Shown: piece by piece, positions 1 through 64,000 of the stretch
Numbering within the stretch: position 1 is the stretch's first letter
How the letters are laid out: every line of letters starts with the position of its first letter
NCBI GenBank assembly: GCA_025916675.1
Contig: CP098402.1
Coordinates: forward strand, 305,205-369,204
DNA from: Phycisphaera sp.
GTDB taxonomy: Bacteria > Planctomycetota > Phycisphaerae > Phycisphaerales > UBA1924
Direction: 5' to 3'
DNA: 64,000 nt
Notes under the pieces: model-generated
Database searches by the model: none
What the model was told of the DNA's origin: nothing
The model's input: only the letters and a program-made list of their open reading frames with translations
Program-made: the position numbers and the translations under genes

Positions 1-233
1 TTGGTTAGTGTTGCATCAACGATGAGCATGTGCTCGAAGCTGACTTCAAGCGGACCATTTGGTACGATCACGAGCGGGTAATACTCATTCACAAGAGGAT
101 TGAATACCCTCTGCATCACCGCATCGCCCTGGAGTTCTAACTCTCGTGCGTCTGGGATCCCATCGCCATCGCGGTCAGTGACGGCGTCGGCAAGGCAAAT
201 GGTCAGTGCCAGCGGGAGGACTATTAGCAACAT
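1..233 (-). CDS. Secreted protein, N-terminal part only (runs off the left edge)
   Basis: This is the start of a protein read leftward and cut by the window edge, so only about 77 residues are visible. An ATG at 233 opens a hydrophobic stretch (MLLIVLPLALTICLADA) that looks like a signal peptide, although it lacks the usual positive n-region. The true start may therefore lie upstream at a TTG near position 300; the frame stays open to about 345. Directly after the putative cleavage site comes DRDGDGIPDARE, a calcium-binding loop of the thrombospondin type-3/EF-hand kind common in planctomycete surface proteins. The remaining residues show no recognisable domain. Function unknown; exported location is inferred from the signal sequence. 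Confidence 0.5.
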   Translation of the reverse strand, partial: MLLIVLPLALTICLADAVTDRDGDGIPDARELELQGDAVMQRVFNPLVNEYYPLVIVPNGPLEVSFEHMLIVDATLT

Positions 234-514
234 GGTGAGAATCTCCGGATCGATCAGTGCAATCGTTTGCTCGCTGAGGACAGCGGCACTTACGCGCAAG
301 GCGGTGGCTGATCTGTTGGGGTAAAGTCATTTACTGGATGCGCAATATGCTAACGCTCCGACACCAGTTCACGGAACAGAGAAGTTTTTTCCTGGCAGCA
401 TTAGCAGGCCACCGGTTGGGGGCTGCTAAGCCCAGTTAATGAGTGAGGTTACGATCGCTCGGTCAGGGTCAAAGGAGATTCGACGACAACTGGGCGTGTG
501 AAGCAGGGCGGCCC

Positions 515-714
515 ATTCCCGCTCGCGGGCAGATCATTCCGGCTTCCGGACGGACCGTTCCCGCTCAGGGACGGACCTTTTCCGCTCTCGGACGGAGTGT
601 TTCCGTACGGAGATGGACTGTTTCCGCACGGGGATGGACCATTTCCGCTCTCGGATGGAGTGATTCCGCACGGAAAAGGTCCATCCCCGGCCGGGAATGG
701 TCCGTCCCCGGGGG
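515..714. repeat. Degenerate 21-bp tandem array, about nine units
   Basis: Units of exactly 21 bp start at 515, 536, 557, 578, 599, 620, 641, 662 and 683, with a partial unit after 704. A typical unit is 'attTCCGCTCTCGGATGGACC'-like: TTCCG near the start, then CTCTCGG or GCACGG, then GGACC or GGAGT. Units differ from each other by several bases, so the array is old or under loose constraint. The period is a whole number of codons, so every frame stays open. It lies 360-550 bp upstream of the PBP2 start. Confidence 0.85.
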
Positions 715-784
715 CCAGAGCCCGCCTGGGAGGCAGTGAGGGGGGTTTTGGGGGGTTGGTGGGGGTGGGGGTCGTGGCGCTCTT

Positions 785-896
785 GCTCCCTCTCCCCGTC
801 TTCGGGGAGAGGGCCGGGGTGAGGGGTCTTGGAATACCACGAACGCCCGGCAGACCCCTCACCCCAACCCTCTCCCCGAAGACGGGGAGAGGGAGC
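785..896. repeat. Inverted repeat with 45-bp arms, each holding its own hairpin
   Basis: Arm 785-829 pairs with arm 852-896 at 43 of 45 positions, with a 22-base loop. Inside each arm CCCTCTCCCCGTC...GACGGGGAGAGGG-type sequence forms a second hairpin around TCTTCGG or CGAAGA. Palindromes of this CTCTCCCC/GGGGAGAG kind recur between genes in many high-GC bacteria. No transposase or coding capacity is associated with it. Confidence 0.85.
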
Positions 897-1070
897 AGGA
901 GGGGCCTCGCGGCCTTGTTCAGAGGCGCCGATCGCCGATTGCCGATCTCCAGCGTCGCGGCCGGCACGGCCGTCGCCCGATACCCTGATGCGAGGGCCAC
1001 CGGACGGCCCCGCGCCCCCGCCCGTCCCCCCCCAACACCCCCCCCGGAGGGGCCGGCAAGGAAGCCACCC

Positions 1071-3548
1071 ATGGGCATGTACGAAAAAGACGGCATCGGC
1101 ATGTTCCACGGCCGCCTCATCATGCTGGCGGGCCTTGGGCTCGTCGGCTTTGCGGCCCTCACCACCCAGCTCGGGCGGTTGAGCTTCCACCTGGGGCCGG
1201 GGCTGCGAGACCAGGCCGAGAGCCGGCTCGAGCGGCTGGCCTGGGAGCCGACCGTCCGCGGCCGCATCCTCGACCGCACCGGCCGCGTGCTGGCCCAGGA
1301 CCGGCCGACCTTTGACGTGCGGATCGACTATTCGGTGCTCAGCGGCTCGTGGGCCGAGGCCCGCAGCATCGAGTTCGCCCGCCAGGTGCACCGGGCCGTG
1401 TGGCGAGAGCTGGCGCCCGAGCAACGCGACGCGCTGGCCCGCGGGTACGAGCCGTACTTCGACGAGCACGTCGAGCACGGGCTGGCCGAGCTGGCGCTGG
1501 TGGCCGGCGTGCCGCTCGAGGCCATCGTGGCCCGCAAGGCCGAGGTGCTCGAAGAGGTCGAGACGATCCGCAAGGGGTACGTCGATCGCCGACGTGAGCA
1601 GATCGAAGACCGTGCCCTGGCCCGCGGCGAAGAACTCTCCAAAGAACTTGTGGAGCGACAAGCCAACCGGCCGGTGGCCGAGCAGAAGCAGCCGCACACG
1701 ATCATCCCCCAGGTCGAGGACGCCGTGGGATTCGCCGTGCTGGCCTTGCGCGAGCGCACGACCGTGCTCGAAGCGCCGGTACACGATCTTGAGGGCAACC
1801 CAACGGGCACGCTGGCCCGGACCGAGCTGCCGCTGGTGCCCAGGCTCGACGCCGGGCACTCGCGTAACCGCCAGTACCCCTACAGCTCCATCACCACCGA
1901 GATCGATCGTTCCACCCTGCCCGGCCCGCTCAAGGGCGATGGCGGTGGCCGTGGCGGGGGATCGATCGGCGTGACCGTCAAGGGCACGATGGACGCCATC
2001 ATCGGCTCCGTGCGCGACACCGTCCACGCCGAGGATCCCAAGCGCCGCGAGGACTGGCTCAAGACCACCGCGACGCCAGAAGAGGCGGCGATCGCTGAGA
2101 CAAGCCGTGGCGTCGACCGCGGGCGCTACATGGAGGGTGACCACGTCGGCCACACCGGCGTCGAAGCGAAGATGGAGCACACCCTCCGCGGCCTCCGCGG
2201 CCTGCGTGTACGACGGCTGGACACCGGCAAGCAGACCGTCATCGAGCGCACCCCTGGCCGCGACGTGACGCTGACGCTGGACGCCATGCTCCAGGCCCGC
2301 ATCGCGGCGATCCTGGCCCCCGAGGTCGGCCTGGCCGTGGCCCAGGGCTGGCACGGCAACCCGCCGAGCCGCCGCGACGACGGGCAGCCCCTGGCCGGCG
2401 CGGCGGTGGTCATCGACATCGAGTCGGGCGAGGTCCTCGCCCTGGTCAGCACGCCAACGATCGATCCCGACGATCCCGCTGGCAGCGCGACCAGGCCCGA
2501 GGGCGTCGAGACCCAGGACTGGGACGACCCGAGATTCAACCGCGCCACGTCGGCCGTCTACCCGCCGGGCAGCATCGCCAAGGCGCTCACGCTCACCTGG
2601 GCCGCCAGCCGCGGCGAGCAGGAACTGCATGAGCGCATCGAGTGCACCGGCCACTTCCTGCCGGGGCGCGAAGACATCTTGAGGTGCTGGATCTGGCGTT
2701 CCGATTTTGGGTTCCAGACCCACAGCTCGCAGCTCGAGCACGACCCCGACGAGGCCGAGGCGCTCATGTGCTCGTGCAACATCTATTTCTACACGCTCGG
2801 CAGCCGGCTGGGCCCGCAGCGGATGCTCGACGCCTACCGGGCCTTCGGCGCGGGCGACCCCCCGCTGGACGCGGTGGGCAGCGCCGCGGGAATCCTCGGT
2901 CCCATGACCAACACGTCCGGTGACGATCCCACACGAGGATTGACCAACGTCGACGCGGCGCTCATGGGCATCGGGCAGGGGCCCATCGCGTGGTCCCCGC
3001 TGCACGCCGCCGACGCGTTCGCCACGCTCGCGCGCGGCGGGAAGAGGCTCGGGCCGACGCTGGTACGCGGCGATGAACCACCGCCGATCGAAGACATCGG
3101 GCTCGATCCCGCGGCGGTCGAACGGGCCCTGCGGGGGCTATGGCTGAGCGTCAACGACCCAAAGCTGGGCACCGGCAACCACACCACAATCCGTGGCGAG
3201 CGGGTTGAGTACTTCAACGCCCCCGGCGTGGACGTGTGGGGTAAGACCGGCACGGCCCAGGCCGTCGCCACGCTGACCAAGGAACTCCGCATCGCTCCCA
3301 ATGGGAACATCATCGACGACCCGGACGACGAACCGCCGGGCACGACCACGGTGTTCAGGCCGGTCAAGAGCCGTTACACGCACGCCTGGTTCGTTGGGCT
3401 GGTCGGCCCCGAGGGCCAGAAGCCCAAGTACTCAATTAGCGTGATGATGGAATTCGCCGGCAGCGGCGGCCGCGTGAGCGGGCCCATTGCCAACCAGGTC
3501 ATCCACGCGTTGCAGGCCCAGGGGTACCTGCCCGGCGGAGGCCCCTGA
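1071..3548 (+). CDS. mrdA: Penicillin-binding protein 2 (peptidoglycan transpeptidase of the elongasome)
   Basis: Class B PBP that cross-links peptidoglycan during side-wall growth, working with RodA. An N-terminal membrane anchor (residues about 14-35) is followed by the dimerisation region (TVRGRILDRTGRVLAQD) and a C-terminal transpeptidase domain. The three active-site motifs are present: SIAK (Ser501, Lys504), SCN (568-570) and KTG (725-727). At 825 residues it is longer than the usual 600-650; the extra length lies between the anchor and the transpeptidase domain and is rich in charged, helical sequence. The start at 1071 is chosen for its AAGGAAG ribosome binding site. The rodA gene begins 3 bases after its stop. 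The pairing with rodA separates it from a division PBP3, which would pair with ftsW. Confidence 0.9.
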   Translation: MGMYEKDGIGMFHGRLIMLAGLGLVGFAALTTQLGRLSFHLGPGLRDQAESRLERLAWEPTVRGRILDRTGRVLAQDRPTFDVRIDYSVLSGSWAEARSIEFARQVHRAVWRELAPEQRDALARGYEPYFDEHVEHGLAELALVAGVPLEAIVARKAEVLEEVETIRKGYVDRRREQIEDRALARGEELSKELVERQANRPVAEQKQPHTIIPQVEDAVGFAVLALRERTTVLEAPVHDLEGNPTGTLARTELPLVPRLDAGHSRNRQYPYSSITTEIDRSTLPGPLKGDGGGRGGGSIGVTVKGTMDAIIGSVRDTVHAEDPKRREDWLKTTATPEEAAIAETSRGVDRGRYMEGDHVGHTGVEAKMEHTLRGLRGLRVRRLDTGKQTVIERTPGRDVTLTLDAMLQARIAAILAPEVGLAVAQGWHGNPPSRRDDGQPLAGAAVVIDIESGEVLALVSTPTIDPDDPAGSATRPEGVETQDWDDPRFNRATSAVYPPGSIAKALTLTWAASRGEQELHERIECTGHFLPGREDILRCWIWRSDFGFQTHSSQLEHDPDEAEALMCSCNIYFYTLGSRLGPQRMLDAYRAFGAGDPPLDAVGSAAGILGPMTNTSGDDPTRGLTNVDAALMGIGQGPIAWSPLHAADAFATLARGGKRLGPTLVRGDEPPPIEDIGLDPAAVERALRGLWLSVNDPKLGTGNHTTIRGERVEYFNAPGVDVWGKTGTAQAVATLTKELRIAPNGNIIDDPDDEPPGTTTVFRPVKSRYTHAWFVGLVGPEGQKPKYSISVMMEFAGSGGRVSGPIANQVIHALQAQGYLPGGGP

Positions 3549-3551
3549 GCC

Positions 3552-4802
3552 ATGCTCGACCGTCTGCACGGCTTCATGCTGGCCGAGGGCTCGGGCTCGC
3601 GCGCCAAGTGGGCGCTGGCCAACTTCGGCTGGCTGAGCTTTGCGGCGGCGCTCGCGCTCTCGCTGCTGGGCGTGTACGCCATCGACCTGGCCACACGCGC
3701 CGAGGACGCGACCGGCCTGAGCTCGACCGCCCACCGCCAGCTCATCTTCGTGGGCGTGGGCATCGTGGCCGCCGGCATCGTGTGCGTGCCGCACTACCGC
3801 CTGATCGGCCTCCTGCGCTGGCCGCTGGCGCTGGTGACCATCGGGCTGCTGATCTTCCTGCTGCTGCCGTTCATCCCCAGCTCGATCGTGACGCCCCGCA
3901 ACGGCACGCGCGGGTGGATCGACTTAGGACCCATGGACTTCCAGCCTTCCGAGGTGGCCAAGGTCGTGTTCGTGATCATGCTGGCCTGGCATATGCGCTA
4001 CCGGCGCAGCCACCGGCGCTTCCTGGGGCTCGTCGGCCCTGGGCTGGTCGCGTTCGTGCCCATCGGGCTCATCATGCTCCAACCCGACTTCGGCACGGCC
4101 ATGATGATCGTGCCGGCTTTGGGCGCCATCGTGATCGCCGCGGGCGCCAAGCTGCGTCACATCGCCGTGATCGCGCTGGTCGCCGCCATGGCCGCCCCGG
4201 CCAGCTACCCGTTCCTAAAGCCCTACCAGAAGGAACGCGTGGTCGGGCTCATCCGGCAGATCCAGGGCAGCCAGGAGGGTGCCGACGACATCAACTACCA
4301 GAGCTACACCGCCCAGAAGGTGATGGGCTCGGGGCTGGCCACCGGCAACGCCGACGACCACGCCCGCGCCCTCATCCGCTACAACCGCCTGCCCGAGGCC
4401 CACAACGACATGGTCTACAGCGTGCTCGTCACGCGCTTCGGCTTCTGGGGCGGGGTGGGCATCCTGGGCATCTACCTGGCCTGGCTGCTGGGGGCCCTGG
4501 GGGTGGCCGCCATGTGCGCCGATCCGTTTGGCAGGCTGCTGTGCGTGGGGCTGGCCGCCCTCATCGCCGCCCAGACGATCGTGAACGTGGGCATGAATGT
4601 CGGGTTGGTCCCCATCGTAGGGATCACGCTGCCCTTCCTGAGCTACGGCGGGTCGAGTATCGTGGCGGTGTGGCTGACCACCGGATTGGTGCTGGGCGTG
4701 GGTTTACGCCGGACATCGCAGTCGTACCGCCCGTCCTTTGAATACGCTGAGGGTGATGCCCAACCGGTCCTCAGCAACGTCCGAACCCGGCCCAGCCCCT
4801 GA
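3552..4802 (+). CDS. rodA: Rod-shape SEDS peptidoglycan polymerase RodA
   Basis: Multi-spanning SEDS protein that polymerises lipid II into glycan strands and partners PBP2. Around ten hydrophobic segments are visible. Family signatures include GTRGWIDLG and QPSEVAKV (residues about 117-140), LQPDFGTA, the LPEAHNDM segment in the large loop, and the C-terminal LPFLSYGGSS. The 416-residue length is slightly above normal. It follows mrdA by 3 bases and overlaps the next gene, so the two are almost certainly co-transcribed. FtsW or SpoVE are the alternatives, but the adjacent elongation-type PBP favours RodA. Confidence 0.93.
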   Translation: MLDRLHGFMLAEGSGSRAKWALANFGWLSFAAALALSLLGVYAIDLATRAEDATGLSSTAHRQLIFVGVGIVAAGIVCVPHYRLIGLLRWPLALVTIGLLIFLLLPFIPSSIVTPRNGTRGWIDLGPMDFQPSEVAKVVFVIMLAWHMRYRRSHRRFLGLVGPGLVAFVPIGLIMLQPDFGTAMMIVPALGAIVIAAGAKLRHIAVIALVAAMAAPASYPFLKPYQKERVVGLIRQIQGSQEGADDINYQSYTAQKVMGSGLATGNADDHARALIRYNRLPEAHNDMVYSVLVTRFGFWGGVGILGIYLAWLLGALGVAAMCADPFGRLLCVGLAALIAAQTIVNVGMNVGLVPIVGITLPFLSYGGSSIVAVWLTTGLVLGVGLRRTSQSYRPSFEYAEGDAQPVLSNVRTRPSP

Positions 4803-5565
4803 TCGCAGTGTCGAGGCGTTCATCGCCGAGATCATTGCCGATGCACCCGCCGAGCCACTCGAGGCTCCGCCGGAGTTCCTGGCCGCCGCGGCCGAGCTGG
4901 GTATCGCCTTCGAGCCCGGTGAGGTCGAGAAGCTGGGGCGCTTCCTGGGGCTGCTGCTCTACGCCAACACGCGGATGAACCTGACGGCCATCAAGGAGCC
5001 GGCCGAGGCGTGGACGCGGCACATCCTGGACTCGCTGACCCTGATGGCCCCGCTGGCCGAGTTGCCCGAGGGCGCCACTGTGATCGACATCGGCACTGGC
5101 GGCGGCGTGCCGGGCGTGCCGCTGGCGATCGTGCGGCCCGACCTGCGGTTCACCATGCTCGACTCGACGGCCAAGAAGACCGCCTTCGTGCGCGCAGTGG
5201 TGGATGTGTTGGGCGTGGAACACGGGAAGACCATCACCGCGCGCGCCGAAGAGGCCGGGCGCTTCCCTCAATACCGCGACACCTTCGACGCGGCCATCGC
5301 CCGGGCCGTGGGGCCGATGGCGACGATCGCCGAACTGGCGACGCCGTTCGTCAAGCCCGGCGGCGTGGCGCTGCTGATCAAGGGCGAGAGGGCGGGCGAG
5401 GAACTGGCCGAAGCGAAGGCTGCATTACACCTGCTGCTGAGCCATCACGCCGGCACGGTCGAGACCCCCACGGGCCGCATCGTGATCCTCGAGAAGATGC
5501 GGCCGACGCCCAAGGCGTACCCGCGCGGCAACGGCGAGCCCAAGCGCAGGCCGCTGGGGGCATAA
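4738..5565 (+). CDS. rsmG: 16S rRNA (guanine-527 N7) methyltransferase RsmG
   Basis: S-adenosylmethionine-dependent methyltransferase that modifies G527 of 16S rRNA. The family motifs are clear: LTAIKEP and RHILDSL before the fold, the SAM-binding IDIGTGGGVPGVPLAI, and the later FDAAIARAVGPM segment. The N-terminus is long (275 residues against about 210 usual) and overlaps the end of rodA by 65 bases from the ATG at 4738. An ATG at 4756 is an equally possible start. It stands third in the mrdA-rodA operon, and its stop overlaps the start of the helicase gene (TAATG). Confidence 0.92.
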   Translation: MNTLRVMPNRSSATSEPGPAPDRSVEAFIAEIIADAPAEPLEAPPEFLAAAAELGIAFEPGEVEKLGRFLGLLLYANTRMNLTAIKEPAEAWTRHILDSLTLMAPLAELPEGATVIDIGTGGGVPGVPLAIVRPDLRFTMLDSTAKKTAFVRAVVDVLGVEHGKTITARAEEAGRFPQYRDTFDAAIARAVGPMATIAELATPFVKPGGVALLIKGERAGEELAEAKAALHLLLSHHAGTVETPTGRIVILEKMRPTPKAYPRGNGEPKRRPLGA

Positions 5566-7637
5566 TGCCCGACGCACGCGACCTGTTGGAATCTGGCGGC
5601 CCCATCGCCGACGCGCTGGGCGGGCGGTACGAGCCGCGCGAAGAGCAGCTCGGCATGGCCGACGCCGTGCAGCGAACGATGGAAAACCGCACCCACTTGC
5701 TGGTCGAGGCGGGCACGGGCGTGGGCAAGAGCTTCGCGTACCTGGTGCCGGCGATGGTGCGGGCGATCCTGTTCGGCGAGTGCGTCGTCGTGTCGACGCA
5801 CACGATCGCGTTGCAGGAGCAGTTGATCGCCCGTGATATCCCGTTGCTTCAGCGTGTGTTGCAACCGGTCCTGCTGGCCCAGCCCGGGGCGACGAGCGAG
5901 TTGCACGCCTCGCTGGTGAAGGGGCGGGGCAACTACCTCTCGATCCGGCGGCTCGAACTGGCCAGCAAGCGGCGGTTGAAGCTGTTCGGCGACGAGCCCA
6001 GCCGGCGGTCGCTCGGCACCATCGAGGAGTGGGCCTACGAGACCCGCGACGGCACGCTCAGCTCGCTGCCGCAGCTCGAAAAGCCCGGCGTGTGGGACCG
6101 CGTGCAGAGCGATAGCGGCAACTGCATGGGCCGCAAGTGCCCGCGGTACCAGCAGTGCTTCTATCAGAACGCCCGGCGAGACATGGAGCGGGCCAACCTG
6201 CTGGTGACCAACCACGCGCTGTTCTTCAGCGACATGGCGCTGCGGGCGCGCGGCACGGGATTCCTGCCGCGCTACGACCATGTCGTGCTCGACGAGGCGC
6301 ACACGGTCGAGGAGGTCGCCGCCGACCACTTCGGCATCTCGCTGACCGAGGGCCGCGTGATGCACCTGCTGGGTGTGCTGCTCAACAGCCGGACGAACAA
6401 GGGGTACCTGGCCAATCTCGAGCTTCCCGATGATCGGGCCACACTCGCGGCGGCGGATGCCGTGCATGAGGCCGAGTTGGCGGCCCGGGAGTTCTTCGGC
6501 TCGCTTGGCGTGGTCGCGGGCGAGAAGAGCGGTGGCGAGGGTGGCAGCCTCCGCGTGCGTGAGCCCGAGATCGTTGGCAACTCGGTCACGCCGGCGTTCG
6601 ACGCGCTAGCTGGCAAGCTCAAGCGGCTCAAGGAAACCCTGCCCGAAGAGCCCCAGTACGAGCCCGACAAGTTCGAGCTGAACAGCTACACCATGCGGGC
6701 CGCCGAGATCGCACGGGCGTGCGAGCAGCTCATCGAGCAGAAGCAGCCGGGCTACGTGTACTGGATCGACGCGAGCCGGGGCAGTACCGGGCGGCCGCGT
6801 GTGAGCATGACGTGCGCGCCCATCGACGTCGGGCCGTTGCTCAACGAGGAGCTGTTCGGTCGCGATTTCTCCGTCGCGCTCACGAGCGCGACGCTGGCGA
6901 CGAGCTCGCAGGAAGAAGGCAAGGGGTTCGATCACGCCATCGAGCGGCTCGGCGCGGCCGGCGCCGCCACGCAGCGGCTGGGCTCGCCATTCGACTACCA
7001 GAGCCAGGTGCGGCTGATCGTCGACGAACGCGTGGGCATGCCCGGGCGGGGATTCGATCGTGGGTACGAGGAGCGGCTGGCGGCGGCGATCGTCGAGCAC
7101 GTGGGCACGACGCGGGGCGGGGCGTTCGTCCTGTTCACGAGCCACCGGCTGCTGCGCGCGATGGCGCGGGCGTGCCGTGATCCGCTTGGGCGGCTCGGCA
7201 TCAACGTCCACGCGCAGGAGGCCGACGGCTCTCGGGCGGTCATCCTCGAACGCTTCCGAGAGGATCCGAATTCGGCCCTGTTCGGCGCGGCGAGCTTCTG
7301 GCAGGGCGTTGACGTTCCGGGCGATAGCCTGCGCAACGTGATTATCACGAGGCTGCCCTTCGACCCGCCCGACCGTCCGTTGGCCGAAGCGCGTGCCGAG
7401 CGATTGAAGGAGCAGGGTAAGGATCCATTCCGTGTCGACAGCTTGCCGCGTGCGGTGATCCGGTTCAAGCAGGGCTTCGGCCGGTTGATCCGCAGCGCGA
7501 GCGACACAGGCCAGGTCGTCGTGCTCGACCCTCGCATCGTGACGGCCCGCTACGGCTCGAAGTTTCTCAAGGCGATGCCCGAGGGCGTGCCGGTAGAGCG
7601 GTACGAGGGTGAACCGCTCGGAGAGCCGAGCTGGTAG
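5565..7637 (+). CDS. DinG/XPD-family ATP-dependent DNA helicase
   Basis: Superfamily 2 helicase of 690 residues, expected to unwind DNA damage or R-loop structures 5' to 3'. Walker A is GTGVGKS (50-56), the DEAH box is at Asp243, and the C-terminal motif VI reads GRLIRS. The iron-sulfur region has C-x4-C-x5-C (Cys187, 192, 198). The first ligand expected in the KGRxNYLC segment is replaced by Ser126 (KGRGNYLS), leaving three of four cysteines. No N-terminal exonuclease domain is present, unlike Bacillus DinG. The frame is open 185 codons further upstream, but that part overlaps rsmG out of frame; the ATG at 5565 overlapping the rsmG stop is the natural start. Last gene of the elongation operon. 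Confidence 0.88.
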   Translation: MPDARDLLESGGPIADALGGRYEPREEQLGMADAVQRTMENRTHLLVEAGTGVGKSFAYLVPAMVRAILFGECVVVSTHTIALQEQLIARDIPLLQRVLQPVLLAQPGATSELHASLVKGRGNYLSIRRLELASKRRLKLFGDEPSRRSLGTIEEWAYETRDGTLSSLPQLEKPGVWDRVQSDSGNCMGRKCPRYQQCFYQNARRDMERANLLVTNHALFFSDMALRARGTGFLPRYDHVVLDEAHTVEEVAADHFGISLTEGRVMHLLGVLLNSRTNKGYLANLELPDDRATLAAADAVHEAELAAREFFGSLGVVAGEKSGGEGGSLRVREPEIVGNSVTPAFDALAGKLKRLKETLPEEPQYEPDKFELNSYTMRAAEIARACEQLIEQKQPGYVYWIDASRGSTGRPRVSMTCAPIDVGPLLNEELFGRDFSVALTSATLATSSQEEGKGFDHAIERLGAAGAATQRLGSPFDYQSQVRLIVDERVGMPGRGFDRGYEERLAAAIVEHVGTTRGGAFVLFTSHRLLRAMARACRDPLGRLGINVHAQEADGSRAVILERFREDPNSALFGAASFWQGVDVPGDSLRNVIITRLPFDPPDRPLAEARAERLKEQGKDPFRVDSLPRAVIRFKQGFGRLIRSASDTGQVVVLDPRIVTARYGSKFLKAMPEGVPVERYEGEPLGEPSW

Positions 7638-9047
7638 TCAAGAACGCTTGATCGAGCGGATGATCTGGGCGATGGTGCGCCAGATGATCTTCAGGTCGAG
7701 CCACAGGCTCATGTTCTCGACGTACTCGATGTCGTAGCGGATCCATTCCTGGAAGTCGCTGTCCGACGCGCGGGTGCGTTTGACCTGCCAGAGGCCCGTG
7801 ACGCCCGGTCGCACGCTCAGGCGTGCCTCGCGCCAGCCGGGGCAGTACTGGTTTTCTTTGTACGGGCTGGGGCGTGGACCCACCACCGACATGTGGCCGA
7901 CCAGCACGTTCAGGAACTGCGGCAACTCGTCGATCTGGACTTTTCGAATGAATTTGCCAACCCGCGTGAGGCGTGGATCGTTCGCGATGTAGAACTGCGG
8001 CCCGTCGACCTGGTTCATCGCGGCCAGCTCGGCCTTCATCTTCTCGGCGTCCTTGCGCATCGAGCGGAACTTCAGGCACGGGAAGTCCTTGGCGTTGAGC
8101 GATTCTCGCGTGTGGGCGAAGAAGAACGGCCGGCCGTCCTCGAGCCAGATCGCCAGCATCACGAACGGGTAGATCGGCAGCGTGAAGAGCAGCGCGACCA
8201 GGGCGAACACGATGTCGAATCCGCGTTTGATCACCCGCTCGATGGGTTGCACCGAACGCGGTCGCAGCGGCTCTGTTCGCTCCGTGGGTTCCAGGTCGAG
8301 CCAGTGCACCCCGCCGGGGTCGGGCACGTGCTGGGGATCGTCCCACACGATGTCCGGCCCGACCATGAGCTGGTTCGCGTCCACGGTGCGTCCCGCGCCG
8401 ATCCAGACGCTGCCGATGCATTGGGCGCCCGGCTCGATCACGGCTGTGGGGTCGGCCCAGGTGCGATCGGTACGCGGCTCGGCACGATCGATCGTGCTAC
8501 TGGGCTTGCGCCAGCGCTCGACGAGCAAGCGGGCGCACCGCGCGAGCTCGGTCGCGTCGTCGGCATCAAACACGCGGGCATCGATGACCATCGGCCAGCG
8601 CTGCTCGCGGCGGACGGCCTTGCGGAGCTTGCGCCAGCCATCGCGCGGCGAGTCGGCCCCTTGCCACAGGCGTGCGACGGTCGGCCGATTGGTCATGGCC
8701 GCCCTCGCAAAGCGCGAGTCGTCGCTGCCGTAGACACGCTCGAGACGAACGAATTTGCCATCATCTTCTGAGATAATCCGCTCGCGGTAGGCGTGGTCGT
8801 CGAAGTCGTGCATGCGGAGCAGCACCAGGTCGGCGTCGTCCCATACGATGTGGTCGACCACCGGCGGGAGTTCGAACAGGCACAGCGTGCGCTGCTGGAG
8901 CAGCAAGAACAAGTGGGCGTGGGGCACCAGCGGTGTGGGCATCGCCCGGCGGACGACCTGCACGCCCCGCGACGCCCAGAAGCGGTCGTGCAGCGCAACG
9001 GCCGAGAGGCCAAAGACGGTCGGGGTGGCGGGGGGTTCGGCGATCAT
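7638..9047 (-). CDS. Polyprenyl-phosphate sugar-1-phosphate transferase (bacterial sugar transferase)
   Basis: Membrane enzyme expected to load the first sugar phosphate onto undecaprenyl phosphate, starting an exopolysaccharide or surface glycan. The C-terminal domain (about residues 255-469) carries one membrane hairpin, LKFRSMRKDAE, the Asp-Glu dyad in QIDELPQFLN, GHMSVVGPRP and RPGVTGLWQV. The N-terminal half is soluble; it lacks the four membrane segments of WbaP/WcaJ proteins and contains a short hexapeptide-like stretch (IEPGAQCIGSVWIGAG). The ATG at 9047 overlaps the stop of the preceding gene by 4 bases. It is the last of four coupled genes and the only one with an intact active site. 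Its stop abuts that of the convergent helicase. Confidence 0.88.
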   Translation of the reverse strand: MIAEPPATPTVFGLSAVALHDRFWASRGVQVVRRAMPTPLVPHAHLFLLLQQRTLCLFELPPVVDHIVWDDADLVLLRMHDFDDHAYRERIISEDDGKFVRLERVYGSDDSRFARAAMTNRPTVARLWQGADSPRDGWRKLRKAVRREQRWPMVIDARVFDADDATELARCARLLVERWRKPSSTIDRAEPRTDRTWADPTAVIEPGAQCIGSVWIGAGRTVDANQLMVGPDIVWDDPQHVPDPGGVHWLDLEPTERTEPLRPRSVQPIERVIKRGFDIVFALVALLFTLPIYPFVMLAIWLEDGRPFFFAHTRESLNAKDFPCLKFRSMRKDAEKMKAELAAMNQVDGPQFYIANDPRLTRVGKFIRKVQIDELPQFLNVLVGHMSVVGPRPSPYKENQYCPGWREARLSVRPGVTGLWQVKRTRASDSDFQEWIRYDIEYVENMSLWLDLKIIWRTIAQIIRSIKRS

Positions 9048-9682
9048 CGTGTGCCCGCCGTCGCAAGCTCGGTGGCCAATCGATCGGCTACGCGTCGTGC
9101 TTCTTCCCGCAGGATGTCCGCATCCGCGGCGGCAGACCCGCCGCCGTGCAGCACTTGGACGATCGCGCCGGGTCCCGGCCAGCCGGGCCCTCCGGTGCTC
9201 ACGGCGTGGGTGATGCCGGGCGTCGGCCCCCATAGCCCAGCGATAACGAATGCGGTGTCCACCACGAGGAACTCGTCGACCAGGTCAGAGTGGCGTGTAT
9301 GCCTGGTCTGCCAAAGGTTGCTAGATTCTTCAGCACCGATGGACGACCAGCCGCCCGCGCGCATCGCGTGGGTCGGCTCAAACGCCAGAAGGTCGCGGCG
9401 ATCTTGGGCGATGACAACGCGCAAGAAGGCTTCTGCACCTGTTGCGGACGACATATATCGCGCCGACGTATCTAGCACCTCGTTGTGTGGTGGATACGCG
9501 ATCGGCAATGTATCATCCCACGTCGGATCCCGATTCCAGGTGCCAACGCTCTGCGCCAGCCCTTGCTCGGCGGTCGGCAGGCTTTCGGGCGAGATCATTG
9601 GCGCTGCGGGGCGCGCGGGATCGACCAGGAAGACGCCGAGCGCCAGAAGCAGAACCAGTATGATGGGAAGCGTGCGGGTCAA
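9044..9682 (-). CDS. EpsI-like exosortase-associated protein
   Basis: A 212-residue protein with an N-terminal hydrophobic segment (residues 5-20) and a periplasmic domain. Position next to an exosortase homologue, length and the conserved GGW fit the EpsI family found with exosortases and exopolysaccharide genes. In typical members an H-x-P-x-x-C...P...GW segment precedes the tryptophan. Here the corresponding stretch reads FEPTHAMRAGGW, so the usual His and Cys are missing. Its ATG lies 30 bases after the exosortase stop, and its own stop overlaps the next start. Assignment rests mainly on context plus the short motif, so function is tentative. Confidence 0.6.
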   Translation of the reverse strand: MTRTLPIILVLLLALGVFLVDPARPAAPMISPESLPTAEQGLAQSVGTWNRDPTWDDTLPIAYPPHNEVLDTSARYMSSATGAEAFLRVVIAQDRRDLLAFEPTHAMRAGGWSSIGAEESSNLWQTRHTRHSDLVDEFLVVDTAFVIAGLWGPTPGITHAVSTGGPGWPGPGAIVQVLHGGGSAAADADILREEARRVADRLATELATAGTR

Positions 9683-9712
9683 GGGGGTTCCTCGTGTCGT
9701 CCTTTCGTCGGG

Positions 9713-10576
9713 TTATTGGTATGCCAGCGCGTACCGGCGCGCGGGTACCTGGGCGTATCGCAGCAGGCGGATGCCGCCGTACAGCATCCCCAAGGCGAGC
9801 GCGAGAGTGAGCCAGCCGCTCATCTGCGCCAGCATGGTCGCGGATGCCGGCCAGTTGTCGGCCAGGATGGCAAATGGCACGAGGCGTACGACGTTGGCGA
9901 CGATCGCCACGAGCGGGCTGGCGAGCACGAGGCCGATCCTCACGCCGTGGCGAAGGGGCATGCCGAACGCGAAGGCGTAGGTGACCAGACCGATGGCGGC
10001 GATCATCCGAACGCCCGCGAATCCACCCAGGCTGAGTTCGGCTGTCCCGACGATCAGGTCGCGGCCATTGACGTAGGCGGTTACGCCGAGGATCTCAAGC
10101 AGCCCCGCGGTGACGGCCAGGCTCCACGAACCCAGGATGTTGCTGACGGGCAGCAGCCACTCCATCGGTGCGGGTGCCAGGAAGAACAACGCGAACACGG
10201 CCGGCGACATACGCAGCATCACGCTGCGACCGACGACCGACCAGATGGCACCGATCAGCACCCCGATGGCCCCCAGGTGGAGCGCCAGGGTTGGGCCGAA
10301 GGTGCCGGCGAGCACATAAATCAGCCCGGCGACCGCCACGATCACCGGACCAAGCCATAACCCGCGCCGCCCCGCGCTGCGCAGGCGTCGCCGGCGGCAC
10401 AGGGCGAGCCAGCCAGCGACGGCCGGCACGAGCACGATGTACCCGTTGTCGGGGTCGGCTGTCGCGCTGATGTAGATGTCGCGCCACGCGGGCAGGCAGG
10501 CGAGGATGGCCGCAAGCGTTGCGGCGATAGCTTGCAGCGGGGCCCAGCGGCCCCAGGTTGTTGCTTCGACGCTCAT
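9713..10576 (-). CDS. Exosortase-family membrane protein lacking catalytic Cys and His
   Basis: Polytopic membrane protein of 287 residues with about eight hydrophobic segments and exosortase architecture. Exosortases cut and sort PEP-CTERM-type proteins with a Cys-Arg-His triad. The Cys motif (A-C-S-G-x-R) is replaced by GGFAGVR, with Phe where Cys belongs. The second motif keeps its Arg (NVVR). The His that normally stands four residues before the GW of the last motif is Ala (LAQMSGW). It should therefore be unable to act as a protease or transpeptidase. The start overlaps the end of the upstream gene by 4 bases. A role as an assembly or anchoring partner for the locus is inference only. 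Confidence 0.72.
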   Translation of the reverse strand: MSVEATTWGRWAPLQAIAATLAAILACLPAWRDIYISATADPDNGYIVLVPAVAGWLALCRRRRLRSAGRRGLWLGPVIVAVAGLIYVLAGTFGPTLALHLGAIGVLIGAIWSVVGRSVMLRMSPAVFALFFLAPAPMEWLLPVSNILGSWSLAVTAGLLEILGVTAYVNGRDLIVGTAELSLGGFAGVRMIAAIGLVTYAFAFGMPLRHGVRIGLVLASPLVAIVANVVRLVPFAILADNWPASATMLAQMSGWLTLALALGMLYGGIRLLRYAQVPARRYALAYQ

Positions 10577-11394
10577 GCGCCGGCCCCCAGCGTTCGATCG
10601 GTGAGGACCTGTCCGGCCGGAACAACCGCGCCCGGGCCCAAGAACGAACGGGCGACCACAGACTTGGCACCAATGCGCGCGCCGGCGAGGACAACAGCAT
10701 CCCGGACGCGGCCAGCTGGTGACACCTCCGCACCATCTTCAACGACCTGGAATGGCTCCCCATCCGCTTGGTAGGCCAGCGCCTCGAGGTACTGCTCACG
10801 GTTGCGGATAGGCAGGCACACCCGCTCGCCTCGTGCCGCACGGGCCACACGCACTCGGTGCCGCTCGGCAATGCCCGGCAGGCATTGCTCTTTAAAGTCG
10901 ATGTAGCCCGCGCCGGGGATCTCACGCATCACGGCCGCCGACACGAGCATCACACCCGTTGGGGTACCGTCGTGCTCGGCCAGCAACGCCACGTCGGCTT
11001 CCAGGGCGAGCAACCGAGCCACGACTTCAGGCAGTGTTCGCGTGAGCACACTCCCCCCGGTGGCGACGAGCATCATGCCGTCCTGGTCCTTGGCCGCGGC
11101 CCGCAAGACGCCGCCGGTGCCCAGGAAGGCCACGTCGTCGGGCTCGATCGTGGCCTGGCCCTCGGGCATGGACGTGGGCTTGGGATTTTTGCGATCGATG
11201 AGCACGCGCAGGGGTGGGGCCGAGCCGATGCTCTGGCACAGTTCCTGGTGGGCGGCGATCCACCGCTGGCCGATGGTCTGTTCGTCCAGCAACGGCAGGT
11301 CTAGAACGTTGCGCGCGGCGGCCTTGAGCAGCGGGGTGGGCCGGATCGCGCCGGCGAACAGCAACACCTGGCGCACAGAAGCCGTGCCGCTCAT
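10573..11394 (-). CDS. Sugar-nucleotidyltransferase-like protein with hexapeptide tail
   Basis: 273-residue protein laid out like NDP-sugar pyrophosphorylases such as GlmU: an N-terminal Rossmann-type part, then a short left-handed beta-helix (VRDAVVLAGARIGAKSVV, then GPGAVVPAG). The nucleotide-binding GxGxR signature expected near the N-terminus is absent; the corresponding sequence begins VLLFAGAIRPTPLL. It may be a non-catalytic or very divergent relative. The ATG at 11394 is preferred over an upstream alternative at 11499 because the family-like sequence begins there. First gene of the four-gene exosortase-like locus; it overlaps the next gene by 4 bases. Confidence 0.6.
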   Translation of the reverse strand: MSGTASVRQVLLFAGAIRPTPLLKAAARNVLDLPLLDEQTIGQRWIAAHQELCQSIGSAPPLRVLIDRKNPKPTSMPEGQATIEPDDVAFLGTGGVLRAAAKDQDGMMLVATGGSVLTRTLPEVVARLLALEADVALLAEHDGTPTGVMLVSAAVMREIPGAGYIDFKEQCLPGIAERHRVRVARAARGERVCLPIRNREQYLEALAYQADGEPFQVVEDGAEVSPAGRVRDAVVLAGARIGAKSVVARSFLGPGAVVPAGQVLTDRTLGAGA

Positions 11395-11620
11395 GGTCGC
11401 CCCGCCCGAGGCATCTGGTAGGGTTGTCGCGGCCTCGGCCGAAGGTCCCATAGCACTGCGCCTGATCCCATCTTCGCGTGCCCAACCCTGTGGGCCCAAC
11501 GGTACATCGGCACTTCAGCAACGCCAGTGCCGACCGAGTGGGGATCGTATTGGGCAATCCGCTTCGGGCCCAGCCGCTGAGGTTTTTCCGAGCAGTTGCT
11601 GGATGCTCCGCCCGAAGTCC

Positions 11621-13423
11621 TCAGCCCTGGGTCATCGAGTACGTCAGCGGGCCGTTCTGGCCGAGTTCGATGCCAAGGGCCATCCAGACCAGCAGCATGA
11701 TGGTCCAGACGATGGCGAACACGATCGTGTAGGGCATCATCATCGAGATGAGTGTGCCCATACCCGAACGGGGTGCGAACCGCTGCATGAACACCAGCAC
11801 GATCACCAGGTACGCGTTGAGCGGCGTGATGATGTTGGTCGTGCTGTCGCCGATGCGGTAGGCGGCCTGGGTCAACTCAGGACTGATCCCTACGAACATG
11901 AGCATGGGCACGAAGATGGGCGCGAACAGCGTGTACTTGGCGCTCATGGACCCAATAAACAGGTTGAAGAACATCGTCATCACGATGAAGGCCACGATGA
12001 GCTGGTACTTGCTCATCCCGCTGCCGGCCAGCCACTGGCCGCCCGAGTGGGCCATCATGACGTCCAGCCCGCTGTAGCTCATGTACTGGATGAACTGGGC
12101 CGCGAAGAACGCCAGCACGATGATCGGTGCCATCATCTCGATGGCCTTGATCATGACCGCGCCCGCGTCCTTGGTGCTCTTCACGTTGCCCACGACGATG
12201 CCGTAGACCATGCCCGGGATGATCGTGCCGATGAGGATCAGCGGCGTGATGACCACAACCCACCGCGCGAAGGGCGGCGAGCGCTTGGCCAGCACGACGC
12301 CATCGGTGGTCACGAAGCCGGTCTGGGTTGCGTCGGTGTAATAGCCCTCGCCCTCGACGACGATCGCGGTCTCGGGCATGGTCTCGGGTGGCGCGACGGG
12401 CTGCCCGTTGGTGTCTTTGACCACGTCGGCGATGGGCACGCCCGGGTAGCTGTGGTCGTACAGCGGCCAGTCCTTGATGACCACAGAGGCGAAGATGACG
12501 CCGATGACCACTAGGCCGGCCAGCGTGGCCGCGAGAAGCCCCTTTTGCTCGATGGGGGTGATCTGCTGGCTTTCCAGGTCGACCGCTTCCACCGGCGCGG
12601 CTCCACCCTCCTCGATACTCTTGCGGCTCAGCCGGCGTTCGACGAACCACGACGAGGTGGCCCAGCCGACGCCGGTAATCACGAACGTCGAGGCGATCAT
12701 GAACCACCAGTTGCAGGTGGCGGCGACCTCGTAGTCGGGGTCGATGATCTGCGCGCCCTGCGTGCTGAGCGCCGCCAGCATGGGGTCCAGGCCGGTCACC
12801 ATGAGGTTGGCGTTGAACCCCGCCGCCACGCCCGCGAACACCGCGGCGATGCCCGCAAGCGGTGAACGCCCGACCGACTTGTAGAGCAGCGCCGCCAACG
12901 GTGGCAGCACCACGTACCCCGCGTCGAGGCCGAAGCTGCTCATGATGCCAAGGAAGATCATGGCCGGCGTGAGCAACCGGTTGGGCACGACCTTCATGAA
13001 TGCCTTGAGCCCGGCACCGATGAGCCCGGTCTTCTCGGCCACGCCGATGCCCAGCATGCCGGTGAGCACGACGCCCAGGGGCGCGAAGCCCATGAAGTTG
13101 GCGACCATTGTGCTCAGGCACCAGTAGAGCCCGTCGGGTGTCAGCAGGCTCTTGGCGGTCAGCGGCTCGGCTCCGGTCGAAACCAGTTCGGTCGTCACGG
13201 CGCCCGTCTGGGGGTCGACGACCTCCTGGAGCGACTTGACGTCGACCGACCAGCCAAGCCGGAACCCGATGTCGCTGATGACCATTACGATGATCGCGCC
13301 GACGAGGAACAGCGTGGCCGCGTCGGGCAGCTTGTTGCCCAGCCACTCGACCCAGTCGAGCACGCCCTTGCGTTTGGTGCTCAGTTCGGGCTCGGCCATC
13401 GGGTTGGTGCTGCTCGGGTCCAT
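11621..13423 (-). CDS. AbgT-family transporter
   Basis: Integral membrane transporter of the AbgT family (p-aminobenzoyl-glutamate uptake or, in some members, sulfonamide-type export). At least ten hydrophobic segments are visible. Diagnostic stretches include GFAPLGVVLTGMLGIGVAEK, SSFGLDAGYVVLPPL, the GFNANLMVTGLDP segment and, near the end, SAKYTLFAPIFVPM. At 600 residues it is somewhat longer than E. coli AbgT; the extra part is a soluble loop around residues 270-400. The start has a GGGAGA ribosome binding site. It is transcribed away from the agmatinase gene, and no folate or peptidase gene is nearby to suggest the substrate. Confidence 0.88.
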   Translation of the reverse strand: MDPSSTNPMAEPELSTKRKGVLDWVEWLGNKLPDAATLFLVGAIIVMVISDIGFRLGWSVDVKSLQEVVDPQTGAVTTELVSTGAEPLTAKSLLTPDGLYWCLSTMVANFMGFAPLGVVLTGMLGIGVAEKTGLIGAGLKAFMKVVPNRLLTPAMIFLGIMSSFGLDAGYVVLPPLAALLYKSVGRSPLAGIAAVFAGVAAGFNANLMVTGLDPMLAALSTQGAQIIDPDYEVAATCNWWFMIASTFVITGVGWATSSWFVERRLSRKSIEEGGAAPVEAVDLESQQITPIEQKGLLAATLAGLVVIGVIFASVVIKDWPLYDHSYPGVPIADVVKDTNGQPVAPPETMPETAIVVEGEGYYTDATQTGFVTTDGVVLAKRSPPFARWVVVITPLILIGTIIPGMVYGIVVGNVKSTKDAGAVMIKAIEMMAPIIVLAFFAAQFIQYMSYSGLDVMMAHSGGQWLAGSGMSKYQLIVAFIVMTMFFNLFIGSMSAKYTLFAPIFVPMLMFVGISPELTQAAYRIGDSTTNIITPLNAYLVIVLVFMQRFAPRSGMGTLISMMMPYTIVFAIVWTIMLLVWMALGIELGQNGPLTYSMTQG

Positions 13424-13550
13424 CGGTGTCTCCCACGAGGCGTGCGGATCGCAGGCAACCTACCCCCGCCGGGCGCGGCAAGCAAGCCCTACCGTGGCCG
13501 ATGTTCGGGTTGGTGCCGGCCTGAGCATCGGCCAGAACGAGGACAAGAGC

Positions 13551-14552
13551 ATGAGCCAGCCCGATTTCCTCCGCCTGCCAACCACCCGTCGAGACGCTGG
13601 AGTTGTGCTCGTGGGCGTGCCCTTCGACGCCACCACCAGTTACCGCCCGGGCACTGCCAACGGCCCCATGGCGATCTTGGAAGCCTCATCACAGATCGAC
13701 CTGGAAGACACGAGGCTGGGCCGCATCAGTGATCGTGGCATCATGATGGAGCCCATCGAGGGCTGGATCGCCGAGCTGTCGGCTGCCGTCAGGCCCGACG
13801 CCGAGGCGTTGATCGAGGTCGAGGGCGAGCCCCCGGTGGACGAGGCGGCCCGCGAGCGCGTGAACGCCGCGGGCGAGCGGGTGCGCGAGTACGTGCGAGA
13901 TACCGTCGCGAGCATCCTGAAGGAAGGCAAGACCCCCGGCCTAGTCGGCGGCGAGCACAGCGTGCCGCTGGGCGCCATCGAGGCCTGCGCTCAGCACGCT
14001 GGCGAGATCGGCGTCCTCCAGATCGACGCCCACATGGACCTGCGTGATGCGTACTGCGGCCTGACCCACAGCCACGCCTCGATCATGCGTAACGCGCTCA
14101 CGATGGTGCCGGGCGTGAGGGCGCTCGCCCAGATCGGCATCCGGGATTACTGCCGGGAAGAGTTCGAGTTTGCGCGCGCCGCCGAGGACACGTTGGGCAA
14201 GCCCGTGACGACTGTGTTTGGCGAGGACATCGCCGACACGGGCGGCGATCCGGTGCTGTTCAAGAACCTTGTCGAGCGAGCCCTCGAGACGCTGCCCGAC
14301 ACGATCTACGTCACCTTCGACATCGACGCCCTCGAGGTGTACTTATGCCCCAACACCGGCACGCCCGTGCCCGGCGGGTTGAGTTTTCCCCAGGCGGCGG
14401 CGATCATCAAGGCCGTCATCGAAAGCGGCAAGAAGGTCGTCGGCTTCGACCTGGTCGAGGTCGCGCCCGATCCGGATCCGAGCGTGCGATCCATAGACGC
14501 GGTGGTGGGGGCGCGGCTGCTTTATAAATTGTGTGCCATGACCGGGACGTAA
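13551..14552 (+). CDS. speB: Agmatinase/arginase-family ureohydrolase
   Basis: Binuclear manganese hydrolase, most like agmatinase, which releases urea from agmatine to give putrescine. The metal-binding segments are present: GGEHSVPLG, DAHMDLRDAY (from about residue 158), the HASIMR segment and FDIDALE...NTGTPVPGG. Two small departures are seen: GGEHS where GGDHS is more common, and ALEVYLCP where most members have ALDP. The two metal-binding Asp of DID are intact. At 333 residues it is a little long because of a charged insertion around 80-115. The ATG at 13551 follows GAGGACAAG. Formiminoglutamase or guanidinobutyrase activity cannot be excluded by eye. Confidence 0.85.
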   Translation: MSQPDFLRLPTTRRDAGVVLVGVPFDATTSYRPGTANGPMAILEASSQIDLEDTRLGRISDRGIMMEPIEGWIAELSAAVRPDAEALIEVEGEPPVDEAARERVNAAGERVREYVRDTVASILKEGKTPGLVGGEHSVPLGAIEACAQHAGEIGVLQIDAHMDLRDAYCGLTHSHASIMRNALTMVPGVRALAQIGIRDYCREEFEFARAAEDTLGKPVTTVFGEDIADTGGDPVLFKNLVERALETLPDTIYVTFDIDALEVYLCPNTGTPVPGGLSFPQAAAIIKAVIESGKKVVGFDLVEVAPDPDPSVRSIDAVVGARLLYKLCAMTGT

Positions 14553-14666
14553 CCGAGCCGCGTGCGTGAGCACGCGGACCAACCTCCGTACCGCTAACGG
14601 GGTTGGGCACTTCGATACATCTTTGGTTGTTGAAGGTTGGTCCGCGAGCTTGCGCTCGCGGCTCGG
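14553..14666. repeat. Nested inverted repeat between convergent genes, likely bidirectional terminator
   Basis: Arm 14553-14584 pairs with arm 14635-14666 (32 bases, a few mismatches in the middle). Each arm is itself palindromic: CCGCGTGCGTGAGCACGCGG in the first and CCGCGAGCTTGCGCTCGCGG in the second. It fills the gap between the stop of the ureohydrolase gene and the stop of atpC. There is no T tract, so a terminator role rests on position and fold. Its translation (PRACARGS) is a familiar false peptide in planctomycete genomes. Confidence 0.75.
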
Positions 14667-14677
14667 TAAGAAACTTC

Positions 14678-15097
14678 CTACCGATCCCGTTCCCGGATCA
14701 ACTTCAGTTGCAGCCGCGCCCGCTCCATCTGCCGCGTGATGCGCTCCTGCTCGGCCACCGGATCGGGGTGGTCCTTGGGCACGCGGCGGGCTTCGGCCTC
14801 GGCCAACTCGGCCTTGGCGTCCTGCTCGTCCAGGTCGGCGGGCAGCTTGGCGCTGCTGGCCAGGATGCGGATGACGTTGTTTGAGACCTGAACGAAGCCG
14901 TCCTCGACCAGGTACACCTCTTCTTGGCGCTCGCTGGTTTTAAGGGTGAGCAGGCCCAGGCCAAGCTTGGCGACGATCGGGGCGCGGCCCGGCAGCACGC
15001 CGAACTGGCCGTCGTGGGCGGGGATGGAGGCATACTGCAGCGGCTTGTCGGCCAGCACGCCGTCGGGGGTGATCAGCTTGCAGGAAAGGGTGCTCAT
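14678..15097 (-). CDS. atpC: F-type ATP synthase epsilon subunit
   Basis: 139-residue epsilon subunit of the F1 rotor, which links gamma to the c-ring and restrains ATP hydrolysis. The N-terminal beta sandwich is typical (LSCKLITPDGVLADKP, then PAHDGQFGVLPGRAPIV). The C-terminal helical part runs EQDAKAELAEAEARR to the end. No atpD or other ATP synthase gene adjoins it: the upstream neighbour is a divergent FecCD permease and downstream lies a convergent gene. It is therefore transcribed alone, whereas atpC usually closes the atp operon. Confidence 0.93.
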   Translation of the reverse strand: MSTLSCKLITPDGVLADKPLQYASIPAHDGQFGVLPGRAPIVAKLGLGLLTLKTSERQEEVYLVEDGFVQVSNNVIRILASSAKLPADLDEQDAKAELAEAEARRVPKDHPDPVAEQERITRQMERARLQLKLIRERDR

Positions 15098-15188
15098 TCG
15101 TGCCCGGCTCCGTCGTAGGAAGTCAACTGAGACCGGCCCAAGGTAGGTCAAGGGCCGGGGCCGCCATGGTAGCGCCATACGCTGGGCC

Positions 15189-16136
15189 ATGCCCGTCCGG
15201 GTCGCCCTAGCCCTGCTCGTCTCGCTGCTGGCCATTGCTTTGGCGCTCAGGCTGCTCGTCGCACCCGGCGGTGGGCTGAGCCTGCCCGAAAACTCATGGG
15301 TCTGGGGCATCCGCCTCGACCGGGCCATCGCCGCCGTTATCGTGGGGGTCTGCCTCGGCACCGCGGGCGTGGCGCTCCAGGCCATGCTGCGGAACCCCCT
15401 GGCCTCGCCAGACCTGCTGGGCATGTCGGCGGGGGCCGTGCTGGCCGTGACGCTGGCCCGGGCGATCGGGCTGGGCATCCGCGACGACGTCGCGGCCCTC
15501 ATCGGGTCGATCGGGGCGCTCGGGCTCGTACTGCTGCTGGGCCGGCGGCGGGGGCAGGTCGAGCCCGTAACGCTGATTCTGGTGGGCGTGGCCCTCGCCA
15601 TCGGGCTTGGCTCGCTGGCCAGCGCCGTGCGGGCCATCATGCCGCCCAGCGCCCGGCCCGAGGGTACCTGGTTCTTCGGCTCGCTCACCGAATCGCTCGC
15701 GCTGCACGAGGTCGTGCTGGCCGGCGGGCTCGCGCTCGCCGGCGTGCTGTGGGTGGCGTGGCGTGGCCGGGCGCTCGACGCGGCGGCCATGGGTGAGGAC
15801 GAGGCGCTCACCAGTGGCGTGCCCCTGAAGCGGTTGCGAATAGAGATGGTGCTGGTGGCCGGCGTGCTGACGGCGGTGGCCGTCGTGCTGGCCGGTCCCA
15901 TCGCGTTCCTCGGTCTGGTGTGCCCGCACCTGGTGCGCATGCTCATGGGCCCGCGGCACACGCCGCTGGTGTTCGGGGCGGCCATGGCTGGGGCGGTGCT
16001 GATGCTCGTGAGCGACAGCGTTGTGCGTGTGCTGCCGCTCGAAACTGGGCGTTTACCGACGGGTGTCGTGGTCGCGGTGCTGGCAGCGCCGGTGTTGGTC
16101 GTTATTTTGCGATCACAAGCGAGTAAGCCGGTTTAG
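15189..16136 (+). CDS. FecCD-type ABC transporter permease
   Basis: 315-residue membrane permease of the FecCD/BtuC family, which forms the channel for iron-siderophore or cobalamin import. Family hallmarks are RLDRAIAAVIVGVCLGTAG, the LRNPLASPDLLGMSAGA segment and, in the C-terminal half, GPIAFLGLVCPHLVRM. About nine membrane segments are visible. No binding protein or ATPase gene is next to it, so the rest of the transporter must be encoded elsewhere. It is divergent from atpC and its stop overlaps the convergent SprA-related gene by 4 bases. Confidence 0.9.
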   Translation: MPVRVALALLVSLLAIALALRLLVAPGGGLSLPENSWVWGIRLDRAIAAVIVGVCLGTAGVALQAMLRNPLASPDLLGMSAGAVLAVTLARAIGLGIRDDVAALIGSIGALGLVLLLGRRRGQVEPVTLILVGVALAIGLGSLASAVRAIMPPSARPEGTWFFGSLTESLALHEVVLAGGLALAGVLWVAWRGRALDAAAMGEDEALTSGVPLKRLRIEMVLVAGVLTAVAVVLAGPIAFLGLVCPHLVRMLMGPRHTPLVFGAAMAGAVLMLVSDSVVRVLPLETGRLPTGVVVAVLAAPVLVVILRSQASKPV

Positions 16137-16918
16137 GCCATAACGTCGATGTGCGGCGCGGGCGTTGGCATCTCGTCGGCCCGGCGATCCTGCTTGAGCT
16201 GGGTCGAATCGCTCAGGGCGCTGACCGTCGACCAGACCTCACCGCCAAGATCGCCCGGCGACAGGGTGTTCTGCGCCTGAGATTTCGCCTGCGGATCGGT
16301 TTGCGGTGTAGCCTCTGCTTTGGATCGTGTTTGGGTTTGAGACTGGCCTTGGAGCTGGATTCCAGCTTCTTCCGGAGGTTGGGAGGTGGGCGGTGCGGCG
16401 GCGACCGGCATCTCAGCCGGTGCGCTCGCGACTACTTGGGGCGCCTCGGGCCGGTCCATGCTCTGTTTCGTGAGCGCCCGTCGGGCGGCATCTTCCATTC
16501 GTGTGGCCTTCGACGCCACGGCACGATCGGTACCCGACGGGTCCATCGGTGCCAGAGCCGCGCGGCGGATCTGGGCGGCCTTCTGCACCGTTTCCTCGGG
16601 CGTGCGGCCCGGCGATGTATCGATCTGCACCGACCCCGCCACGGCGTACCGCTTGCCGTCGGGCCCGGTCTCGTAGGTGTAGTTTGGCCCACCCCGGTAC
16701 AGCGCGCCGGCCGCAGCACGGTGGGCCTCCTCATGGCGGCGGACGCGTGCGTCGGTCTCGCGCAGTTCTCGGAGCTTGCGTTCCTCGGCCTCGCTCAACT
16801 GCCCAGGTTTCTTGCTCGGAGCGTCATCACGCTCCGGCTTGCTGGCAGCAGCCGCGATCGGCAGGGTGTGGGCCGCGGTGTACTGGGTCGGGGTGTTGGC
16901 TTCCGTTGCCGAGAACAT
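16133..16918 (-). CDS. SprA-related (putative metalloprotease) protein
   Basis: 261-residue protein with a central block typical of the SprA-related family: ELRETDARVRRHEEAHR (51-67), then NYTYETGPDGKRYAV (79-93) and VQIDTSPG. HEEAH at 62-66 is an HExxH motif, hence the usual prediction of a zinc metalloprotease; activity has not been shown by anything here. The N- and C-terminal thirds are low-complexity, rich in Ala, Pro, Gln and Ser, with no signal peptide. The ATG at 16918 has an AGGAAG ribosome binding site; the TTG upstream at 16936 is less likely. It is followed tail-to-tail by the permease gene. Confidence 0.72.
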   Translation of the reverse strand: MFSATEANTPTQYTAAHTLPIAAAASKPERDDAPSKKPGQLSEAEERKLRELRETDARVRRHEEAHRAAAGALYRGGPNYTYETGPDGKRYAVAGSVQIDTSPGRTPEETVQKAAQIRRAALAPMDPSGTDRAVASKATRMEDAARRALTKQSMDRPEAPQVVASAPAEMPVAAAPPTSQPPEEAGIQLQGQSQTQTRSKAEATPQTDPQAKSQAQNTLSPGDLGGEVWSTVSALSDSTQLKQDRRADEMPTPAPHIDVMA

Positions 16919-17055
16919 GGGACTTCCTGCATTCAAGATCGGTTCGCGGCGCGGGGCGCTGGATCACTTGAGTTCTTTTGAAGGTGATCGCATGACAATC
17001 TGTGCGCTTAGTAGGGTTGGGGCAAGCGCGGGCGTCCGAGTACACGCCCGGGTTC

Positions 17056-17093
17056 CAATAAATTACGAACCGCGCAACAGGGTCGCGCGGTTC
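17056..17093 (-). terminator. Rho-independent terminator of rpmE
   Basis: On the minus strand, 17093 down to 17067 forms a 9-bp perfect stem (GAACCGCGC with GCGCGGTTC) around a 9-base loop. It is followed by GTAATTTATT, a T-rich tail. It lies 32 bases beyond the rpmE stop and before the next minus-strand gene. Confidence 0.75.
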
Positions 17094-17124
17094 CGAGAAT
17101 GCACCAGATTCGAACGAGCCGGGC

Positions 17125-17358
17125 TTACTTGCCCTTCTTGTCCTTGTCGGCGAAGTAGTTGCCGCCGAACTTGCGCTGGAACTTCTCGACGCGGCCGGCC
17201 GCATCGACGAAGGCCTGCTTACCCGTGAAGAACGGGTGCGAGCCCGACCAGACTTCCACGTGCATGTCGGGCACCGTGGCCCCCACGGTCATCACGACCT
17301 CGCCGTTGTGGTAGACCTTGCAGTTGGGGTAGTACTTGGGGTGCGTGTCCTGCTTCAT
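17125..17358 (-). CDS. rpmE: 50S ribosomal protein L31
   Basis: 77-residue ribosomal protein bridging the large subunit. The conserved core is MHVEVWSGSHPFFTGKQ followed by FVDAAGRVEKF. In zinc-binding L31 proteins the corresponding segment is CSxCHPF; here it is WSGSHPF and only one cysteine remains in the whole protein. This is the zinc-free form, whose availability does not depend on zinc supply. A lysine-rich tail (DKDKKGK) ends the chain. It has its own promoter and terminator, so it is a single-gene unit. Confidence 0.95.
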   Translation of the reverse strand: MKQDTHPKYYPNCKVYHNGEVVMTVGATVPDMHVEVWSGSHPFFTGKQAFVDAAGRVEKFQRKFGGNYFADKDKKGK

Positions 17359-17415
17359 GGCCCGGCTCCGATAGCCCCCGTGGGGGCCCCTGTTGGGGGG
17401 TTGCGTTGAACGGAG

Positions 17416-17444
17416 AGTATATCCGCCAAGCACTGGATGGCCAA
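17416..17444 (-). promoter_or_regulatory. rpmE: Likely sigma-70 type promoter of rpmE
   Basis: On the minus strand a -35-like TTGGCC (17444-17439), a 17-base spacer and a -10-like TATACT (17421-17416) match the consensus at 4 of 6 and 5 of 6 positions. The predicted leader is about 50 bases and contains a GC-rich GCCCCCACGGGGGC hairpin just before the GGAG ribosome binding site. Confidence 0.55.
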
Positions 17445-17472
17445 CCCGGGGTGCCCCAAACAACGCCAGCCG

Positions 17473-17910
17473 TCAGGCTGCCCCGCTCCGGCGGCTCGAG
17501 CCGCACTGGTTCAGCAGGAAACGCAAGATGTCCCGCATCGTCACGATCCCGACCAGGATGCCGTCGGGATCCACGATCGGCAGGGCCGAGATCCGCTGTT
17601 GGAGCATGATCAGAGCGGCTCGCTCGGCGTGCAGAGCCATCGGAGCGGTCTCCGGGTGGCGGGACATGATCTGGTGGGCCTTGCGGCGAAGGCTATTGGC
17701 GTCCGCCGGCCGCTCGTTGATCGTCCCCGCAAAGGGGCTGACGTTGGCCAGCATGTCCCGGTCCGAGATGATGCCAACCAACTCGCCCTTGTCGCCGGTG
17801 ATAGGCATGTGCCGGAATCGGTAGCGGGTGAACAGGTCGCGAACACTCTCGAGGCTGTCATCCATGCTGGCGGTGATGACCTCGCGGGTCATGATGTCTT
17901 CGATGCGCAT
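17473..17910 (-). CDS. Two-CBS-domain protein
   Basis: 145-residue cytoplasmic protein made almost entirely of a CBS pair (Bateman module) that usually binds adenine nucleotides. CBS1 begins MRIEDIMTREVITASMDDSL and runs through ELVGIISDRD; CBS2 is QIMSRHPETAPM to GILVGIVTMRDILRFL. The two are separated by about 30 residues that include a short ARG/LYS-rich helix. A downstream start is chosen because the family begins at MRIEDIM; the frame is open 22 codons further. No partner enzyme domain is fused. The target is unknown. Confidence 0.85.
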   Translation of the reverse strand: MRIEDIMTREVITASMDDSLESVRDLFTRYRFRHMPITGDKGELVGIISDRDMLANVSPFAGTINERPADANSLRRKAHQIMSRHPETAPMALHAERAALIMLQQRISALPIVDPDGILVGIVTMRDILRFLLNQCGSSRRSGAA

Positions 17911-17993
17911 CAGGCGTTCTCCGATACAACAGGATCGCTCCACATGGATATCGGCTGGTTTTGGTTGCGCGCGCATCTTCCTACAGTCGTCGC

Positions 17994-18578
17994 ATGCCCA
18001 GTCCCGATCGCAGCAGGCCCGGCCAGGGCCCCGATAACCGCCCCGCTGGCCCCGACGGCATCCACGCCCCGTGGCGGATGCAATATCTCGAAACCCTGGG
18101 TGACGCCGCCGACACCCCCGCCAACGACTCGGGCGGTACGTTCCTCTCGGCCTACTGGGCCAACCCGCAGGCCGACGAGGCCAACCACGTCATCGCCCGC
18201 ACGAGCCGCGGCATGGTGCTGCTCAACGCCTACCCCTACGCCAACGGCCATTTGCTGGTCGCGCTGGGCGAGCCAAGGCCCCGGCTGCTTGACTACGAGC
18301 CCGAAGACCGAGCCCACCTGTGGATGCTGTTGGAACTCGCCTGCGACCTGGCCGAGCGGACGCTTGAGTGCCAGGGGCTGAACGTGGGCATTAATCAGGG
18401 CCGGGCGGCGGGCGCGGGCGTGCCCAGCCACCTGCACGCGCACATCGTGCCGCGCTGGGCGGGGGATACCAATTTCGTCACGACCGTCGCCCAGATCCGC
18501 GTCGTGCCCCAGGCCCTCGACGACATGGCGCGGCGGTACCGCGCGACCTGGGTGGGGATGCGCCAGACGCTGGAATAG
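17994..18578 (+). CDS. HIT-family hydrolase/phosphorylase
   Basis: 194-residue protein with a single HIT domain, nucleotide-binding enzymes that cleave dinucleoside polyphosphates or similar. The catalytic H-x-H-x-H stretch is SHLHAHIVPRW (about residues 141-151), followed by GDTNFV, which is typical of the Ap4A-phosphorylase-like branch. The N-terminal WRMQYLE segment also matches that branch. The first 25 residues are Pro/Gly/Arg-rich and likely disordered. It faces the PilZ gene tail to tail with 20 bases between the stops. Confidence 0.87.
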   Translation: MPSPDRSRPGQGPDNRPAGPDGIHAPWRMQYLETLGDAADTPANDSGGTFLSAYWANPQADEANHVIARTSRGMVLLNAYPYANGHLLVALGEPRPRLLDYEPEDRAHLWMLLELACDLAERTLECQGLNVGINQGRAAGAGVPSHLHAHIVPRWAGDTNFVTTVAQIRVVPQALDDMARRYRATWVGMRQTLE

Positions 18579-18598
18579 CCGAGAAAACAAGTACGCGC

Positions 18599-18961
18599 TT
18601 AGTACGTCAGGCCGAGGTCGTACTTGCCGTCCTCGCGGCGCACGCACCGGGCGACGTGGCCCTTGATGAACGTGGCCCGCTGGCCCTCGTCGTACAGGGT
18701 CACGCGATCGCCCGGGCTCAGGACCTGGGCCGAGATGAGCCCGATGCCGCTCGCGCTGCTATCGCGCAACTCGAGGGGCAGGAGCCACCGCCCGCCTTCG
18801 ACGCCGAACACCACGCCCAGGCGCTGGCCCGAGGCCGGGCCGCGCGAGCAACGCCTTCGGTCGAAGGTGTAGGGGCCGGGCTCGATTTCGCTGGTTTGCT
18901 GATTCGTGTCGACAGGTTTGAGTTCGATCTGCTGTGCCGCATCCATGACAGTCACCACCAT
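18599..18961 (-). CDS. PilZ-domain protein
   Basis: 120-residue single PilZ domain, expected to bind cyclic di-GMP. The two binding motifs are present: RRCSR (an RxxxR, about residues 36-40) and DSSASGIGL (D-x-S-x-x-G, about 67-75). The rest forms the expected small barrel (GDRVTLYDEG, FIKGHVARCVRRED). No other domain is attached, so it probably relays c-di-GMP levels to an unidentified partner. ATG at 18961 is used; ATG at 18946 is possible. Confidence 0.82.
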   Translation of the reverse strand: MVVTVMDAAQQIELKPVDTNQQTSEIEPGPYTFDRRRCSRGPASGQRLGVVFGVEGGRWLLPLELRDSSASGIGLISAQVLSPGDRVTLYDEGQRATFIKGHVARCVRREDGKYDLGLTY

Positions 18962-19234
18962 GTGGAAGATTCCGTTCCGCCCCAGGGCCCACCACTCGGC
19001 CCAACTGGGGCGATCCCTCTCCTCTCCGGCTCCATCTCCACCAATGGCATCGGCAGCGATGGGGTGTGTGGTTTATTCGGGTTGTCGGTTCTGCGTGAAA
19101 ATTCCTGAATCGGCGGATCTTGCGCCCCGCGGGCCACGGAGTGGAACACGGACAACCCCAACGGCTGGCCCCGGGCCGCTTTGCGCTGTAGCGATAGGGT
19201 TGCCCGGCGCGTAATCTGCCCACGGAGGAGACCC

Positions 19235-20104
19235 ATGGCCAAGACCTCGACCCATCGCGCGGTGCGTACCGGCATCGTTCTTGCTTCGTTCGGGTGCATC
19301 GCCGGCAGCGCAGCCGCCCAGGATCTGCTGGCCGACAACGGCCCGCTCTCGGCCATGCCCGGTGCCCACGAGACCGGCGGCGACCTGATCTGGGCCGTGC
19401 CCGAGGGCGCGTCGGCCGGCGTGAGCGCCTACTCGACCATCGCCTACCGCCTGGCCGAGGGATTCGAGCTGACCGCCGGCGCGACGATCGACTCGGTCGT
19501 GGTCTACGGCTACCAGCAGGGCGCCATCGCCGGGCCGACGACCGACTTCATGGCCGTGGAGCTGTGGGACGGGGTGCCCGGCGCGCCCGGCAGCAGCGTG
19601 ATCGCGGGCGACATCGAGCAGAACGTGCTGGCATCCGCCGAGCCCACCGACGCCTATGTCGCGATGTTCGGCGTCGACTTCCCGATCGACCGCCGCGTGT
19701 TCGCGCTCACGGCCGACAACCTGGGCTGGTCGGTCGGGGCCGGTGAGTACTGGATCGCATGGACGCTCAACGGCTCCATCGACGGTGGGCCCTACAGCCC
19801 ATACCTGGGCGACGATGCCGAGCCGGTGATCGGCGACGCCATGCAGCGGGTGCTGGGCGCGTGGCGGGCCGCGCGCAACCGCACCGAGGGCGGCGTGCAG
19901 GTCTCGCTGCCCTTCGAGGTCTACGGCTCTCTCGCCTGCGTGGCCGATTGCGACGGCGACGGCGAGCTGACCATCTTCGACTTCCTGTGCTTCCAGAACG
20001 CGTTCTCGGCCGGCGACACCCTGGCCGACTGCGACGGCGATGGCGAAATCACCGCGGCCGACTTCACCTGCTTCCAAGCGGCGTTCATGGCGGGGTGCAG
20101 CTAA
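19235..20104 (+). CDS. Secreted protein with C-terminal GC-type dockerin-like module
   Basis: 289 residues: a signal peptide (about 1-29, ending GSAAAQ), a beta-rich domain without a name I recognise (about 30-225), and a C-terminal module of two calcium-loop repeats. The repeats read DCDGDGELTIFDFLCFQNAF and, after DCDGDGEITAADF, CFQAAF. The chain stops at MAGCS, placing Gly-Cys two residues from the end. The start follows a GGAGGAG ribosome binding site. By family knowledge such modules resemble dockerins and may attach the protein to the cell surface or to another protein; no cohesin is visible in this window. Confidence 0.85.
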   Translation: MAKTSTHRAVRTGIVLASFGCIAGSAAAQDLLADNGPLSAMPGAHETGGDLIWAVPEGASAGVSAYSTIAYRLAEGFELTAGATIDSVVVYGYQQGAIAGPTTDFMAVELWDGVPGAPGSSVIAGDIEQNVLASAEPTDAYVAMFGVDFPIDRRVFALTADNLGWSVGAGEYWIAWTLNGSIDGGPYSPYLGDDAEPVIGDAMQRVLGAWRAARNRTEGGVQVSLPFEVYGSLACVADCDGDGELTIFDFLCFQNAFSAGDTLADCDGDGEITAADFTCFQAAFMAGCS

Positions 20105-20120
20105 GAACTGGCGGATTCGA

Positions 20121-20774
20121 TCAGCGAACGCTGGGGTCGATCAGGCGGTCGATCGAGAGGGTGGTGGTCGAGGGGGCCTCGATGCCGGTGACCACTTCCC
20201 AGAAGGCCTCGTCGAAGCCGTCGGGCAGCCAGACGTTGAACTGGCCGGTCGGGTCGTCCGCGTAGGTCTTCATCGCGGCGTTGCCGGCAAACATGGCGCG
20301 CTGGATGAGCAGCAGGTCGTCGCCCACGTACTCCGACTCTGCCGACACGCCGATGATGGCGTCGACCAATTCGCCAAAGAGCTGGCGGTCGCTCTCGAGC
20401 AGCACGTGCGCGTCGTCCCAGAGCAGGTAGCGGTAGCGGCTGGCCGCCCCGCAGTGGGCGGGGTCGCGGCCTCGCAGCAGCGAGACCACGCCGCGAGGCC
20501 CGTGGACGCGCCGCGCCAGCGTCGGCCCGGGGATGCCGTGCTCGAGCTGGGTGCAGAACGATTCGAGGTCGTGGATGTGGCGGCCCTGGAACCGGAAGAC
20601 CTCGGTGTACCGCTGGGCCTGGAGGAACTGGCCGATCGAGGCCAGGAAGTCGAGCTGCCTGCGGGGCGAGGGCGACCACGCGACGAGGTGGGCCTCGTCG
20701 GTCATGGCCAGGACGTCAGCCTGCCAGCGCCCCCCAAGCAGGGGGTTATTCGATTGGCTGGTAAGAACACCCAT
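20121..20774 (-). CDS. Hypothetical protein
   Basis: 217-residue soluble protein that I do not recognise. It has no signal peptide or membrane segment. Notable stretches are FRFQGRHIHDLESFCTQLEH, RYRYLLWDDAHVLLE and a C-terminal acidic part ending near IDRLIDPSV. Pro, Arg and Trp are frequent. The ATG at 20774 is preferred over a GTG at 20798 because GGAAGG lies upstream at a normal distance. It converges with the dockerin gene, leaving 16 bases, so it is transcribed alone. It reads as a complete, well-formed gene with normal codon usage. Confidence 0.7.
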   Translation of the reverse strand: MGVLTSQSNNPLLGGRWQADVLAMTDEAHLVAWSPSPRRQLDFLASIGQFLQAQRYTEVFRFQGRHIHDLESFCTQLEHGIPGPTLARRVHGPRGVVSLLRGRDPAHCGAASRYRYLLWDDAHVLLESDRQLFGELVDAIIGVSAESEYVGDDLLLIQRAMFAGNAAMKTYADDPTGQFNVWLPDGFDEAFWEVVTGIEAPSTTTLSIDRLIDPSVR

Positions 20775-20995
20775 ACCCCGGAGCCTTCCGTCCAACACGC
20801 GGCCACATGATAGCCGAACAATTTCCTAATTATTGGCCGCCGGGCAGGGGGCCACCGTTCCTCTGCCTCAATTGTGCGCCGGGTTTGGAACTCGGCCAGC
20901 AATCGCCCGAATAGGCAGCGCAACCGACACAAACGGACCCACTTCAGCGGGTTACCGAAGGTCCGCTTTGAGTTATTGTGTGGGTTAATCCTGAC

Positions 20996-22606
20996 TCATC
21001 TGGCGTTTGCGCCGCCACTCGGCCCGAGCGTGGCTCCAAGTTCGGACTCGGCAACGTCTTCGGACGTATCAGGGATTGCCGTATTCTTCGCCAGTCGTTT
21101 CTCGCCCGAGCCGGCGACGGTGGGGCGATCGTGCCCGGCGGCCTCGCGGCCATCCTCGGTGACCTTGTAGACGATGCCGATGGTGTGCTCGGGCTGGCCC
21201 AGCACTAGCCGGTCGACGACCTCGACGCCCTGCATGAGCGTGTGGTCGGTGTTGGCGACCTCGTACTTCCACATGCCGAAGCGGCCGCGGCTGTAGATGC
21301 CGTGGGCCTCGAGCCAGGGGATGGCGACCGATAACCGCTCGTCGCGATCGACCGAAGGGGTGGGGTAGCTGTACTCCACGGCGTGGTGCCAGGTGCTGAT
21401 GATGTCGTCTCGCTCACCCGGCTCGAGCAGGCCGGCGTTCTCGAGACCGGCGATGGTGTCCTCGACGATGGTGGCCGCGTCGACCGGCTTGTGCCCGCTG
21501 GCGCTGGTCTCGCACAGCAGGGAGTAGTGGGTGTCGTTGGCCCCGGACTGGTTGGGCGTCATGTAGGGCGAGTAGTTGCTGAGGTAGGTGACGCGGTAGA
21601 ACGGGCAGTTGTCTTCGGGGAAGTACATCCAGCTCTTAGTGCTCGGGCACGGCCGTTTGAGGCCGATGCCCACCATATGGCCGGCCGAGTGGAGCAGGCC
21701 GCCGGCGGCTTCACGCACGTGTTCCGGTGCGTCGCTGACGATGTCGGTGCAGAGGACGTCGAGCGGCATGGCCGAGATGATGACGTCGTAGGGCAGCTCT
21801 TCGGTCGAGCCATCGGCGGTGCGCACGGTCGCGACCTTGCGCGAGGTGTCGATGCGCTCGACGGGGGTGGAGAGACGCGTGCGATCCTTGAGCCGCTCGG
21901 CGATGCGGTGGTAGAACTCGCCCGTGCCGCCGCGGAGTGGGAACTTGAACTGGTTGTTGGGCCCCCAGCCGAAGTCGTCCTTGCCCTCGACGACGTTGCG
22001 CACGGCCCGCTCGACGTCGATGACCGCGACGCGCTCGCCGATCCAGTGCTTGTTCATCATCTCGGGCGGGTGGGCCCATACCTTGAAGTTGTACGGCCGC
22101 ATGAAGAGTCGCGCGATGCCCTCGCCGAACACGCGGTCGATGAACTCGCCGAAGTTGGCCGCGTCGCGGAAGCTCGGCGCATCGGCGGCTTGCGCATTGA
22201 TGAGCCCGACGATGCAGTCGGCCGCGTCCTTGGGCGGTAGATAGCGGATGTTGTTCTGGAAGGGGTACGGCACCCAGGTCTCGCGCATACGCACCCAGCT
22301 CTCGCGGTTGTTAAGGGCGAAGTCGCTGCCCATCACCTCGTCGAAGACTTTGTCGTAGTACTCGTAGTGGCTGAACATGACGTGGCCGCCGATGTCCCAG
22401 GTGAAGCCCGCGTCGTCGGTGAACGAGTGTGCCAGCCCGCCCGCGTAGGGCATGGCTTCGAAGATGGTGAAGTTCTCGCAGCCCAGCTCGCGCAGCCGCC
22501 ACGCGGCGCCCAGGCCGGTGGGGCCGGCACCGATGACCAAGACGCGGGCGTCCTTGGGCAGTGTCGGCTTGGTCTCCCCGGCTGCGGGGGTGGGCTGGGT
22601 CGTCAA
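20996..22606 (-). CDS. FAD-dependent oxidoreductase (amine oxidase / UDP-galactopyranose mutase-like)
   Basis: 536 residues with an N-terminal FAD-binding Rossmann motif (VLVIGAGPTGLGAAWRLREL, from about residue 22) and a following FEAMPYAGGLAHSFTDD. The WDIGGHVMFSHYEYYD segment and the later RGGTGEFYHRIAERL are typical of the protoporphyrinogen oxidase/UDP-galactopyranose mutase group. A mutase-like role in sugar metabolism would fit the other glycan genes, but the substrate is unknown. There is no ATG before the FAD motif; the start must be the TTG at 22606, which has GAGGACGAAG upstream. A low-complexity C-terminal tail of about 40 residues follows the domain. Confidence 0.83.
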   Translation of the reverse strand: MTTQPTPAAGETKPTLPKDARVLVIGAGPTGLGAAWRLRELGCENFTIFEAMPYAGGLAHSFTDDAGFTWDIGGHVMFSHYEYYDKVFDEVMGSDFALNNRESWVRMRETWVPYPFQNNIRYLPPKDAADCIVGLINAQAADAPSFRDAANFGEFIDRVFGEGIARLFMRPYNFKVWAHPPEMMNKHWIGERVAVIDVERAVRNVVEGKDDFGWGPNNQFKFPLRGGTGEFYHRIAERLKDRTRLSTPVERIDTSRKVATVRTADGSTEELPYDVIISAMPLDVLCTDIVSDAPEHVREAAGGLLHSAGHMVGIGLKRPCPSTKSWMYFPEDNCPFYRVTYLSNYSPYMTPNQSGANDTHYSLLCETSASGHKPVDAATIVEDTIAGLENAGLLEPGERDDIISTWHHAVEYSYPTPSVDRDERLSVAIPWLEAHGIYSRGRFGMWKYEVANTDHTLMQGVEVVDRLVLGQPEHTIGIVYKVTEDGREAAGHDRPTVAGSGEKRLAKNTAIPDTSEDVAESELGATLGPSGGANAR

Positions 22607-22798
22607 AAAACTTCGTCCTCAATCGATCGTCGTGGATCGCTCGAAAGTTGGGATCGATCCCGGTGATCCGTGTGGCATTGCGGATCGATGGCTGGTGGGC
22701 ACACAGATGTGTGGAATCACCGATTTCGGGCTTGTGTGCCGCAGCGCCGCGGCCCTGTTCGGTGCCCGATAGTTCCCCCGAACCAAGGGGGTGCGAGC

Positions 22799-23617
22799 GT
22801 GATTGCAGGAGATGATTATAAACGCGCGTCGAGGCTGGTGGAAGCCGCCGATGCGGCCAAACAACCCGATTCTGGAGTGCCCGCTTGTGCGCTGCGACTG
22901 TCGTGGGCGCTCTCGCGCATCGCGGCGGTGCCGACGCCAGATCTGGCCGAGCAGCTTGCCTGCGCGTTGCTCGAACTGTGCGGCCCCGAACGGGCCGTCG
23001 CGGTGCAACTGGGCCGCTTCGACGAGTTCGGTCGTTGGCGGGGTGAGTCGTTCGGTGCGGCCGGACGCTTGCCAGGTGACGCCGTTCTCGAACTCGACGC
23101 GATCAAGGGCCTGCCGTGGCCCCGCCCGCCCGCATTCGCGGACACGCCGGCGTGCCTGGTGAGCCAGCCACCGCCCGGCGAGCCCTCGATGCGGATGGTC
23201 GAGGAGGCGATGGACTACGCCAACCTTGGGGTCGAGTTGGCCGCTCTGGCCTGTTCGTGCGAGCGTGGGCAGATCGTGCTGACGGTGCAACTCGGTGGCC
23301 CGCGTGACGTGCACACCCGGGCGCGTGCGGCGTTCCTGGCCCAGGTGCTGCCGTGGGCGCACGCCATCGCTCGCAAGGCCCTGGGCGAGGGCCCTGGGCT
23401 CGAGCCTCGCGGCTGGCTCACCGAGAAGGAACACGTGGTGCTCGGGCAACTCGTGCGAGGCGCCTCGGTCGTCGAGATCGCGAAGACACTGGATCGCAGC
23501 CGGTACACGGTGCACGACCATGTGAAGTCACTGCACCGCAAGCTGGGCGTGCGCACCCGGGCGGCCTTGGTCGGGTGCGCCACGCTGGGCGTCCCGCCGC
23601 CCGAGGTTCTCAAGTAG
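22799..23617 (+). CDS. LuxR-type transcriptional regulator
   Basis: 272-residue DNA-binding protein. The last 65 residues form a GerE/LuxR helix-turn-helix: LTEKEHVVLGQLVRGASVVE, IAKTLDRSRYTVHDHVKSLH, then KLGVRTRAAL. The N-terminal 200 residues may be a GAF-like sensor but show no clear motif. No phospho-acceptor domain is seen. The start is GTG at 22799, 8 bases after AAGGGGG. It is divergent from the FAD oxidoreductase gene with 192 bases between. Its last 90 bases overlap, on the opposite strand, the end of the lipoprotein gene. Confidence 0.83.
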   Translation: MIAGDDYKRASRLVEAADAAKQPDSGVPACALRLSWALSRIAAVPTPDLAEQLACALLELCGPERAVAVQLGRFDEFGRWRGESFGAAGRLPGDAVLELDAIKGLPWPRPPAFADTPACLVSQPPPGEPSMRMVEEAMDYANLGVELAALACSCERGQIVLTVQLGGPRDVHTRARAAFLAQVLPWAHAIARKALGEGPGLEPRGWLTEKEHVVLGQLVRGASVVEIAKTLDRSRYTVHDHVKSLHRKLGVRTRAALVGCATLGVPPPEVLK

Positions 23618-24226
23618 GCGGCGCTCGATGGCTTCGGCAAGACTGGCCGAAGCCTTCGCGTCGAGGTCTCGCGGGGCGTCGTACACCGTTCCCAGGCCGC
23701 GCTGGAAGAGTTCGGGCTTGATCGTCGGATTGCTGTAACGGATGGCGCTGGGTTCGAGGCGGCGGGTGGGCGAGACGCGGCGGCTGATGAGTACCCGCAC
23801 GCTGACGACCACCGAGCCCCGGGCTCGGCCCGGGGGCAACGGCAGGTCCGGGTTGGCCAAGGCGTCGGGCACGCCGTCGGGCGGCTGGGCCACGGTCTCG
23901 GCGGCCTCGAACTGGATCTCGACGGTGCGGCTCTGGGCGTTGAGGGTATCTTCAACGAGACGGCTGCTGGGCGCGAGCGTCCACGGGGCCAGCACGCCCG
24001 CGCCGGTCTTCGGGCGAGAGAGGATGACGCCCGCCTGGGCGTCGACGCGCTCCAACTCGAACAGCCGGCGGCGCAGCTCGGCCTGGGCGACCTCGAAGGC
24101 TTGTGCGTAGTCGCTGGCCTGCACGACAAATGTTGCCGCCGCGGACGGGGCATCGGCACGCGGGCCGCTCGCGCAGCCGGCCAGAGCGGTCGCGACGAGC
24201 AAGAGTGCGAGACAGCGAAGGGCCAT
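23528..24226 (-). CDS. Lipoprotein of unknown function
   Basis: 232 residues starting with a lipoprotein signal (MALRCLALLLVATALAGCAS), with lipidation expected at the Cys of LAGC. The body has a repeated helical part (YAQAFEVAQAELRRRLFELE) and a beta-rich segment (RGSVVVSVRVLISRR). No enzymatic motif is visible. The C-terminal 30 residues are Arg/Gly/Ala-rich and overlap the tail of the LuxR-type gene on the other strand by 90 bases. It lies 19 bases downstream of the decarboxylase stop on the same strand and may belong to the same transcript. Confidence 0.75.
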   Translation of the reverse strand: MALRCLALLLVATALAGCASGPRADAPSAAATFVVQASDYAQAFEVAQAELRRRLFELERVDAQAGVILSRPKTGAGVLAPWTLAPSSRLVEDTLNAQSRTVEIQFEAAETVAQPPDGVPDALANPDLPLPPGRARGSVVVSVRVLISRRVSPTRRLEPSAIRYSNPTIKPELFQRGLGTVYDAPRDLDAKASASLAEAIERRLLENLGRRDAQRGAPDQGRPGAHAQLAVQ

Positions 24227-24245
24227 GGCCCAGCGTACGCGCGGC

Positions 24246-25709
24246 TCAGCCCGCGTGGGCGACCAGGAGCTTCCAGAGCGCCTCGACGGCCTCGTGCGTG
24301 GTGTACGTCCCTCCGATGGCCACGCGGATGGTGTAGCGGTCGCGGCCCTCGGCATCGGGCAGCGTGGTGTGGGTCAGCAGCACTTTGCCGGTGGCGTTGG
24401 CGGACTCGAGCAGGGCCCGGGTGTCGGTGTCGCGATCGCCGGCCAGCCTCAGGCAGACCAGCGAGAGCGATCGCGGGGCGGCCAGCTCGAACCGGTCGTC
24501 GGCCAGGATCTGCTGCTCGAGCCACTGGGCCCATCGCACGTGCTGGCGGACGTGGGCTTGCAGGCCGGTCGCGCCGTAGTGGCGCATGACGAACCAGAGC
24601 TTGAGGGCCCGGAACCGGCGGCCCAGGGGCACCTGCCAGTCGCGATAGTCGATAACAGTTCCCGAATCGGTCGCGGTGTTGCGGAGGTACTCGGGGGTGA
24701 CGCTCAACGAGTCGATCAGCACAGAACGATCGGCCACGTAGAACAGGTCGCAGTCGAAGTTGGTCAGCAGCCACTTGTGGGGGTTGGTGCAATAGCTGTC
24801 GGCGTTCTCGAGCCCGTCCAGGAATCCGCGAAACTCGGGGCAGACCGCGGCCGACCCGGCCCAGGCGGCGTCGACGTGCAACCAGGCGTTGGGCGCGAGG
24901 TCGTCACGCGCGTCGGCGATCCGGTCGATGGGGTCGAACGCGCCGCTGCTGGTGGTCCCGGACGTCGCACACAGGTAGAAGGGCGTCAGGCCTTCGGCGA
25001 TGTCCTGCTCAATCATCGAGCGCAACGCCCTAGGGTCAAGCGCATGGTCGGTGCCGGTGGGCACGAGGCGGAGGTGCTCGATGCCGGCGATGCGGGTGGC
25101 CTTGAGCACCGAGCTGTGGGCCTGGGTGCTGGTGTAGGTGACCAGCGTGCGCGGATCGATTTCAGGATGTTGTGTGCGGAGGCGGTGGCGGGCGGCGACC
25201 ACCGCGACGAGCGTGGCCTCGCTAGCGGTGCCCTGGATCACGCCCCCGCCCCCGCCCGTGCTCAGGAACCGCTCTGGCAGGCCGCTCAATCTGGCCATCC
25301 AGTCGAGCATCCGCGTTTCGAGTTCGGTGACGGCCGGGCTGGTCTGCCAGAGCATGCCCTGCACCCCCAGCCCGGTGCTGAGCAGGTCACCCAGCACGGC
25401 GGGCCAGGAGCTGTTGGCCGGGAAGTAGCCGAAGAAGCCGGGCGATTGCCAGTGGGTGAGGGCGGGCAGGATGATCTCGCGGACGTCGTCGAGGATGGCC
25501 GGCCACTCGGCGTCGCCCGCGGCATCGGTGGGGGGCAGGTCGGGCAGGGCGGCCAGCACGTCGCCCGGCTTGGATTCGGAGCGCACGGGTCGGGATTCGA
25601 TATTGGCGTGGTAGTCCAGGATCAGGTCGAGCGCGTCGTGGGCGAGGGCTCGGAACTGATCTGGGCTGAGGTGGCTCGGGGCGTCGTGCTTGTCGGATTG
25701 CTCGGGCAT
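24246..25709 (-). CDS. PLP-dependent group II decarboxylase (aromatic L-amino-acid type)
   Basis: 487-residue pyridoxal-phosphate enzyme. The Schiff-base lysine is in NPHKWLL (about residue 312), preceded by the HVDAAWAGSAAVCPEFR segment that holds the cofactor-binding Asp. N-terminal SPGFFGYFPANSS and GGGGGVIQGTASEATLVA are characteristic of tyrosine/DOPA/tryptophan decarboxylases. The likely product is a biogenic amine, though substrate choice cannot be read from the sequence. The ATG at 25709 lies inside the end of the upstream glycosyltransferase gene, giving an 88-base out-of-frame overlap. The longer open frame reaching to 26432 is a shadow of that gene. Confidence 0.88.
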   Translation of the reverse strand: MPEQSDKHDAPSHLSPDQFRALAHDALDLILDYHANIESRPVRSESKPGDVLAALPDLPPTDAAGDAEWPAILDDVREIILPALTHWQSPGFFGYFPANSSWPAVLGDLLSTGLGVQGMLWQTSPAVTELETRMLDWMARLSGLPERFLSTGGGGGVIQGTASEATLVAVVAARHRLRTQHPEIDPRTLVTYTSTQAHSSVLKATRIAGIEHLRLVPTGTDHALDPRALRSMIEQDIAEGLTPFYLCATSGTTSSGAFDPIDRIADARDDLAPNAWLHVDAAWAGSAAVCPEFRGFLDGLENADSYCTNPHKWLLTNFDCDLFYVADRSVLIDSLSVTPEYLRNTATDSGTVIDYRDWQVPLGRRFRALKLWFVMRHYGATGLQAHVRQHVRWAQWLEQQILADDRFELAAPRSLSLVCLRLAGDRDTDTRALLESANATGKVLLTHTTLPDAEGRDRYTIRVAIGGTYTTHEAVEALWKLLVAHAG

Positions 25710-27859
25710 GGGCCAACGTAGCGGGGTGCCGTGGGGATGGGCTTGCCTAGCCGCAGATGCATGAGGGCTTTCCAGCCTTCGGGCGAACTGGAACTGGCTG
25801 GTGGGGCGGAGCGGAACAGGCCGTCGCGCACGCCTTTCGTTACGGCGAGGATGGCACTCGGCCGGACGCCAGCAATGCGGAACGCTTGCAGCACACCGAG
25901 CCAAGCCCAGAACCGGCTCGGGTGGCGGCTGTGGCGCTTGGCCATCCAGAGCCAGTTGCGCGTGGCCAGGTGGCACCAGCGGACGCTCTTGCGCGCGGCG
26001 GCGGGGCTGTCGTGCCACACGACCCAGCTCGGGTCGAACCAGACCTTGCCGGTGCTGCCGAGTGAGAGGGCCAGATCTGTGTCGTTGCGGTAGAGGAAGA
26101 AGCCTTCGCAATAGCCACCGACCTGCTGCCAGGCGGCCTTGCGGACGAGATTGCCGCAGCCCATGACCGGCCAGGCGTCGCAGGCGGTGCAGACGCGGCG
26201 GGCGAAGGGCCACTCGCTCCGACCGCCGTCGGGGTGGCGCGGGTGCAGGGCGACCGCGGCGATGTCGGCACGATCGTTCAGCAGTTCGAGGGCCAGCGCG
26301 AGGGCGGTAGGGTCGGGCCACGAGTCGTCGTCGAGGATGAGGACTGTTCGGCCCGTGCTGGCTTCGACGCCGCGGTTGAAGGCGGCCACACCCGTGTTTT
26401 CCGAAAGTTCGACGAGGCGGACGGCGGGGCACCGGTCGCGCACGGCATCGGCCGTGCCGTCGGACGAGGCGTTGTCGACGACGATGACCTCGGCGCTCGC
26501 GCCGGGCTCGGCGGCGTGCAGGTGCTCGAGCGTGCGCAGCAGGGCGGCCTTGCGGTTGTACGCGACGATGATGATGCTCAGGCCGTTTTCACCGCCTCGG
26601 ACCTCGCGGGCCATCGGCGCGGGTGGGGCGTGGGCGAAGCTGCCGCCCTGGCGTTTGAGTTTCAGCGCGAGCTTGAAGCCCCTGAACATCGCTCCGATGG
26701 CTCGAGCGAATTGGGTTGTGCGCGAGGTCGTGATGGTCCAGCCGCCCTGGGCGTCGACGGCGATCGAGCCCTTGGGGTTGAAGAAATCCGCCCGGCGGGC
26801 GCGGGCGCTGACGACGCGGGCGTTGCCCGAGACCTCGCGCTCGGCATGGTCTTGGGTGAGGCCGGGGCGGTCGGGGTTGCCGAAGTCGACACCCTTGGGT
26901 GGGAAGCCCATGACGCGGCCCTCGGCGGCGTGGCGCAGGCCGAGCAGGTGCAGGTCGCCCAGGGCGTGCAACCCCGTGGCGTGGAGCGTGGCGGCGCGGG
27001 CGGCTTCTCGCATGGCCCGGTGGAAGACGCCCACGCCGGCCTGGGGCAGGGCCGACATGGAATTGCGGGCCGCGAAGTACCGCGCAATGGTGCGCATGCG
27101 GTCCCATTGCGGGTGGACGACGACCGAGTCGGGCGTGGCGACCAGCCGGCCGCCGGTGGCCCGAGCCAGGCGGAGTCCCCAGGCCACGTCGTCGCCGTTG
27201 AGGAACGTGTCGGGCATCAGGCCGGTCTGGCGGATGGCCTCGGCCGTGGTGAGCAGGCTGCACGCGGCCAGGTATTGTGCATCGATGGGCTGGGTGGGCG
27301 GCGAATCGGGGTCAGGGTTCCAGGCCGAGGCGTATTCGCCCGTGCGAGGTTCGATTCGGCCGCCGAGCTCGTAGTACTCGCCGGTGTCGGGGTCCTTCAA
27401 GATCGAACCCGCGGCGGCGACGCCGGGTATGGAGAGCGTCGCGAACAGCGCCAGAAGCGCATCGGGTTCGGGGAGGGCATCGCTATCGAGCAGCCAGACG
27501 GGATCGTTGGGTTGGGCATGGGTGACGGCGTAGGCCAACCCCGCGTTGTAGCCGCCGCTTCCCCCCACGTTGGTGGGCAGGCGGAGGTGATGGCACGTCC
27601 AAGGGCCTGGGCACGGGCTTGGGATTGGGGATGCCCCGAGCGAATCGGCCATCGAGGGCTCGCTGGCATTGTCGACCAGGACCAGCGTGGGGGTCGGATT
27701 GGGGGGCAGCTTGAGGCCCGCCAGGGCCCGGCAAAGGTTTTGGGCGTCGGTGGGCCGATTGAAGCATGGGCTGATAACCCAGAGCCCTTGGGGGGCTGGG
27801 GTATCGGCTCGGGCCTCGTGGGACGCGGGTTGTTGGCCGTGATCGGTCAACCGTTCCAT
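25622..27859 (-). CDS. Double GT2-domain glycosyltransferase
   Basis: 745-residue protein with two family-2 glycosyltransferase domains. The first (about 27-270) has WVISPCFNR, VLVDNAS, NVGGSGGYNAGLAYA and a DSD at WLLDSDALPEPD; the NVGG..GYN segment recalls GlfT2/rhamnosyltransferase types. The second (about 423-640) has LSIIIVAYNRK, VIVVDNASSDGT, ENTGVAAFNRGV and LDDDSWPDP. The middle linker of about 130 residues contains VDFGNPDRPG and charged sequence. Two domains in one chain suggest alternating addition of two sugars. The start at 27859 is at the domain edge. It ends 88 bases inside the decarboxylase gene. Confidence 0.87.
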   Translation of the reverse strand: MERLTDHGQQPASHEARADTPAPQGLWVISPCFNRPTDAQNLCRALAGLKLPPNPTPTLVLVDNASEPSMADSLGASPIPSPCPGPWTCHHLRLPTNVGGSGGYNAGLAYAVTHAQPNDPVWLLDSDALPEPDALLALFATLSIPGVAAAGSILKDPDTGEYYELGGRIEPRTGEYASAWNPDPDSPPTQPIDAQYLAACSLLTTAEAIRQTGLMPDTFLNGDDVAWGLRLARATGGRLVATPDSVVVHPQWDRMRTIARYFAARNSMSALPQAGVGVFHRAMREAARAATLHATGLHALGDLHLLGLRHAAEGRVMGFPPKGVDFGNPDRPGLTQDHAEREVSGNARVVSARARRADFFNPKGSIAVDAQGGWTITTSRTTQFARAIGAMFRGFKLALKLKRQGGSFAHAPPAPMAREVRGGENGLSIIIVAYNRKAALLRTLEHLHAAEPGASAEVIVVDNASSDGTADAVRDRCPAVRLVELSENTGVAAFNRGVEASTGRTVLILDDDSWPDPTALALALELLNDRADIAAVALHPRHPDGGRSEWPFARRVCTACDAWPVMGCGNLVRKAAWQQVGGYCEGFFLYRNDTDLALSLGSTGKVWFDPSWVVWHDSPAAARKSVRWCHLATRNWLWMAKRHSRHPSRFWAWLGVLQAFRIAGVRPSAILAVTKGVRDGLFRSAPPASSSSPEGWKALMHLRLGKPIPTAPRYVGPCPSNPTSTTPRATSAQISSEPSPTTRST

Positions 27860-28041
27860 GGTTGGGAGCGTACGGCACTGTAGAACAAATGGGGACAGGG
27901 CGTGCGGGCGTCGGCATTGGCCGGTCGCTAGCATGGAACCCCCGAAGCTGCCCTGACGGGGGCGGCAGCACGCCCCGCCAACTGGCCGATCGGACCTCGG
28001 CCCCACGCCCGGCGGGCGAACACCACACGGAGAGCGGAACC

Positions 28042-30447
28042 ATGTCTTTGTACGGACGCGCGTTGGGTTGGATGGATCGGTTGGCCGGCCGGGGTCAGGG
28101 ACCCCGCGAGGTGGCACTGGTCGAGGCCCTGGAACCCCGGGTGCTGCTGGACGCCAGCTTCCCCGAGATCACCGATCTGGTGGACCCCGAGAACACGGTC
28201 GTGCGGTTCAAGACGTCTCTTGGCGAGATCGACTTCGAGTTGTACGACAGCGGTGGGCCCGGTGGCGCGAGCGCCGCGCCCGTGACGGTCGAGAACTTCC
28301 TGAGCTATGTCAACACCGGGCGATACTTCGAGAGCTTCTTCCACCGCTCGGTGACGGTGTCCTCTTCCGACCCCGACATCGATGGCGATCCGTTCATCAT
28401 CCAGGGTGGTGGGTTCGTCTTCAACGATGACGATGGGCTGAGCCGGGTCGAGACCTTCGAGGCGATCGAGAACGAGGCCAACGCCGATCGCTCGAACGTC
28501 GAACGTTCGTTGGCGATGGCGCTGGTCACGAGCATCGGTACCGATACCGCGACCAGCCAGTTCTTCATTAATCTCCGCGACAACAACGGCAGCCAGGGTG
28601 CCGATGACATCGATCTTGATGCGCAGGACTTTACGGTGTTCGGTCGAGTGGCCAACGACCGCTCGTGGTCGGTGGTGCAGGCGATCCAGAACCTGGAAAC
28701 GTTCGTGTTCGCCGACATCCTCGTCGACAACGACGGGAACCCCGTCCTCGACGCGTTCGGGCGGACGCAGTTCCTCGACAACCCGGACGCCGACGTGGTG
28801 AGCTTCGCGCTCAGCGACGTGCCGGTTCGGTCCGAGCCCGATCCGATCGCTCCCGAAGAGATCCGCAGCACGGCGATCGAGGAGCGATTCCTCGTCCAGG
28901 TCAACAGCACGCTGATCATCAAGCCGGCCTTGAGCGAGACCTTCTATACCTTCCTGGTTGGGTACCCCGAGGGCTACGCCAACGACACGAGCATTACGTA
29001 TGTCGAGCTCACGGCGAACACCTCGGGTGGCGCGGACCCGTTCTATCAGATCGTGCTGCGGTACGAGACCGGCGTTCGCGACCAGGTGCTGACCAGCGGC
29101 ATGCTCGACGCGGGCACGCGCACGCGGATCGCCATCAGCGATCCCGCGCTGACCGACGACGATCCGCAGGCGCGCAAGTTCACGCCGTTTGCCATCGAGG
29201 TCCACAGCAGCGCGGCCATGAGCGCCACGCTGACGCACAGCGACTTTGGCGCCACGATGAGCGAGTCGTTCGTCAACTTCGCCGATCTGGATTCGCGTGG
29301 GACCGACGCGTTCAACACGTGGGCGTTCGGCGGACTGGCGACCACGAGGGGCGACACCGACAACGTGATGGATCGCGAGTCGTACGTCGTGTGGCAGGCG
29401 TTGACCGGTGATGCCGGTACGGTCACACTGATTGTGTACACCGACGCGGGCACCTTCAATACCATCAGCTATCCGCTCGAGGGCCACCGCCGTGGTGGTG
29501 CCGAGTTGCACAACCTGTTTGGGTTTGCGACCGACGGGGTGCAGGCCGTCCGGGTGCAATCCGACGTGCCGATCATCGCCGCGATGAGCACGTACGACAC
29601 CATCCTGAACGCGGCCTTGTCGGCCACCCAATCGATCAACGCGTATGGCGCGCTGGGCGCGATCGACGGCGGGGGCACCGAGGGTGTGCTGGCCGGTGTT
29701 CGGTACTCGCCGAGCGAGAGCGAAGAGTCGTATCTCAGCTTCCTAAACAGCCGGCCGGTGGGCACGGTGGTGCAGTTGACCATCAGCGATAGCGACGGCA
29801 ACGAGGCCACGACGGGCGTTGTGCTGGCGCCGCGCGACCTGGGCTTCTACGACCTGAAGCGGCTCCTGGTTGACTTTGGTGGCGTGTTTACGTCCGACGA
29901 GATCCTGACCGTTCGCTACGAATCTGCCCAGCCGGTCGCGGCGCATTACACGGCGACCATTGGTGACGAGACCATGTCGACGGCGTTCCAGACGCAGCTG
30001 TCAGATCTTGTTGTCTTGTCGGGCTTCGACCCGGGTGACGATGGCGAGATGATCTCGCTGTACAACCCGTACAGCGATGCGTCCGGCGTGACGCTGAACT
30101 TCACCATGCAAATCTACTTCTTCGACCGCGCCCAGTTCGTGTCCTTCGGGGACCTGCCCATGCTGGCGCCGGGTGAGCGTACCGATTTCTCGGTACGCGA
30201 CTTTAATGACATTCTTTCGACGATCAACCTTGGTGAGGAATGGGGCCGGTACACCATCTTCATTGCCGGCATCGCGCTGCCGATGGGTGGCGGCACGGCG
30301 GGGAACGCGGGCCAGTTCGGCGTGTCCGTCTCGCGAAGCGGCGACGATGGGTCCTCCGGTCGCAACTCCGTGACGATCAGCACCGGCACGTTCGCCCAGG
30401 GCACGATTCGCGATCTGTCGGATTCGTTCTTCGAGACCGTGCTGTAG
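28042..30447 (+). CDS. Secreted cyclophilin-type peptidyl-prolyl isomerase with LEPR-xLL motif
   Basis: 801 residues. LEPRVLLDAS at 30-39 is the LEPR-xLL motif found near the N-terminus of very large exported planctomycete proteins; it follows a short basic/hydrophobic start and probably acts in export. Residues about 50-245 form a cyclophilin domain: TSLGEIDFELYD, NFLSYVNTGRYFESFFHR, FIIQGGGFVF, SLAMAL and TSQFFINLRDN, followed by FTVFGRV. The remaining 550 residues are a series of beta-sandwich-like repeats without known motifs. There is no dockerin tag or membrane anchor at the end. The ATG at 28042 follows GAGAGCGG. A role in folding exported proteins is inferred. Confidence 0.85.
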   Translation: MSLYGRALGWMDRLAGRGQGPREVALVEALEPRVLLDASFPEITDLVDPENTVVRFKTSLGEIDFELYDSGGPGGASAAPVTVENFLSYVNTGRYFESFFHRSVTVSSSDPDIDGDPFIIQGGGFVFNDDDGLSRVETFEAIENEANADRSNVERSLAMALVTSIGTDTATSQFFINLRDNNGSQGADDIDLDAQDFTVFGRVANDRSWSVVQAIQNLETFVFADILVDNDGNPVLDAFGRTQFLDNPDADVVSFALSDVPVRSEPDPIAPEEIRSTAIEERFLVQVNSTLIIKPALSETFYTFLVGYPEGYANDTSITYVELTANTSGGADPFYQIVLRYETGVRDQVLTSGMLDAGTRTRIAISDPALTDDDPQARKFTPFAIEVHSSAAMSATLTHSDFGATMSESFVNFADLDSRGTDAFNTWAFGGLATTRGDTDNVMDRESYVVWQALTGDAGTVTLIVYTDAGTFNTISYPLEGHRRGGAELHNLFGFATDGVQAVRVQSDVPIIAAMSTYDTILNAALSATQSINAYGALGAIDGGGTEGVLAGVRYSPSESEESYLSFLNSRPVGTVVQLTISDSDGNEATTGVVLAPRDLGFYDLKRLLVDFGGVFTSDEILTVRYESAQPVAAHYTATIGDETMSTAFQTQLSDLVVLSGFDPGDDGEMISLYNPYSDASGVTLNFTMQIYFFDRAQFVSFGDLPMLAPGERTDFSVRDFNDILSTINLGEEWGRYTIFIAGIALPMGGGTAGNAGQFGVSVSRSGDDGSSGRNSVTISTGTFAQGTIRDLSDSFFETVL

Positions 30448-30473
30448 GCAAGAGACTCTCAAAGCATGTTTAC

Positions 30474-30505
30474 GGGGCCGATCGCTCGCACAAGCGGTCG
30501 GTCCC
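30474..30505. terminator. Imperfect hairpin between convergent genes
   Basis: GGGGCCGATCGC (30474-30485) pairs with GCGGTCGGTCCC (30494-30505) with two mismatches, over an 8-base loop. It sits between the stop of the cyclophilin gene and the stop of the GT2 gene. A short TTCTATTG follows on the plus side; there is no strong T tract. Confidence 0.45.
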
Positions 30506-30509
30506 GCTT

Positions 30510-31493
30510 CTATTGTGGGCGTTGGCCAGCCGAAGGGTGCGAGATTGTGTTGGTGCCGGCCTTGCCTCGCGCCAGGCGTTGAAGCGAACGCCGCAGCGGT
30601 GCGGGGAGCCTGGCGAAGACCGCGTCTAAGTGGCGCGCCAGGGCGACCGCGCCAGACTTGTGGTAGGCGTCTCGCACGGCGTGGAGGTACTGGATCTCGA
30701 TGGGAAGGCCGGTCTCATCCATCCAGTGGGCGTCCGCGCGGCGGAGGATGGTGTTGGCGCGTGCGGCGGTGTCCAGGGCGTGCCGGTCGAAGAACGCGCG
30801 GTGGTTCTCGAGCAAGCGACGGTAGAGGGCCTCGTGGTGGGCGACGGCGTCGTCGATCATGGTCTGGCGGCTGTGGCGCCGCCAGTTGAAGAGCGGCTCG
30901 GCCACTCGGATGCCGTGCCAGCCGTGCGAGGCAAAACGCAGCCAGAGATCCCAGTCCTCGTAGCCTTCGGTCATGGTTTCATCAAAGCCGTGGGCGGCCT
31001 CGAATCGGTCGCGGCGGATGAGGCAGGTGACCGGGTGGAGGTTGGTGACCAGCAGGAGGATGGGATCCCAATCCGGGACACGCCAGATGACGTTCTCGCC
31101 CAGGTCGGTGAGGCGTTCCTGGCAGTAGGCGTGGCTGGCGTGCGGATCGGTCGCCAGGACTGCGTGCAGCCTGGCGAGGAACGTGGGCTCGATCCAGTCG
31201 TCGGCGTCGAGGAACACGAGGTGCCCGCCGCCGGCGAGTGCCGCACCGGCGTTGCGGGCGGCGGGTAGCCCGGCGTTGGGCTGGTGGATGACCCGGACCC
31301 CCATGGATTCGAGGGCGTCGCAGGCCTCGGGGGTGCTGCCATCGTCCGAGCCGTCATCGATGACGACCACTTCGACGTGCGCGTCGGCCTGGTCGAGGCA
31401 CGATCGGGCGGCCTCGGCCACGAACCGGCCGTGGTTGTAGCACGGGATCACGAAGGTCGTGAGCGGGAGGGATTGGCTGGCCTCACGGGGCAT
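30510..31493 (-). CDS. GT2-family glycosyltransferase
   Basis: 327-residue single-domain glycosyltransferase. The GT-A fold signature is LTTFVIPCYNHGRFVAEAA, VVVIDDGSDDGST, NAGLPAARNAG and the DxD in HLVFLDADDWIEP. The acceptor-side segment GYEDWDLWLRFASHGW (ED-x-D-LWLR) is typical of GT2 enzymes of surface glycan assembly. The C-terminal 80 residues are helical with basic residues (RRSLQRLARGKAG), which may hold it at the membrane. The start at 31493 is chosen because the family sequence begins there; the open frame continues upstream as a shadow of lptF. Confidence 0.88.
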   Translation of the reverse strand: MPREASQSLPLTTFVIPCYNHGRFVAEAARSCLDQADAHVEVVVIDDGSDDGSTPEACDALESMGVRVIHQPNAGLPAARNAGAALAGGGHLVFLDADDWIEPTFLARLHAVLATDPHASHAYCQERLTDLGENVIWRVPDWDPILLLVTNLHPVTCLIRRDRFEAAHGFDETMTEGYEDWDLWLRFASHGWHGIRVAEPLFNWRRHSRQTMIDDAVAHHEALYRRLLENHRAFFDRHALDTAARANTILRRADAHWMDETGLPIEIQYLHAVRDAYHKSGAVALARHLDAVFARLPAPLRRSLQRLARGKAGTNTISHPSAGQRPQ

Positions 31494-31547
31494 GACGGGT
31501 TGTAGCCCGGCCGAGCGGGTGGGGCGGTTGCCCCCTATCGTCCGGGC

Positions 31548-33278
31548 GTGCGCGTGTCGTGGACCCTGATTGGGCACATTACCTTCGAGCTCTGGCGGCA
31601 TGTCCTGCTGATCACGGCGGTGCTCGTGCTCGTGACGGCGTTCGGCGCGACGGTGCAGAACTACGCCAAGGGGCTGCTCTCGGCGGTTGATACGCTGAAG
31701 TTCATGGGCTTCGCGGCGGTGCCGATGCTGGCGTACGCCATCCCGTTCGCTGGGGCCCTGGCGGGCACGCTGGCCTACCACCGGCTGGCCCAGGAACGCG
31801 AGCTGATGGCCGCCCAGGCCGGTGGCATGAGCCTGCTGACGCTGCTGATGCCCGCGATCGTGACCGGCGTGGTGCTCACCGCAACGCTCGGGGCGCTCAA
31901 TGAGCAGGTGATCCCCCGGTTCCTCCAGAAAATGAGCGAGGTGGCCTCGGGCCAGGCCGCCGGGCTCATCAGCCGGGCCATCGAGCGGGGCGAGGCGGTG
32001 CAGGTCCAGGGCTTCCTGCTGTACGCCGACCAGGTCTTCACGCCCGAGGTCGACCAGCCGGGCATCCAGGACCATCTCGTGCTGCTCGGTGCCCACCTGA
32101 TCAAGCTCGATCCCGAGGGCAACATGGCCAGTTGGGGGGCGGCCGAGCGGGCCGACCTGCTGGTCGAGGAGCCCCGCGAGGTGACCGAGGCGGACCTCAT
32201 GGGCCCCAACGAGGTGCCCGGCGCCCTCGGCTCGAGCGTGAGCGTGGTGACCTACGTCGTCAAGGACGCGGTGGGCGACACCGGCCGGCTGTCGGGCAGC
32301 CGGGTTGGCGCGTTCCAGGACAAGCTCTTCATGCCCGGCGGCGGGGGAGACAGCCCGAAGTTCCTCACATTCGGCGAGATGCGACGGGCGTACAGAGACC
32401 CCGACCCGCTCGGGCCCGTCGACGCGGCCAGGCGGGATCTGGCCTTCCACCTCGCGCTGCGGACGGTGATCGAGCGGACGGTGAGGGAGCTGCGCGGCGG
32501 CGGGGCCGTGCAACTGCGTGGCGCGGACGGTTCGACACTGGTACTCCGGGCCGGCGCTATCGGTTGGGACGACAAAGCCAAAGCGTGGCGGCTCCGGGCC
32601 CGGGGCATCCAGCCCATCGTGGTCGAGCGGTACCGCCCCGAGAGCGAAGGAACCCGGTCGGTGGACCGCTTCGAACTCGGGGCCGGAACCATCGAGGCGA
32701 ACCTCACCGGCACGCCCATGAGCCGGGGCATGGAGCTAATGCTCCACGGCGAGAACGTGCGGACGGCGGTGGCCCAGGGCCCGGATGCCGACTCGAGGGT
32801 GGGCGGCGTTCGCGAGACGATGACGCTCGGGCCGCTCGTGGTCGCCGATGATCCGGTGCCGGCGTTCCTGGCGATGTCGAGCCCCGAGCTCCTGGCGGCG
32901 GTCGAGGCCCACAACGAGCGGTGGGGCAGCGAGGACCAGTTCCTGGCGCCACCGACGCGGGACCTCCGCGAGCGTCTGATCAAGGTTCGCAAGCAGATCC
33001 TCGGCAAGCACCACGAGCGGATGGCCCTCAGCCTGTCGGCCATCGTGCTGGCGATCGCCGGCGCGGTGGCGGCCATCCGATTCCAGGAGGCCCCGCCGCT
33101 GACGGCCTATCTGGCGGCGTTCCTGCCCGCGCTGGGGCTCATCCTGGTGATCTCGACCGGCCAGCAGATGGTGGACGATTATGGAGGTCTCGGCCTGCCC
33201 ATCCTGTGGGGTGGGCCGCTGGTGTTGGCCGGGTTGGTCGTGTGGGTGTCGCTGCGCATCGGGCGGCGGAAGGGTTGA
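31548..33278 (+). CDS. LptF-like permease of the lipopolysaccharide export complex
   Basis: 576-residue YjgP/YjgQ-family membrane protein. With LptG and the LptB ATPase it extracts lipopolysaccharide or a related lipid from the inner membrane. Membrane segments are at about 20-40, 60-80 and 100-125 in the N-terminal part, and three more at the C-terminus (about 490-575). The AYHRLAQERELMAAQAGGMS segment is the coupling-helix region. The periplasmic part is roughly 350 residues, much longer than in the usual 360-residue LptF. The start is GTG. Because it precedes the LptG-like gene by 14 bases, the pair is called F then G; the order itself is not proof. Confidence 0.82.
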   Translation: MRVSWTLIGHITFELWRHVLLITAVLVLVTAFGATVQNYAKGLLSAVDTLKFMGFAAVPMLAYAIPFAGALAGTLAYHRLAQERELMAAQAGGMSLLTLLMPAIVTGVVLTATLGALNEQVIPRFLQKMSEVASGQAAGLISRAIERGEAVQVQGFLLYADQVFTPEVDQPGIQDHLVLLGAHLIKLDPEGNMASWGAAERADLLVEEPREVTEADLMGPNEVPGALGSSVSVVTYVVKDAVGDTGRLSGSRVGAFQDKLFMPGGGGDSPKFLTFGEMRRAYRDPDPLGPVDAARRDLAFHLALRTVIERTVRELRGGGAVQLRGADGSTLVLRAGAIGWDDKAKAWRLRARGIQPIVVERYRPESEGTRSVDRFELGAGTIEANLTGTPMSRGMELMLHGENVRTAVAQGPDADSRVGGVRETMTLGPLVVADDPVPAFLAMSSPELLAAVEAHNERWGSEDQFLAPPTRDLRERLIKVRKQILGKHHERMALSLSAIVLAIAGAVAAIRFQEAPPLTAYLAAFLPALGLILVISTGQQMVDDYGGLGLPILWGGPLVLAGLVVWVSLRIGRRKG

Positions 33279-33292
33279 GGAAGGGCGTGCCC

Positions 33293-34393
33293 ATGCGATT
33301 GCTCGACCGCTCCATCGCGATCCAGTACTTCGTCAACGTGGTGCTGCTGCTGGTGATCCTGGGCAGCTTCATCGTGGTGGTCGACGCGTCGCTCAACCTG
33401 CACCGCTACGTGCGGTACGCGGGCGAGCACGACGACTTCGTCTCCAAGGCGATGGCGACCGCGTCGATCGTCTGGAACCTCTGGTGGCCCAGGCTCATCC
33501 AACTCTTCAACTTCACGCTCGGCTTCGTGCTGGTGGCGGCGCTCGGTTTCACGACAGCCCAGATGGTGGCCCGGCGGGAACTGGTGGCCATGCTGGCCAG
33601 CGGCATCAGCCTGTGGCGGGCGATGGTGCCGGTGTTCGTCGTGGCGTTCGGTTTCGTGCTGGTGGGTGTGGCCAACCAGGAACTGGTGGTGCCTCGGATC
33701 GTGGGCATCCTGCTGGCCGACGACCCGCGTGTGAAGAACAACGACGGCAAGATCGGCGTCAGCAACCTGCCGACGACGCCCGACGCCAGCGGCAAGCTGA
33801 TCTTCGCGGCCTCTTTCGACCCCGAGGCGGGCGTGATGGAGGGCGTGAAGATCTGGGAGCGGGACGAGGTGGGCGTGCCCACGAGGCTCATCTCGGCCGA
33901 GAAGGCCACCTGGGACGGCTCGGCGTGGATGCTCGAGGCCGGCTCGGTCCAGCCGGTGGGCCGGCCGGGGGCTCCCGAGCCGATCGATCGCGTCGAGACC
34001 GAGATGGACCCCAACGCGCTGGCGGTCCGCCGTTTCGCCGGGCTGGGCCAGCACCTGAGCTTCGCCACGCTCGGGCGGATGCTGTCCCAGGATCGCAGCC
34101 TGACCCCCGAGTTGCGGCGGCGGCTCCAGCGGGATCGGTGGGGTCGGGTCGGCTCTTGGGTGGCCATGGGCCTGTCGCTTGTCATCGCGCTGCCCTTCTT
34201 CGTGACGCGCGAGCCCCGGAACATGGCGGTGCAGGCGGCCAAGTGTGCGCCGATCGTGCTCGCGGCGCTGGTGCTGTCGGCCCTGGGCGTCTCGGCGCCC
34301 ATCGCGGGCATGCCCGGCTGGCTCAGCGTGTTCCTGCCGGCGATGCTCCTCGCGCCCGCCGCGGCTGCGGCGGCCACGAGTGTCCAGACATAA
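33293..34393 (+). CDS. LptG-like permease of the lipopolysaccharide export complex
   Basis: 366-residue YjgP/YjgQ-family permease of normal length, partner of the gene before it. It starts MRLLDRSIAIQYFVN, typical of the family, after a GAGGAAGGG ribosome binding site. Membrane segments lie at about 12-32, 55-80, 95-120 and three at the C-terminus. ARRELVAMLASGISLWRA is the conserved cytoplasmic coupling region, and GRMLSQDRSLTPELRRRL precedes the last membrane block. The periplasmic jellyroll part lies between about 130 and 260. No lptA, lptB or lptC gene is seen nearby. Confidence 0.83.
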   Translation: MRLLDRSIAIQYFVNVVLLLVILGSFIVVVDASLNLHRYVRYAGEHDDFVSKAMATASIVWNLWWPRLIQLFNFTLGFVLVAALGFTTAQMVARRELVAMLASGISLWRAMVPVFVVAFGFVLVGVANQELVVPRIVGILLADDPRVKNNDGKIGVSNLPTTPDASGKLIFAASFDPEAGVMEGVKIWERDEVGVPTRLISAEKATWDGSAWMLEAGSVQPVGRPGAPEPIDRVETEMDPNALAVRRFAGLGQHLSFATLGRMLSQDRSLTPELRRRLQRDRWGRVGSWVAMGLSLVIALPFFVTREPRNMAVQAAKCAPIVLAALVLSALGVSAPIAGMPGWLSVFLPAMLLAPAAAAAATSVQT

Positions 34394-34538
34394 GGGACAA
34401 GCCCAGCCGATCGGCACGCGAACATTCAGAAATACTTGCTCGCGGGTGGGTTCGGTGAAACATTTCTGGACGCTCGGCTATACAAATGGCGAAGGCCCTG
34501 GCAGACTCGTGGGCCGCATCGGCTAGGATTCCACCTTC

Positions 34539-35345
34539 ATGCGTACGCCCAAGGGCAACCCAGCCAATCCAGAGCTTCGTGGCTCCCGAGGGTTCTCGAT
34601 CCTCGAACTGCTGATCACCATGGGCATCGTGGCGATCCTGCTCGGCCTGTTGCTGCCGTCGCTGCGGTACGTCCGATACGCCGCCAACGGCGCGGTGTGC
34701 GCCACGAACCTCAGGCAGATCGGCATCGGCTGGCGGCAGTACATCGACGACCACCAGGCCATGCCCTTCCGCGCGGATGCCGATTGGAAGTATGGCGGGG
34801 CATCGTTCTTGGGTGCCGAGCGTCGCGCGGTGCTGTCGAGCGACCGTCCGCTGAACAGCTGCATCATGACCGAGAGCGAGCAAGACAGCGATGGCCTGGC
34901 GACGCTGTTCCGCTCGCCGATGGATCGCGGGTACCGATGGACCGAGGCTTCGGGCAAGCCGGTGACCCAAGAGGTGTTCCCCCAGCCGACAGTGTTCGAG
35001 CGGTTCGGCACCAGCTATCGAGCGAACCCGCTGCTGCTCGACGAGCGGCGAACGCGTCCGACAGCCATGCCCGGCCCGATGGCCGAGCACGAGATCGAGG
35101 TCATGCCCTCGCGCATGCTGCTGGTGGCGGTGCCGCAGTGGCAGATCGCGGTCGACCGCGAGTGGCGAGTCGAGGCGTCGTGGCACCCCGAGCCGAACAC
35201 GGGCAACGTGTTGTTCCTGGACGGCTCGGTGCGGCACGTGAACTTCACCGACGGGCTTGGCACCGAGTTCCAGTACGTGCCGCGACCGGTGGAGGGGCAT
35301 CCCCTGATCATCGGCACGCCGGCCCTCCCCCCGCTGCTCCAGTAG
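34539..35345 (+). CDS. Type II secretion/pilin-like pseudopilin with H-X9-DG motif
   Basis: 268 residues. The prepilin cleavage and N-methylation site is RGFSILELLITMGIVAIL (from about residue 17): a Gly-Phe junction with Glu at position +5, followed by the hydrophobic assembly helix. Near the C-terminus HPEPNTGNVLFLDGSVRHV carries the H-X9-DG motif of the large planctomycete pseudopilin-like families. Such proteins are numerous in planctomycetes and their partners are unclear. No secretion ATPase or prepilin peptidase gene is nearby. It is preceded by 145 bases without a gene and converges on gatB. Confidence 0.9.
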   Translation: MRTPKGNPANPELRGSRGFSILELLITMGIVAILLGLLLPSLRYVRYAANGAVCATNLRQIGIGWRQYIDDHQAMPFRADADWKYGGASFLGAERRAVLSSDRPLNSCIMTESEQDSDGLATLFRSPMDRGYRWTEASGKPVTQEVFPQPTVFERFGTSYRANPLLLDERRTRPTAMPGPMAEHEIEVMPSRMLLVAVPQWQIAVDREWRVEASWHPEPNTGNVLFLDGSVRHVNFTDGLGTEFQYVPRPVEGHPLIIGTPALPPLLQ

Positions 35346-35348
35346 CGA

Positions 35349-36935
35349 TTACGAGAGCATTTCGAGCAGACGCTGGCGGATGGCTTTGGGGTCTCCCGAG
35401 CCCTTGGCTTGTTGCATGGCGTGGCCGATGAGGCGTCCGATGGCCTGCTGCTTGCCGCCGCGGACTTCTTGGGCGGCCTGGGCGTTGGCGTCGATCGCGG
35501 CCTGGCACCAGGCGTCGATGGCGCCGGCATCCTGGACGACGAGCAGGCCGCGCTGGTCGGCTAGAGTGCGTGCGTCAACGGTCGTGGGCTCGACCGCCAT
35601 GGTTTCGAGCAACTCGTCGAGGCCGTTGCTGCTGATGTCGCCTTTGAGCTTCAGGTCGGCGAGGTCGGCGAGTTGGGCGGGAGTCACGTGCAACTCGCCC
35701 GGCGCGCACGATCGCTCGTTGGCCAGGCTGGCGAGCTTCTGCGTGATCGCGTTGGCCAGGGCCTTCGCGGGTTTGGTGCCCTCGTGGCCGCGCTCGCCAA
35801 GGGCGTGGAGGGCACCGGCGAAGAGTGCGGCCGTGCCGGTATCGTTGAGGATCATCGAGGCATCGGCGATCGGGAGTTCGAGGTGGCTCGTAAGCCGTTC
35901 GAGCCGAGGGAGCCAGGGCTCGGATGCCAGCGTGCGCGCACGTTCGAGTATGTGTTCGGTGATGCGGATCGGCGGCAGGTCGGGGTCGGGGAAGTAGCGG
36001 TAGTCGTGGGCGTCTTCTTTTTCGCGCTGGGGCGTGGTGCGCAGGTTCGTGTCGTCCCAGCCGTAGGTTGCCTTGGCGCCGGGGCCCATGACGCGGCCGT
36101 CCTCGCGCCAGCGCTCGGGTTGGGCGCGGTGCTCGTGCTCGATCGCGCCCACGACGGCGCGGAAGCTGTTGAGGTTCTTGACCTCAACGATGGGCGTGGT
36201 GATGGTCTGGCCATTGCCGAGCGTGAGCTCGCAGTTGATGTTCGGCTCGAAGCGCATGTGGCCTTCTTGCAGCACGCCCCGGCTGGCGCCCAGCAGGCGA
36301 ACGGTGTGGCGCAGCCAGCGGCAGAACGCTTCGACCTGTTTCGCGTCGGTGAAGTCGGGCTCGGTCACGATCTCGAGCAGCGGCGTACCGGCGCGGTTGA
36401 GGTCGACGATGGAGTGGTCGATCGCGCGCCCCCCGGGCGCCTCGTGCAGCAGCTTGCCGGCGTCTTCTTCGAGGTGGGCGCGGACGATGCCGATGCGGGT
36501 GCGCGGGGCATCGAGGTCGGCCTCGCCGCGGTCGTTAAAGGCCGGAAGGTCGACCGCGCCGTCGAAGCACAGGGGCTGGTCGTACTGGCTGATCTGGTAG
36601 GCCTTGGGCAGATCGGGGTAGAAGTAGTTCTTGCGATCGAAGCGGGTGACTCCGGCGATCGAGCAGCCGAGCGTCAGGCCGACGGCGATGGAGAGCTCGA
36701 TGGCCGTTTTGTTGGGCACCGGCAGCGCGCCGGGCAGGGCCAGCACGACCGGGTCGATGAGCGTGTTGGGCTCATACGCCGCCGCGCCGGGAGCCGCGGG
36801 ACTGCGCGCGCGGGTGAACATCTTGCTCTGGGTCGCGAGTTCGACGTGGACCTCGAGCCCGACGATGAGGCGAACGCCGGTGATCTCGACGCTCTGGCGT
36901 TCGGCGTGGCTCAGCTCGGGTGCGGTCGTGGTCAT
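35349..36935 (-). CDS. gatB: Asp-tRNA(Asn)/Glu-tRNA(Gln) amidotransferase subunit B
   Basis: 528-residue GatB, the kinase/tRNA-binding subunit that amidates misacylated Glu-tRNA(Gln) or Asp-tRNA(Asn). Clear family segments are GLEVHVELATQSKMF, YPDLPKAYQISQYDQPL, the VDLNRAGTPLLEIVTEPD block, MRFEPNINC and DYRYFPDPDLPP. The C-terminal YqeY-like tail ends GKVIGHAMQQAKG-like (GRLIGHAMQQAKGSGDPKAI). The N-terminus has a 20-residue extension and starts with ATG at 36935, which overlaps the stop of the sigma-like gene (ATGA). gatA and gatC are not adjacent. Last gene of a four-gene operon with mqnA. Confidence 0.95.
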   Translation of the reverse strand: MTTTAPELSHAERQSVEITGVRLIVGLEVHVELATQSKMFTRARSPAAPGAAAYEPNTLIDPVVLALPGALPVPNKTAIELSIAVGLTLGCSIAGVTRFDRKNYFYPDLPKAYQISQYDQPLCFDGAVDLPAFNDRGEADLDAPRTRIGIVRAHLEEDAGKLLHEAPGGRAIDHSIVDLNRAGTPLLEIVTEPDFTDAKQVEAFCRWLRHTVRLLGASRGVLQEGHMRFEPNINCELTLGNGQTITTPIVEVKNLNSFRAVVGAIEHEHRAQPERWREDGRVMGPGAKATYGWDDTNLRTTPQREKEDAHDYRYFPDPDLPPIRITEHILERARTLASEPWLPRLERLTSHLELPIADASMILNDTGTAALFAGALHALGERGHEGTKPAKALANAITQKLASLANERSCAPGELHVTPAQLADLADLKLKGDISSNGLDELLETMAVEPTTVDARTLADQRGLLVVQDAGAIDAWCQAAIDANAQAAQEVRGGKQQAIGRLIGHAMQQAKGSGDPKAIRQRLLEMLS

Positions 36936-38503
36936 TGGTGCATGGTATCGGCGGCGCGCGTGGCGCGGGCGGCCTCGCGCACGCGGCGGGCGACCCAGGG
37001 GCGGTGGATGCCGAAGCGTTCGGCCAGTTCGGCCAGCGTGTGGGGGCGTTCGCCCAGGCCGTAGCGGGCTTCGAGTAACGATCGCTGGTCGTCGGGCAGC
37101 GTGTGCAGCCCCGCGCGGAGCGAACGCGGGGCTTCGAGGAACGCCTGCCAGGGGCTGACGCGGCGGGTCCAATCGTCGATGGCCGACTGGGTGAAGCTGC
37201 GTCGGGCGGCGGTCGTGGCCTTGTCGGGCGGCAGCGCGTCGCTGGCCACACGGTCGACGGCGACCGTGACGGCGGCGCTCAGGCGACCGCCGCGCGCGGG
37301 GTCGTAGCGGTGGGCCGCCTCGGCGGCGGCGGCCAGGGCGAGTTGCAGGCGGCTGGTGGCCAGGCGGGCGGGCAGGGATTCGATCTCGTCGCCCAGCCGG
37401 GCCTCGATGCCGCGCAGCACGATACCCAGCATGGGGCGCAGCGCCTCGACGCGCAGCCGGGCGGCCCAGAGCAGGTCGGTTTCGGCAGTGTCGATGGGCT
37501 CGGCCCGGAGCTTGGCTGCGTGGAGCTCGGCGATGGTGCGCGCGGCCCGGGCGGTCAGGAAACGCACATAAGTGGTGATCTGCCGCTCGGTCGTACGGTC
37601 CGGGGCGTGCGGGTCACGCATCTCGGCGACGAGATCGGACAGCAGCGTTGGGCCCGGTGCACCCAAGGGAATCTTGGGGCTCGGTGGCTCCTCGACCTCC
37701 ACGGGTTCGAGGCCAAGATCGCGCAGGCGAGCGAGGCGCTGGCCGTCGATGATCCGGCGCGTCGCGCCCGTATCGCGACCGAGCCGTCCGGCGATGGCGG
37801 CCGGCTCGAGGAACCGATCGTGCGCGCGCAATGCGATGCGGCGTTCGCGGTCGGTCCACGCGGTCGAGTCGCCAGATTCGCGTTGCAGCAGCTGGCGGAT
37901 GGCCTCGTGGCTCCGGCCGAGCTCATCGGCGACGACCCAGGCTGCGGCGTTGGGTGTCTTGCCCTCTTCTTGCAATTCTTGCGCTCGAGCTTTCGCACGC
38001 TCTTGCTCTTGCGCGTCGAGGCGTGTGAACGATCGTGCTCCCGCGATGGCATCGCCCCGCCGAGCCTCGAACGCGGCGATGGCCGCGGGCGTAAACATCA
38101 GTCGTCGTGTGCGGCCGGAACGCACGCTGCGGGCCGAGAGCCCTCTTGCTCGATAGCGGTGCAGCGTGCGTACGGCGACGTTCCATGCCTCGGCCAGTTC
38201 GTTGACACCCACGCTGCCCTCGGGCAGTTCTTCGAGCTTGGTGTCGGCCGCGGCGCTTAGTGCTTCGATGATGGCGCACGTATCAACAAGCGCCGCATCG
38301 CCTGAAACGCGACCCGGCACGTGCATGCCGTAGCCCGATGCGGTCGAGAGGAACCAACCGGCGGGCACGTCATGGCTCGTGTCGAGGGTCGTGATGGCCT
38401 CTTCGAGGTGTTCGACGGCGCGCAGCATGACCTTGCGCGGCGCGCGGCGTAGCTCGGCCAGGGCGTCGATGGCGGGTTGGCTCGTTGGGCCGCGGGCGGC
38501 CAT
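36932..38503 (-). CDS. Sigma-70-like multi-HTH regulatory protein
   Basis: 523-residue protein that looks like a divergent sigma factor with extra DNA-binding parts. Around residues 100-150 an excisionase/MerR-like segment reads VGVNELAEAWNVAVRTLHRY. Two more HTH-like stretches follow (VADELGRSHEAIRQLLQ, then AIAGRLGRDTGATRRII). A sigma region-2-like helix occurs at AAEAAHRYDPARGGRLSAA. The C-terminus is a good region 4: LPDDQRSLLEARYGLGERPH, then LAELAERFGIHRPWVARRV. It sits 3 bases after mqnA and overlaps gatB by 4 bases. Whether it binds RNA polymerase is unproven. Confidence 0.68.
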   Translation of the reverse strand: MAARGPTSQPAIDALAELRRAPRKVMLRAVEHLEEAITTLDTSHDVPAGWFLSTASGYGMHVPGRVSGDAALVDTCAIIEALSAAADTKLEELPEGSVGVNELAEAWNVAVRTLHRYRARGLSARSVRSGRTRRLMFTPAAIAAFEARRGDAIAGARSFTRLDAQEQERAKARAQELQEEGKTPNAAAWVVADELGRSHEAIRQLLQRESGDSTAWTDRERRIALRAHDRFLEPAAIAGRLGRDTGATRRIIDGQRLARLRDLGLEPVEVEEPPSPKIPLGAPGPTLLSDLVAEMRDPHAPDRTTERQITTYVRFLTARAARTIAELHAAKLRAEPIDTAETDLLWAARLRVEALRPMLGIVLRGIEARLGDEIESLPARLATSRLQLALAAAAEAAHRYDPARGGRLSAAVTVAVDRVASDALPPDKATTAARRSFTQSAIDDWTRRVSPWQAFLEAPRSLRAGLHTLPDDQRSLLEARYGLGERPHTLAELAERFGIHRPWVARRVREAARATRAADTMHQ

Positions 38504-38506
38504 GGG

Positions 38507-39385
38507 CTACGCGTTCCCGGGAATGGGGCTTGGATTCGATACGTCGGCGAAGCAAGGTGCTGCGGCTTCAGTGATGCCGTGCTTGGTGCATAGCTCGAAG
38601 AACTTCCCGACCGATTCTCGTTCGCGCTCACCGAGGTCGTAGCGGAGTAGCTCGCCGATGTACCGCTGGGCCAGATCGACCGGCCAGCGGGCCTTGGGTG
38701 CCCAGTGCTGTACGAGCCAGTCGAGGCGTGTGGCGTTGTGCCGGCGCTGGCGGTCGAGCATCGCGCTCGCGAGCGCCATGCGACGCTGGCCTTCGTCGGT
38801 ATCGATGGCGTCGGCACGGCACGTCCACGCGGCGTACACGAAGGGCAGGCCGGTGAGCGTCTTCCAGGCTTCGCCCAGATCGAGCTGGTGCGGATAGCGG
38901 ACGGCCGGTGGGCTGTGTGTCACGACCTTGTCGCCGATGAGCAGGAGCGTGGCGGGCCAGCCGTCGGCATCTTGCTCGACGGTCTCGCCGCCAAGGGCCA
39001 CACGCTCCAAGGCATTGAATGGGACGAACTTTGGGGACACACCGAATTGCTCGGCCAGCAGCACACTGGCGAGCGCGATCGACGTGTGGCTATCCGCGTC
39101 GGCACACACGGCGGTGATGTTCGCGAGCGGCACGCTGCTGAACAGGCGGACGGTGAGCGTGGGTCCGTCGCTCCCGATCATGCCGGCGGGCAGAATGGCC
39201 AGCTCGGGATCCCCAACGGCATCGATGACCGACGCGAGGCCGATCTCGGCCTTGCCCGATCGGACCATCGGTGCGATGTCGGCCGGCACGGCGGGGATGA
39301 GCGTGAGGCCCTCGAGCTTGTCGAGGCCCTCGACGAGCGGGGCGGTGTTGAGGTATCGCACGCAAGCGACGCGGATGGGGTCCAT
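38507..39385 (-). CDS. mqnA: Chorismate dehydratase MqnA (futalosine menaquinone pathway)
   Basis: 292-residue MqnA/MqnD-fold enzyme that converts chorismate to 3-enolpyruvylbenzoate, the first step of the futalosine route to menaquinone. It opens IRVACVRYLNTAPLVEGL, the standard MqnA start, and continues with SGKAEIGLASVIDAV, the SHTSIALASVLLAE segment and the LLIGDKVV and DLGEAWKTLTGLPFVYAAW blocks. All match the family. It lies between the phosphatase gene (2 bases) and the sigma-like gene (3 bases). No other mqn gene is in the window. Confidence 0.92.
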   Translation of the reverse strand: MDPIRVACVRYLNTAPLVEGLDKLEGLTLIPAVPADIAPMVRSGKAEIGLASVIDAVGDPELAILPAGMIGSDGPTLTVRLFSSVPLANITAVCADADSHTSIALASVLLAEQFGVSPKFVPFNALERVALGGETVEQDADGWPATLLLIGDKVVTHSPPAVRYPHQLDLGEAWKTLTGLPFVYAAWTCRADAIDTDEGQRRMALASAMLDRQRRHNATRLDWLVQHWAPKARWPVDLAQRYIGELLRYDLGERERESVGKFFELCTKHGITEAAAPCFADVSNPSPIPGNA

Positions 39386-39387
39386 GG

Positions 39388-40122
39388 TTAGCCCCCCTCC
39401 GTCGTGGGTTCGGGGTCGACGGGATTGAGCTGCTCGAACGGCCCGATGCGTCCGCCGTTCGTCTCGCCATCGCCCGCCGCCCCGGTGCCGTCGGTGGCTG
39501 GGTCGTAGGGGATGGTGCCGCCCGTGCGGTAGGCCTCGCGGATCTGCGGCAGCCATTTCTCGAGCATCGGGCGCAGGTGTGGGTTGTCGTCGTGGTCGTA
39601 CTGATGGGTCTCTTCGTACGCGCGATCCACATCCCAGCCCTCGACGATCACGCGGTGCAACGCGACGAGGCAGCCCGTACGCTCGCTGCCCGCGGCGCAA
39701 TGCACCCACACGGGCTGGTTCGCCGGGTCGTTCATGAGGCGGAGCGCGAGCACGTAGTCGTTCGGGTCTCCGGTTGCGTCGCCGATGAGGCCGAAGCGGT
39801 ATCGCGTGACGCCGAGTTCGGCCGCAACGGCCTGGGCGGTGGCCTCTTCCTCGGTGCCCGGCGTGTGCGCGCCCAGGTCGATGATGGTCTTGACGCCGGT
39901 TTCCTGGACCGCCCGCCGCGTGGCCCGCGGCAGGGGCTCGCCGCTGCGATAGATCGCACCCTCCTGCACCACGCCCCAACGCTTGGGCCAGAACAGCTCG
40001 TGCCCGTCGTCGGCGTACCAGATCACGCCCGCGAGGACGGCGATCAGCAGCACGATGGGCAAGATCAGCTTCTTTTTCGAGCCAGCGGGCTTCGCGCCTT
40101 CGGCCGTGGTGGTCTCGGTCAT
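39388..40122 (-). CDS. Membrane-anchored dual-specificity/tyrosine phosphatase-like protein
   Basis: 244 residues: a short basic cytoplasmic start, one membrane segment (about 18-38), then an extracytoplasmic phosphatase domain. The P-loop is VHCAAGSERTG (C-x5-R). An earlier IYRSGEPLPRATRRAVQETG with IIDLGAH is typical of the DSP/SIW14-like group found in planctomycetes. The general acid candidate lies in the DATGDPNDY stretch. The C-terminal 40 residues are acidic and low-complexity. The ATG at 40122 begins the operon that continues with mqnA; the open frame reaching to 40641 is a shadow of recR. Confidence 0.8.
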   Translation of the reverse strand: MTETTTAEGAKPAGSKKKLILPIVLLIAVLAGVIWYADDGHELFWPKRWGVVQEGAIYRSGEPLPRATRRAVQETGVKTIIDLGAHTPGTEEEATAQAVAAELGVTRYRFGLIGDATGDPNDYVLALRLMNDPANQPVWVHCAAGSERTGCLVALHRVIVEGWDVDRAYEETHQYDHDDNPHLRPMLEKWLPQIREAYRTGGTIPYDPATDGTGAAGDGETNGGRIGPFEQLNPVDPEPTTEGG

Positions 40123-40171
40123 GGCCAAGGGTAGGAATACGATTGGGCATGCGAATCCGATCCAACTGCCT

Positions 40172-40234
40172 ATTGCCCATTGCCAATTGCCTCGAGCAGC
40201 CCAGGGTGCCCGATGGCAATTGGCAATGGGCAAT
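40172..40234. repeat. Perfect 20-bp inverted repeat upstream of recR
   Basis: ATTGCCCATTGCCAATTGCC at 40172-40191 is exactly complementary to 40215-40234, with a 23-base loop. Part of the second arm is repeated again directly after it (TTGGCAATGGG). It fills the divergent gap between the phosphatase and recR genes. Repeats built from TTGCCAATTGCC words are scattered between genes in several planctomycetes. Confidence 0.85.
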
Positions 40235-40257
40235 TGGCAATGGGGGGGAGGCGGACC

Positions 40258-40944
40258 ATGCCTGAACAGCACCGCAAGCCCGCTCCCAAGCGTTCCGCAC
40301 CCACGCCCTACCCCGAGAGCGTGCAGCGGGCCATCGACGAGATGGCCGCCCTGCCGGGCATCGGCCGGCGGACCGCCGAGCGGCTGGCGTTCTATCTCTT
40401 GAAGGGTCCGCCCGAGACGGCCAAGAGCCTCGCCCAGGCCATCGCCGAGATGCGCACGCGGTCGACGCCGTGCCCCATCTGCGGCAACCTGGCCGACGAG
40501 CCGCCGTGCCGCGTGTGCCGTGCGGCGATTCCGAGTGAGGGCGGGTCCGCCTCGCGGGACGCGTCGCTCGTGCTGGTGGTCGAGCAACCCCGCGACCTGT
40601 TCGCCATCGAGGCCAGCGGCGCCTTCGCGGGTGTGTACCACGTGCTGATGGGCCGGCTGAGCCCCTTGGAAGGCGTGGGCCCGGGCGACATCAACATCGC
40701 CGACTTGCTCGCGCGCGTCGACGACCCCACCCGCAACGCCGGCGGCGTGCGCGTGAAGGAGGTCGTGCTGGGCCTGAACCCGACCTTAGAAGGCGACGCG
40801 ACCGGGTTGTATCTCGCCCAGGAACTCGAGCAGCGCGGCATCAGCGTGAGCCGGTTAGCGCGAGGCCTGCCCTCGGGCGGGCAGATCGACTGGGCGAGCA
40901 AGGCGGTGCTGGCGGACGCGATCGAGGGACGGCGGGGGTTTTAA
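40258..40944 (+). CDS. recR: Recombination protein RecR
   Basis: 228-residue RecR, which acts with RecF/RecO to load RecA on gapped DNA. The helix-hairpin-helix is LPGIGRRTAERLAFYLL (32-48). The zinc finger cysteines are C72, C75, C84 and C87 (CPIC...CRVC), and the Toprim acidic motif is VVEQPRDLFAIE. The end, RLARGLPSGGQIDWASKAVL, is the conserved Walker-like tail of RecR. ATG at 40258 follows GGGGGAGG. The last 74 bases are duplicated at 42466-42538, beyond the neighbouring secreted-protein gene. Confidence 0.95.
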   Translation: MPEQHRKPAPKRSAPTPYPESVQRAIDEMAALPGIGRRTAERLAFYLLKGPPETAKSLAQAIAEMRTRSTPCPICGNLADEPPCRVCRAAIPSEGGSASRDASLVLVVEQPRDLFAIEASGAFAGVYHVLMGRLSPLEGVGPGDINIADLLARVDDPTRNAGGVRVKEVVLGLNPTLEGDATGLYLAQELEQRGISVSRLARGLPSGGQIDWASKAVLADAIEGRRGF

Positions 40945-40977
40945 CTGCTCGGCTTAGCCGGGAAGAGAGCACACGGG

Positions 40978-42267
40978 CTACGAGCACCCCGCGTCGAACT
41001 CGTTCTGGAAGGCCAGGAAATCGAACAGCGTCAACGCCCCGTCGCCGTCGAAGTCGGCGGCCGGGTCCCCGGTGGCAAAGAGGTTCTGGAACGCCAGGAA
41101 GTCGAAGAGGGTGAGCGCGCCATCGCCGTCCAGGTCGGCCGGGCAGCCGGAGGGGTCGCAGGCGTTGAGCAGCACGCTGACGTCCTGGCTGATGTAGTTG
41201 GTCAAGGCCAAGTCTTGGGCGCCATTGCCGTCCAGGTCGCCCATCGCCAGGGCCAGGGGCGAGTCGCCCGTGGCGAAGCGTACCTCGTCGGCGTAGGTCC
41301 CATCGCCGTTGTTCGCCAGCACGCTGACGCTGTCGTCGAAGCGGTTGGCTACCGCTAGGTCGCCGTCGCCGTCGCCATCCAGGTCACCGATCGCCACCGA
41401 CACGGGGTAGAAGCCCACGCCGTAGAGCGTGTCGGGCAGGAACGTGCCGTCGCCGTTGTTCAGCAACACGGTGACGTTGTCGACGGCAGAGTTCGCGCCA
41501 ACCAGGTCCAGGTCACCGTCGGAGTCCACGTCGCCGATCGCCAGGGACAACAGCTCTCGGCCCGAGCCGTAGGCCCCATCGAACACGAACGAGCCGTCGC
41601 CGTCATTGAGCAGCACGGTGGCGCGAGAGGTCGCGACAGCGAGATCGGCGTCGCCATCGCCGTCCAGATCGCCGATCACGATGGACGCGACCCCGCTGCG
41701 CGGGTCGTACCGCACCTCGGGCGCGAAGGTGCCGTCGCCGTTGTTCAGCAGCACGCTGATGTCGGGCGAGCCAACATTGCCCACGACGATGTCGGCATCG
41801 CCATCGCCGTCCAGGTCGCCGATCGCCGCCGTCTGGGGCGCGTCGCCTACCGCGAAGATCCCGCCCGGGGCGAACAAACCATCACCGTCGTTGAGCAGCA
41901 CACGGATATCGCCGGTGAACGCGCTGACGGCGGCCAGGTCCAGATCGCCGTCACCGTCCAGGTCGCCGATCGCCGCGAAGGCGGGGAAGCCGTCCACGCT
42001 GTAGCGTGCATCGATCGCAAAAGCGCCGTCGCCGTCGTTCAGCAGCACGCTGACCTCTCGGGCGGTCTGGCCCACTACGGCCAGGTCGGCATCACCGTCG
42101 CCGTCCAGGTCGCCGACCACCACCGACTGGGGCCGCTCGCCCGCGCCGTAGAGCATCTGGGGTGCCAGGATCTCGGCCGGATCGCAGGCCTGGCCCAGGG
42201 CGCCCGCGGCCAGGACGGGAACGGTCAGCACGGCCCCCAAGGCCACCACGCGTATGGATGTATTCAT
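40978..42267 (-). CDS. Secreted FG-GAP/VCBS repeat protein with GC-type dockerin-like tail
   Basis: 429 residues. A signal peptide (about 1-26, ending AAGALGQ) precedes seven or more FG-GAP/VCBS repeats, each with a GDLDGDGDADLAV calcium loop followed by SVLLNDGDG or LLNNGDGTF; together they should form a beta-propeller. The C-terminus carries two LTLFDFLAFQN repeats after DLDGDG or DFDGDG and stops at DAGCS. The start has a strong GGAGGAGATCG ribosome binding site. The gene lies between direct repeats of the recR 3' end. Likely a surface or extracellular calcium-dependent binding protein; ligand unknown. Confidence 0.9.
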   Translation of the reverse strand: MNTSIRVVALGAVLTVPVLAAGALGQACDPAEILAPQMLYGAGERPQSVVVGDLDGDGDADLAVVGQTAREVSVLLNDGDGAFAIDARYSVDGFPAFAAIGDLDGDGDLDLAAVSAFTGDIRVLLNDGDGLFAPGGIFAVGDAPQTAAIGDLDGDGDADIVVGNVGSPDISVLLNNGDGTFAPEVRYDPRSGVASIVIGDLDGDGDADLAVATSRATVLLNDGDGSFVFDGAYGSGRELLSLAIGDVDSDGDLDLVGANSAVDNVTVLLNNGDGTFLPDTLYGVGFYPVSVAIGDLDGDGDGDLAVANRFDDSVSVLANNGDGTYADEVRFATGDSPLALAMGDLDGNGAQDLALTNYISQDVSVLLNACDPSGCPADLDGDGALTLFDFLAFQNLFATGDPAADFDGDGALTLFDFLAFQNEFDAGCS

Positions 42268-42674
42268 GATCGATCTCCTCCGACCGACAGCATACCAGAC
42301 TTCGCGGCATTGTCCAAGCCAAACCCGGGCGGGCGATCCTCCGATATCGGCAGCACCACCCACCCAAACCCCCAGCACCGCCCCAGAACCGCCTCCAAGA
42401 ACCCCCGCCACCCCCGTCCAAGCCACAATCCCAAGGCCGCACGGCGTCGCCACGACCGCGAATGACCTCGGGCGGCCAGATCGACTGGGCGAGCATTGCG
42501 GTGCTGGCAGACGCGATCGAGTGGCAGCGGGGGTTTTAGGGGCTCGGCCGCGCCGGAGAAGTGTGGGGGCGCGTACGGCCCCCACGATCGGGGGATGGTC
42601 CGCGGCGTGACCCGGCGATATTGTTTCTCCAAGCCCGCGCGACGGTGGGGGCGTTACACCGGGGGTGCCAAGAC
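42268..42674. other. Gene-free stretch holding a recR fragment
   Basis: The first 200 bases (42268-42465) are C-rich, with runs of CCACCC and CCCCC, and contain no supportable gene. The duplicated recR end follows, then about 135 bases leading to the lipoprotein gene. The promoter of the minus-strand FG-GAP gene must lie in the first part but was not identified. Confidence 0.65.
42466..42538 (+). pseudogene. recR: Duplicated 3' end of recR
   Basis: This stretch matches 40871-40943, the recR C-terminus, with about eight mismatches in 73 bases. It still reads SGGQIDWASIAVLADAI then WQRGF and a stop in the recR frame. Similarity continues weakly past the stop (ttttagGGGCTCGGC against ttttaACTGCTCGGC). 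There is no recR sequence before it, so it is a remnant and not a gene. With the original it brackets the FG-GAP/dockerin gene as direct repeats 1,595 bases apart. Confidence 0.88.
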
Positions 42675-43865
42675 ATGAGACGCGTTCTCACGCTCGCGTT
42701 CGCGCCGCTGCTGGCCTGCGTTCCAGGGTGCTGGATGTCGGCCAGCTCGCACCAGCTGGGCTTCATCCCCGTCACGGGGCTGATCGGCCAGGACGATCCC
42801 AACGCCGTCGCACCCGACGACTGGGACCTGTACGCCATCCCAAGGAGCGAGCCCGCGCCGAATGCCACAGCCCGGGTCGAGCTCGCACACGGCCTGATGC
42901 TGACGCTGAGCCTGGGCGAGGCCCAGCGCGAAACGCAGGCCGAACCCTCCGCAGAACACGCCCTCGTTCGCATCGGGTACTGGCGTCCGGATTGGGATTT
43001 GGACTGGAAGAAGGGCGTGGTGTGGTACCGCACGCTCCAGGATCCCACGACCACCCAGGATCTGGGCACGGCCTACATGATCGTCGATGTCTCGCCGCTG
43101 CACCGCCATACGTCTCTGGGCACGAGCGACCCGGCGGTTTTTCAGCGGCGTCTGGGCAAGATCGCCGAGCTGCTGCTCATCGCCGCCGACCACAACGGCG
43201 AGACGTACTGGCGGATCATGGTCGGCGACCTGGAAACTTTCGGGGCCCTGGGCGACCTCTCCAAGGCGCTCATCGGCGGCGGCGTGCCGGGCGCGTTCAT
43301 CTCGCCGGTGGTGGGGGCCACGCTCGCGGGCGCGGGCCTGCTGCTGGAGATCTACAACGACTCGTTCCTGGACGGCCTGGACGTGAACGATTACGCGGCC
43401 CTGCGCGACGCGGCCTCAGTGTACCGCCAGGCAGTGCGGGCCCGGATGTTCGCTGAGATCAAGAACGCCCAGCCCGGCAAGCACGCGGTGCAATCGGTGC
43501 TGGCCCACGCCAACGACTACGCCTTCACCTACACCATCAAGGGCTCGCTGCACGCGGTGGCCAAGCAGAACGAGGAGCACCAGAAGCTGCTGGAGACCGG
43601 CGAGTCGGCCTGGCACCCGCTGTTCGCCGACCAGCGCGAGTTGCACTACCGCGCGCAGGCCAATGTCGCACGCGAGCGCACGGCCATGCTCGAGGCCCGC
43701 GCGGCCGAGCTGCGAGCCGAGGCCGCCCGCCTGGACGCCGAGGCGGCGCTGCGGTCCCGTCAGGACGTCGAAGCCGATCGCACCGAGCCGGGCGGATCCG
43801 CCGGCCGGGCCAACCCCGAGCGTCGGCCCGAGCCCACGCCGCAAGGCAACCGCCCGGTGCGCTGA
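42675..43865 (+). CDS. Lipoprotein of unknown function
   Basis: 396 residues beginning MRRVLTLAFAPLLACVPGC, a lipoprotein signal with lipidation at the Cys of VPGC. The body contains a WDLDWKKGVVWYRTLQ segment, a Gly/Ala-rich hydrophobic hairpin (about 205-235, GGGVPGAFISPVVGATLAG) that could insert in a membrane, and a C-terminal coiled coil (ERTAMLEARAAELRAEAARL). The last 30 residues are Pro/Arg/Gly-rich. I recognise no family. It is transcribed alone, converging with the next gene. Confidence 0.75.
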   Translation: MRRVLTLAFAPLLACVPGCWMSASSHQLGFIPVTGLIGQDDPNAVAPDDWDLYAIPRSEPAPNATARVELAHGLMLTLSLGEAQRETQAEPSAEHALVRIGYWRPDWDLDWKKGVVWYRTLQDPTTTQDLGTAYMIVDVSPLHRHTSLGTSDPAVFQRRLGKIAELLLIAADHNGETYWRIMVGDLETFGALGDLSKALIGGGVPGAFISPVVGATLAGAGLLLEIYNDSFLDGLDVNDYAALRDAASVYRQAVRARMFAEIKNAQPGKHAVQSVLAHANDYAFTYTIKGSLHAVAKQNEEHQKLLETGESAWHPLFADQRELHYRAQANVARERTAMLEARAAELRAEAARLDAEAALRSRQDVEADRTEPGGSAGRANPERRPEPTPQGNRPVR

Positions 43866-43920
43866 GCAGAGGCCGGCCAGCGGCACACGGATCTCTCGCG
43901 ACCGCGTTGCCGCGCGGCGC

Positions 43921-44931
43921 TTACGCGGGCTGTGTCGCCAAGCGATCCTGGTTCTCACGGAGGTGCTTGAGCTGCTTGCGCAGGGCGTCGACCAGGTTCC
44001 AGTAGAGCACCAGCGCGATCAGGGGGCCGATGATGATGATCATGCCCACCGTTGCCAGCAGCGGCACCAGCCACGCGTTGCGTTTGCCGCGACGGTGGAT
44101 GTCCTGGTCGGGGATGCGCTGGCCCAGCCAGGCGACGTAGAGCATCTGCACCACGTAGCCCGCCACGCCCACGAGGGTGCTCAGCAGGCCGGCGACCACG
44201 AGGATGCCCACCGCGCCCATGCCCGCCGAGCCCGCCGAGCCCGCCGGGACCGTCGGGCTTGAGGCGCCGAGGGCCAGGCCCACCACGAACTGCGCCGCCG
44301 TCAGGGCGGCGCTGGCGATGAGCAGCCCGCGCACCCAGCGCCGGGCGGTGTCCATCCGCGTCGATTCGTGCATCGGCATCGGGGTGCTCAGCAGCCACCA
44401 GCCGTAGAGCAGGACCAGGCCCAGCGCCAGCCCGCCCAGGCCGAGGACGCCTTCCAGCAGTGCCGGGGCCGTGCCGCTTGCGCTGCTCGCCGCGAAGTAC
44501 ATCCCCACGCCGAAGCTCAGGACGGCGAACACGACCATCACCAGGATCGTCACGACCACGATGGTGGCCCCGCGGTGCAGCTTCGCGAGGTACTCGGCCG
44601 GGGCGAAGGCCAGCAGGTCGCCCTTTAAGGAGCGGGCGATGGGCGTGCCGCACTCGGGGCACTCGCCGTGGGGGCTCAGGCCCGCCAGCTCGTACCCGCA
44701 GCTCACGCACAGGGCGCCACCGCGGACCGGCCCGCTCGGCAGGCCGCAGGGCGTCGTCGGCGGGGCGCTGGGCCGCAGGTGCTCGGGGATGGGTGGCGCG
44801 GGCACGGGCCGTTCGGCCTCGGGCTCGATCCCGTACCCGGTCTCAGCCCTGGCCTCGTGCCCGGTCTCGTGTTCTTCGCCGTCGCCACCGCCGGCCCGAT
44901 CGCCGGGGAGTTCGCTGGGGTTTTCACGCAT
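43921..44931 (-). CDS. Zinc-ribbon integral membrane protein
   Basis: 336 residues. After a Pro/Glu-rich start comes a zinc ribbon, CVSCGYELAGL...GECPECGTPI (about 75-98), of the kind attached to many planctomycete membrane proteins. About five membrane segments follow (from TIVVVTILVMVVFAVL onward), the last before LVLYWNLVDALRKQLKHLRE. No catalytic motif is seen and the function is unknown. The start is ATG at 44931; the longer open frame to 45228 runs through a tandem array and is rejected. Confidence 0.78.
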   Translation of the reverse strand: MRENPSELPGDRAGGGDGEEHETGHEARAETGYGIEPEAERPVPAPPIPEHLRPSAPPTTPCGLPSGPVRGGALCVSCGYELAGLSPHGECPECGTPIARSLKGDLLAFAPAEYLAKLHRGATIVVVTILVMVVFAVLSFGVGMYFAASSASGTAPALLEGVLGLGGLALGLVLLYGWWLLSTPMPMHESTRMDTARRWVRGLLIASAALTAAQFVVGLALGASSPTVPAGSAGSAGMGAVGILVVAGLLSTLVGVAGYVVQMLYVAWLGQRIPDQDIHRRGKRNAWLVPLLATVGMIIIIGPLIALVLYWNLVDALRKQLKHLRENQDRLATQPA

Positions 44932-45327
44932 GCCCCGAGGATAGCAAGCGTCGCCATTCTGGGGAAGGCCCCCGTCCCCGACCACCGACGCGCAAGCCCT
45001 TGGCGTCCGGATATGGGAACGGGGCTCAGGGGGCGGTTTGGGACGACTTTCGCAGCTGCGGAAGCTTTCCGGTGCGCGCACCCGAAGGCTTCCGTAAGGC
45101 CCCGAACGCCCCGGTGCGCACACCGGAGAGATCCCGCAGCGCCCCGAGCTACTCGGTGCATGCCCCGGGAGGCTCCAGCAAGTCTTCGAATGCCCCGGTG
45201 CATGCACTCCAGGATCCACACGGCCCACCGAGAAGCACCCGGAGAGCCAGAAGCAGCCGGGGGCTGACTAGGAGTCAATCAAGTTCGCTGAGGCAATCGG
45301 GCACCCTCACCGCTGGAGGTCGTGGTG
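44932..45327. other. Gene-free stretch with tandem array
   Basis: No supportable gene. The central part is the 42-bp array; the flanks (44932-45030 and 45240-45327) show nothing recognisable. All frames through the array are open because its period is a multiple of three. Confidence 0.7.
45072..45239. repeat. 42-bp tandem array built from two 21-bp half units
   Basis: Units start at 45072, 45114, 45156 and 45198, each exactly 42 bases and beginning GTGCGC or GTGCAT; a weaker unit precedes them from about 45030. Each unit splits into two related 21-base halves of the form GCcCCGAAggCccCGGTGCat, with the ends alternating between GGTGCAT and CGCAGC or CAGCAAG. The 21-base step is the same as in the array at 515-714, though the words differ. 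Confidence 0.8.
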
Positions 45328-47985
45328 TCATGGGGCCGGGGGCGTGCGATTCGTTGCCCCCGGCGGATGGATGAGCGACTCGAACGTCAAGTACAGGAAT
45401 TCGGCCGGAGTCCCGACACCCGATGGGCCGGGTCCCGCTCCGTCAATGACCAGCTGCGCCGCAGGGGATCGCGTGGCCACATCTGACAACCCCGGTGAAA
45501 TTTGGTAGCGATTCTGAAAGAAGTCAAAATCAAAATATGGCAGGCGAATGCTCCCGCCATTATCGCAGATTCGGTCAAATTCACCCAAAATTGTCACTGT
45601 ACACGGAGTCGTCGGTGGATTGTTACAAGTGGCGCAGACGAGCCATCTCGCGTCTGAATTCTCGATAAAATTATCCGTCCAGTTGTTGTGCTCCGGGCAC
45701 GTGTGAGCCGTGTTCATGTGGAATGGCCGAGTGAAGCCCCATACGACATTCTGGTCGTAGGTCCATCCGCTCGGCGGACCAATGGGCGTCCCAGTCATTC
45801 CGAAGACGCTCTTGCCGTCCGTATACAACCCATGCTTCGCGTTGCCCGTACTGCCGGAGTCTTGGAACACCACGTTGCGGATGACGCCGCTACCGTCGCC
45901 ATCGCGCATGGTGACGATCCCGGCCATATCGTCGAGCAACTGGTTCGCGTTGCGAACGATGTTGTCTTTGATGTCGAGGTGCCGCGTCTGGGCACGCAAC
46001 TGTGAATCGTCCGGGCCGAAACCCGAGAAAATCGCTTCGGACGGCGTGTTCATGATGTAGTTGAGTGAGATCTGAGAGAACGTCACCGGCGGCACTGTAT
46101 TCGTTGCGGTCCACCCCGAGAAGATCGCGGGGCTGGAGAGGTAAGTTCGACCCGTGTCGTAGATGTAATTGTGCGACACGGTGAAGCTCGTGGGAACGGC
46201 GGTAATGCCGTCAAACATGGACCCCGTTGTCCCGCAATTGTGCGTTCTCAGGTTAGCGCGACAGATGACGACGGCAGACCCACCGATGTCGAAGAACTCG
46301 TTATTTTCGATGGTGTGCCCGTGGCCATTCTCGATCAGGATGCCGGTCGATCCGGTGTGCGCGACTCGACACTGCTTCACCGTGACGTCCGTACCACCCG
46401 TAATGCGCACGGCTGGCACCAACCGGTACCGATTGACTTCCTCCAGGTTGTCGATGGAATTCTGGTCGGCGATCTTGCACTTACTGGTACCCGCGGCGTA
46501 GAACGGCAATCCACGCATGGTCTCCGACCAACCTTGCTTAGGGTAGTCAAGGTCACCTTCGATGGCCGGGTCGGGTGGGTTGGGCTTTGATACTACCTCA
46601 AAGGTGTACGAGCCTCCTCCCAGATCGATCACCTTCGTCACACGGCTACCGAACGCTACTTGGCTGTAAGGAATTGGCCCCGGCAAGTCTTGGTTGGTGT
46701 GGGCAAAGTTCAGTAGCTCCAGTTTGATGTTCGAGCATCCATGGAACTGGAACAGCTCAGAGGCATATGGCACAACAATCTCGGCGGTTATGGCCGGCGG
46801 AGGATCCCCTGGGTTCAGCGGAGGAGGCGGTGATGCATACGGCGGGACCTGATCGGCAGGCAGGATCACCCACATGCGATCGTCGGCGTACGAGGGATCA
46901 ATGTCACCACTGTCGCCAGGATTGAACCACCATTCGTACGGCTCGTCCATGAACTCCTTAGCGTTCTCGAGGTAGATCTCGGTCGCGTAACCGCACGAAT
47001 CGGGATCGTCGTTGTACACGTGCTGGCCTAAGGCTCTGTCACTGGTGCCCTCTTCGTCTTGAACGCCGATCATGTCGTGCAACCGGACGTAGGTCCGCCC
47101 CGACGCCGTATGCTCCGGCAAGATCTCTCGGACGTACTGCCGATGCGACGCCCATGCTCCCTGGTTGCGCATCACGCATTCGATGCCGCGATCGGGCGTG
47201 TAGCCGCGGGCAGCGGTGCCGGCGTTCGCGGGGAACAGGTAGTCAACGTCAAGGGCGTACTCGTTGGCTGTCTTGTTAACGTTGTTGGTTACTCCGGTGT
47301 GCGGTACGTTGAAGATTGGAGCCGTAACGCGTGCAAACCCTTGGGTGGACGGCGAATCCGACACATCCGGCTCGCGCGCCCTTGTCGCACGAGCATTGTT
47401 CACATAGAGGTCCCTTGGCTTTGTTGGATCAAGGTAATCGACGGTCGCCCAGCCATTCGGTAGCTTTCGCGTCCACCAGCGGTCACCGCCCGCCGGAGAC
47501 AGCGTTGTCCAACCGTCCAAGACAATTCCACCACTAACGAGGACGCCCTCGGCCCCGGATGGCCCGAGGTCGTACGCCTTGTACGTAATCGTCGTACCCT
47601 TCATGCCGCTGCCCGAGTCCTGACTCTCAAATCGGAGCGGGATCGGAAAACCCATGTTGTTGGTGTCGGGCGCGTACGTACCTTCACGAATGTACACGAC
47701 CACATTGCGATCGAGGTCCTCTCCAGTCTCGCCGCAGAGGCTCCGGAAGTTCCGGATCAGGTCGCGTGCATCACCGATCTGTGGCACGGGCTTGGTGATG
47801 TCGTTGGCATAGTACAACCAGGTTAGATTCGGATTGAAGGGAGGTGCGCCATCATCGACGTAGAAGATCAGTGGGTCGCCCGCCGACGGGCAGCTAGCGC
47901 ACAACGCGTCCGCTGCTTGCGCCTGAACGATGGCGGACAACAATACTAGTACAGACCACATCGCCGCCCAAGTTCTTTGTGACAT
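45328..47985 (-). CDS. Secreted right-handed parallel beta-helix protein
   Basis: 885 residues with a signal peptide (about 1-25, ending VQAQAA) and a long beta-helix. The N-terminal part has DRNVVVYIREGTYAPD, the usual opening of pectate-lyase-like folds. Central coils contain VRITGGTDVTVKQCRVAHTG, GILIENGHGHTIENNEF and SHNYIYDTG repeats. No catalytic residues of a named polysaccharide lyase are evident, and no dockerin or membrane anchor ends the chain. Base composition is visibly lower in GC than its neighbours, with more varied codons, suggesting later acquisition. AGGAG precedes the ATG at 47985. Substrate unknown. Confidence 0.82.
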   Translation of the reverse strand: MSQRTWAAMWSVLVLLSAIVQAQAADALCASCPSAGDPLIFYVDDGAPPFNPNLTWLYYANDITKPVPQIGDARDLIRNFRSLCGETGEDLDRNVVVYIREGTYAPDTNNMGFPIPLRFESQDSGSGMKGTTITYKAYDLGPSGAEGVLVSGGIVLDGWTTLSPAGGDRWWTRKLPNGWATVDYLDPTKPRDLYVNNARATRAREPDVSDSPSTQGFARVTAPIFNVPHTGVTNNVNKTANEYALDVDYLFPANAGTAARGYTPDRGIECVMRNQGAWASHRQYVREILPEHTASGRTYVRLHDMIGVQDEEGTSDRALGQHVYNDDPDSCGYATEIYLENAKEFMDEPYEWWFNPGDSGDIDPSYADDRMWVILPADQVPPYASPPPPLNPGDPPPAITAEIVVPYASELFQFHGCSNIKLELLNFAHTNQDLPGPIPYSQVAFGSRVTKVIDLGGGSYTFEVVSKPNPPDPAIEGDLDYPKQGWSETMRGLPFYAAGTSKCKIADQNSIDNLEEVNRYRLVPAVRITGGTDVTVKQCRVAHTGSTGILIENGHGHTIENNEFFDIGGSAVVICRANLRTHNCGTTGSMFDGITAVPTSFTVSHNYIYDTGRTYLSSPAIFSGWTATNTVPPVTFSQISLNYIMNTPSEAIFSGFGPDDSQLRAQTRHLDIKDNIVRNANQLLDDMAGIVTMRDGDGSGVIRNVVFQDSGSTGNAKHGLYTDGKSVFGMTGTPIGPPSGWTYDQNVVWGFTRPFHMNTAHTCPEHNNWTDNFIENSDARWLVCATCNNPPTTPCTVTILGEFDRICDNGGSIRLPYFDFDFFQNRYQISPGLSDVATRSPAAQLVIDGAGPGPSGVGTPAEFLYLTFESLIHPPGATNRTPPAP

Positions 47986-48337
47986 TGACTGCTCCTGGAT
48001 TGGAATAGGCTGATTCAGTAATCAGAATGCCCGACCGACTATTAGATCAGTGAAACGGAACGGTTGCAAGTCATGGCCTGGATAGTCGCTGAGCCCAGCC
48101 TCGGCCACATGGTCGTCACGCTGTAAGTGGCTGTTCTATCAGCATTTATGTCATCTGTAACGAACTTCGCGTCAGGAGTTCAAGATTCCAATAAAGTCGC
48201 TCTCGGATAGTCCCGAAGTTAATGGACCGGCGGGTTTTCGGCCCTGGCAACGGATGCCGGGGCGGCCGCCGGGTGGACACGCGGTTTGGGGCCCTTCTGA
48301 CTCGGTGCCCGCGGCCGCCAGGAACGGAGTGTGTCGT
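47986..48337. other. AT-richer intergenic stretch with a small dyad
   Basis: No gene is supported. 47986-48210 is the most AT-rich part of the region and probably holds the promoter of the beta-helix gene. A short dyad, CTGATTCAGTAATCAG (48010-48025), lies 25 bases before that gene's start and could be an operator. The part after 48220 is GC-rich and leads to the next gene. Confidence 0.5.
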
Positions 48338-49024
48338 ATGACTACACCATCACGCCGGTACCCAACCCGGCAAGCCGAACTCGTCGATTGGGCCCGCACA
48401 CACGCGGACATCTGGACCGGCGGACAATCGGGCGTGCCCGACATCGGGATCTCGCAGCTCCAGGCCGACACCTTTAATACGGCCGTCGGCGACGTGGAAT
48501 CGAAGCTGGCCTTACAGGGCACGGCCCTGAGCGCCGCGAAAACGGCGACCTTAGAAAAGGACACCGCCCTGGCCGAGGTGGTCCGCCAGCTGGGCAGCCT
48601 GATCACCACCATCGACGGCTACGCCCGCAACACCGAGGACCCCGACGTGTGGGCCCGGGCCGCCATCGACCCGCCCAAGGACCCCAGCCCACGCCAGGCC
48701 CCGCCCCAGCCCAGCGTGCAGCCCGTGCAACTCATCGACAACGGCGCGGTCGTGTTCTCGTGGGAAGTGACCAGTGGCGGCGGCGCGGTCTACGAGGTGC
48801 AGCGCCAGGTGCTGCCGCTCGACGCGCCCGCGGGCCCGTGGGGCACCATCGCGATTTTGGGCGAGAAGCGCTTCGTCGACGAGGCGGTGCCCGTGGGCGT
48901 GCTGGCGGTCAACTACCAGGTGCGCGCCCGCATCAGCACCGGCGAGAGCCCGTGGAGCCTGACCAGCACCGCCAGCTTCGGCAGCCAGGGCAGCCAGGGC
49001 GGCCCGCTGATGCGCGTGGCCTGA
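48338..49024 (+). CDS. Hypothetical protein with possible fibronectin type III-like domain
   Basis: 228 residues, no signal peptide and no membrane segment. The N-terminal half is helical (RQAELVDWARTHADIW, then VESKLALQGTALSAAKTATL and LAEVVRQLGSLITTIDGYAR). A Pro-rich linker (PPKDPSPRQAPPQPS) joins a beta-rich C-terminal part (VVFSWEVTSGGGAVYEVQRQ to VNYQVRARISTGESPWSLTS) that resembles an FN3 fold. The chain ends in a Gly/Ser/Gln stretch. AGGAACGGAG precedes the ATG. I do not recognise a family; helical rod plus FN3 would suit a structural or adhesion role. Confidence 0.7.
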   Translation: MTTPSRRYPTRQAELVDWARTHADIWTGGQSGVPDIGISQLQADTFNTAVGDVESKLALQGTALSAAKTATLEKDTALAEVVRQLGSLITTIDGYARNTEDPDVWARAAIDPPKDPSPRQAPPQPSVQPVQLIDNGAVVFSWEVTSGGGAVYEVQRQVLPLDAPAGPWGTIAILGEKRFVDEAVPVGVLAVNYQVRARISTGESPWSLTSTASFGSQGSQGGPLMRVA

Positions 49025-49449
49025 AGTTTCGCGAGTTGCCTGGCTGAGGGGGGCGGAGCCCTCCTGCGGCGAGGTAGCAGCTCTGGAAGGAGCTGTAGTG
49101 TGAAGTACTTGAAGGGAGGTAGGCCGGAGGGTCTGCCTCCCGTTTGCCATTGTTCTGGAGGCGGGCTATCGCCCGGGCCGCTCAGCGGCCGCGCCTCTCG
49201 CATGCGCTATCGCTCGAAGACTCGCTCGGCGGATGCTTCGGCGTCAAGAGCCAAGGGCACGATCAAGCACAAGGCCCTTCGCGACGGGGCATCCGCGGTC
49301 TTCCGCGCATGTCCCCGGCGCGGCGGCTGAGCCGCCCGGCCCATAGGCCGCAAGCGAGCAACGCGAGCGCCCAAGAACACCCAAGTTGGGCGAGCGCTGG
49401 CGCGGCGGTCTTCCGCCCCGCCGAGCGGCGAACAACCAGAAACCACAGT
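49025..49449. other. Palindrome-rich gap of unknown role
   Basis: No gene is supported. The stretch is dense in short self-complementary words: GGGCGGAGCCC near 49052, GGAGGTAGGC...GCCTCC (about 49116-49139), GGGCTATCGCCC (about 49159), CCGCTCAGCGG, GGCGGCTGAGCCGCC (about 49322) and GGCGGTCTTCCGCC (about 49408). A transcript would fold strongly, but no known RNA family is recognised. It separates the FN3-like gene from the cardiolipin synthase stop. Confidence 0.5.
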
Positions 49450-50940
49450 TCACAAGAGCGGCGACACCAGCTTCGCCGTGTCGTCCGCCAGCTTCTGGAT
49501 CCACGGCCTGCCCGCCAGCTCGTCGGCGTGCAGGGGGCGGCAGTCGTCGAGGTATTGCTCCAGCCGATCGCGCATGGCGAGGGTGACGTCTTTGCCGTGG
49601 GCGAGCAGGTTCAGCTCGTAGTTCAGGCGGAAGCTGCGGCGGTCGAAGTTGCCCGAGCCGAAGACGGTGAGGCTGTCGTCGATGGTCAGGGCCTTGGCGT
49701 GCAATAAACCCTTCTGGTGCAGGTGGACGTTGGCGCCGGCGTCGAGCAGGTCCTCGAGCACGCTCTTGGCCGCGGCGTTGACGAGGAACGAGTTTGTTTT
49801 CTCGGGGATGATGATGTCGACCTGGACGCCCGCGACGGCGCGCAGACGCAGGGCGAGCTGAGTGGGCGGGTCGGGGATGAGGTAGGGTGTGACCATGACG
49901 ATGCGCTCGTTGGCCTCGTTGATGGCGCTCAGGATCACGTCGCGGAAGGCCTCCTCGCGCCGGCCCGGGCCGCTGGGAATCGCTTGCGCGACGATCGGGC
50001 CGGTGTGCTCGGGGGTGGGGAAGAGCTGGGCTTCGCTCTCGGGCAGGTCGTCGGGCATCTGGCCGGTCTCGGCGACCCAGTCCTCGAAGAACAGCAATTG
50101 GAGTTGCATCACCATCGGCCCGGTCAGGCGGGCGGTCAGGTCGATCCACCGGCCGTAGTGGCCGTAGCCGTAGTCGAGGTCGCAGATGTTCTGGCTGCCG
50201 GTGTGGGCGATGGTGCCGTCGATGACAACGAGCTTGCGGTGGTTGCGCACGTCGATGCGCGCGAGCGTCCGGCGAAAGAACCTGCTGGGCAGGGCGTCAC
50301 GGACCTCGATGCCGTGCTCGCGCATCTCGGGTGCCAGCGTGCCGAAGAAGTCGGCCGAGCCCGAGCCGTCGGCCAGCACGCGGCAGGCGACGCCGCGCTT
50401 GGCCGCCCGGCCGAGTGCTTCGGCGACCTTCCGTCCGGTGGCATCGTCGCGGTAGATATAGGTGAGCAGGTGGACGTGGTGCTGCGCTTCGTCGATATCG
50501 CGGATCAGCCGATCGATGTAATGGCCGCTGTCGATGACCTCGCCGGCGTTGCCTTGCAGTGGCCGCGTGCCGCCGACCATGGTGGCCAGGCGGAAGAGGT
50601 CGCGGTAGGGCGGGTCGATGGCGTCGCTCGGGGCGCTGTGTTCTTCCAGGGCGTTGAGGCGCTCGACGGTCTCGACAAGCTTCGCGGCCCGCTGGTTGGC
50701 CTTCACCCGCTTGCGACCGAGGAGCTGGCGGCCGAAGCCGGCGTAGAGGATGGCTCCGGGAATCGGCTGGAACAGGGCGAGGGCGAGCCAGGCCATGGCC
50801 TCGCCCGCGCTGTGCTTGCGGATGATGATGGGGGCGAGGACCAGGCGGATGGCCCACTCGAGCAGCAGGTAGCCGATAGGAAGCCAGGCGATAGAGGAGC
50901 CGCTGTCGCCCTGGGCGAGCACGATGGGGATGTGGTCCAT
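49450..50940 (-). CDS. cls: Cardiolipin synthase (phospholipase D family)
   Basis: 496-residue membrane enzyme that joins two phosphatidylglycerols to make cardiolipin. Two N-terminal membrane segments (about 15-35 and 45-65) are followed by two PLD domains. The first HKD motif is HRKLVVIDGTIAHTGSQN, the second HAKALTIDDSLTVFGSGNFD. Length and layout match bacterial ClsA. The ATG at 50940 is used; the open frame to 51279 overlaps the divergent DUF58 gene. The two divergent genes are 51 bases apart. Confidence 0.92.
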   Translation of the reverse strand: MDHIPIVLAQGDSGSSIAWLPIGYLLLEWAIRLVLAPIIIRKHSAGEAMAWLALALFQPIPGAILYAGFGRQLLGRKRVKANQRAAKLVETVERLNALEEHSAPSDAIDPPYRDLFRLATMVGGTRPLQGNAGEVIDSGHYIDRLIRDIDEAQHHVHLLTYIYRDDATGRKVAEALGRAAKRGVACRVLADGSGSADFFGTLAPEMREHGIEVRDALPSRFFRRTLARIDVRNHRKLVVIDGTIAHTGSQNICDLDYGYGHYGRWIDLTARLTGPMVMQLQLLFFEDWVAETGQMPDDLPESEAQLFPTPEHTGPIVAQAIPSGPGRREEAFRDVILSAINEANERIVMVTPYLIPDPPTQLALRLRAVAGVQVDIIIPEKTNSFLVNAAAKSVLEDLLDAGANVHLHQKGLLHAKALTIDDSLTVFGSGNFDRRSFRLNYELNLLAHGKDVTLAMRDRLEQYLDDCRPLHADELAGRPWIQKLADDTAKLVSPLL

Positions 50941-50991
50941 GCGCCATTGTTGACCGACCGCCGCCTCTACTATCAAGAGAGGAAAGCACGG

Positions 50992-51966
50992 ATGATCTAC
51001 ACCCCCGACCGACAGCCCAACCCCAAGACGCTCGAGGAGGCCCTGGGCCCCGACCTGCTCGACGTGCTGGGGCGCATGCGGCTGCGCTCCCGCAAGATCT
51101 TCGCCGGCAAGCTGCCCGGCGAGCGGCGCAGCAAGAAGCGCGGCCAGAGCGTCGAGTTCGACGACTTCCGCGAGTACGTGCGAGGCGACGACCTGCGGCA
51201 CATCGACTGGAACGTGTACGCCCGGCTCGAGAAGCTCTTCCTGAAGCTCTTCCTGGAAGAAGAAGACCTGGCCTTGCATGTGGCGATCGATTGCTCGCGG
51301 TCGATGGAGGCGGGCCGGCCGCCCAAGCTGGAGCTAGCCCGGCGGCTGGCGGTGGCGATCGCGTATGTGGGATTAAGCAACCAGGACCGAGTGAGCGTGT
51401 GGGCGTTGGGCGTGCCCGGCAAGCCCAGCGTGCTTCGGATGCCGCCGGTGCGCGGGCGGTCGGGCGTGAACCGGTTGCTGGAGTTCGTGTACCGGCAGGC
51501 CGCGCCCGAGAGTGGGGTTACGGGCACGAACCGCCCCGAGCTCGTGCCGGCGTTGCTCCGTATGGCCAGGGCCCGCGTGGGCAAGGGTGTGCTGGTCGTG
51601 CTGAGCGACTTCCTGACCGAGGAGGACCTGACGCCCGCACTCAACGCGATGGCGTTTTCCCAGGGCGGCGGCTTCGACACCATCCTCGCGCAGGTGCTCT
51701 CGCCCGGCGAACTCGACCCGAAAGCGGAAGCCGACGCCGGCCTGCTGGGCGACGTGATGCTGACCGACGTGGAGAGCGGGCGGACGGCCGAAGTGACCAT
51801 CACGCCCCCGCTCGTGGCCGACTATCGCCGCAGGCTGGACGCCCACAACGAGCGGCTGGCCCGGCTCGCGAGCGCCCGAGGAATCGGGTACGTGCTCTTG
51901 CCCAGCGATACCGAGGCGCGGGAAGTCCTCACGGGTTCGCTCCGCCGGCACGGCGTGTTGTCGTAG
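50992..51966 (+). CDS. DUF58 domain protein
   Basis: 324-residue DUF58 protein, usually the partner of a MoxR ATPase in envelope-related assembly. The DUF58 signature is FDDFREYVRGDDLRHIDWNV (about 57-76). A von Willebrand A-like fold follows, with VAIDCSRSMEAG holding the metal-site D-x-S-x-S-like motif and VLVVLSDF further on. There are no membrane segments. AGAGAGGAAAG precedes the ATG at 50992. The only MoxR gene in the window is 4.5 kb away on the other strand. An upstream extension of the frame is a shadow of cls. Confidence 0.9.
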   Translation: MIYTPDRQPNPKTLEEALGPDLLDVLGRMRLRSRKIFAGKLPGERRSKKRGQSVEFDDFREYVRGDDLRHIDWNVYARLEKLFLKLFLEEEDLALHVAIDCSRSMEAGRPPKLELARRLAVAIAYVGLSNQDRVSVWALGVPGKPSVLRMPPVRGRSGVNRLLEFVYRQAAPESGVTGTNRPELVPALLRMARARVGKGVLVVLSDFLTEEDLTPALNAMAFSQGGGFDTILAQVLSPGELDPKAEADAGLLGDVMLTDVESGRTAEVTITPPLVADYRRRLDAHNERLARLASARGIGYVLLPSDTEAREVLTGSLRRHGVLS

Positions 51967-52300
51967 ACCCCGACACGACCCATTCGTGATGTCGCAGGGG
52001 CGACGCAAAAACGTGCCGATTGGGTGAAATTGCCCTTGACAGGTCCATCGCATCCCTGCAATCTGCACGGAGAGCATGGCTTTGTGTGCATTCAGGGGGT
52101 GTCGTGCCGGCGACATAGTGGGACCGGACCGGGAAAGAGCAATTTCGTGCCAGAGATTCTCAGGATTGGCGTGAGCGAGGCGGCGGCCTTCCGCTCACGG
52201 CCTACCGGCAGTGAGCCGGATCAAGTCGGGTGGACCGCATCGGATGTACCGATGGGCCCCGACGGACGGATCAATGGAACGAGATTGAGGAGACCGAATC
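51967..52300. other. Upstream region of a dockerin gene
   Basis: No gene is supported. A -35-like TTGACA at 52036-52041 is followed after 17 bases by a poor -10 match (CAATCT), giving a weak promoter candidate about 240 bases before the dockerin-protein start. GATTGAGGAGACC just before 52301 supplies the ribosome binding site. Nothing else is recognised. Confidence 0.45.
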
Positions 52301-53419
52301 GTGATCAAGACCATGACTAAAACAGCCTCGAAGTACGCCGCCGCCGCGGCCGTGCTGCTCGCCACCGCCGCCAGCCAGGCCCAGGTCACCGGAACCGACC
52401 TGGGCACCGCCGCGCCGCCAGCGACCCTGGACGGCTACAGCATGTCGGCCGGCAGCGACGGGCGAGCGACCTTCAGCGACGTGACCTCCGCCAACGTTGG
52501 TGGTGGCCGCACCGTCGATTTCAGCATTGACATGAGCCTCCGCCGCATCGGCGACGGATGGGCCACCTGGAGCCACGGGTACACCGGTCCGGTGTATTCG
52601 ACTAGCGGCGAGGACGCCGTGACAATGAGCTTCGACCCCGGCGAGGTCGGCGCGTTCATCCTGTACGTCGAGCCCAACCAGTTCGCCGATTTCAGCTTCG
52701 AGATCACCGGCCGCGATGCCGCTGGTTCGAGCGTGGCGTTCAACACCAACATTGTCGGCGACTCGGGCGCCAAGGGCTTTGGCTTCAGCGCCCCCGCCGG
52801 TGGCCACATCACCTCGGTGCGTGTGGTGAACACCGACGGCAACGCCGGCGGCTTCGCCGTGGGCGAGTTCCTCAGCTCGGGTGTCGAGAGCGGCTGCCTG
52901 CCGTGGCGTCCGTTCAGCTTCGGTGGCGTGGGCGACGTTGTGAACCAGAACATCGCCGTGGGCGTGAACTGCGGCCTGCTGAAGGTGACCGACGCGTTCC
53001 TGTCGGGCGACCGCTTCCGTGTTCGCGTCTTCCGTGGTGCGACGCAGGTGGCCGCCTTCAACACGACCGTTCCCGTCGATGGCGATTCCATCGGTGGCGA
53101 TTACGATGCCGCCTACGCCAGTCGCCGGTTCTCCAGCGGTTCGGCCGAACTGGCCCCGGGCCGCTACCGCGTGGAGATCACCGTGATCGACTCGCCCTTC
53201 GATGGTGGTGGTGCGGCCTTGCGTCTGGATTCCACGCCGTGCGACTTCGGCGCCTGCCGGGCCGACTTCGACGGCGATGGCAGCCTGACCATCTTCGACT
53301 TCCTGGCTTTCCAGAACGCCTTCGATGCGGGCAGCCGGTGCGCCGACCTTGACGGCGACGGCATCCTGACCATCTTCGACTTCCTCCGCTTCCAGAACGA
53401 GTTCGCCGCCGGCTGCTGA
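52301..53419 (+). CDS. Secreted protein with C-terminal GC-type dockerin-like module
   Basis: 372 residues starting with GTG at 52301 (an ATG at 52313 is possible). A signal peptide (about 1-28, ending ATAASQAQ) precedes two beta-sandwich-like parts: one with FDPGEVGAFILYVEPNQFAD and one with NQNIAVGVNCGLLKVTDAFL. The tail has two near-identical repeats, DFDGDGSLTIFDFLAFQNAF and DLDGDGILTIFDFLRFQNEF, and ends AAGC at the last residue. A perfect terminator follows 73 bases after the stop. Likely extracellular or surface-bound; ligand unknown. Confidence 0.87.
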   Translation: MIKTMTKTASKYAAAAAVLLATAASQAQVTGTDLGTAAPPATLDGYSMSAGSDGRATFSDVTSANVGGGRTVDFSIDMSLRRIGDGWATWSHGYTGPVYSTSGEDAVTMSFDPGEVGAFILYVEPNQFADFSFEITGRDAAGSSVAFNTNIVGDSGAKGFGFSAPAGGHITSVRVVNTDGNAGGFAVGEFLSSGVESGCLPWRPFSFGGVGDVVNQNIAVGVNCGLLKVTDAFLSGDRFRVRVFRGATQVAAFNTTVPVDGDSIGGDYDAAYASRRFSSGSAELAPGRYRVEITVIDSPFDGGGAALRLDSTPCDFGACRADFDGDGSLTIFDFLAFQNAFDAGSRCADLDGDGILTIFDFLRFQNEFAAGC

Positions 53420-53492
53420 GCACGCCAGCGGAGACATCCCGATCCCCCGGCTTTCGCGAAGGCTCACGACCATCGCGACAAGCCCCTCCCAC

Positions 53493-53536
53493 GCGTCGCG
53501 ACCCGCCAACCCCGGGTCGCGACGCCCTTTTATTTT
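53493..53536 (+). terminator. Strong rho-independent terminator
   Basis: A perfect 13-bp stem (GCGTCGCGACCCG 53493-53505 with 53513-53525) around a 7-base loop is followed by CCTTTTATTTT. It ends the dockerin-protein transcript just before the stop of the convergent acetyltransferase gene. Confidence 0.92.
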
Positions 53537-53537
53537 G

Positions 53538-54767
53538 TCAGAAGAAGTCGAACATGCAGGGCTCGCCCGTGCAGGCGAACGCGGCGTCGAGCTTGGCCGT
53601 CTCGGCTTTTGCCCCGCGAACAAGCCTGAGCGATGCGAGCTGTGTAGCGCTTTGCATGCCGGTCAGAATGGGGCCCAAGTGGCGGATATCCAAGTCGATC
53701 GCGTGTTCTGCTTCGGCACCATTGGCCGGTCGCGTCTCTGCCGTACCTGCCCCGATGCTGACGTGCAGCGGCGTGTTGTTGGCTCCCAGAAGAGGATCGC
53801 GGATGCGTAGAACGAACTCGCACGCCAGCGCCTCGGCGTACCCCCGGGCCTCGAGCGCCCCGGCGACGTTCACGACGCGGAGCATCCACGGATCATGGAT
53901 GCTCATGGCGAATCGACGATCGGGCAGGCGGCTGAGCATGGGAGAGCCGGGATGGTCGGCCAGGTCGATCTCGCCGACGACCGATGAGAACCCGCGAAGG
54001 AAGCCCATCAGGCGATCGAGCCCCTGGCCGTTGAGGTAGCCGAAGTCGACCAGATCCATCAGCTTGCCGCGGGCGTTGCCCGCGGTCGGTCCATCGGTGC
54101 GGTCGGTCACGCGATACACGCAATATGCCTCGATCTGTCCCGACGCATCCTCCGCAACGAACGCTTCGGCCGGCCCGGCCTTGGGCTTGAAAACCCTATT
54201 CCACAAGTACGGCCCGCGATCCAACGCCCCCGAGACGTGGCGTGCGCGCTGGCTCGCGCAGTTTTTCACGCCAGGCAGATCGCTCTGGACGAACGGTCGC
54301 CAATCGGCCCCGCGGTCGCCACTCAGGATCATGCCCGCCGGCACGCGGGCGCTGAACAACTGCCCGGCCGTCTCATAGCCCACGCTCCGGTAGAGCGGAT
54401 GCATCGCCGAGTACAGCGTGCTGATGGGTTCACCGAGCTCGGCCATCTCGAGCACGCACCGGCGCATGATCTCTCGGGCCAAACCCCTTCCTCGCGCTTC
54501 GGGCGGGACGGCCACACCCGCGATGCCCACCTGCGGCACGATGCGTCCGCCCAGCCAGGTGCCCATCGGCGCGCGCATCGACGTGGCAACCACCGTCCCA
54601 TTCTCGCGCAACACGCGGGCGTTCTCAACGCCGATTCCCTCTCGTACCCAGGTGATGGCGCCATCGGGCGTTGGCTCGAAGGCGCGAGATAGCACGACGC
54701 CCACTTGGGGCATGTCCGCTTCGGTGGGCGCGCCATACTCCAGCGCGGTCGATGCTGTTGACCCCAT
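53538..54767 (-). CDS. Eis-type GNAT acetyltransferase
   Basis: 409-residue acetyltransferase of the Eis family: an N-terminal GNAT domain, a second GNAT-like domain and a C-terminal sterol-carrier-like domain. The acetyl-CoA loop is VAVPPEARGRGLAREIMRR (about 81-99), followed by LYSAMHPLYRSVGYE, typical of Eis. The chain ends CMFDFF; in Eis enzymes the C-terminal carboxylate takes part in catalysis. Substrates in this family are amines, including aminoglycosides in actinobacteria, but none can be assigned here. ATG at 54767 follows GGGGGAG. It is 34 bases downstream of the DUF1569 gene. Confidence 0.85.
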   Translation of the reverse strand: MGSTASTALEYGAPTEADMPQVGVVLSRAFEPTPDGAITWVREGIGVENARVLRENGTVVATSMRAPMGTWLGGRIVPQVGIAGVAVPPEARGRGLAREIMRRCVLEMAELGEPISTLYSAMHPLYRSVGYETAGQLFSARVPAGMILSGDRGADWRPFVQSDLPGVKNCASQRARHVSGALDRGPYLWNRVFKPKAGPAEAFVAEDASGQIEAYCVYRVTDRTDGPTAGNARGKLMDLVDFGYLNGQGLDRLMGFLRGFSSVVGEIDLADHPGSPMLSRLPDRRFAMSIHDPWMLRVVNVAGALEARGYAEALACEFVLRIRDPLLGANNTPLHVSIGAGTAETRPANGAEAEHAIDLDIRHLGPILTGMQSATQLASLRLVRGAKAETAKLDAAFACTGEPCMFDFF

Positions 54768-54801
54768 GTACACTCCCCCAGTTGTTCTGCGATTGGGCTG
54801 C

Positions 54802-55341
54802 TCAGCTCCCATGTTGTCCGTTGGGATGCAGGAACGACAGGTGCAACGCCATGTGCTTGCGTTGGATCCGGAGCCAGTCTTCGTGCGTGAGCTTGCCGAA
54901 GATCGGGCTCAGGTGGGTCATCTTCTCGGCATCGATCACGCGCTGCACGTTCTTGCGCAGCAGCGCGAGGCCCTCGCGGTCTGTGATGTCGTCGCTCGGG
55001 ATCAGGTACGATGCCGCCTTGGGCAGCTTGAAGCCGGCGGGGATGGGCTCGTCGGTGCGGATGGCTTTGTTCTTGAACATCAGCTGGGCCATCCAGCGCA
55101 CCGGAAGCGGGGCCATGCTCGGAAATCCGTCCAGCGCGAAGCCCAGGAACTTGGCCATGTGCTCGAAGTTCTGGCCGGCGGTCCAATTGCCGCTCGTGAT
55201 CAGCGTGCCCGCGTCCATTGCGGCCTCGATCTGATCCAGATCGGCGGCGATCTCTTCAAAGTTGTCGAATTTCAGCGGGCGCCTGGTGGCGGTCTTCGTG
55301 TCAACAGGGTTTGCTGCAACGGGTTGGGCGGTTTGCGACAT
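54802..55341 (-). CDS. DUF1569 (DinB-like) protein
   Basis: 179-residue protein of the DUF1569 group, four-helix bundles related to DinB. The helix 1 segment is FDNFEEIAADLDQIEAAMD. Candidate metal-binding histidines are in NFEHMAKF (about residue 62) and KHMALHLSFLH near the end. LGFALDGFPSM and the FKLPKAAS segment are family-typical. No enzymatic activity is established for the family. First gene of a likely two-gene unit with the Eis-type acetyltransferase. The open frame reaching to 56049 is a shadow of the next gene. Confidence 0.78.
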   Translation of the reverse strand: MSQTAQPVAANPVDTKTATRRPLKFDNFEEIAADLDQIEAAMDAGTLITSGNWTAGQNFEHMAKFLGFALDGFPSMAPLPVRWMAQLMFKNKAIRTDEPIPAGFKLPKAASYLIPSDDITDREGLALLRKNVQRVIDAEKMTHLSPIFGKLTHEDWLRIQRKHMALHLSFLHPNGQHGS

Positions 55342-55525
55342 CGGCGGCTCCTTGTGCTCCCCGGGTGTTCCCGATTGTAGAACCCGGAACGGCTTTCGCC
55401 CGTCTGCAATGGGATCATTCCTTGCGGCGTTGAGCGTGCAGCGGGCCAGAAATCCGACGCTCGCGCATCCCATTAAGGCGGTGGTGGGGCGTCGCGCCCC
55501 TCCACATTCCAAGGGGGTTCTTGCC

Positions 55526-56410
55526 ATGCCGTTCCAACCCGGCCGATTCGCCAATCGCACGCCCACATCGCTCGCCTTCGCCGCCGTGCTCATGGCCGCG
55601 TGCCCCAGCCTTGCCATGCAGCAGGAGGAGGACGAGGCTCCGCTGCTCTCCGGCCCGACGGTGGAGGCCAATGCCGAACAGGCCACGCTCGTGCGCCGCG
55701 ACTTCTCAGGTGAGTTCCAGCGGCTAGAGCACCATCCCGCCGAGGCGGCGCTCGACCTCGTGCGAGAGAAGTTCACCATTGAGGAAGCCCCGAGCCAGGC
55801 CATCGAGGCCATCCTCGCCGAGCGTCGCACGGCGCTCGACGACCTCGTCATCGATCGGCTCGACGTGCTCATCAAGCTCTCGAACGGCGGCAACGACTCT
55901 GATCGGGCCGAGGCCATCGCCGTGCTTCGTCGGGCTATGGCACCGATCGCGCGCAAGGGCCAACTGGGCGATCGCATCCGCCGCCACCTGCCGACAGATG
56001 CGGCGACCGAGCACCAGCGTCTCGAACGCGAGTACCTCGAGGCGGCCATCGAAGACCGTGTGGCACTGCTCCAGGCCGAGCAAGCGGGTATGGGCGAGCG
56101 TGGGCTCCGCCTGCGGGCGCGGGCGATCGAGATGCTCGTGGGGCTCGGTGCCGAGGTGAAGGGTGCCTACGAGCGCACCATCGTCCAGCAGGGCCAGCGT
56201 GTCGAGGAACTCATCGCGATGCTCACCCTCTCGCCCGAGCAGGAGGGCAAGGTGCGCCAGATCATCCAGCAGTACGGCGAAAAGACGCTGTTGAACAAGG
56301 AAGCCCGGGACGACGACAAGTCGCGTCTGGCTGTGTTCCTCGAAGTGGCCGCCGAACTGACGCCCGAGCAACGCCGCACGCTGCTGGAGCACGTCCGCGG
56401 CGAACGCTGA
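55526..56410 (+). CDS. Secreted helical protein of unknown function
   Basis: 294 residues. A signal peptide (about 1-36, ending ACPSLAMQ) precedes an almost wholly helical, charged chain. Features include LDDLVIDRLDVLIKLSNGG and LTLSPEQEGKVRQIIQQYGE, with ELTPEQRRTLLEHV near the end; the last two resemble the LTxEQ helices of Spy/CpxP-like periplasmic chaperones. That link is weak. AAGGGGG precedes the ATG at 55526. It converges on the MoxR gene, leaving 12 bases. Confidence 0.72.
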   Translation: MPFQPGRFANRTPTSLAFAAVLMAACPSLAMQQEEDEAPLLSGPTVEANAEQATLVRRDFSGEFQRLEHHPAEAALDLVREKFTIEEAPSQAIEAILAERRTALDDLVIDRLDVLIKLSNGGNDSDRAEAIAVLRRAMAPIARKGQLGDRIRRHLPTDAATEHQRLEREYLEAAIEDRVALLQAEQAGMGERGLRLRARAIEMLVGLGAEVKGAYERTIVQQGQRVEELIAMLTLSPEQEGKVRQIIQQYGEKTLLNKEARDDDKSRLAVFLEVAAELTPEQRRTLLEHVRGER

Positions 56411-56422
56411 TCTAGGAGCGGA

Positions 56423-57487
56423 TTATCGCATCACCGCGTCGACCTGCTTGCGGTCGCTCGCGCTCATGCCGTCGATCGGCGTGTTCTCGATCAGGTCGTC
56501 GACGATCGCATCAGTGGTGACTCGGTCGGCCTCGGCGTTGAAGTTGGTCAGGATGCGATGCCGCAGCACGGGGCGGGCGACCGCCTTGACGTGCTCGACC
56601 GTGGCCATCGCGTCGCCGCTCAGCAACGCCTTGGCGCGGGCGGCCAGCACGAGATATTCGCTCGCTCGCGGGCCGGCACCCCATGATAGGTACTCGCTGA
56701 CCAACCTGGGCCGCTCGCCCTGGTTGTCCATGGGCTCGTTGATGCGCGTGGCGCGGACCAGCCGCAGGGCGTAGGCGATCACGTGCTCGGTCACCGGGTG
56801 GTGCTCGACCATCTTGCTGACCCTGTCCATGTCGTCGCCGCTCAGCACGGCGTCGAGCTGCACGGCGCTCTTCTCGCTCGCGCGGCGGATGATCTCGGTC
56901 TCTTCCTCGAGGCTCGGGTAGGCGATGCGGATCTGGAACATGAAGCGGTCGAGCTGGGCCTCGGGCAAGGGGTACGTGCCCTCCTGCTCGATGGGGTTCT
57001 GCGTGGCCAGCACGAAGAAGGGCTTGGGCAGGTCGTGCTTCATGCCGCCCATCGTCACCTGGCGCTCCTGCATGGCCTCGAGTAGGGCGGCCTGGGTCTT
57101 GGGCGGTGTGCGGTTGATCTCGTCGGCCAAGACCACGTTCGCGAAGATCGGCCCCTGGACGAACCGCAACTCGCGGTGGCCCGTGGCCCGGTTCTCCTCG
57201 ATGACCTCGGTGCCGGTGATGTCGCTGGGCATCAGGTCGGGCGTGAACTGGATGCGGCTGAAGTCCAGGCTCAGCGTACGGGCGATCGTGGAGATCAGCA
57301 GCGTCTTGGCCAGCCCCGGCACGCCCACGACAAGGGCATGCCCCCGTGCGAACATCGCCAGCAGCATCTGGTCGACGACCTCGTCCTGGCCCACGATGAC
57401 CTTGTGGATCTCGCCCTTGAGCCGCTTGTAGGCGTCCTGGGCAAAGGCGATGTCGGCCGGGGTGGTGGTGTGCTGCTTGTCTGTCAT
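56423..57487 (-). CDS. MoxR-family AAA+ ATPase
   Basis: 354-residue AAA+ ATPase of the MoxR type, thought to act as a chaperone for assembling or activating other proteins. Walker A is GVPGLAKT (55-62), Walker B is VVLADEINRTPPKTQAALLE, and sensor 1 is FVLATQNPIEQEGTYPLPEA. The C-terminal lid carries YLSWGAGPRASEYL, specific to the family. MoxR genes usually stand directly before a DUF58 gene; here the DUF58 gene is separate. GGAGGG precedes the ATG at 57487. Confidence 0.93.
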   Translation of the reverse strand: MTDKQHTTTPADIAFAQDAYKRLKGEIHKVIVGQDEVVDQMLLAMFARGHALVVGVPGLAKTLLISTIARTLSLDFSRIQFTPDLMPSDITGTEVIEENRATGHRELRFVQGPIFANVVLADEINRTPPKTQAALLEAMQERQVTMGGMKHDLPKPFFVLATQNPIEQEGTYPLPEAQLDRFMFQIRIAYPSLEEETEIIRRASEKSAVQLDAVLSGDDMDRVSKMVEHHPVTEHVIAYALRLVRATRINEPMDNQGERPRLVSEYLSWGAGPRASEYLVLAARAKALLSGDAMATVEHVKAVARPVLRHRILTNFNAEADRVTTDAIVDDLIENTPIDGMSASDRKQVDAVMR

Positions 57488-57526
57488 TTGGGGCCCTCCG
57501 TGACCGCGGATGCTACGCCCGGGGCG

Positions 57527-58624
57527 CTAGGGGCAGCCGATGTCGAATTCGTTCTGGAACGCCAGAAAATCGAAGATGGTCAACGCGCCATCGCCATCGA
57601 AGTCGGCCACGGGGTTTCCATCGTCAAACGCGTTCTGGAAGGCCAGAAAATCGAAGATCGTCAGGCTTCCGTCACCGTCAAGGTCGACGAAGCACAGGCC
57701 GAGGAGGTCGTACAACGTCCGAGCGTCGCCCGTGGTGATTGCACCGTTGCCGTCCAGATCGGCCGCCACGTTGAAGGCGTCGTCCAAGCTGTCAAGGCCA
57801 AGTTGGGCGAGCATCAGGTCGCGGTCGGCCAGGCCGAGGGCCCGATCGCCGTTGAGATCGCCCACGGGCAGTGGAGCCACTCGTGTGGCCGTGAACCGAA
57901 AGGCCGACTGCGTCTGAGAACCCAACGGGGTCCGAGACTGGAGCAGGATGATGGCGCTCCAGGTGTTCACATCTTCGATCGTCACCCGGCCCAGCATGTT
58001 TTGGGCGAAGTTGATCGACGACCCCGAGAATGTGCGGTACCGCGGGTTTGATGGCGTGGGCGTCACAACTCGGAATCCGATATCGAGCGGGCTTTCGAAG
58101 GTGCCCTGGAAGAACAAGCCGCCGGGATCGGTGATGCGAAACGTCTGGCCATCGGCGGTAACGGTGACGTTCTCGACACCACCACCGATGCGCAGCCCAG
58201 TGCGCGCATTGAGAGATTCGGTTAGGCTGCGATACGTGCCACCAAGGATCTCGTTGGCGGGCGCGGCCGACTCCAACTCGAGCGGGAAGTCGACGCTGGT
58301 GTCGGGTGCCCGAATGTTGTCGAACACGAACGGAGTGCCGCCCAGCCGCGGGCGGATGATCCAGTCGTCCGCTGTGCTGAACGAGCCTGTTCCCAAGCCG
58401 CCGTCGAGCACAACAGCCCCGCTCACGTCGATGGTCGCGTTGAACCCGCCAGCGAAGATATCGGCGACCTGATAGCGGTCCGTGCCTGGGATGGGGATGA
58501 CCTGAAACCACTCGGTGCCGCTGAAACTCCCGGAGAACGCGTTGTGATAGATGCCCCTGGGGTCGATATCCTGGGCCAGGGCAGTGGTGGCCAGCGCTAC
58601 GGTGATCGTCACTGCTTGCAGCAT
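57527..58624 (-). CDS. Secreted protein with classic and GC-type dockerin-like modules
   Basis: 365 residues. A signal peptide (about 1-18, ending ATTALAQ) leads into a beta-rich domain (about 19-260) of unknown kind. A first calcium-loop pair follows: VGDLNGDRALGLADRDLMLA and AADLDGNGAITTGDARTLYD, which resembles a classic dockerin. Then come two DxDGDG-LTIFDFLAFQN repeats, and the chain ends DIGCP. It is the only one of the four dockerin proteins here with both types of module. The ribosome binding site is weak. It lies 39 bases downstream of the MoxR start on the same strand, so the two are in series with this gene first. Confidence 0.85.
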   Translation of the reverse strand: MLQAVTITVALATTALAQDIDPRGIYHNAFSGSFSGTEWFQVIPIPGTDRYQVADIFAGGFNATIDVSGAVVLDGGLGTGSFSTADDWIIRPRLGGTPFVFDNIRAPDTSVDFPLELESAAPANEILGGTYRSLTESLNARTGLRIGGGVENVTVTADGQTFRITDPGGLFFQGTFESPLDIGFRVVTPTPSNPRYRTFSGSSINFAQNMLGRVTIEDVNTWSAIILLQSRTPLGSQTQSAFRFTATRVAPLPVGDLNGDRALGLADRDLMLAQLGLDSLDDAFNVAADLDGNGAITTGDARTLYDLLGLCFVDLDGDGSLTIFDFLAFQNAFDDGNPVADFDGDGALTIFDFLAFQNEFDIGCP

Positions 58625-59095
58625 GTTGGTTCTTTCGGTTCAGTGGGTTGGCGGGTATGGTGGTGAGGCCGAGCGGTGCTCAACCGGGCCACGGCATGGA
58701 CTATTCGCTTGACGAGCCTCGCGGCTCATGCCACGTGTGAGTCGTACCAAGGCGTGCGACCTTGCAGTCCACGGCAAGACCGGGCACCCAGATGGTGCGG
58801 TTGCGAGGTGGATGGCGTCAAATTGATCCCAGCCAGACCGAAGCCCGGCCATCGAGGAACCCTCAGTATCGAATTTCTGCGGGGCCCAATAGGACCGCCG
58901 GGCCTGGATCCTGCCCGATCCAAGGCCCGGCGTAGGGGAGTTCGTAAACAGGGTTGGTGGCTCGGGAACGGGTCGTCTCCCCGGCCGGCCCTGTCGTGTG
59001 AGGTTTACTCCCGAGTTTGTTCCGTTTCGAACAGCCCGGGTTGCAGCCCCAAGAAGAAAAATCTTCAAAAGGCTGGTTCGGAGCGGGTGGGCTCC
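58625..59095. other. Gene-free stretch with one hairpin
   Basis: No gene is supported; open frames on both strands are short and without family features. An inverted repeat at 58898-58930 (CCGGGCCTGGATC with GATCCAAGGCCCGG, one bulge) may mark the end of the PDZ-protein transcript, though it has no T tract. The promoter of the dockerin gene at 58624 should lie here. Confidence 0.55.
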
Positions 59096-60541
59096 TTAGC
59101 GGCCGCGTCGGCCGTCGCCGCGGTCATCCAGAGCCCGCTCGAGCCGCTCCATGAGCCGCTCGATCATGGCCTCGGTCCGGTCTTCCAGGCGGTCGATGGC
59201 CCGATCGAACGTGTCCTCGAGGTTGTCCAGACGATCCTCGAGTTCCTCCAGACGCTCGGCCCACTCGTTGTCGCCGTCGTCCTGGCCGGGGAACCTCAGG
59301 GCAAAGCCCTCGCCACCGTCACCCCGGTCGGCCCAGAAGCGCTGGTCGTTATCACGGGCAGCCATATCGCCACGCAGGCGGGCGACGGCCTGTTCCTGCA
59401 TCCGCCGCATGTCCTCGATCTCGAGGCCGAACTGCTCGCCCTCACGCATGGCCGCGATGGCCTTCTCGATGGCCTTGGAGGCCTGCTTGTAGGCATCGGT
59501 CGCCTCGCGATCGATCTCGCCTTCCATCCGGGCGAGCATCTCGGCGGCTTCCTTCATGGCCTTCTCGGCCTGCTCCATGTGAGAATGCTGGGCGTCGCGC
59601 TCGAATTGGAAGTTGCCCCACGGCCCTTGTCCTGCCGCCGCGTCCCCTTGTGGTGCCAGGCGGAGCTGGCCCACGCCACCACCCGAAGCGGGCGCACGCC
59701 CCAGGGCCTGCGCGTTGAACGCTTCGAGCTTCAGGTCGAAGGTCTTCGGATGGCCCTTGCGGATGACCTTGACCTTCACCACCGTGCCAGGCTCGGCTTT
59801 GGCGAGCACCTTGCGGATCTCGTCCGCCGAACGGGGCTCGGCCTTCTCGCCGAAGCCGATGATGATGTCTTTATCCTGGAGCCCGGCCTTGTCGGCGGGC
59901 AGCCCGTCGACGACACGCTCGAGCAGGACGGCTTTTTTGGCGTGCAGGCCCAGATGCTCGACCGTTGTGGCTTCGGGCTCACCCATCACGACACCCAGCA
60001 TGACCTTGGGTTGGGACTGGACGGCTTCCGGGGCTCGCTCCTGGGCCCAACCACCAGCGACGTTGCCACGGAGTTGGCTAATCGCGGGTGGCTCCACCAG
60101 CCGAATGCGGCCGGCGAGCGGCCCATCTCCGGCCTCCGCGATCAACTGCTGGGGCATCCTGAGCTCAAACCTGTTGCCGTCCGTGTTGATGGTGACCACG
60201 CCATTCTTGAACGTGTATTGGTGCTTCTTGAGTTCCTTGCCGTTGAGCTTGACCACGATGGGATCATCGTTCACGCGGCGGACCCAGATGTTGTTGCCAT
60301 CGGCCTCTTTCTGGACCTCGACCACGACCTGGCTTTGCTGGGCGGCTTGCCGAGACGCCACGCGGGCACGGGGCGCATCGGCCTTGTCCTGGGGCTCGGT
60401 CTCGACAATAACTTCGTAGGTGCCGCTCGACCCGCCCTGCTGGGCGACGGCCGCGCCGGCCACGATGGTGAGCGCCAGGGCGGGCGTGGCCAGCCCGACA
60501 CGCATGATGCGATCGATGGTGGTGTTGCTGCTGCGGATCAT
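59096..60541 (-). CDS. Exported PDZ-domain protein with coiled-coil tail
   Basis: 481 residues. A signal peptide or anchor (about 12-34) precedes a region with VVVEVQKEADGNNIWVRRVN. A PDZ domain follows: VMLGVVMGE (about 180), AVLLERVVDGLPADKAGLQD, DIIIGFGEKAEPRSADEI and VVKVKVIRKGHPKTFDLKL. The C-terminal third is a long charged coiled coil (EQAEKAMKEAAEMLARMEGE to RLEELEDRLDNLEDTFDRAI). No protease domain is attached. It follows the sigma/anti-sigma pair, so a role in sensing envelope stress or presenting peptides is inferred. GGAGG precedes the ATG. Confidence 0.82.
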   Translation of the reverse strand: MIRSSNTTIDRIMRVGLATPALALTIVAGAAVAQQGGSSGTYEVIVETEPQDKADAPRARVASRQAAQQSQVVVEVQKEADGNNIWVRRVNDDPIVVKLNGKELKKHQYTFKNGVVTINTDGNRFELRMPQQLIAEAGDGPLAGRIRLVEPPAISQLRGNVAGGWAQERAPEAVQSQPKVMLGVVMGEPEATTVEHLGLHAKKAVLLERVVDGLPADKAGLQDKDIIIGFGEKAEPRSADEIRKVLAKAEPGTVVKVKVIRKGHPKTFDLKLEAFNAQALGRAPASGGGVGQLRLAPQGDAAAGQGPWGNFQFERDAQHSHMEQAEKAMKEAAEMLARMEGEIDREATDAYKQASKAIEKAIAAMREGEQFGLEIEDMRRMQEQAVARLRGDMAARDNDQRFWADRGDGGEGFALRFPGQDDGDNEWAERLEELEDRLDNLEDTFDRAIDRLEDRTEAMIERLMERLERALDDRGDGRRGR

Positions 60542-60713
60542 GACTTGAGCCTCCTATCCGTGCCGACCGGGTCCATACCGAATGGTGTTGGGCACCCGAT
60601 GCTTCAGATGTTGACGCGGGCCGTGGGCGGACCCGTCGCGCTCGAACTCGTTAAGCGGCCTTCTGATAGTCATCCCACCACTGTGGCCGCGGGGTTTTGG
60701 AACCTGCTGCGAA

Positions 60714-61478
60714 TCAGATCGGACCCGACGAGGGCCGACGCTGCCGATATGGGACCGTTCGGTTGATGCCGGCGTCATCGGGCTTGACCTGGTACAGGTC
60801 GCCCTCGTTGATGACGGACTTCTCGATGAGCCGGCGAACATAAATCAGCTCGACTTGCCCGTTCGCCAGCGGCCGGACCTCGAGGAGCACGCGGTCGGGC
60901 ATCTCGGCGAGTTGCTCGGTGCCGGTGGTGGACCCGGTCGATGCCTGGCGGAACTGGTCGCCGCCGAACGAGCGCTCGTTGGCCAGGGTGCCTCGTCCGA
61001 TGTTGGGATTGTCGGGGGCGGCCTCGAACATGTTACCGTCGAGCTGGGTGCTGCTGGGACCATCGAGCGTGACCAGCGGACCCACGCCCGCGAGGTTCGA
61101 GCCCGGCGCCGACGTGGGCGTGCCCATCAATTGCGGCGCCACCCAGACAACCGCCACGGTCGCGGCCACGGCCCAACCGGCCCAGGTCGCCGCCTGGCGA
61201 AACCGAAACCGCAGGCTCATGCCGCCCATGTCGTCCACGGGCGCGTCGACGCCGTCGGCGATCGCGATCGCCTGCTGCACGGCCTGCGACAACTCCGCCT
61301 GGGCGTGTTGGGCCTCGAACAACTCACGCCACACGCTGGGGTCGTACTCGGCCAGGGCTCGGAGCTGCTGCCAGTCTTCGGCCGTGGCGGCGTCGTCAAC
61401 GACGCGGCTGATGAGCAGGTCGCGGTCGAGCGGCTCGCGAGTTCCAGAATCGAAGTTGTCGTGATCCATCGGGCTCAT
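60714..61478 (-). CDS. Anti-sigma factor-like membrane protein
   Basis: 254 residues with an N-terminal cytoplasmic part (DRDLLISRVVDDAATAEDWQ, the usual short helical anti-sigma start), one membrane segment (about 97-117, WAGWAVAATVAVVWVAP), and an extracytoplasmic part ending in VELIYVRRLIEKSVINEGDL. No zinc-binding HxxxCxxC is present. Its identity rests on layout and on the 4-base overlap with the ECF sigma gene directly upstream. It would hold the sigma factor inactive at the membrane until a signal arrives. Confidence 0.78.
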   Translation of the reverse strand: MSPMDHDNFDSGTREPLDRDLLISRVVDDAATAEDWQQLRALAEYDPSVWRELFEAQHAQAELSQAVQQAIAIADGVDAPVDDMGGMSLRFRFRQAATWAGWAVAATVAVVWVAPQLMGTPTSAPGSNLAGVGPLVTLDGPSSTQLDGNMFEAAPDNPNIGRGTLANERSFGGDQFRQASTGSTTGTEQLAEMPDRVLLEVRPLANGQVELIYVRRLIEKSVINEGDLYQVKPDDAGINRTVPYRQRRPSSGPI

Positions 61479-62146
61479 TCGTCCACTTCTCCGTTTGCCC
61501 CCGAATTCCTGACTCTGTTCTTGGATGCGCTAGCGGCGTCCGTCTTGCGATCCCGTTCCATTGCGACGCGTTCTCGGAGCATGCGGCGGCCGCGGGCGAT
61601 CCTCGTCTCGATGGTCGTCTCGGGCAGGCCGGTCAATTCGCTGATGGCCTTGTAGTTCATGCCCCGCACGCACCGCAGCACCAGTGGCTCGCGGTAGCTC
61701 TCGGGCATCTGCGAGATCAGGTCGAGCAGCCAGTGCGCCTCATCAGCGCTCTCGGGCGCCGCAGCGGTCAGGTCGGGCGTTTCGTCACGCTGGAACGTGC
61801 CGGGGTCGGTGGCCGCTTGGCTCTCCAGGGCGTTGCGGCGGCGCGTCTTCTTGCGGCCCTCGGCCCGGGCGGCGTTGATGGCCACCGTGCGGAGCCAGGG
61901 ACGCAACGCGCCCGGTGTGCGAAGCTCCCGGACGCTACGCACGAACGTCGCGGCGATGTCTTGGAGCAGGTCGTCCAGGTCGGCCTCGCGCGGCATGTGG
62001 GCCAGCACGATGGCGGCGACCCAGCGGCGATGGCTCTGCCAGAGCTGCTGGACGGCCTCGGAGTGGCCCTCGGTCGCGCGCACCACCAGCGCAGGGTCGA
62101 CCCGGTATCGATCCACCGACGCCGTGCTGGGGGGCTTGGCTTTCAT
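61475..62146 (-). CDS. ECF-type RNA polymerase sigma factor
   Basis: 223-residue extracytoplasmic-function sigma factor. Region 2 includes WVAAIVLAHMPREADLDDLL and ATFVRSVREL...LRPWLRTVAINAA; region 4 is MPESYREPLVLRCVRGMNYK followed by ISELTGLPETTIETRIARGR. The C-terminal 30 residues are a charged extension. The ATG at 62146 is chosen at the start of the family sequence. Its stop overlaps the anti-sigma gene by 4 bases. Autoregulation of the operon is usual in this group but I could not identify the promoter. Confidence 0.92.
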   Translation of the reverse strand: MKAKPPSTASVDRYRVDPALVVRATEGHSEAVQQLWQSHRRWVAAIVLAHMPREADLDDLLQDIAATFVRSVRELRTPGALRPWLRTVAINAARAEGRKKTRRRNALESQAATDPGTFQRDETPDLTAAAPESADEAHWLLDLISQMPESYREPLVLRCVRGMNYKAISELTGLPETTIETRIARGRRMLRERVAMERDRKTDAASASKNRVRNSGANGEVDE

Positions 62147-62411
62147 CCGTGTTTTCGCTCCGGGGCTCTCACTCCGTCTCCCTCCTCGACACCACGAGAT
62201 GCGCGGCTGCGGCCCACCCGCCACGAAGCGGCCCCGAGCATGGATTCGCAAGTGCCCTGGGGTCCGCCCATGCCGTTATACTTCGGATTCTCGGGCCGGC
62301 GGGTTCACTCCGCGTACCGATCAGGAAGCGAACCCATTGCCGAATCCGCCCGCCAACCGCCCAGCCAGCCAACGGGGAACCTCGCCTTGGTCGGCCGAGG
62401 GCGGCCTTTCC

Positions 62412-63419
62412 ATGCCGCTGGGCGATCACATTGAGGACCTCCGCCGCCGGCTAATCATCGCGTTTTTTGGGCTGGCCCCGATCCTGATCCTCTCGCTGGT
62501 CTTCGGCCGCCAGATCATCGACCTCATGCTGGTACCCCTGCGCGAGGCCCTCAAGGGCCGGGGGCTGCCCCCTGTGGTGCAGGTCACCGGGCCAATGGAG
62601 ACCTTCGGGGCCTACCTGCGCGTGTCCATCGCGGTCGCGGTCATCGTGGGGCTGCCCTGGCTGATCTACCAGGCTTGGCGGTTCGCGGCCCCTGGTCTCT
62701 ACGCGGCCGAGCGGCGGTTCGTGTACGTGCTGGCACCGATGAGCGTGGGGCTCACCGTCGCGTCGGTCGCATTCCTGTACTTCGTGATGATGCCGCTCGT
62801 GCTGGCGTTCTTCATCGGCTTCGGCCAGGCCCTGGGCGGTCCTAATCCCGGCACCGCCCAGCCCCCGCCGGCGATGGTGTTCCCTGAGGTCCCGTCGTTG
62901 CACGGCGATCCGCCAAGCCCGCAACCGGGCCAGATGTGGATCAACACCCGCCTGCAGGAGATGCGCATCGCCGTGGGCCAGCTCCCAGCCGTCGAGGTGG
63001 CCGACCCTGAGGAGGTCATCCAAGACGATGAACGGCCGCCCAAGGTCCGCATCCTGGGCGTGCCCCTCGCGCTGACGGCCGGGCTCAGCCAGCAGTTCCG
63101 CGTGGCCGAGTACATTAAGCTGCTGTTCCAGTTGACCCTCGCGATGGCCGTCGCGTTCCAGACGCCCGTCGTCGTGCTTCTGCTGTGCTGGACGGGATTG
63201 ATCGACCCCAGGGCGATGGGCAAGCACCGCAAGTACGCCGTGCTGGTCGCCGCGGTGCTGGGCGCGCTGCTGACGCCGGCCGACCCGATCTCGATGTTCG
63301 CCCTGGCGGTGCCGCTCTACACGCTGTACGAGCTTGGCCTGCTCATCGCACGCGTGCTGCCCGCCGACAAGCTGGCCGGCAACGCGGGCGAGGGCAACGT
63401 CGACGACGAGGGCTTGTAG
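62412..63419 (+). CDS. tatC: Twin-arginine translocase subunit TatC
   Basis: 335-residue TatC, the membrane receptor for folded twin-arginine proteins. It opens MPLGDHIEDLRRRLI, the standard N-terminus with the conserved acidic pair. Segments PMETFGAYLRVSIAVAVIVG and PWLIYQAWRFAAPGLYAAER are typical, and the C-terminal three helices include VAFQTPVVVLLLCWTGLI. An insertion of about 75 residues (about 140-215, Pro-rich then acidic) sits between the third and fourth helices, on the outer side, making it longer than the usual 250. Frame upstream of 62412 is shadow. tadA follows with no gap; tatA is not seen. Confidence 0.92.
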   Translation: MPLGDHIEDLRRRLIIAFFGLAPILILSLVFGRQIIDLMLVPLREALKGRGLPPVVQVTGPMETFGAYLRVSIAVAVIVGLPWLIYQAWRFAAPGLYAAERRFVYVLAPMSVGLTVASVAFLYFVMMPLVLAFFIGFGQALGGPNPGTAQPPPAMVFPEVPSLHGDPPSPQPGQMWINTRLQEMRIAVGQLPAVEVADPEEVIQDDERPPKVRILGVPLALTAGLSQQFRVAEYIKLLFQLTLAMAVAFQTPVVVLLLCWTGLIDPRAMGKHRKYAVLVAAVLGALLTPADPISMFALAVPLYTLYELGLLIARVLPADKLAGNAGEGNVDDEGL

Positions 63420-63968
<549 letters not shown>

Positions 63969-63972
63969 CGAG

Positions 63973-63992
63973 CCCCTCGCGCGAGCGAGGGG
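63973..63992. terminator. Hairpin after tadA
   Basis: CCCCTCGC pairs perfectly with GCGAGGGG over a GCGA loop, 4 bases beyond the tadA stop. The window ends 8 bases later, so a T tract cannot be assessed. Confidence 0.45.
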
Positions 63993-64000
63993 AAAGTGCG

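Follow-up and report, generated by a model that had tools for sequence, protein, structure and literature searches.

A genus-wide exosortase homologue without catalytic Cys and His in a planctomycete polysaccharide locus

Introduction

What is left for an exosortase, a membrane enzyme that ordinarily trims surface proteins, to do once its catalytic Cys and His are gone? The question is raised by four minus-strand genes in the window, the 64,000-nucleotide stretch of a Phycisphaera sp. genome analysed here. Exosortases are characterized by an invariant Cys within a CxG motif, an NxxR motif and the His of HxxxG, and their genes usually adjoin exopolysaccharide genes, according to the motif and gene-neighbourhood account in PMC1569441. 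In the archaeosortase ArtA, the conserved Cys is reported as required for activity in the account of its active site (PMC9263693). The original prediction described the locus as exosortase-like, with three members lacking their signature residues, and proposed that it may be a non-proteolytic scaffold channelling or anchoring a glycan.

Layout of the locus

The four genes are closely packed (Table 1): P0002 overlaps P0001 by 4 bases, P0003 starts with TTG after a 30-base gap behind P0002, and P0004 overlaps P0003 by 4 bases. The coordinates, strand and gene spacing first given for the locus are all correct. The usual operon in relatives consists of genes for a nucleotidyltransferase (NTase)-like protein, an intact exosortase, an intact EpsI, Wzc and a sugar transferase. 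The window locus is what remains of this five-gene operon after loss of wzc; an intact exosortase-EpsI-Wzc locus lies elsewhere in the same genome. The functions of the relatives' operon equal those of the XrtA/PEP-CTERM EPS clusters (autokinase TIGR03018, chain length TIGR03007, glycosyltransferase TIGR03013), with a relative's Wzc-like protein matching both TIGR03018 and TIGR03007 and P0004 matching TIGR03013, all below cut-off. The relatives' operon differs from these clusters in its NTase-like first gene and in having one fused chain-length/kinase protein, and the window differs further in lacking wzc.

Table 1. Positions of the genes and residues discussed, numbered along the window
Feature	Position	Strand	Description
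P0001	10573..11394	-	273 aa; NTase-like, with C-terminal left-handed beta-helix (hexapeptide) tail
P0001 hexapeptide tail	about 10606-10746	-	
P0002	9713..10576	-	287 aa; 8 predicted TM; exosortase homologue without triad Cys and His
P0002 Cys27 codon	10496..10498	-	End of predicted TM1; invariant in genus
P0002 Phe186 codon	10019..10021	-	In or adjoining catalytic Cys column; one-residue deletion here
P0002 Arg231 codon (NxxR)	9884..9886	-	Kept
P0002 Ala250 codon	9827..9829	-	Triad His column
P0002 C-terminal tail PARRYALAYQ	9716..9745	-	Predicted cytoplasmic
P0003	9044..9682	-	212 aa; EpsI homologue without EpsI motif; N-terminal TM and predicted periplasmic domain
P0003 altered EpsI motif AQDRRDLLAFEPTHAMRAGGW	9347..9409	-	Cys to Ala, His to Phe, Cys to Ala
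P0004	7638..9047	-	469 aa; polyprenyl-phosphate sugar-1-phosphate transferase
P0004 Bac_transf domain	about 7659-8228	-	PF02397

P0002, an exosortase homologue without Cys and His

P0002 scores 93.3 bits on PF09721 (cut-off 25.7; E 2.1e-26) and shares the fold family of exosortase/EpsH proteins (PF09721, TIGR02602; XrtA TIGR03109), with eight hydrophobic segments by hydropathy only, as for the about eight transmembrane helices of exosortases. Like these proteins, it is encoded beside EpsI and polysaccharide genes, and it keeps the Arg of NxxR and that of the GMRM stretch. Unlike the intact relatives and the genus paralogue, it lacks both Cys and His throughout the genus. Alignment to intact relatives leaves no catalytic Cys and places Ala250 where they have the triad His; Arg231 of NVVR and Arg190 are retained, as is the Gly of both CxG and HxxxG. 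Where relatives have the eight residues EACNGMRM, the window has GGF-AGVRM, one residue shorter. Phe186 falls in the Cys column when counting back from the Arg and may be set beside a gap by MAFFT, and no Cys fits in either alignment.

The same triad is broken in 7/7 copies of the genus and intact in all of the remaining 53 sequences of that first set, six of which are second copies from the genus itself. In every genus copy the Cys of CxG is gone and its Gly kept, and N228 and R231 are retained; the His column holds Ala (5), Ser (1) or Gly (1), with the motif Gly kept. All seven also end in P..RYALAYQ, a form common to intact operon exosortases (P..RYTLAYQ). P0002 is free of internal stops across the seven genomes, at identities down to 54%, and its median dN/dS, 0.25 (21 pairs), equals in effect that of the intact paralogue, 0.24 (15 pairs). 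The loss that had been predicted, Cys and His gone and Arg kept, is thus real and genus-wide, and P0002, found in this state in 7/7 genomes and under purifying selection, is not a single decayed copy.

The neighbouring proteins

No Pfam or NCBIfam family matches P0003 or its L035 orthologue. Profile-profile comparison (hhalign) nevertheless relates it to the EpsI of relatives with 96% probability (E 2.6e-9), phmmer gives E 1.5e-4 to 8e-4 for the same comparison, and its AF2 model has a pLDDT of 82.5. By this remote homology, and by the slot after the exosortase that it shares with relatives, P0003 is a diverged EpsI. Like EpsI/DUF3485 proteins (PF11984, TIGR02914), it lies directly downstream of the exosortase and has an N-terminal transmembrane segment; it differs in that AQDRRDLLAFEPTHAMRAGGW replaces CxDxRDMxGHYPPxCYPxxGW. 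This motif is broken in 7/7 genus copies, with the His and Cys of GHYPPxCYP present in 0/7 and a new RDLLA[FY] in 7/7, bearing out genus-wide the predicted absence of the usual His and Cys.

The only detectable part of P0001 is its C-terminal hexapeptide tail, with Pfam (E 0.086) and NCBIfam (E 4.3e-6) matches both below cut-off; in relative L053, too, the tail alone gave a match, a weak one. As the tail alone is detectable, identity as a nucleotidyltransferase is weakly supported. P0001 is the marker gene of the operon family, and throughout the order its homologues precede the exosortase. GxGxR, sought in the first 30 matched residues of each homologue, is absent from P0001 and from 110/112 operon homologues. 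The claim of three members with lost signature residues therefore stands for the exosortase and EpsI and fails for the first gene, which by this comparison appears to have lost nothing recently. The sugar transferase is intact, as predicted: P0004 carries a full Bac_transf domain (PF02397, E 6e-63) and matches TIGR03025 at E 6e-77, below that model's cut-off, and its N-terminal 270 residues have no Pfam match.

An intact second copy and PEP-CTERM proteins

Both defects, in the exosortase triad and in the EpsI motif, are common to the 7/7 genomes of the genus, and so is a second exosortase. The six second copies read are all intact and accompanied by EpsI and Wzc. The window genome has two other exosortases besides P0002, available to process the PEP-CTERM proteins whose tags the original prediction suggested seeking: 15 TIGR02595 matches lie over cut-off, one with an internal stop, and 2/14 control genomes gave matches over cut-off.

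Recurrence among relatives

The triad is broken in 18 of 140 tabulated exosortase genes, all 18 of them operon-linked; the unlinked exosortases are intact (27/27). None of the 18 has an intact EpsI in its slot, the EpsI being broken (8) or missing (10, including the broken copies of family f6). Where an intact exosortase is followed by EpsI, the latter retains its His and second Cys in 120/121 cases. Because these residues are lost jointly with the exosortase triad, evolutionary evidence suggests that EpsI, listed with "no known function" in the gene survey of PMC1569441, acts in the exosortase reaction. The operon copy is broken in 17/19 two-copy genomes versus 1/62 single-copy genomes, a contrast with too few pairs for an independent-pairs test. 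In eight related operon loci the exosortase slot is empty, seven reading p1-wzc-transferase and one p1-transferase. They include those of G064 and G139, whose genus also contains G046 with its retained broken copy.

Origins of the broken state are few, with 4 changes on the p1 tree and 3 on the sugar-transferase tree. A single origin for all 18 broken copies is rejected (AU p 0.0025), but a clade uniting the genus and f6 is compatible with both p1 (p 0.73) and the transferase (p 0.127).

Conservation on the two membrane faces

The topology of P0002 is predicted from hydropathy and charge only, its AF2 model being poor (pLDDT 53). On this prediction, loop identity in the genus is 0.82 cytoplasmic and 0.59 periplasmic for the broken copies, versus 0.67 and 0.79 for the unlinked intact copies. 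In f6 the values are 0.51 and 0.26 for broken, 0.60 and 0.53 for operon intact, and 0.31 and 0.48 for unlinked intact copies. Across all 95 intact operon copies, conservation does not favour the predicted cytoplasmic side (0.44 and 0.51). Broken copies conserve the predicted cytoplasmic rather than the periplasmic side. Unlinked intact copies lean the other way, a difference that is no longer significant when the C-tail and triad surroundings are excluded. Kept in 18/18 broken copies are R61, P207, R213 and P278, all predicted cytoplasmic, as well as W31, L57, G76, G109, G116, P135, P137, F202 and P221; the triad His is present in 1/18.

Possible roles of the broken exosortase

With about an even chance of being right, P0002 is a relic of a divided function that is still in use. 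The ancestral operon would have encoded the NTase-like protein, exosortase, EpsI, a Wzc-type co-polymerase/kinase and the initiating sugar transferase, and its exosortase would have combined two separable functions. At the periplasmic face it would have processed the C-termini of PEP-CTERM proteins together with EpsI; at the cytoplasmic face it would have served as a contact or scaffold for the proteins initiating the polysaccharide. In the genus, the unlinked exosortase-EpsI-Wzc locus may have taken over periplasmic processing; the operon exosortase has lost Cys and His, EpsI its motif, and the operon its wzc. Selection maintains the eight-segment body, basic predicted cytoplasmic loops and C-terminal tail of P0002, which most likely works as a non-proteolytic membrane partner of P0004 and P0001. 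The sequences themselves show the residue loss, its retention throughout the genus, the selection, the intact paralogue, the recurrence and the shift of conservation, and from these the topology, the loss of activity, the direction of the takeover and the cytoplasmic partner are inferred. The scaffold first proposed is borne out in part: the conservation pattern favours a role on the polysaccharide side, and eight related loci do without the exosortase. Since the operon there lacks it, a cytoplasmic role would be dispensable in those lineages.

An unlikely rival is slow decay, in which the operon exosortase is redundant beside the second exosortase-EpsI locus and degenerates towards eventual deletion, its frame persisting by translational coupling or chance. 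The exosortase-less arrangement of p1, wzc and transferase (8/8 loci in related genomes) offers a possible end state, EpsI has already left the slot in 10/18 broken cases, and P0003 fits this course, as its dN/dS of 0.48 versus 0.22 for intact EpsI makes it about twice as fast. In-frame ORFs could persist for coupling, the four genes overlapping or nearly so, but coupling alone is inadequate, because residues are conserved, which it would not achieve. Decay also sits badly with a P0002 evolving like its intact paralogue and without stops, and with the predicted cytoplasmic residues invariant in all broken copies.

That the motif-less exosortase and EpsI act as a regulatory decoy, binding PEP-CTERM substrates or the active exosortase without cutting and so tuning processing, is improbable. 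The intact paralogue and PEP-CTERM matches of the same genome, the kept NxxR and glycines and the invariant RDLLA[FY] would suit it, yet substrate binding should preserve the periplasmic face, which is less conserved in broken copies, and the broken f6 copies have no EpsI in the slot. Rather improbable, too, is an enzyme with a moved or different active site, built for instance from Cys27, His100 and the kept Arg190/Arg231 of P0002 and the invariant Asp/Arg of the new P0003 motif. Cys27, adjoining a predicted periplasmic loop, occurs in 7/7 genus copies versus 1/20 intact operon relatives of the family (13/122 of all intact copies), and His100, Arg190, Asn228 and Arg231 are invariant in the genus. 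However, His100 is a general family feature (109/122 intact copies), none of the 11 other broken copies has Cys27, the partner EpsI lacks its own Cys/His/Cys, and the periplasmic loops are least conserved. What would have refuted the original prediction, an intact Cys and His elsewhere in the chain, keeps some plausibility through the genus-specific Cys27 and the invariant His100, the latter being a general residue. An assembly or sequencing artefact is scarcely credible: most relatives are multi-contig assemblies, but the window genome, 99.97% complete, consists of one contig of 3.6 Mb, and seven genomes have the same defects, with identities of 60-81% for the six besides the window's. For the genus this reading is refuted; for G041, a single case, it might still apply.

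Significance for the exosortase family

The preferred reading, of P0002 as a non-proteolytic partner, extends tentatively, at somewhat worse than even chances, to operon exosortases in general. These would be two-faced, a periplasmic protease working with a catalytically active EpsI and a cytoplasmic face serving the sugar transferase or NTase-like protein, and where a second exosortase-EpsI pair is present the faces would divide between the copies, so that a conserved non-proteolytic exosortase stays behind in the operon. Counted against the preferred reading of P0002 is the finding, in the disruption data given in PMC1569441, that loss of epsH in Methylobacillus left methanolan production unaffected. 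As in pseudoenzymes generally, the catalytic motif is lost while fold and selection are retained; a literature search on exosortase and pseudoenzyme found none in print among exosortases, and none of the papers listed by a wider search mentioned exosortases. Natural copies that lack the triad yet keep their operon place set the protease apart from whatever other role the exosortase has there, and they indicate testable residues in P0002, namely R61, R213 and the C-terminal tail. Taken together, the sequences hint that the exosortase family may have a second, non-cutting job.

Organization of the locus and of related operons

The gene order of the locus is as originally predicted: of the three junctions between its four genes, two overlap by 4 bases and the third leaves a gap of 30. 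Hydropathy gives eight hydrophobic segments in P0002, which scores 93.3 bits as an exosortase homologue (PF09721), and a full sugar-transferase domain in P0004 bears out its description as an intact terminal sugar transferase. The entire P0004 protein has a single predicted hydrophobic segment, a feature in which transferases of the WbaP and WcaJ types differ from it, and near full-length homologues are present within the operon family of the relatives. Hexapeptide-like stretches occur in both P0004 and the nucleotidyltransferase-like P0001, between which one pair alone gave a hint of possible homology (E 0.016). No family in the Pfam or NCBIfam libraries matched P0003, the EpsI homologue. A profile of its genus orthologues nevertheless aligned with the EpsI proteins of relatives (193 columns, 96%, E 2.6e-9), one of which, from stretch L053, matches PF11984/DUF3485 above and TIGR02914 below cut-off. 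The predicted structure of P0003 (pLDDT 82.5) gave no Foldseek match at E <= 0.001. VIA-align returned PsbP, LpqN, the PknH sensor domain, Mog1, and EagT6/SciW-like folds at Z <= 7.3, a level that the tool rates as common, and thus no function was assigned. For P0002, an AF2 model from a four-row alignment (mean pLDDT 53) was left unused, and a sequence search of the PDB yielded nothing meaningful.

Matches to P0002 at E <= 0.001 were found in 95 of the 201 genomes of the order. Among 47 stretches read outside the genus, which comprises seven genomes including that of the window, a P0001-like gene lies in line with the exosortase in 46 and a P0004-like gene in 44. In these relatives EpsI directly follows the exosortase. 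Three stretches were read between EpsI and the transferase, and the gene there encodes a Wzc-like chain-length/tyrosine-kinase protein. This operon likely represents the ancestral state; in the genus, wzc has been lost from the locus. A C-terminal tail, P..RY.LAYQ, is common to the window copies of the genus and to intact exosortases of the operon type. The exosortase tree places locus B, an intact and unlinked locus of the same genome, in a separate, well supported group; support for where exactly the window copies fall is weak. The first gene had been listed among the members that lost their signature residues; as GxGxR is missing from 110 of 112 P0001-like proteins, this is no loss specific to the present locus.

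Coordinates of the features discussed (window positions unless a genome or stretch is named)
Feature	Position	Strand	Remarks
P0001-P0004	7638-11394	minus	Four-gene locus
P0004, residues 1-270	8238-9047		No Pfam match; hexapeptide-like stretch
P0002, Cys27	10496-10498		End of predicted TM1
Tandem repeats	519-711		GC-rich, 21-base unit present about 6.7 times (73% matches), with a period of 63 as well; near the start of a long open frame, a PBP2-like gene (named by eye) whose true start is probably further inside the frame
Locus B	G000:C1:2417547		Own genome
PEP-CTERM group	G000:C1:2225439-2227355		Three matches inside 2 kb, own genome
Fused exosortase-EpsI	L196:14391-15959		One open frame, 558 aa, triad intact; directly upstream of a P0001-like gene and a broken exosortase
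Fused exosortase-EpsI	L197:4522-6087		As L196, 561 aa
Exosortase and EpsI of G041	L198:6295-7820		Exosortase Cys replaced by Tyr; second EpsI Cys replaced by Ala
Exosortase remnant of G035	L199:5277-7190		P0001-like gene, then a very degenerate exosortase; over these 13 kb, Wzc, EpsI, and sugar transferase gave no match

Loss of the catalytic triad in the genus

The missing triad Cys and His are not the mark of one decayed copy: the window copy is present in all seven genomes of the genus, and the defect is common to all. The Cys column holds F in four copies and N, D, or a deletion in one each, and the His column holds A in five, S in one, and G in one; Arg231 is kept throughout. The EpsI-like partner lacks the motif Cys, His, and Cys in 7/7 copies, and RDLLA[FY] is found in all seven. 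By sequence P0002 belongs to the exosortase family, but two of its three catalytic motifs fail, so present evidence does not justify naming it an active exosortase; its partner fails the EpsI motif.

Constraint on the locus was gauged by NG86 dN/dS, with figures that are rough since many pairs lie close to synonymous saturation. P0002 shows no drift: its median (0.25, 21 pairs) is close to that of the intact locus-B exosortase (0.24, 15 pairs). P0001 (0.25) and P0004 (0.17) were scored in the same way, and P0003 is looser (0.48 vs 0.22 for the locus-B EpsI). In the exosortase tree a long stem (1.94 changes per column) leads to the genus clade, whose inner branches range from 0.06 to 0.62; we take these lengths to mean that rapid change came first and constraint afterwards. 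In L038 (G201), two frames carry the P0004 orthologue in pieces (residues 1-185 and 165-469), through a frameshift or an assembly error.

A second exosortase is found in all seven genomes of the genus and is intact in all six that were read. The window's own genome, a single 3.6 Mb contig, encodes three exosortase homologues including P0002. The triad is complete in both others, as judged by alignment for one and by eye for the other, which is of a third type resembling that of L002 and was read in this genome only; each adjoins an EpsI gene (PF11984 over cut-off). The locus-B cluster also encodes a Wzc-type protein, a TPR protein, and nucleotide-sugar dehydrogenase-like and glycosyltransferase-like proteins, the latter two named from reading the sequence. 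Fifteen PEP-CTERM matches over cut-off, one with an internal stop, were found in the genome; 2 of 14 control genomes had any in the same search.

Recurrent loss and its coupling to EpsI

The wider survey covered 140 exosortase genes from 122 genomes, with matches of summed profile score below 100 dropped. Outside the table are six of the 95 matching genomes (G002, G029, G060, G120, G133, and G179), weak second matches, and L034, L035, and L036, which repeat the contigs of L038, L041, and L114. G234, G245, and G223:C59 (found via P0001) fall outside the sample. L128 (G223:C64) and the fragment L188, neither with an exosortase, and L075 (G122:C35), without a match to P0002, fall outside the counts.

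Operon copies, directly after a P0001-like gene, account for 113 of the 140 exosortases and copies elsewhere for 27. All 18 that are broken, that is, without a full Cys-Arg-His triad, are operon copies, and all 27 unlinked copies are intact. The break takes several forms. The seven genus copies lost Cys and His and kept Arg. In family f6, eight copies lost Arg and His, with Cys kept in seven, and two (G049 and G055) have Cys->Gly and His->Met. G041 retains Arg and His and shows Cys->Tyr alone; the EpsI of the same operon has its second Cys changed to Ala, and this is possibly a fresh loss. In the family, no intermediate between intact and broken was found, the nearest to one being G041, which belongs to another family. 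The EpsI motif state follows the triad state: in the 18 broken cases EpsI is missing from its slot in 10 and has a broken motif in 8 (G041 included), and its His and second Cys are kept beside 120 of the 121 intact exosortases that have an EpsI; a further intact copy, in G246, stops at a contig end. The sole exception to the coupling, in G195 (L153), is an in-frame deletion of GHYPPxCYP that may be an assembly error.

The broken state requires four changes on the P0001 tree and three on the sugar-transferase tree. Since a single origin for all 18 copies is rejected (AU p 0.0025) whereas a clade uniting the genus with f6 is not (p 0.73 for P0001 and 0.127 for the transferase), two origins are the minimum, and there may have been three or four.

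Of the genomes searched for a second exosortase, 19 have two copies, and in 17 of these (all but G030 and G058) the one in the operon is broken, vs 1 of 62 single-copy genomes. The comparison leaves aside 32 genomes found by P0001 only, and in the others any second copy too distant from P0002 would be missed. Fisher's test gives p 2e-14 with genomes treated as independent, which they are not, and an independent-pairs test had too few pairs. A literature search, with most subscription journals outside its reach, found no description of pseudo-exosortases.

Conservation and competing explanations

The original prediction took an intact Cys and His elsewhere in the P0002 chain as a ground for refuting it. 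Loss of the known triad is shown by the alignment, and from it we infer that all activity has been lost as well. Cys27 and His100 are invariant across the genus, which leaves some room for a moved active site. Among intact copies, Cys occupies position 27 in 13 of 122 overall and in 1 of the family's 20 operon relatives, and His100 is common to 109 of the 122. A moved site is considered quite improbable.

The main rival is a slow decay of the operon copy; such copies can be lost altogether. Twenty genomes without a known linked exosortase were chosen for that reason, and hence are not a random sample; eight have a P0001-like gene. All eight loci run on to a sugar transferase, seven via wzc, with the exosortase slot empty, and two come from a genus that also includes a genome with a broken copy. 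These operons, together with the unaffected methanolan production after epsH disruption in Methylobacillus, as noted by Haft et al. (PMC1569441), count against a strict need for the operon exosortase. Set against decay is the side on which conservation lies. The topology prediction in the same article places the exosortase triad at the outer face. With loops set by hydropathy and charge and slightly widened for the comparison, identity in the broken genus copies is 0.82 in predicted cytoplasmic loops and tail and 0.59 in periplasmic loops; for the intact paralogue the values are 0.67 and 0.79. In f6 they are 0.51 and 0.26 for broken copies (10), 0.60 and 0.53 for intact operon copies (13), and 0.31 and 0.48 for intact unlinked copies (19). 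The cytoplasmic excess in the broken groups holds across three region definitions (permutation p <= 0.0025, columns taken as independent). The reverse excess of the unlinked copies becomes non-significant once the C-tail and triad surroundings are excluded, and all 95 intact operon copies (0.44 and 0.51) show no significant difference between sides. All 18 broken copies retain four residues of the predicted cytoplasmic side (R61, P207, R213, and P278) and nine located elsewhere (W31, L57, G76, G109, G116, P135, P137, F202, and P221); retention is 1/18 each for E43, R141, and the triad His.

Such a bias would be expected of operon exosortases that act on the cytoplasmic side in addition to their periplasmic chemistry, once separate copies had taken over one role each. 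For the present genus, we put at even chances a division in which a periplasmic protease role and a polysaccharide role at the cytoplasmic face fall to different exosortases. As a general property of the family it is a more tentative proposal, somewhat short of probable: operon exosortases would act at both faces of the membrane, and where a genome holds more than one copy the two functions may be shared out between them.
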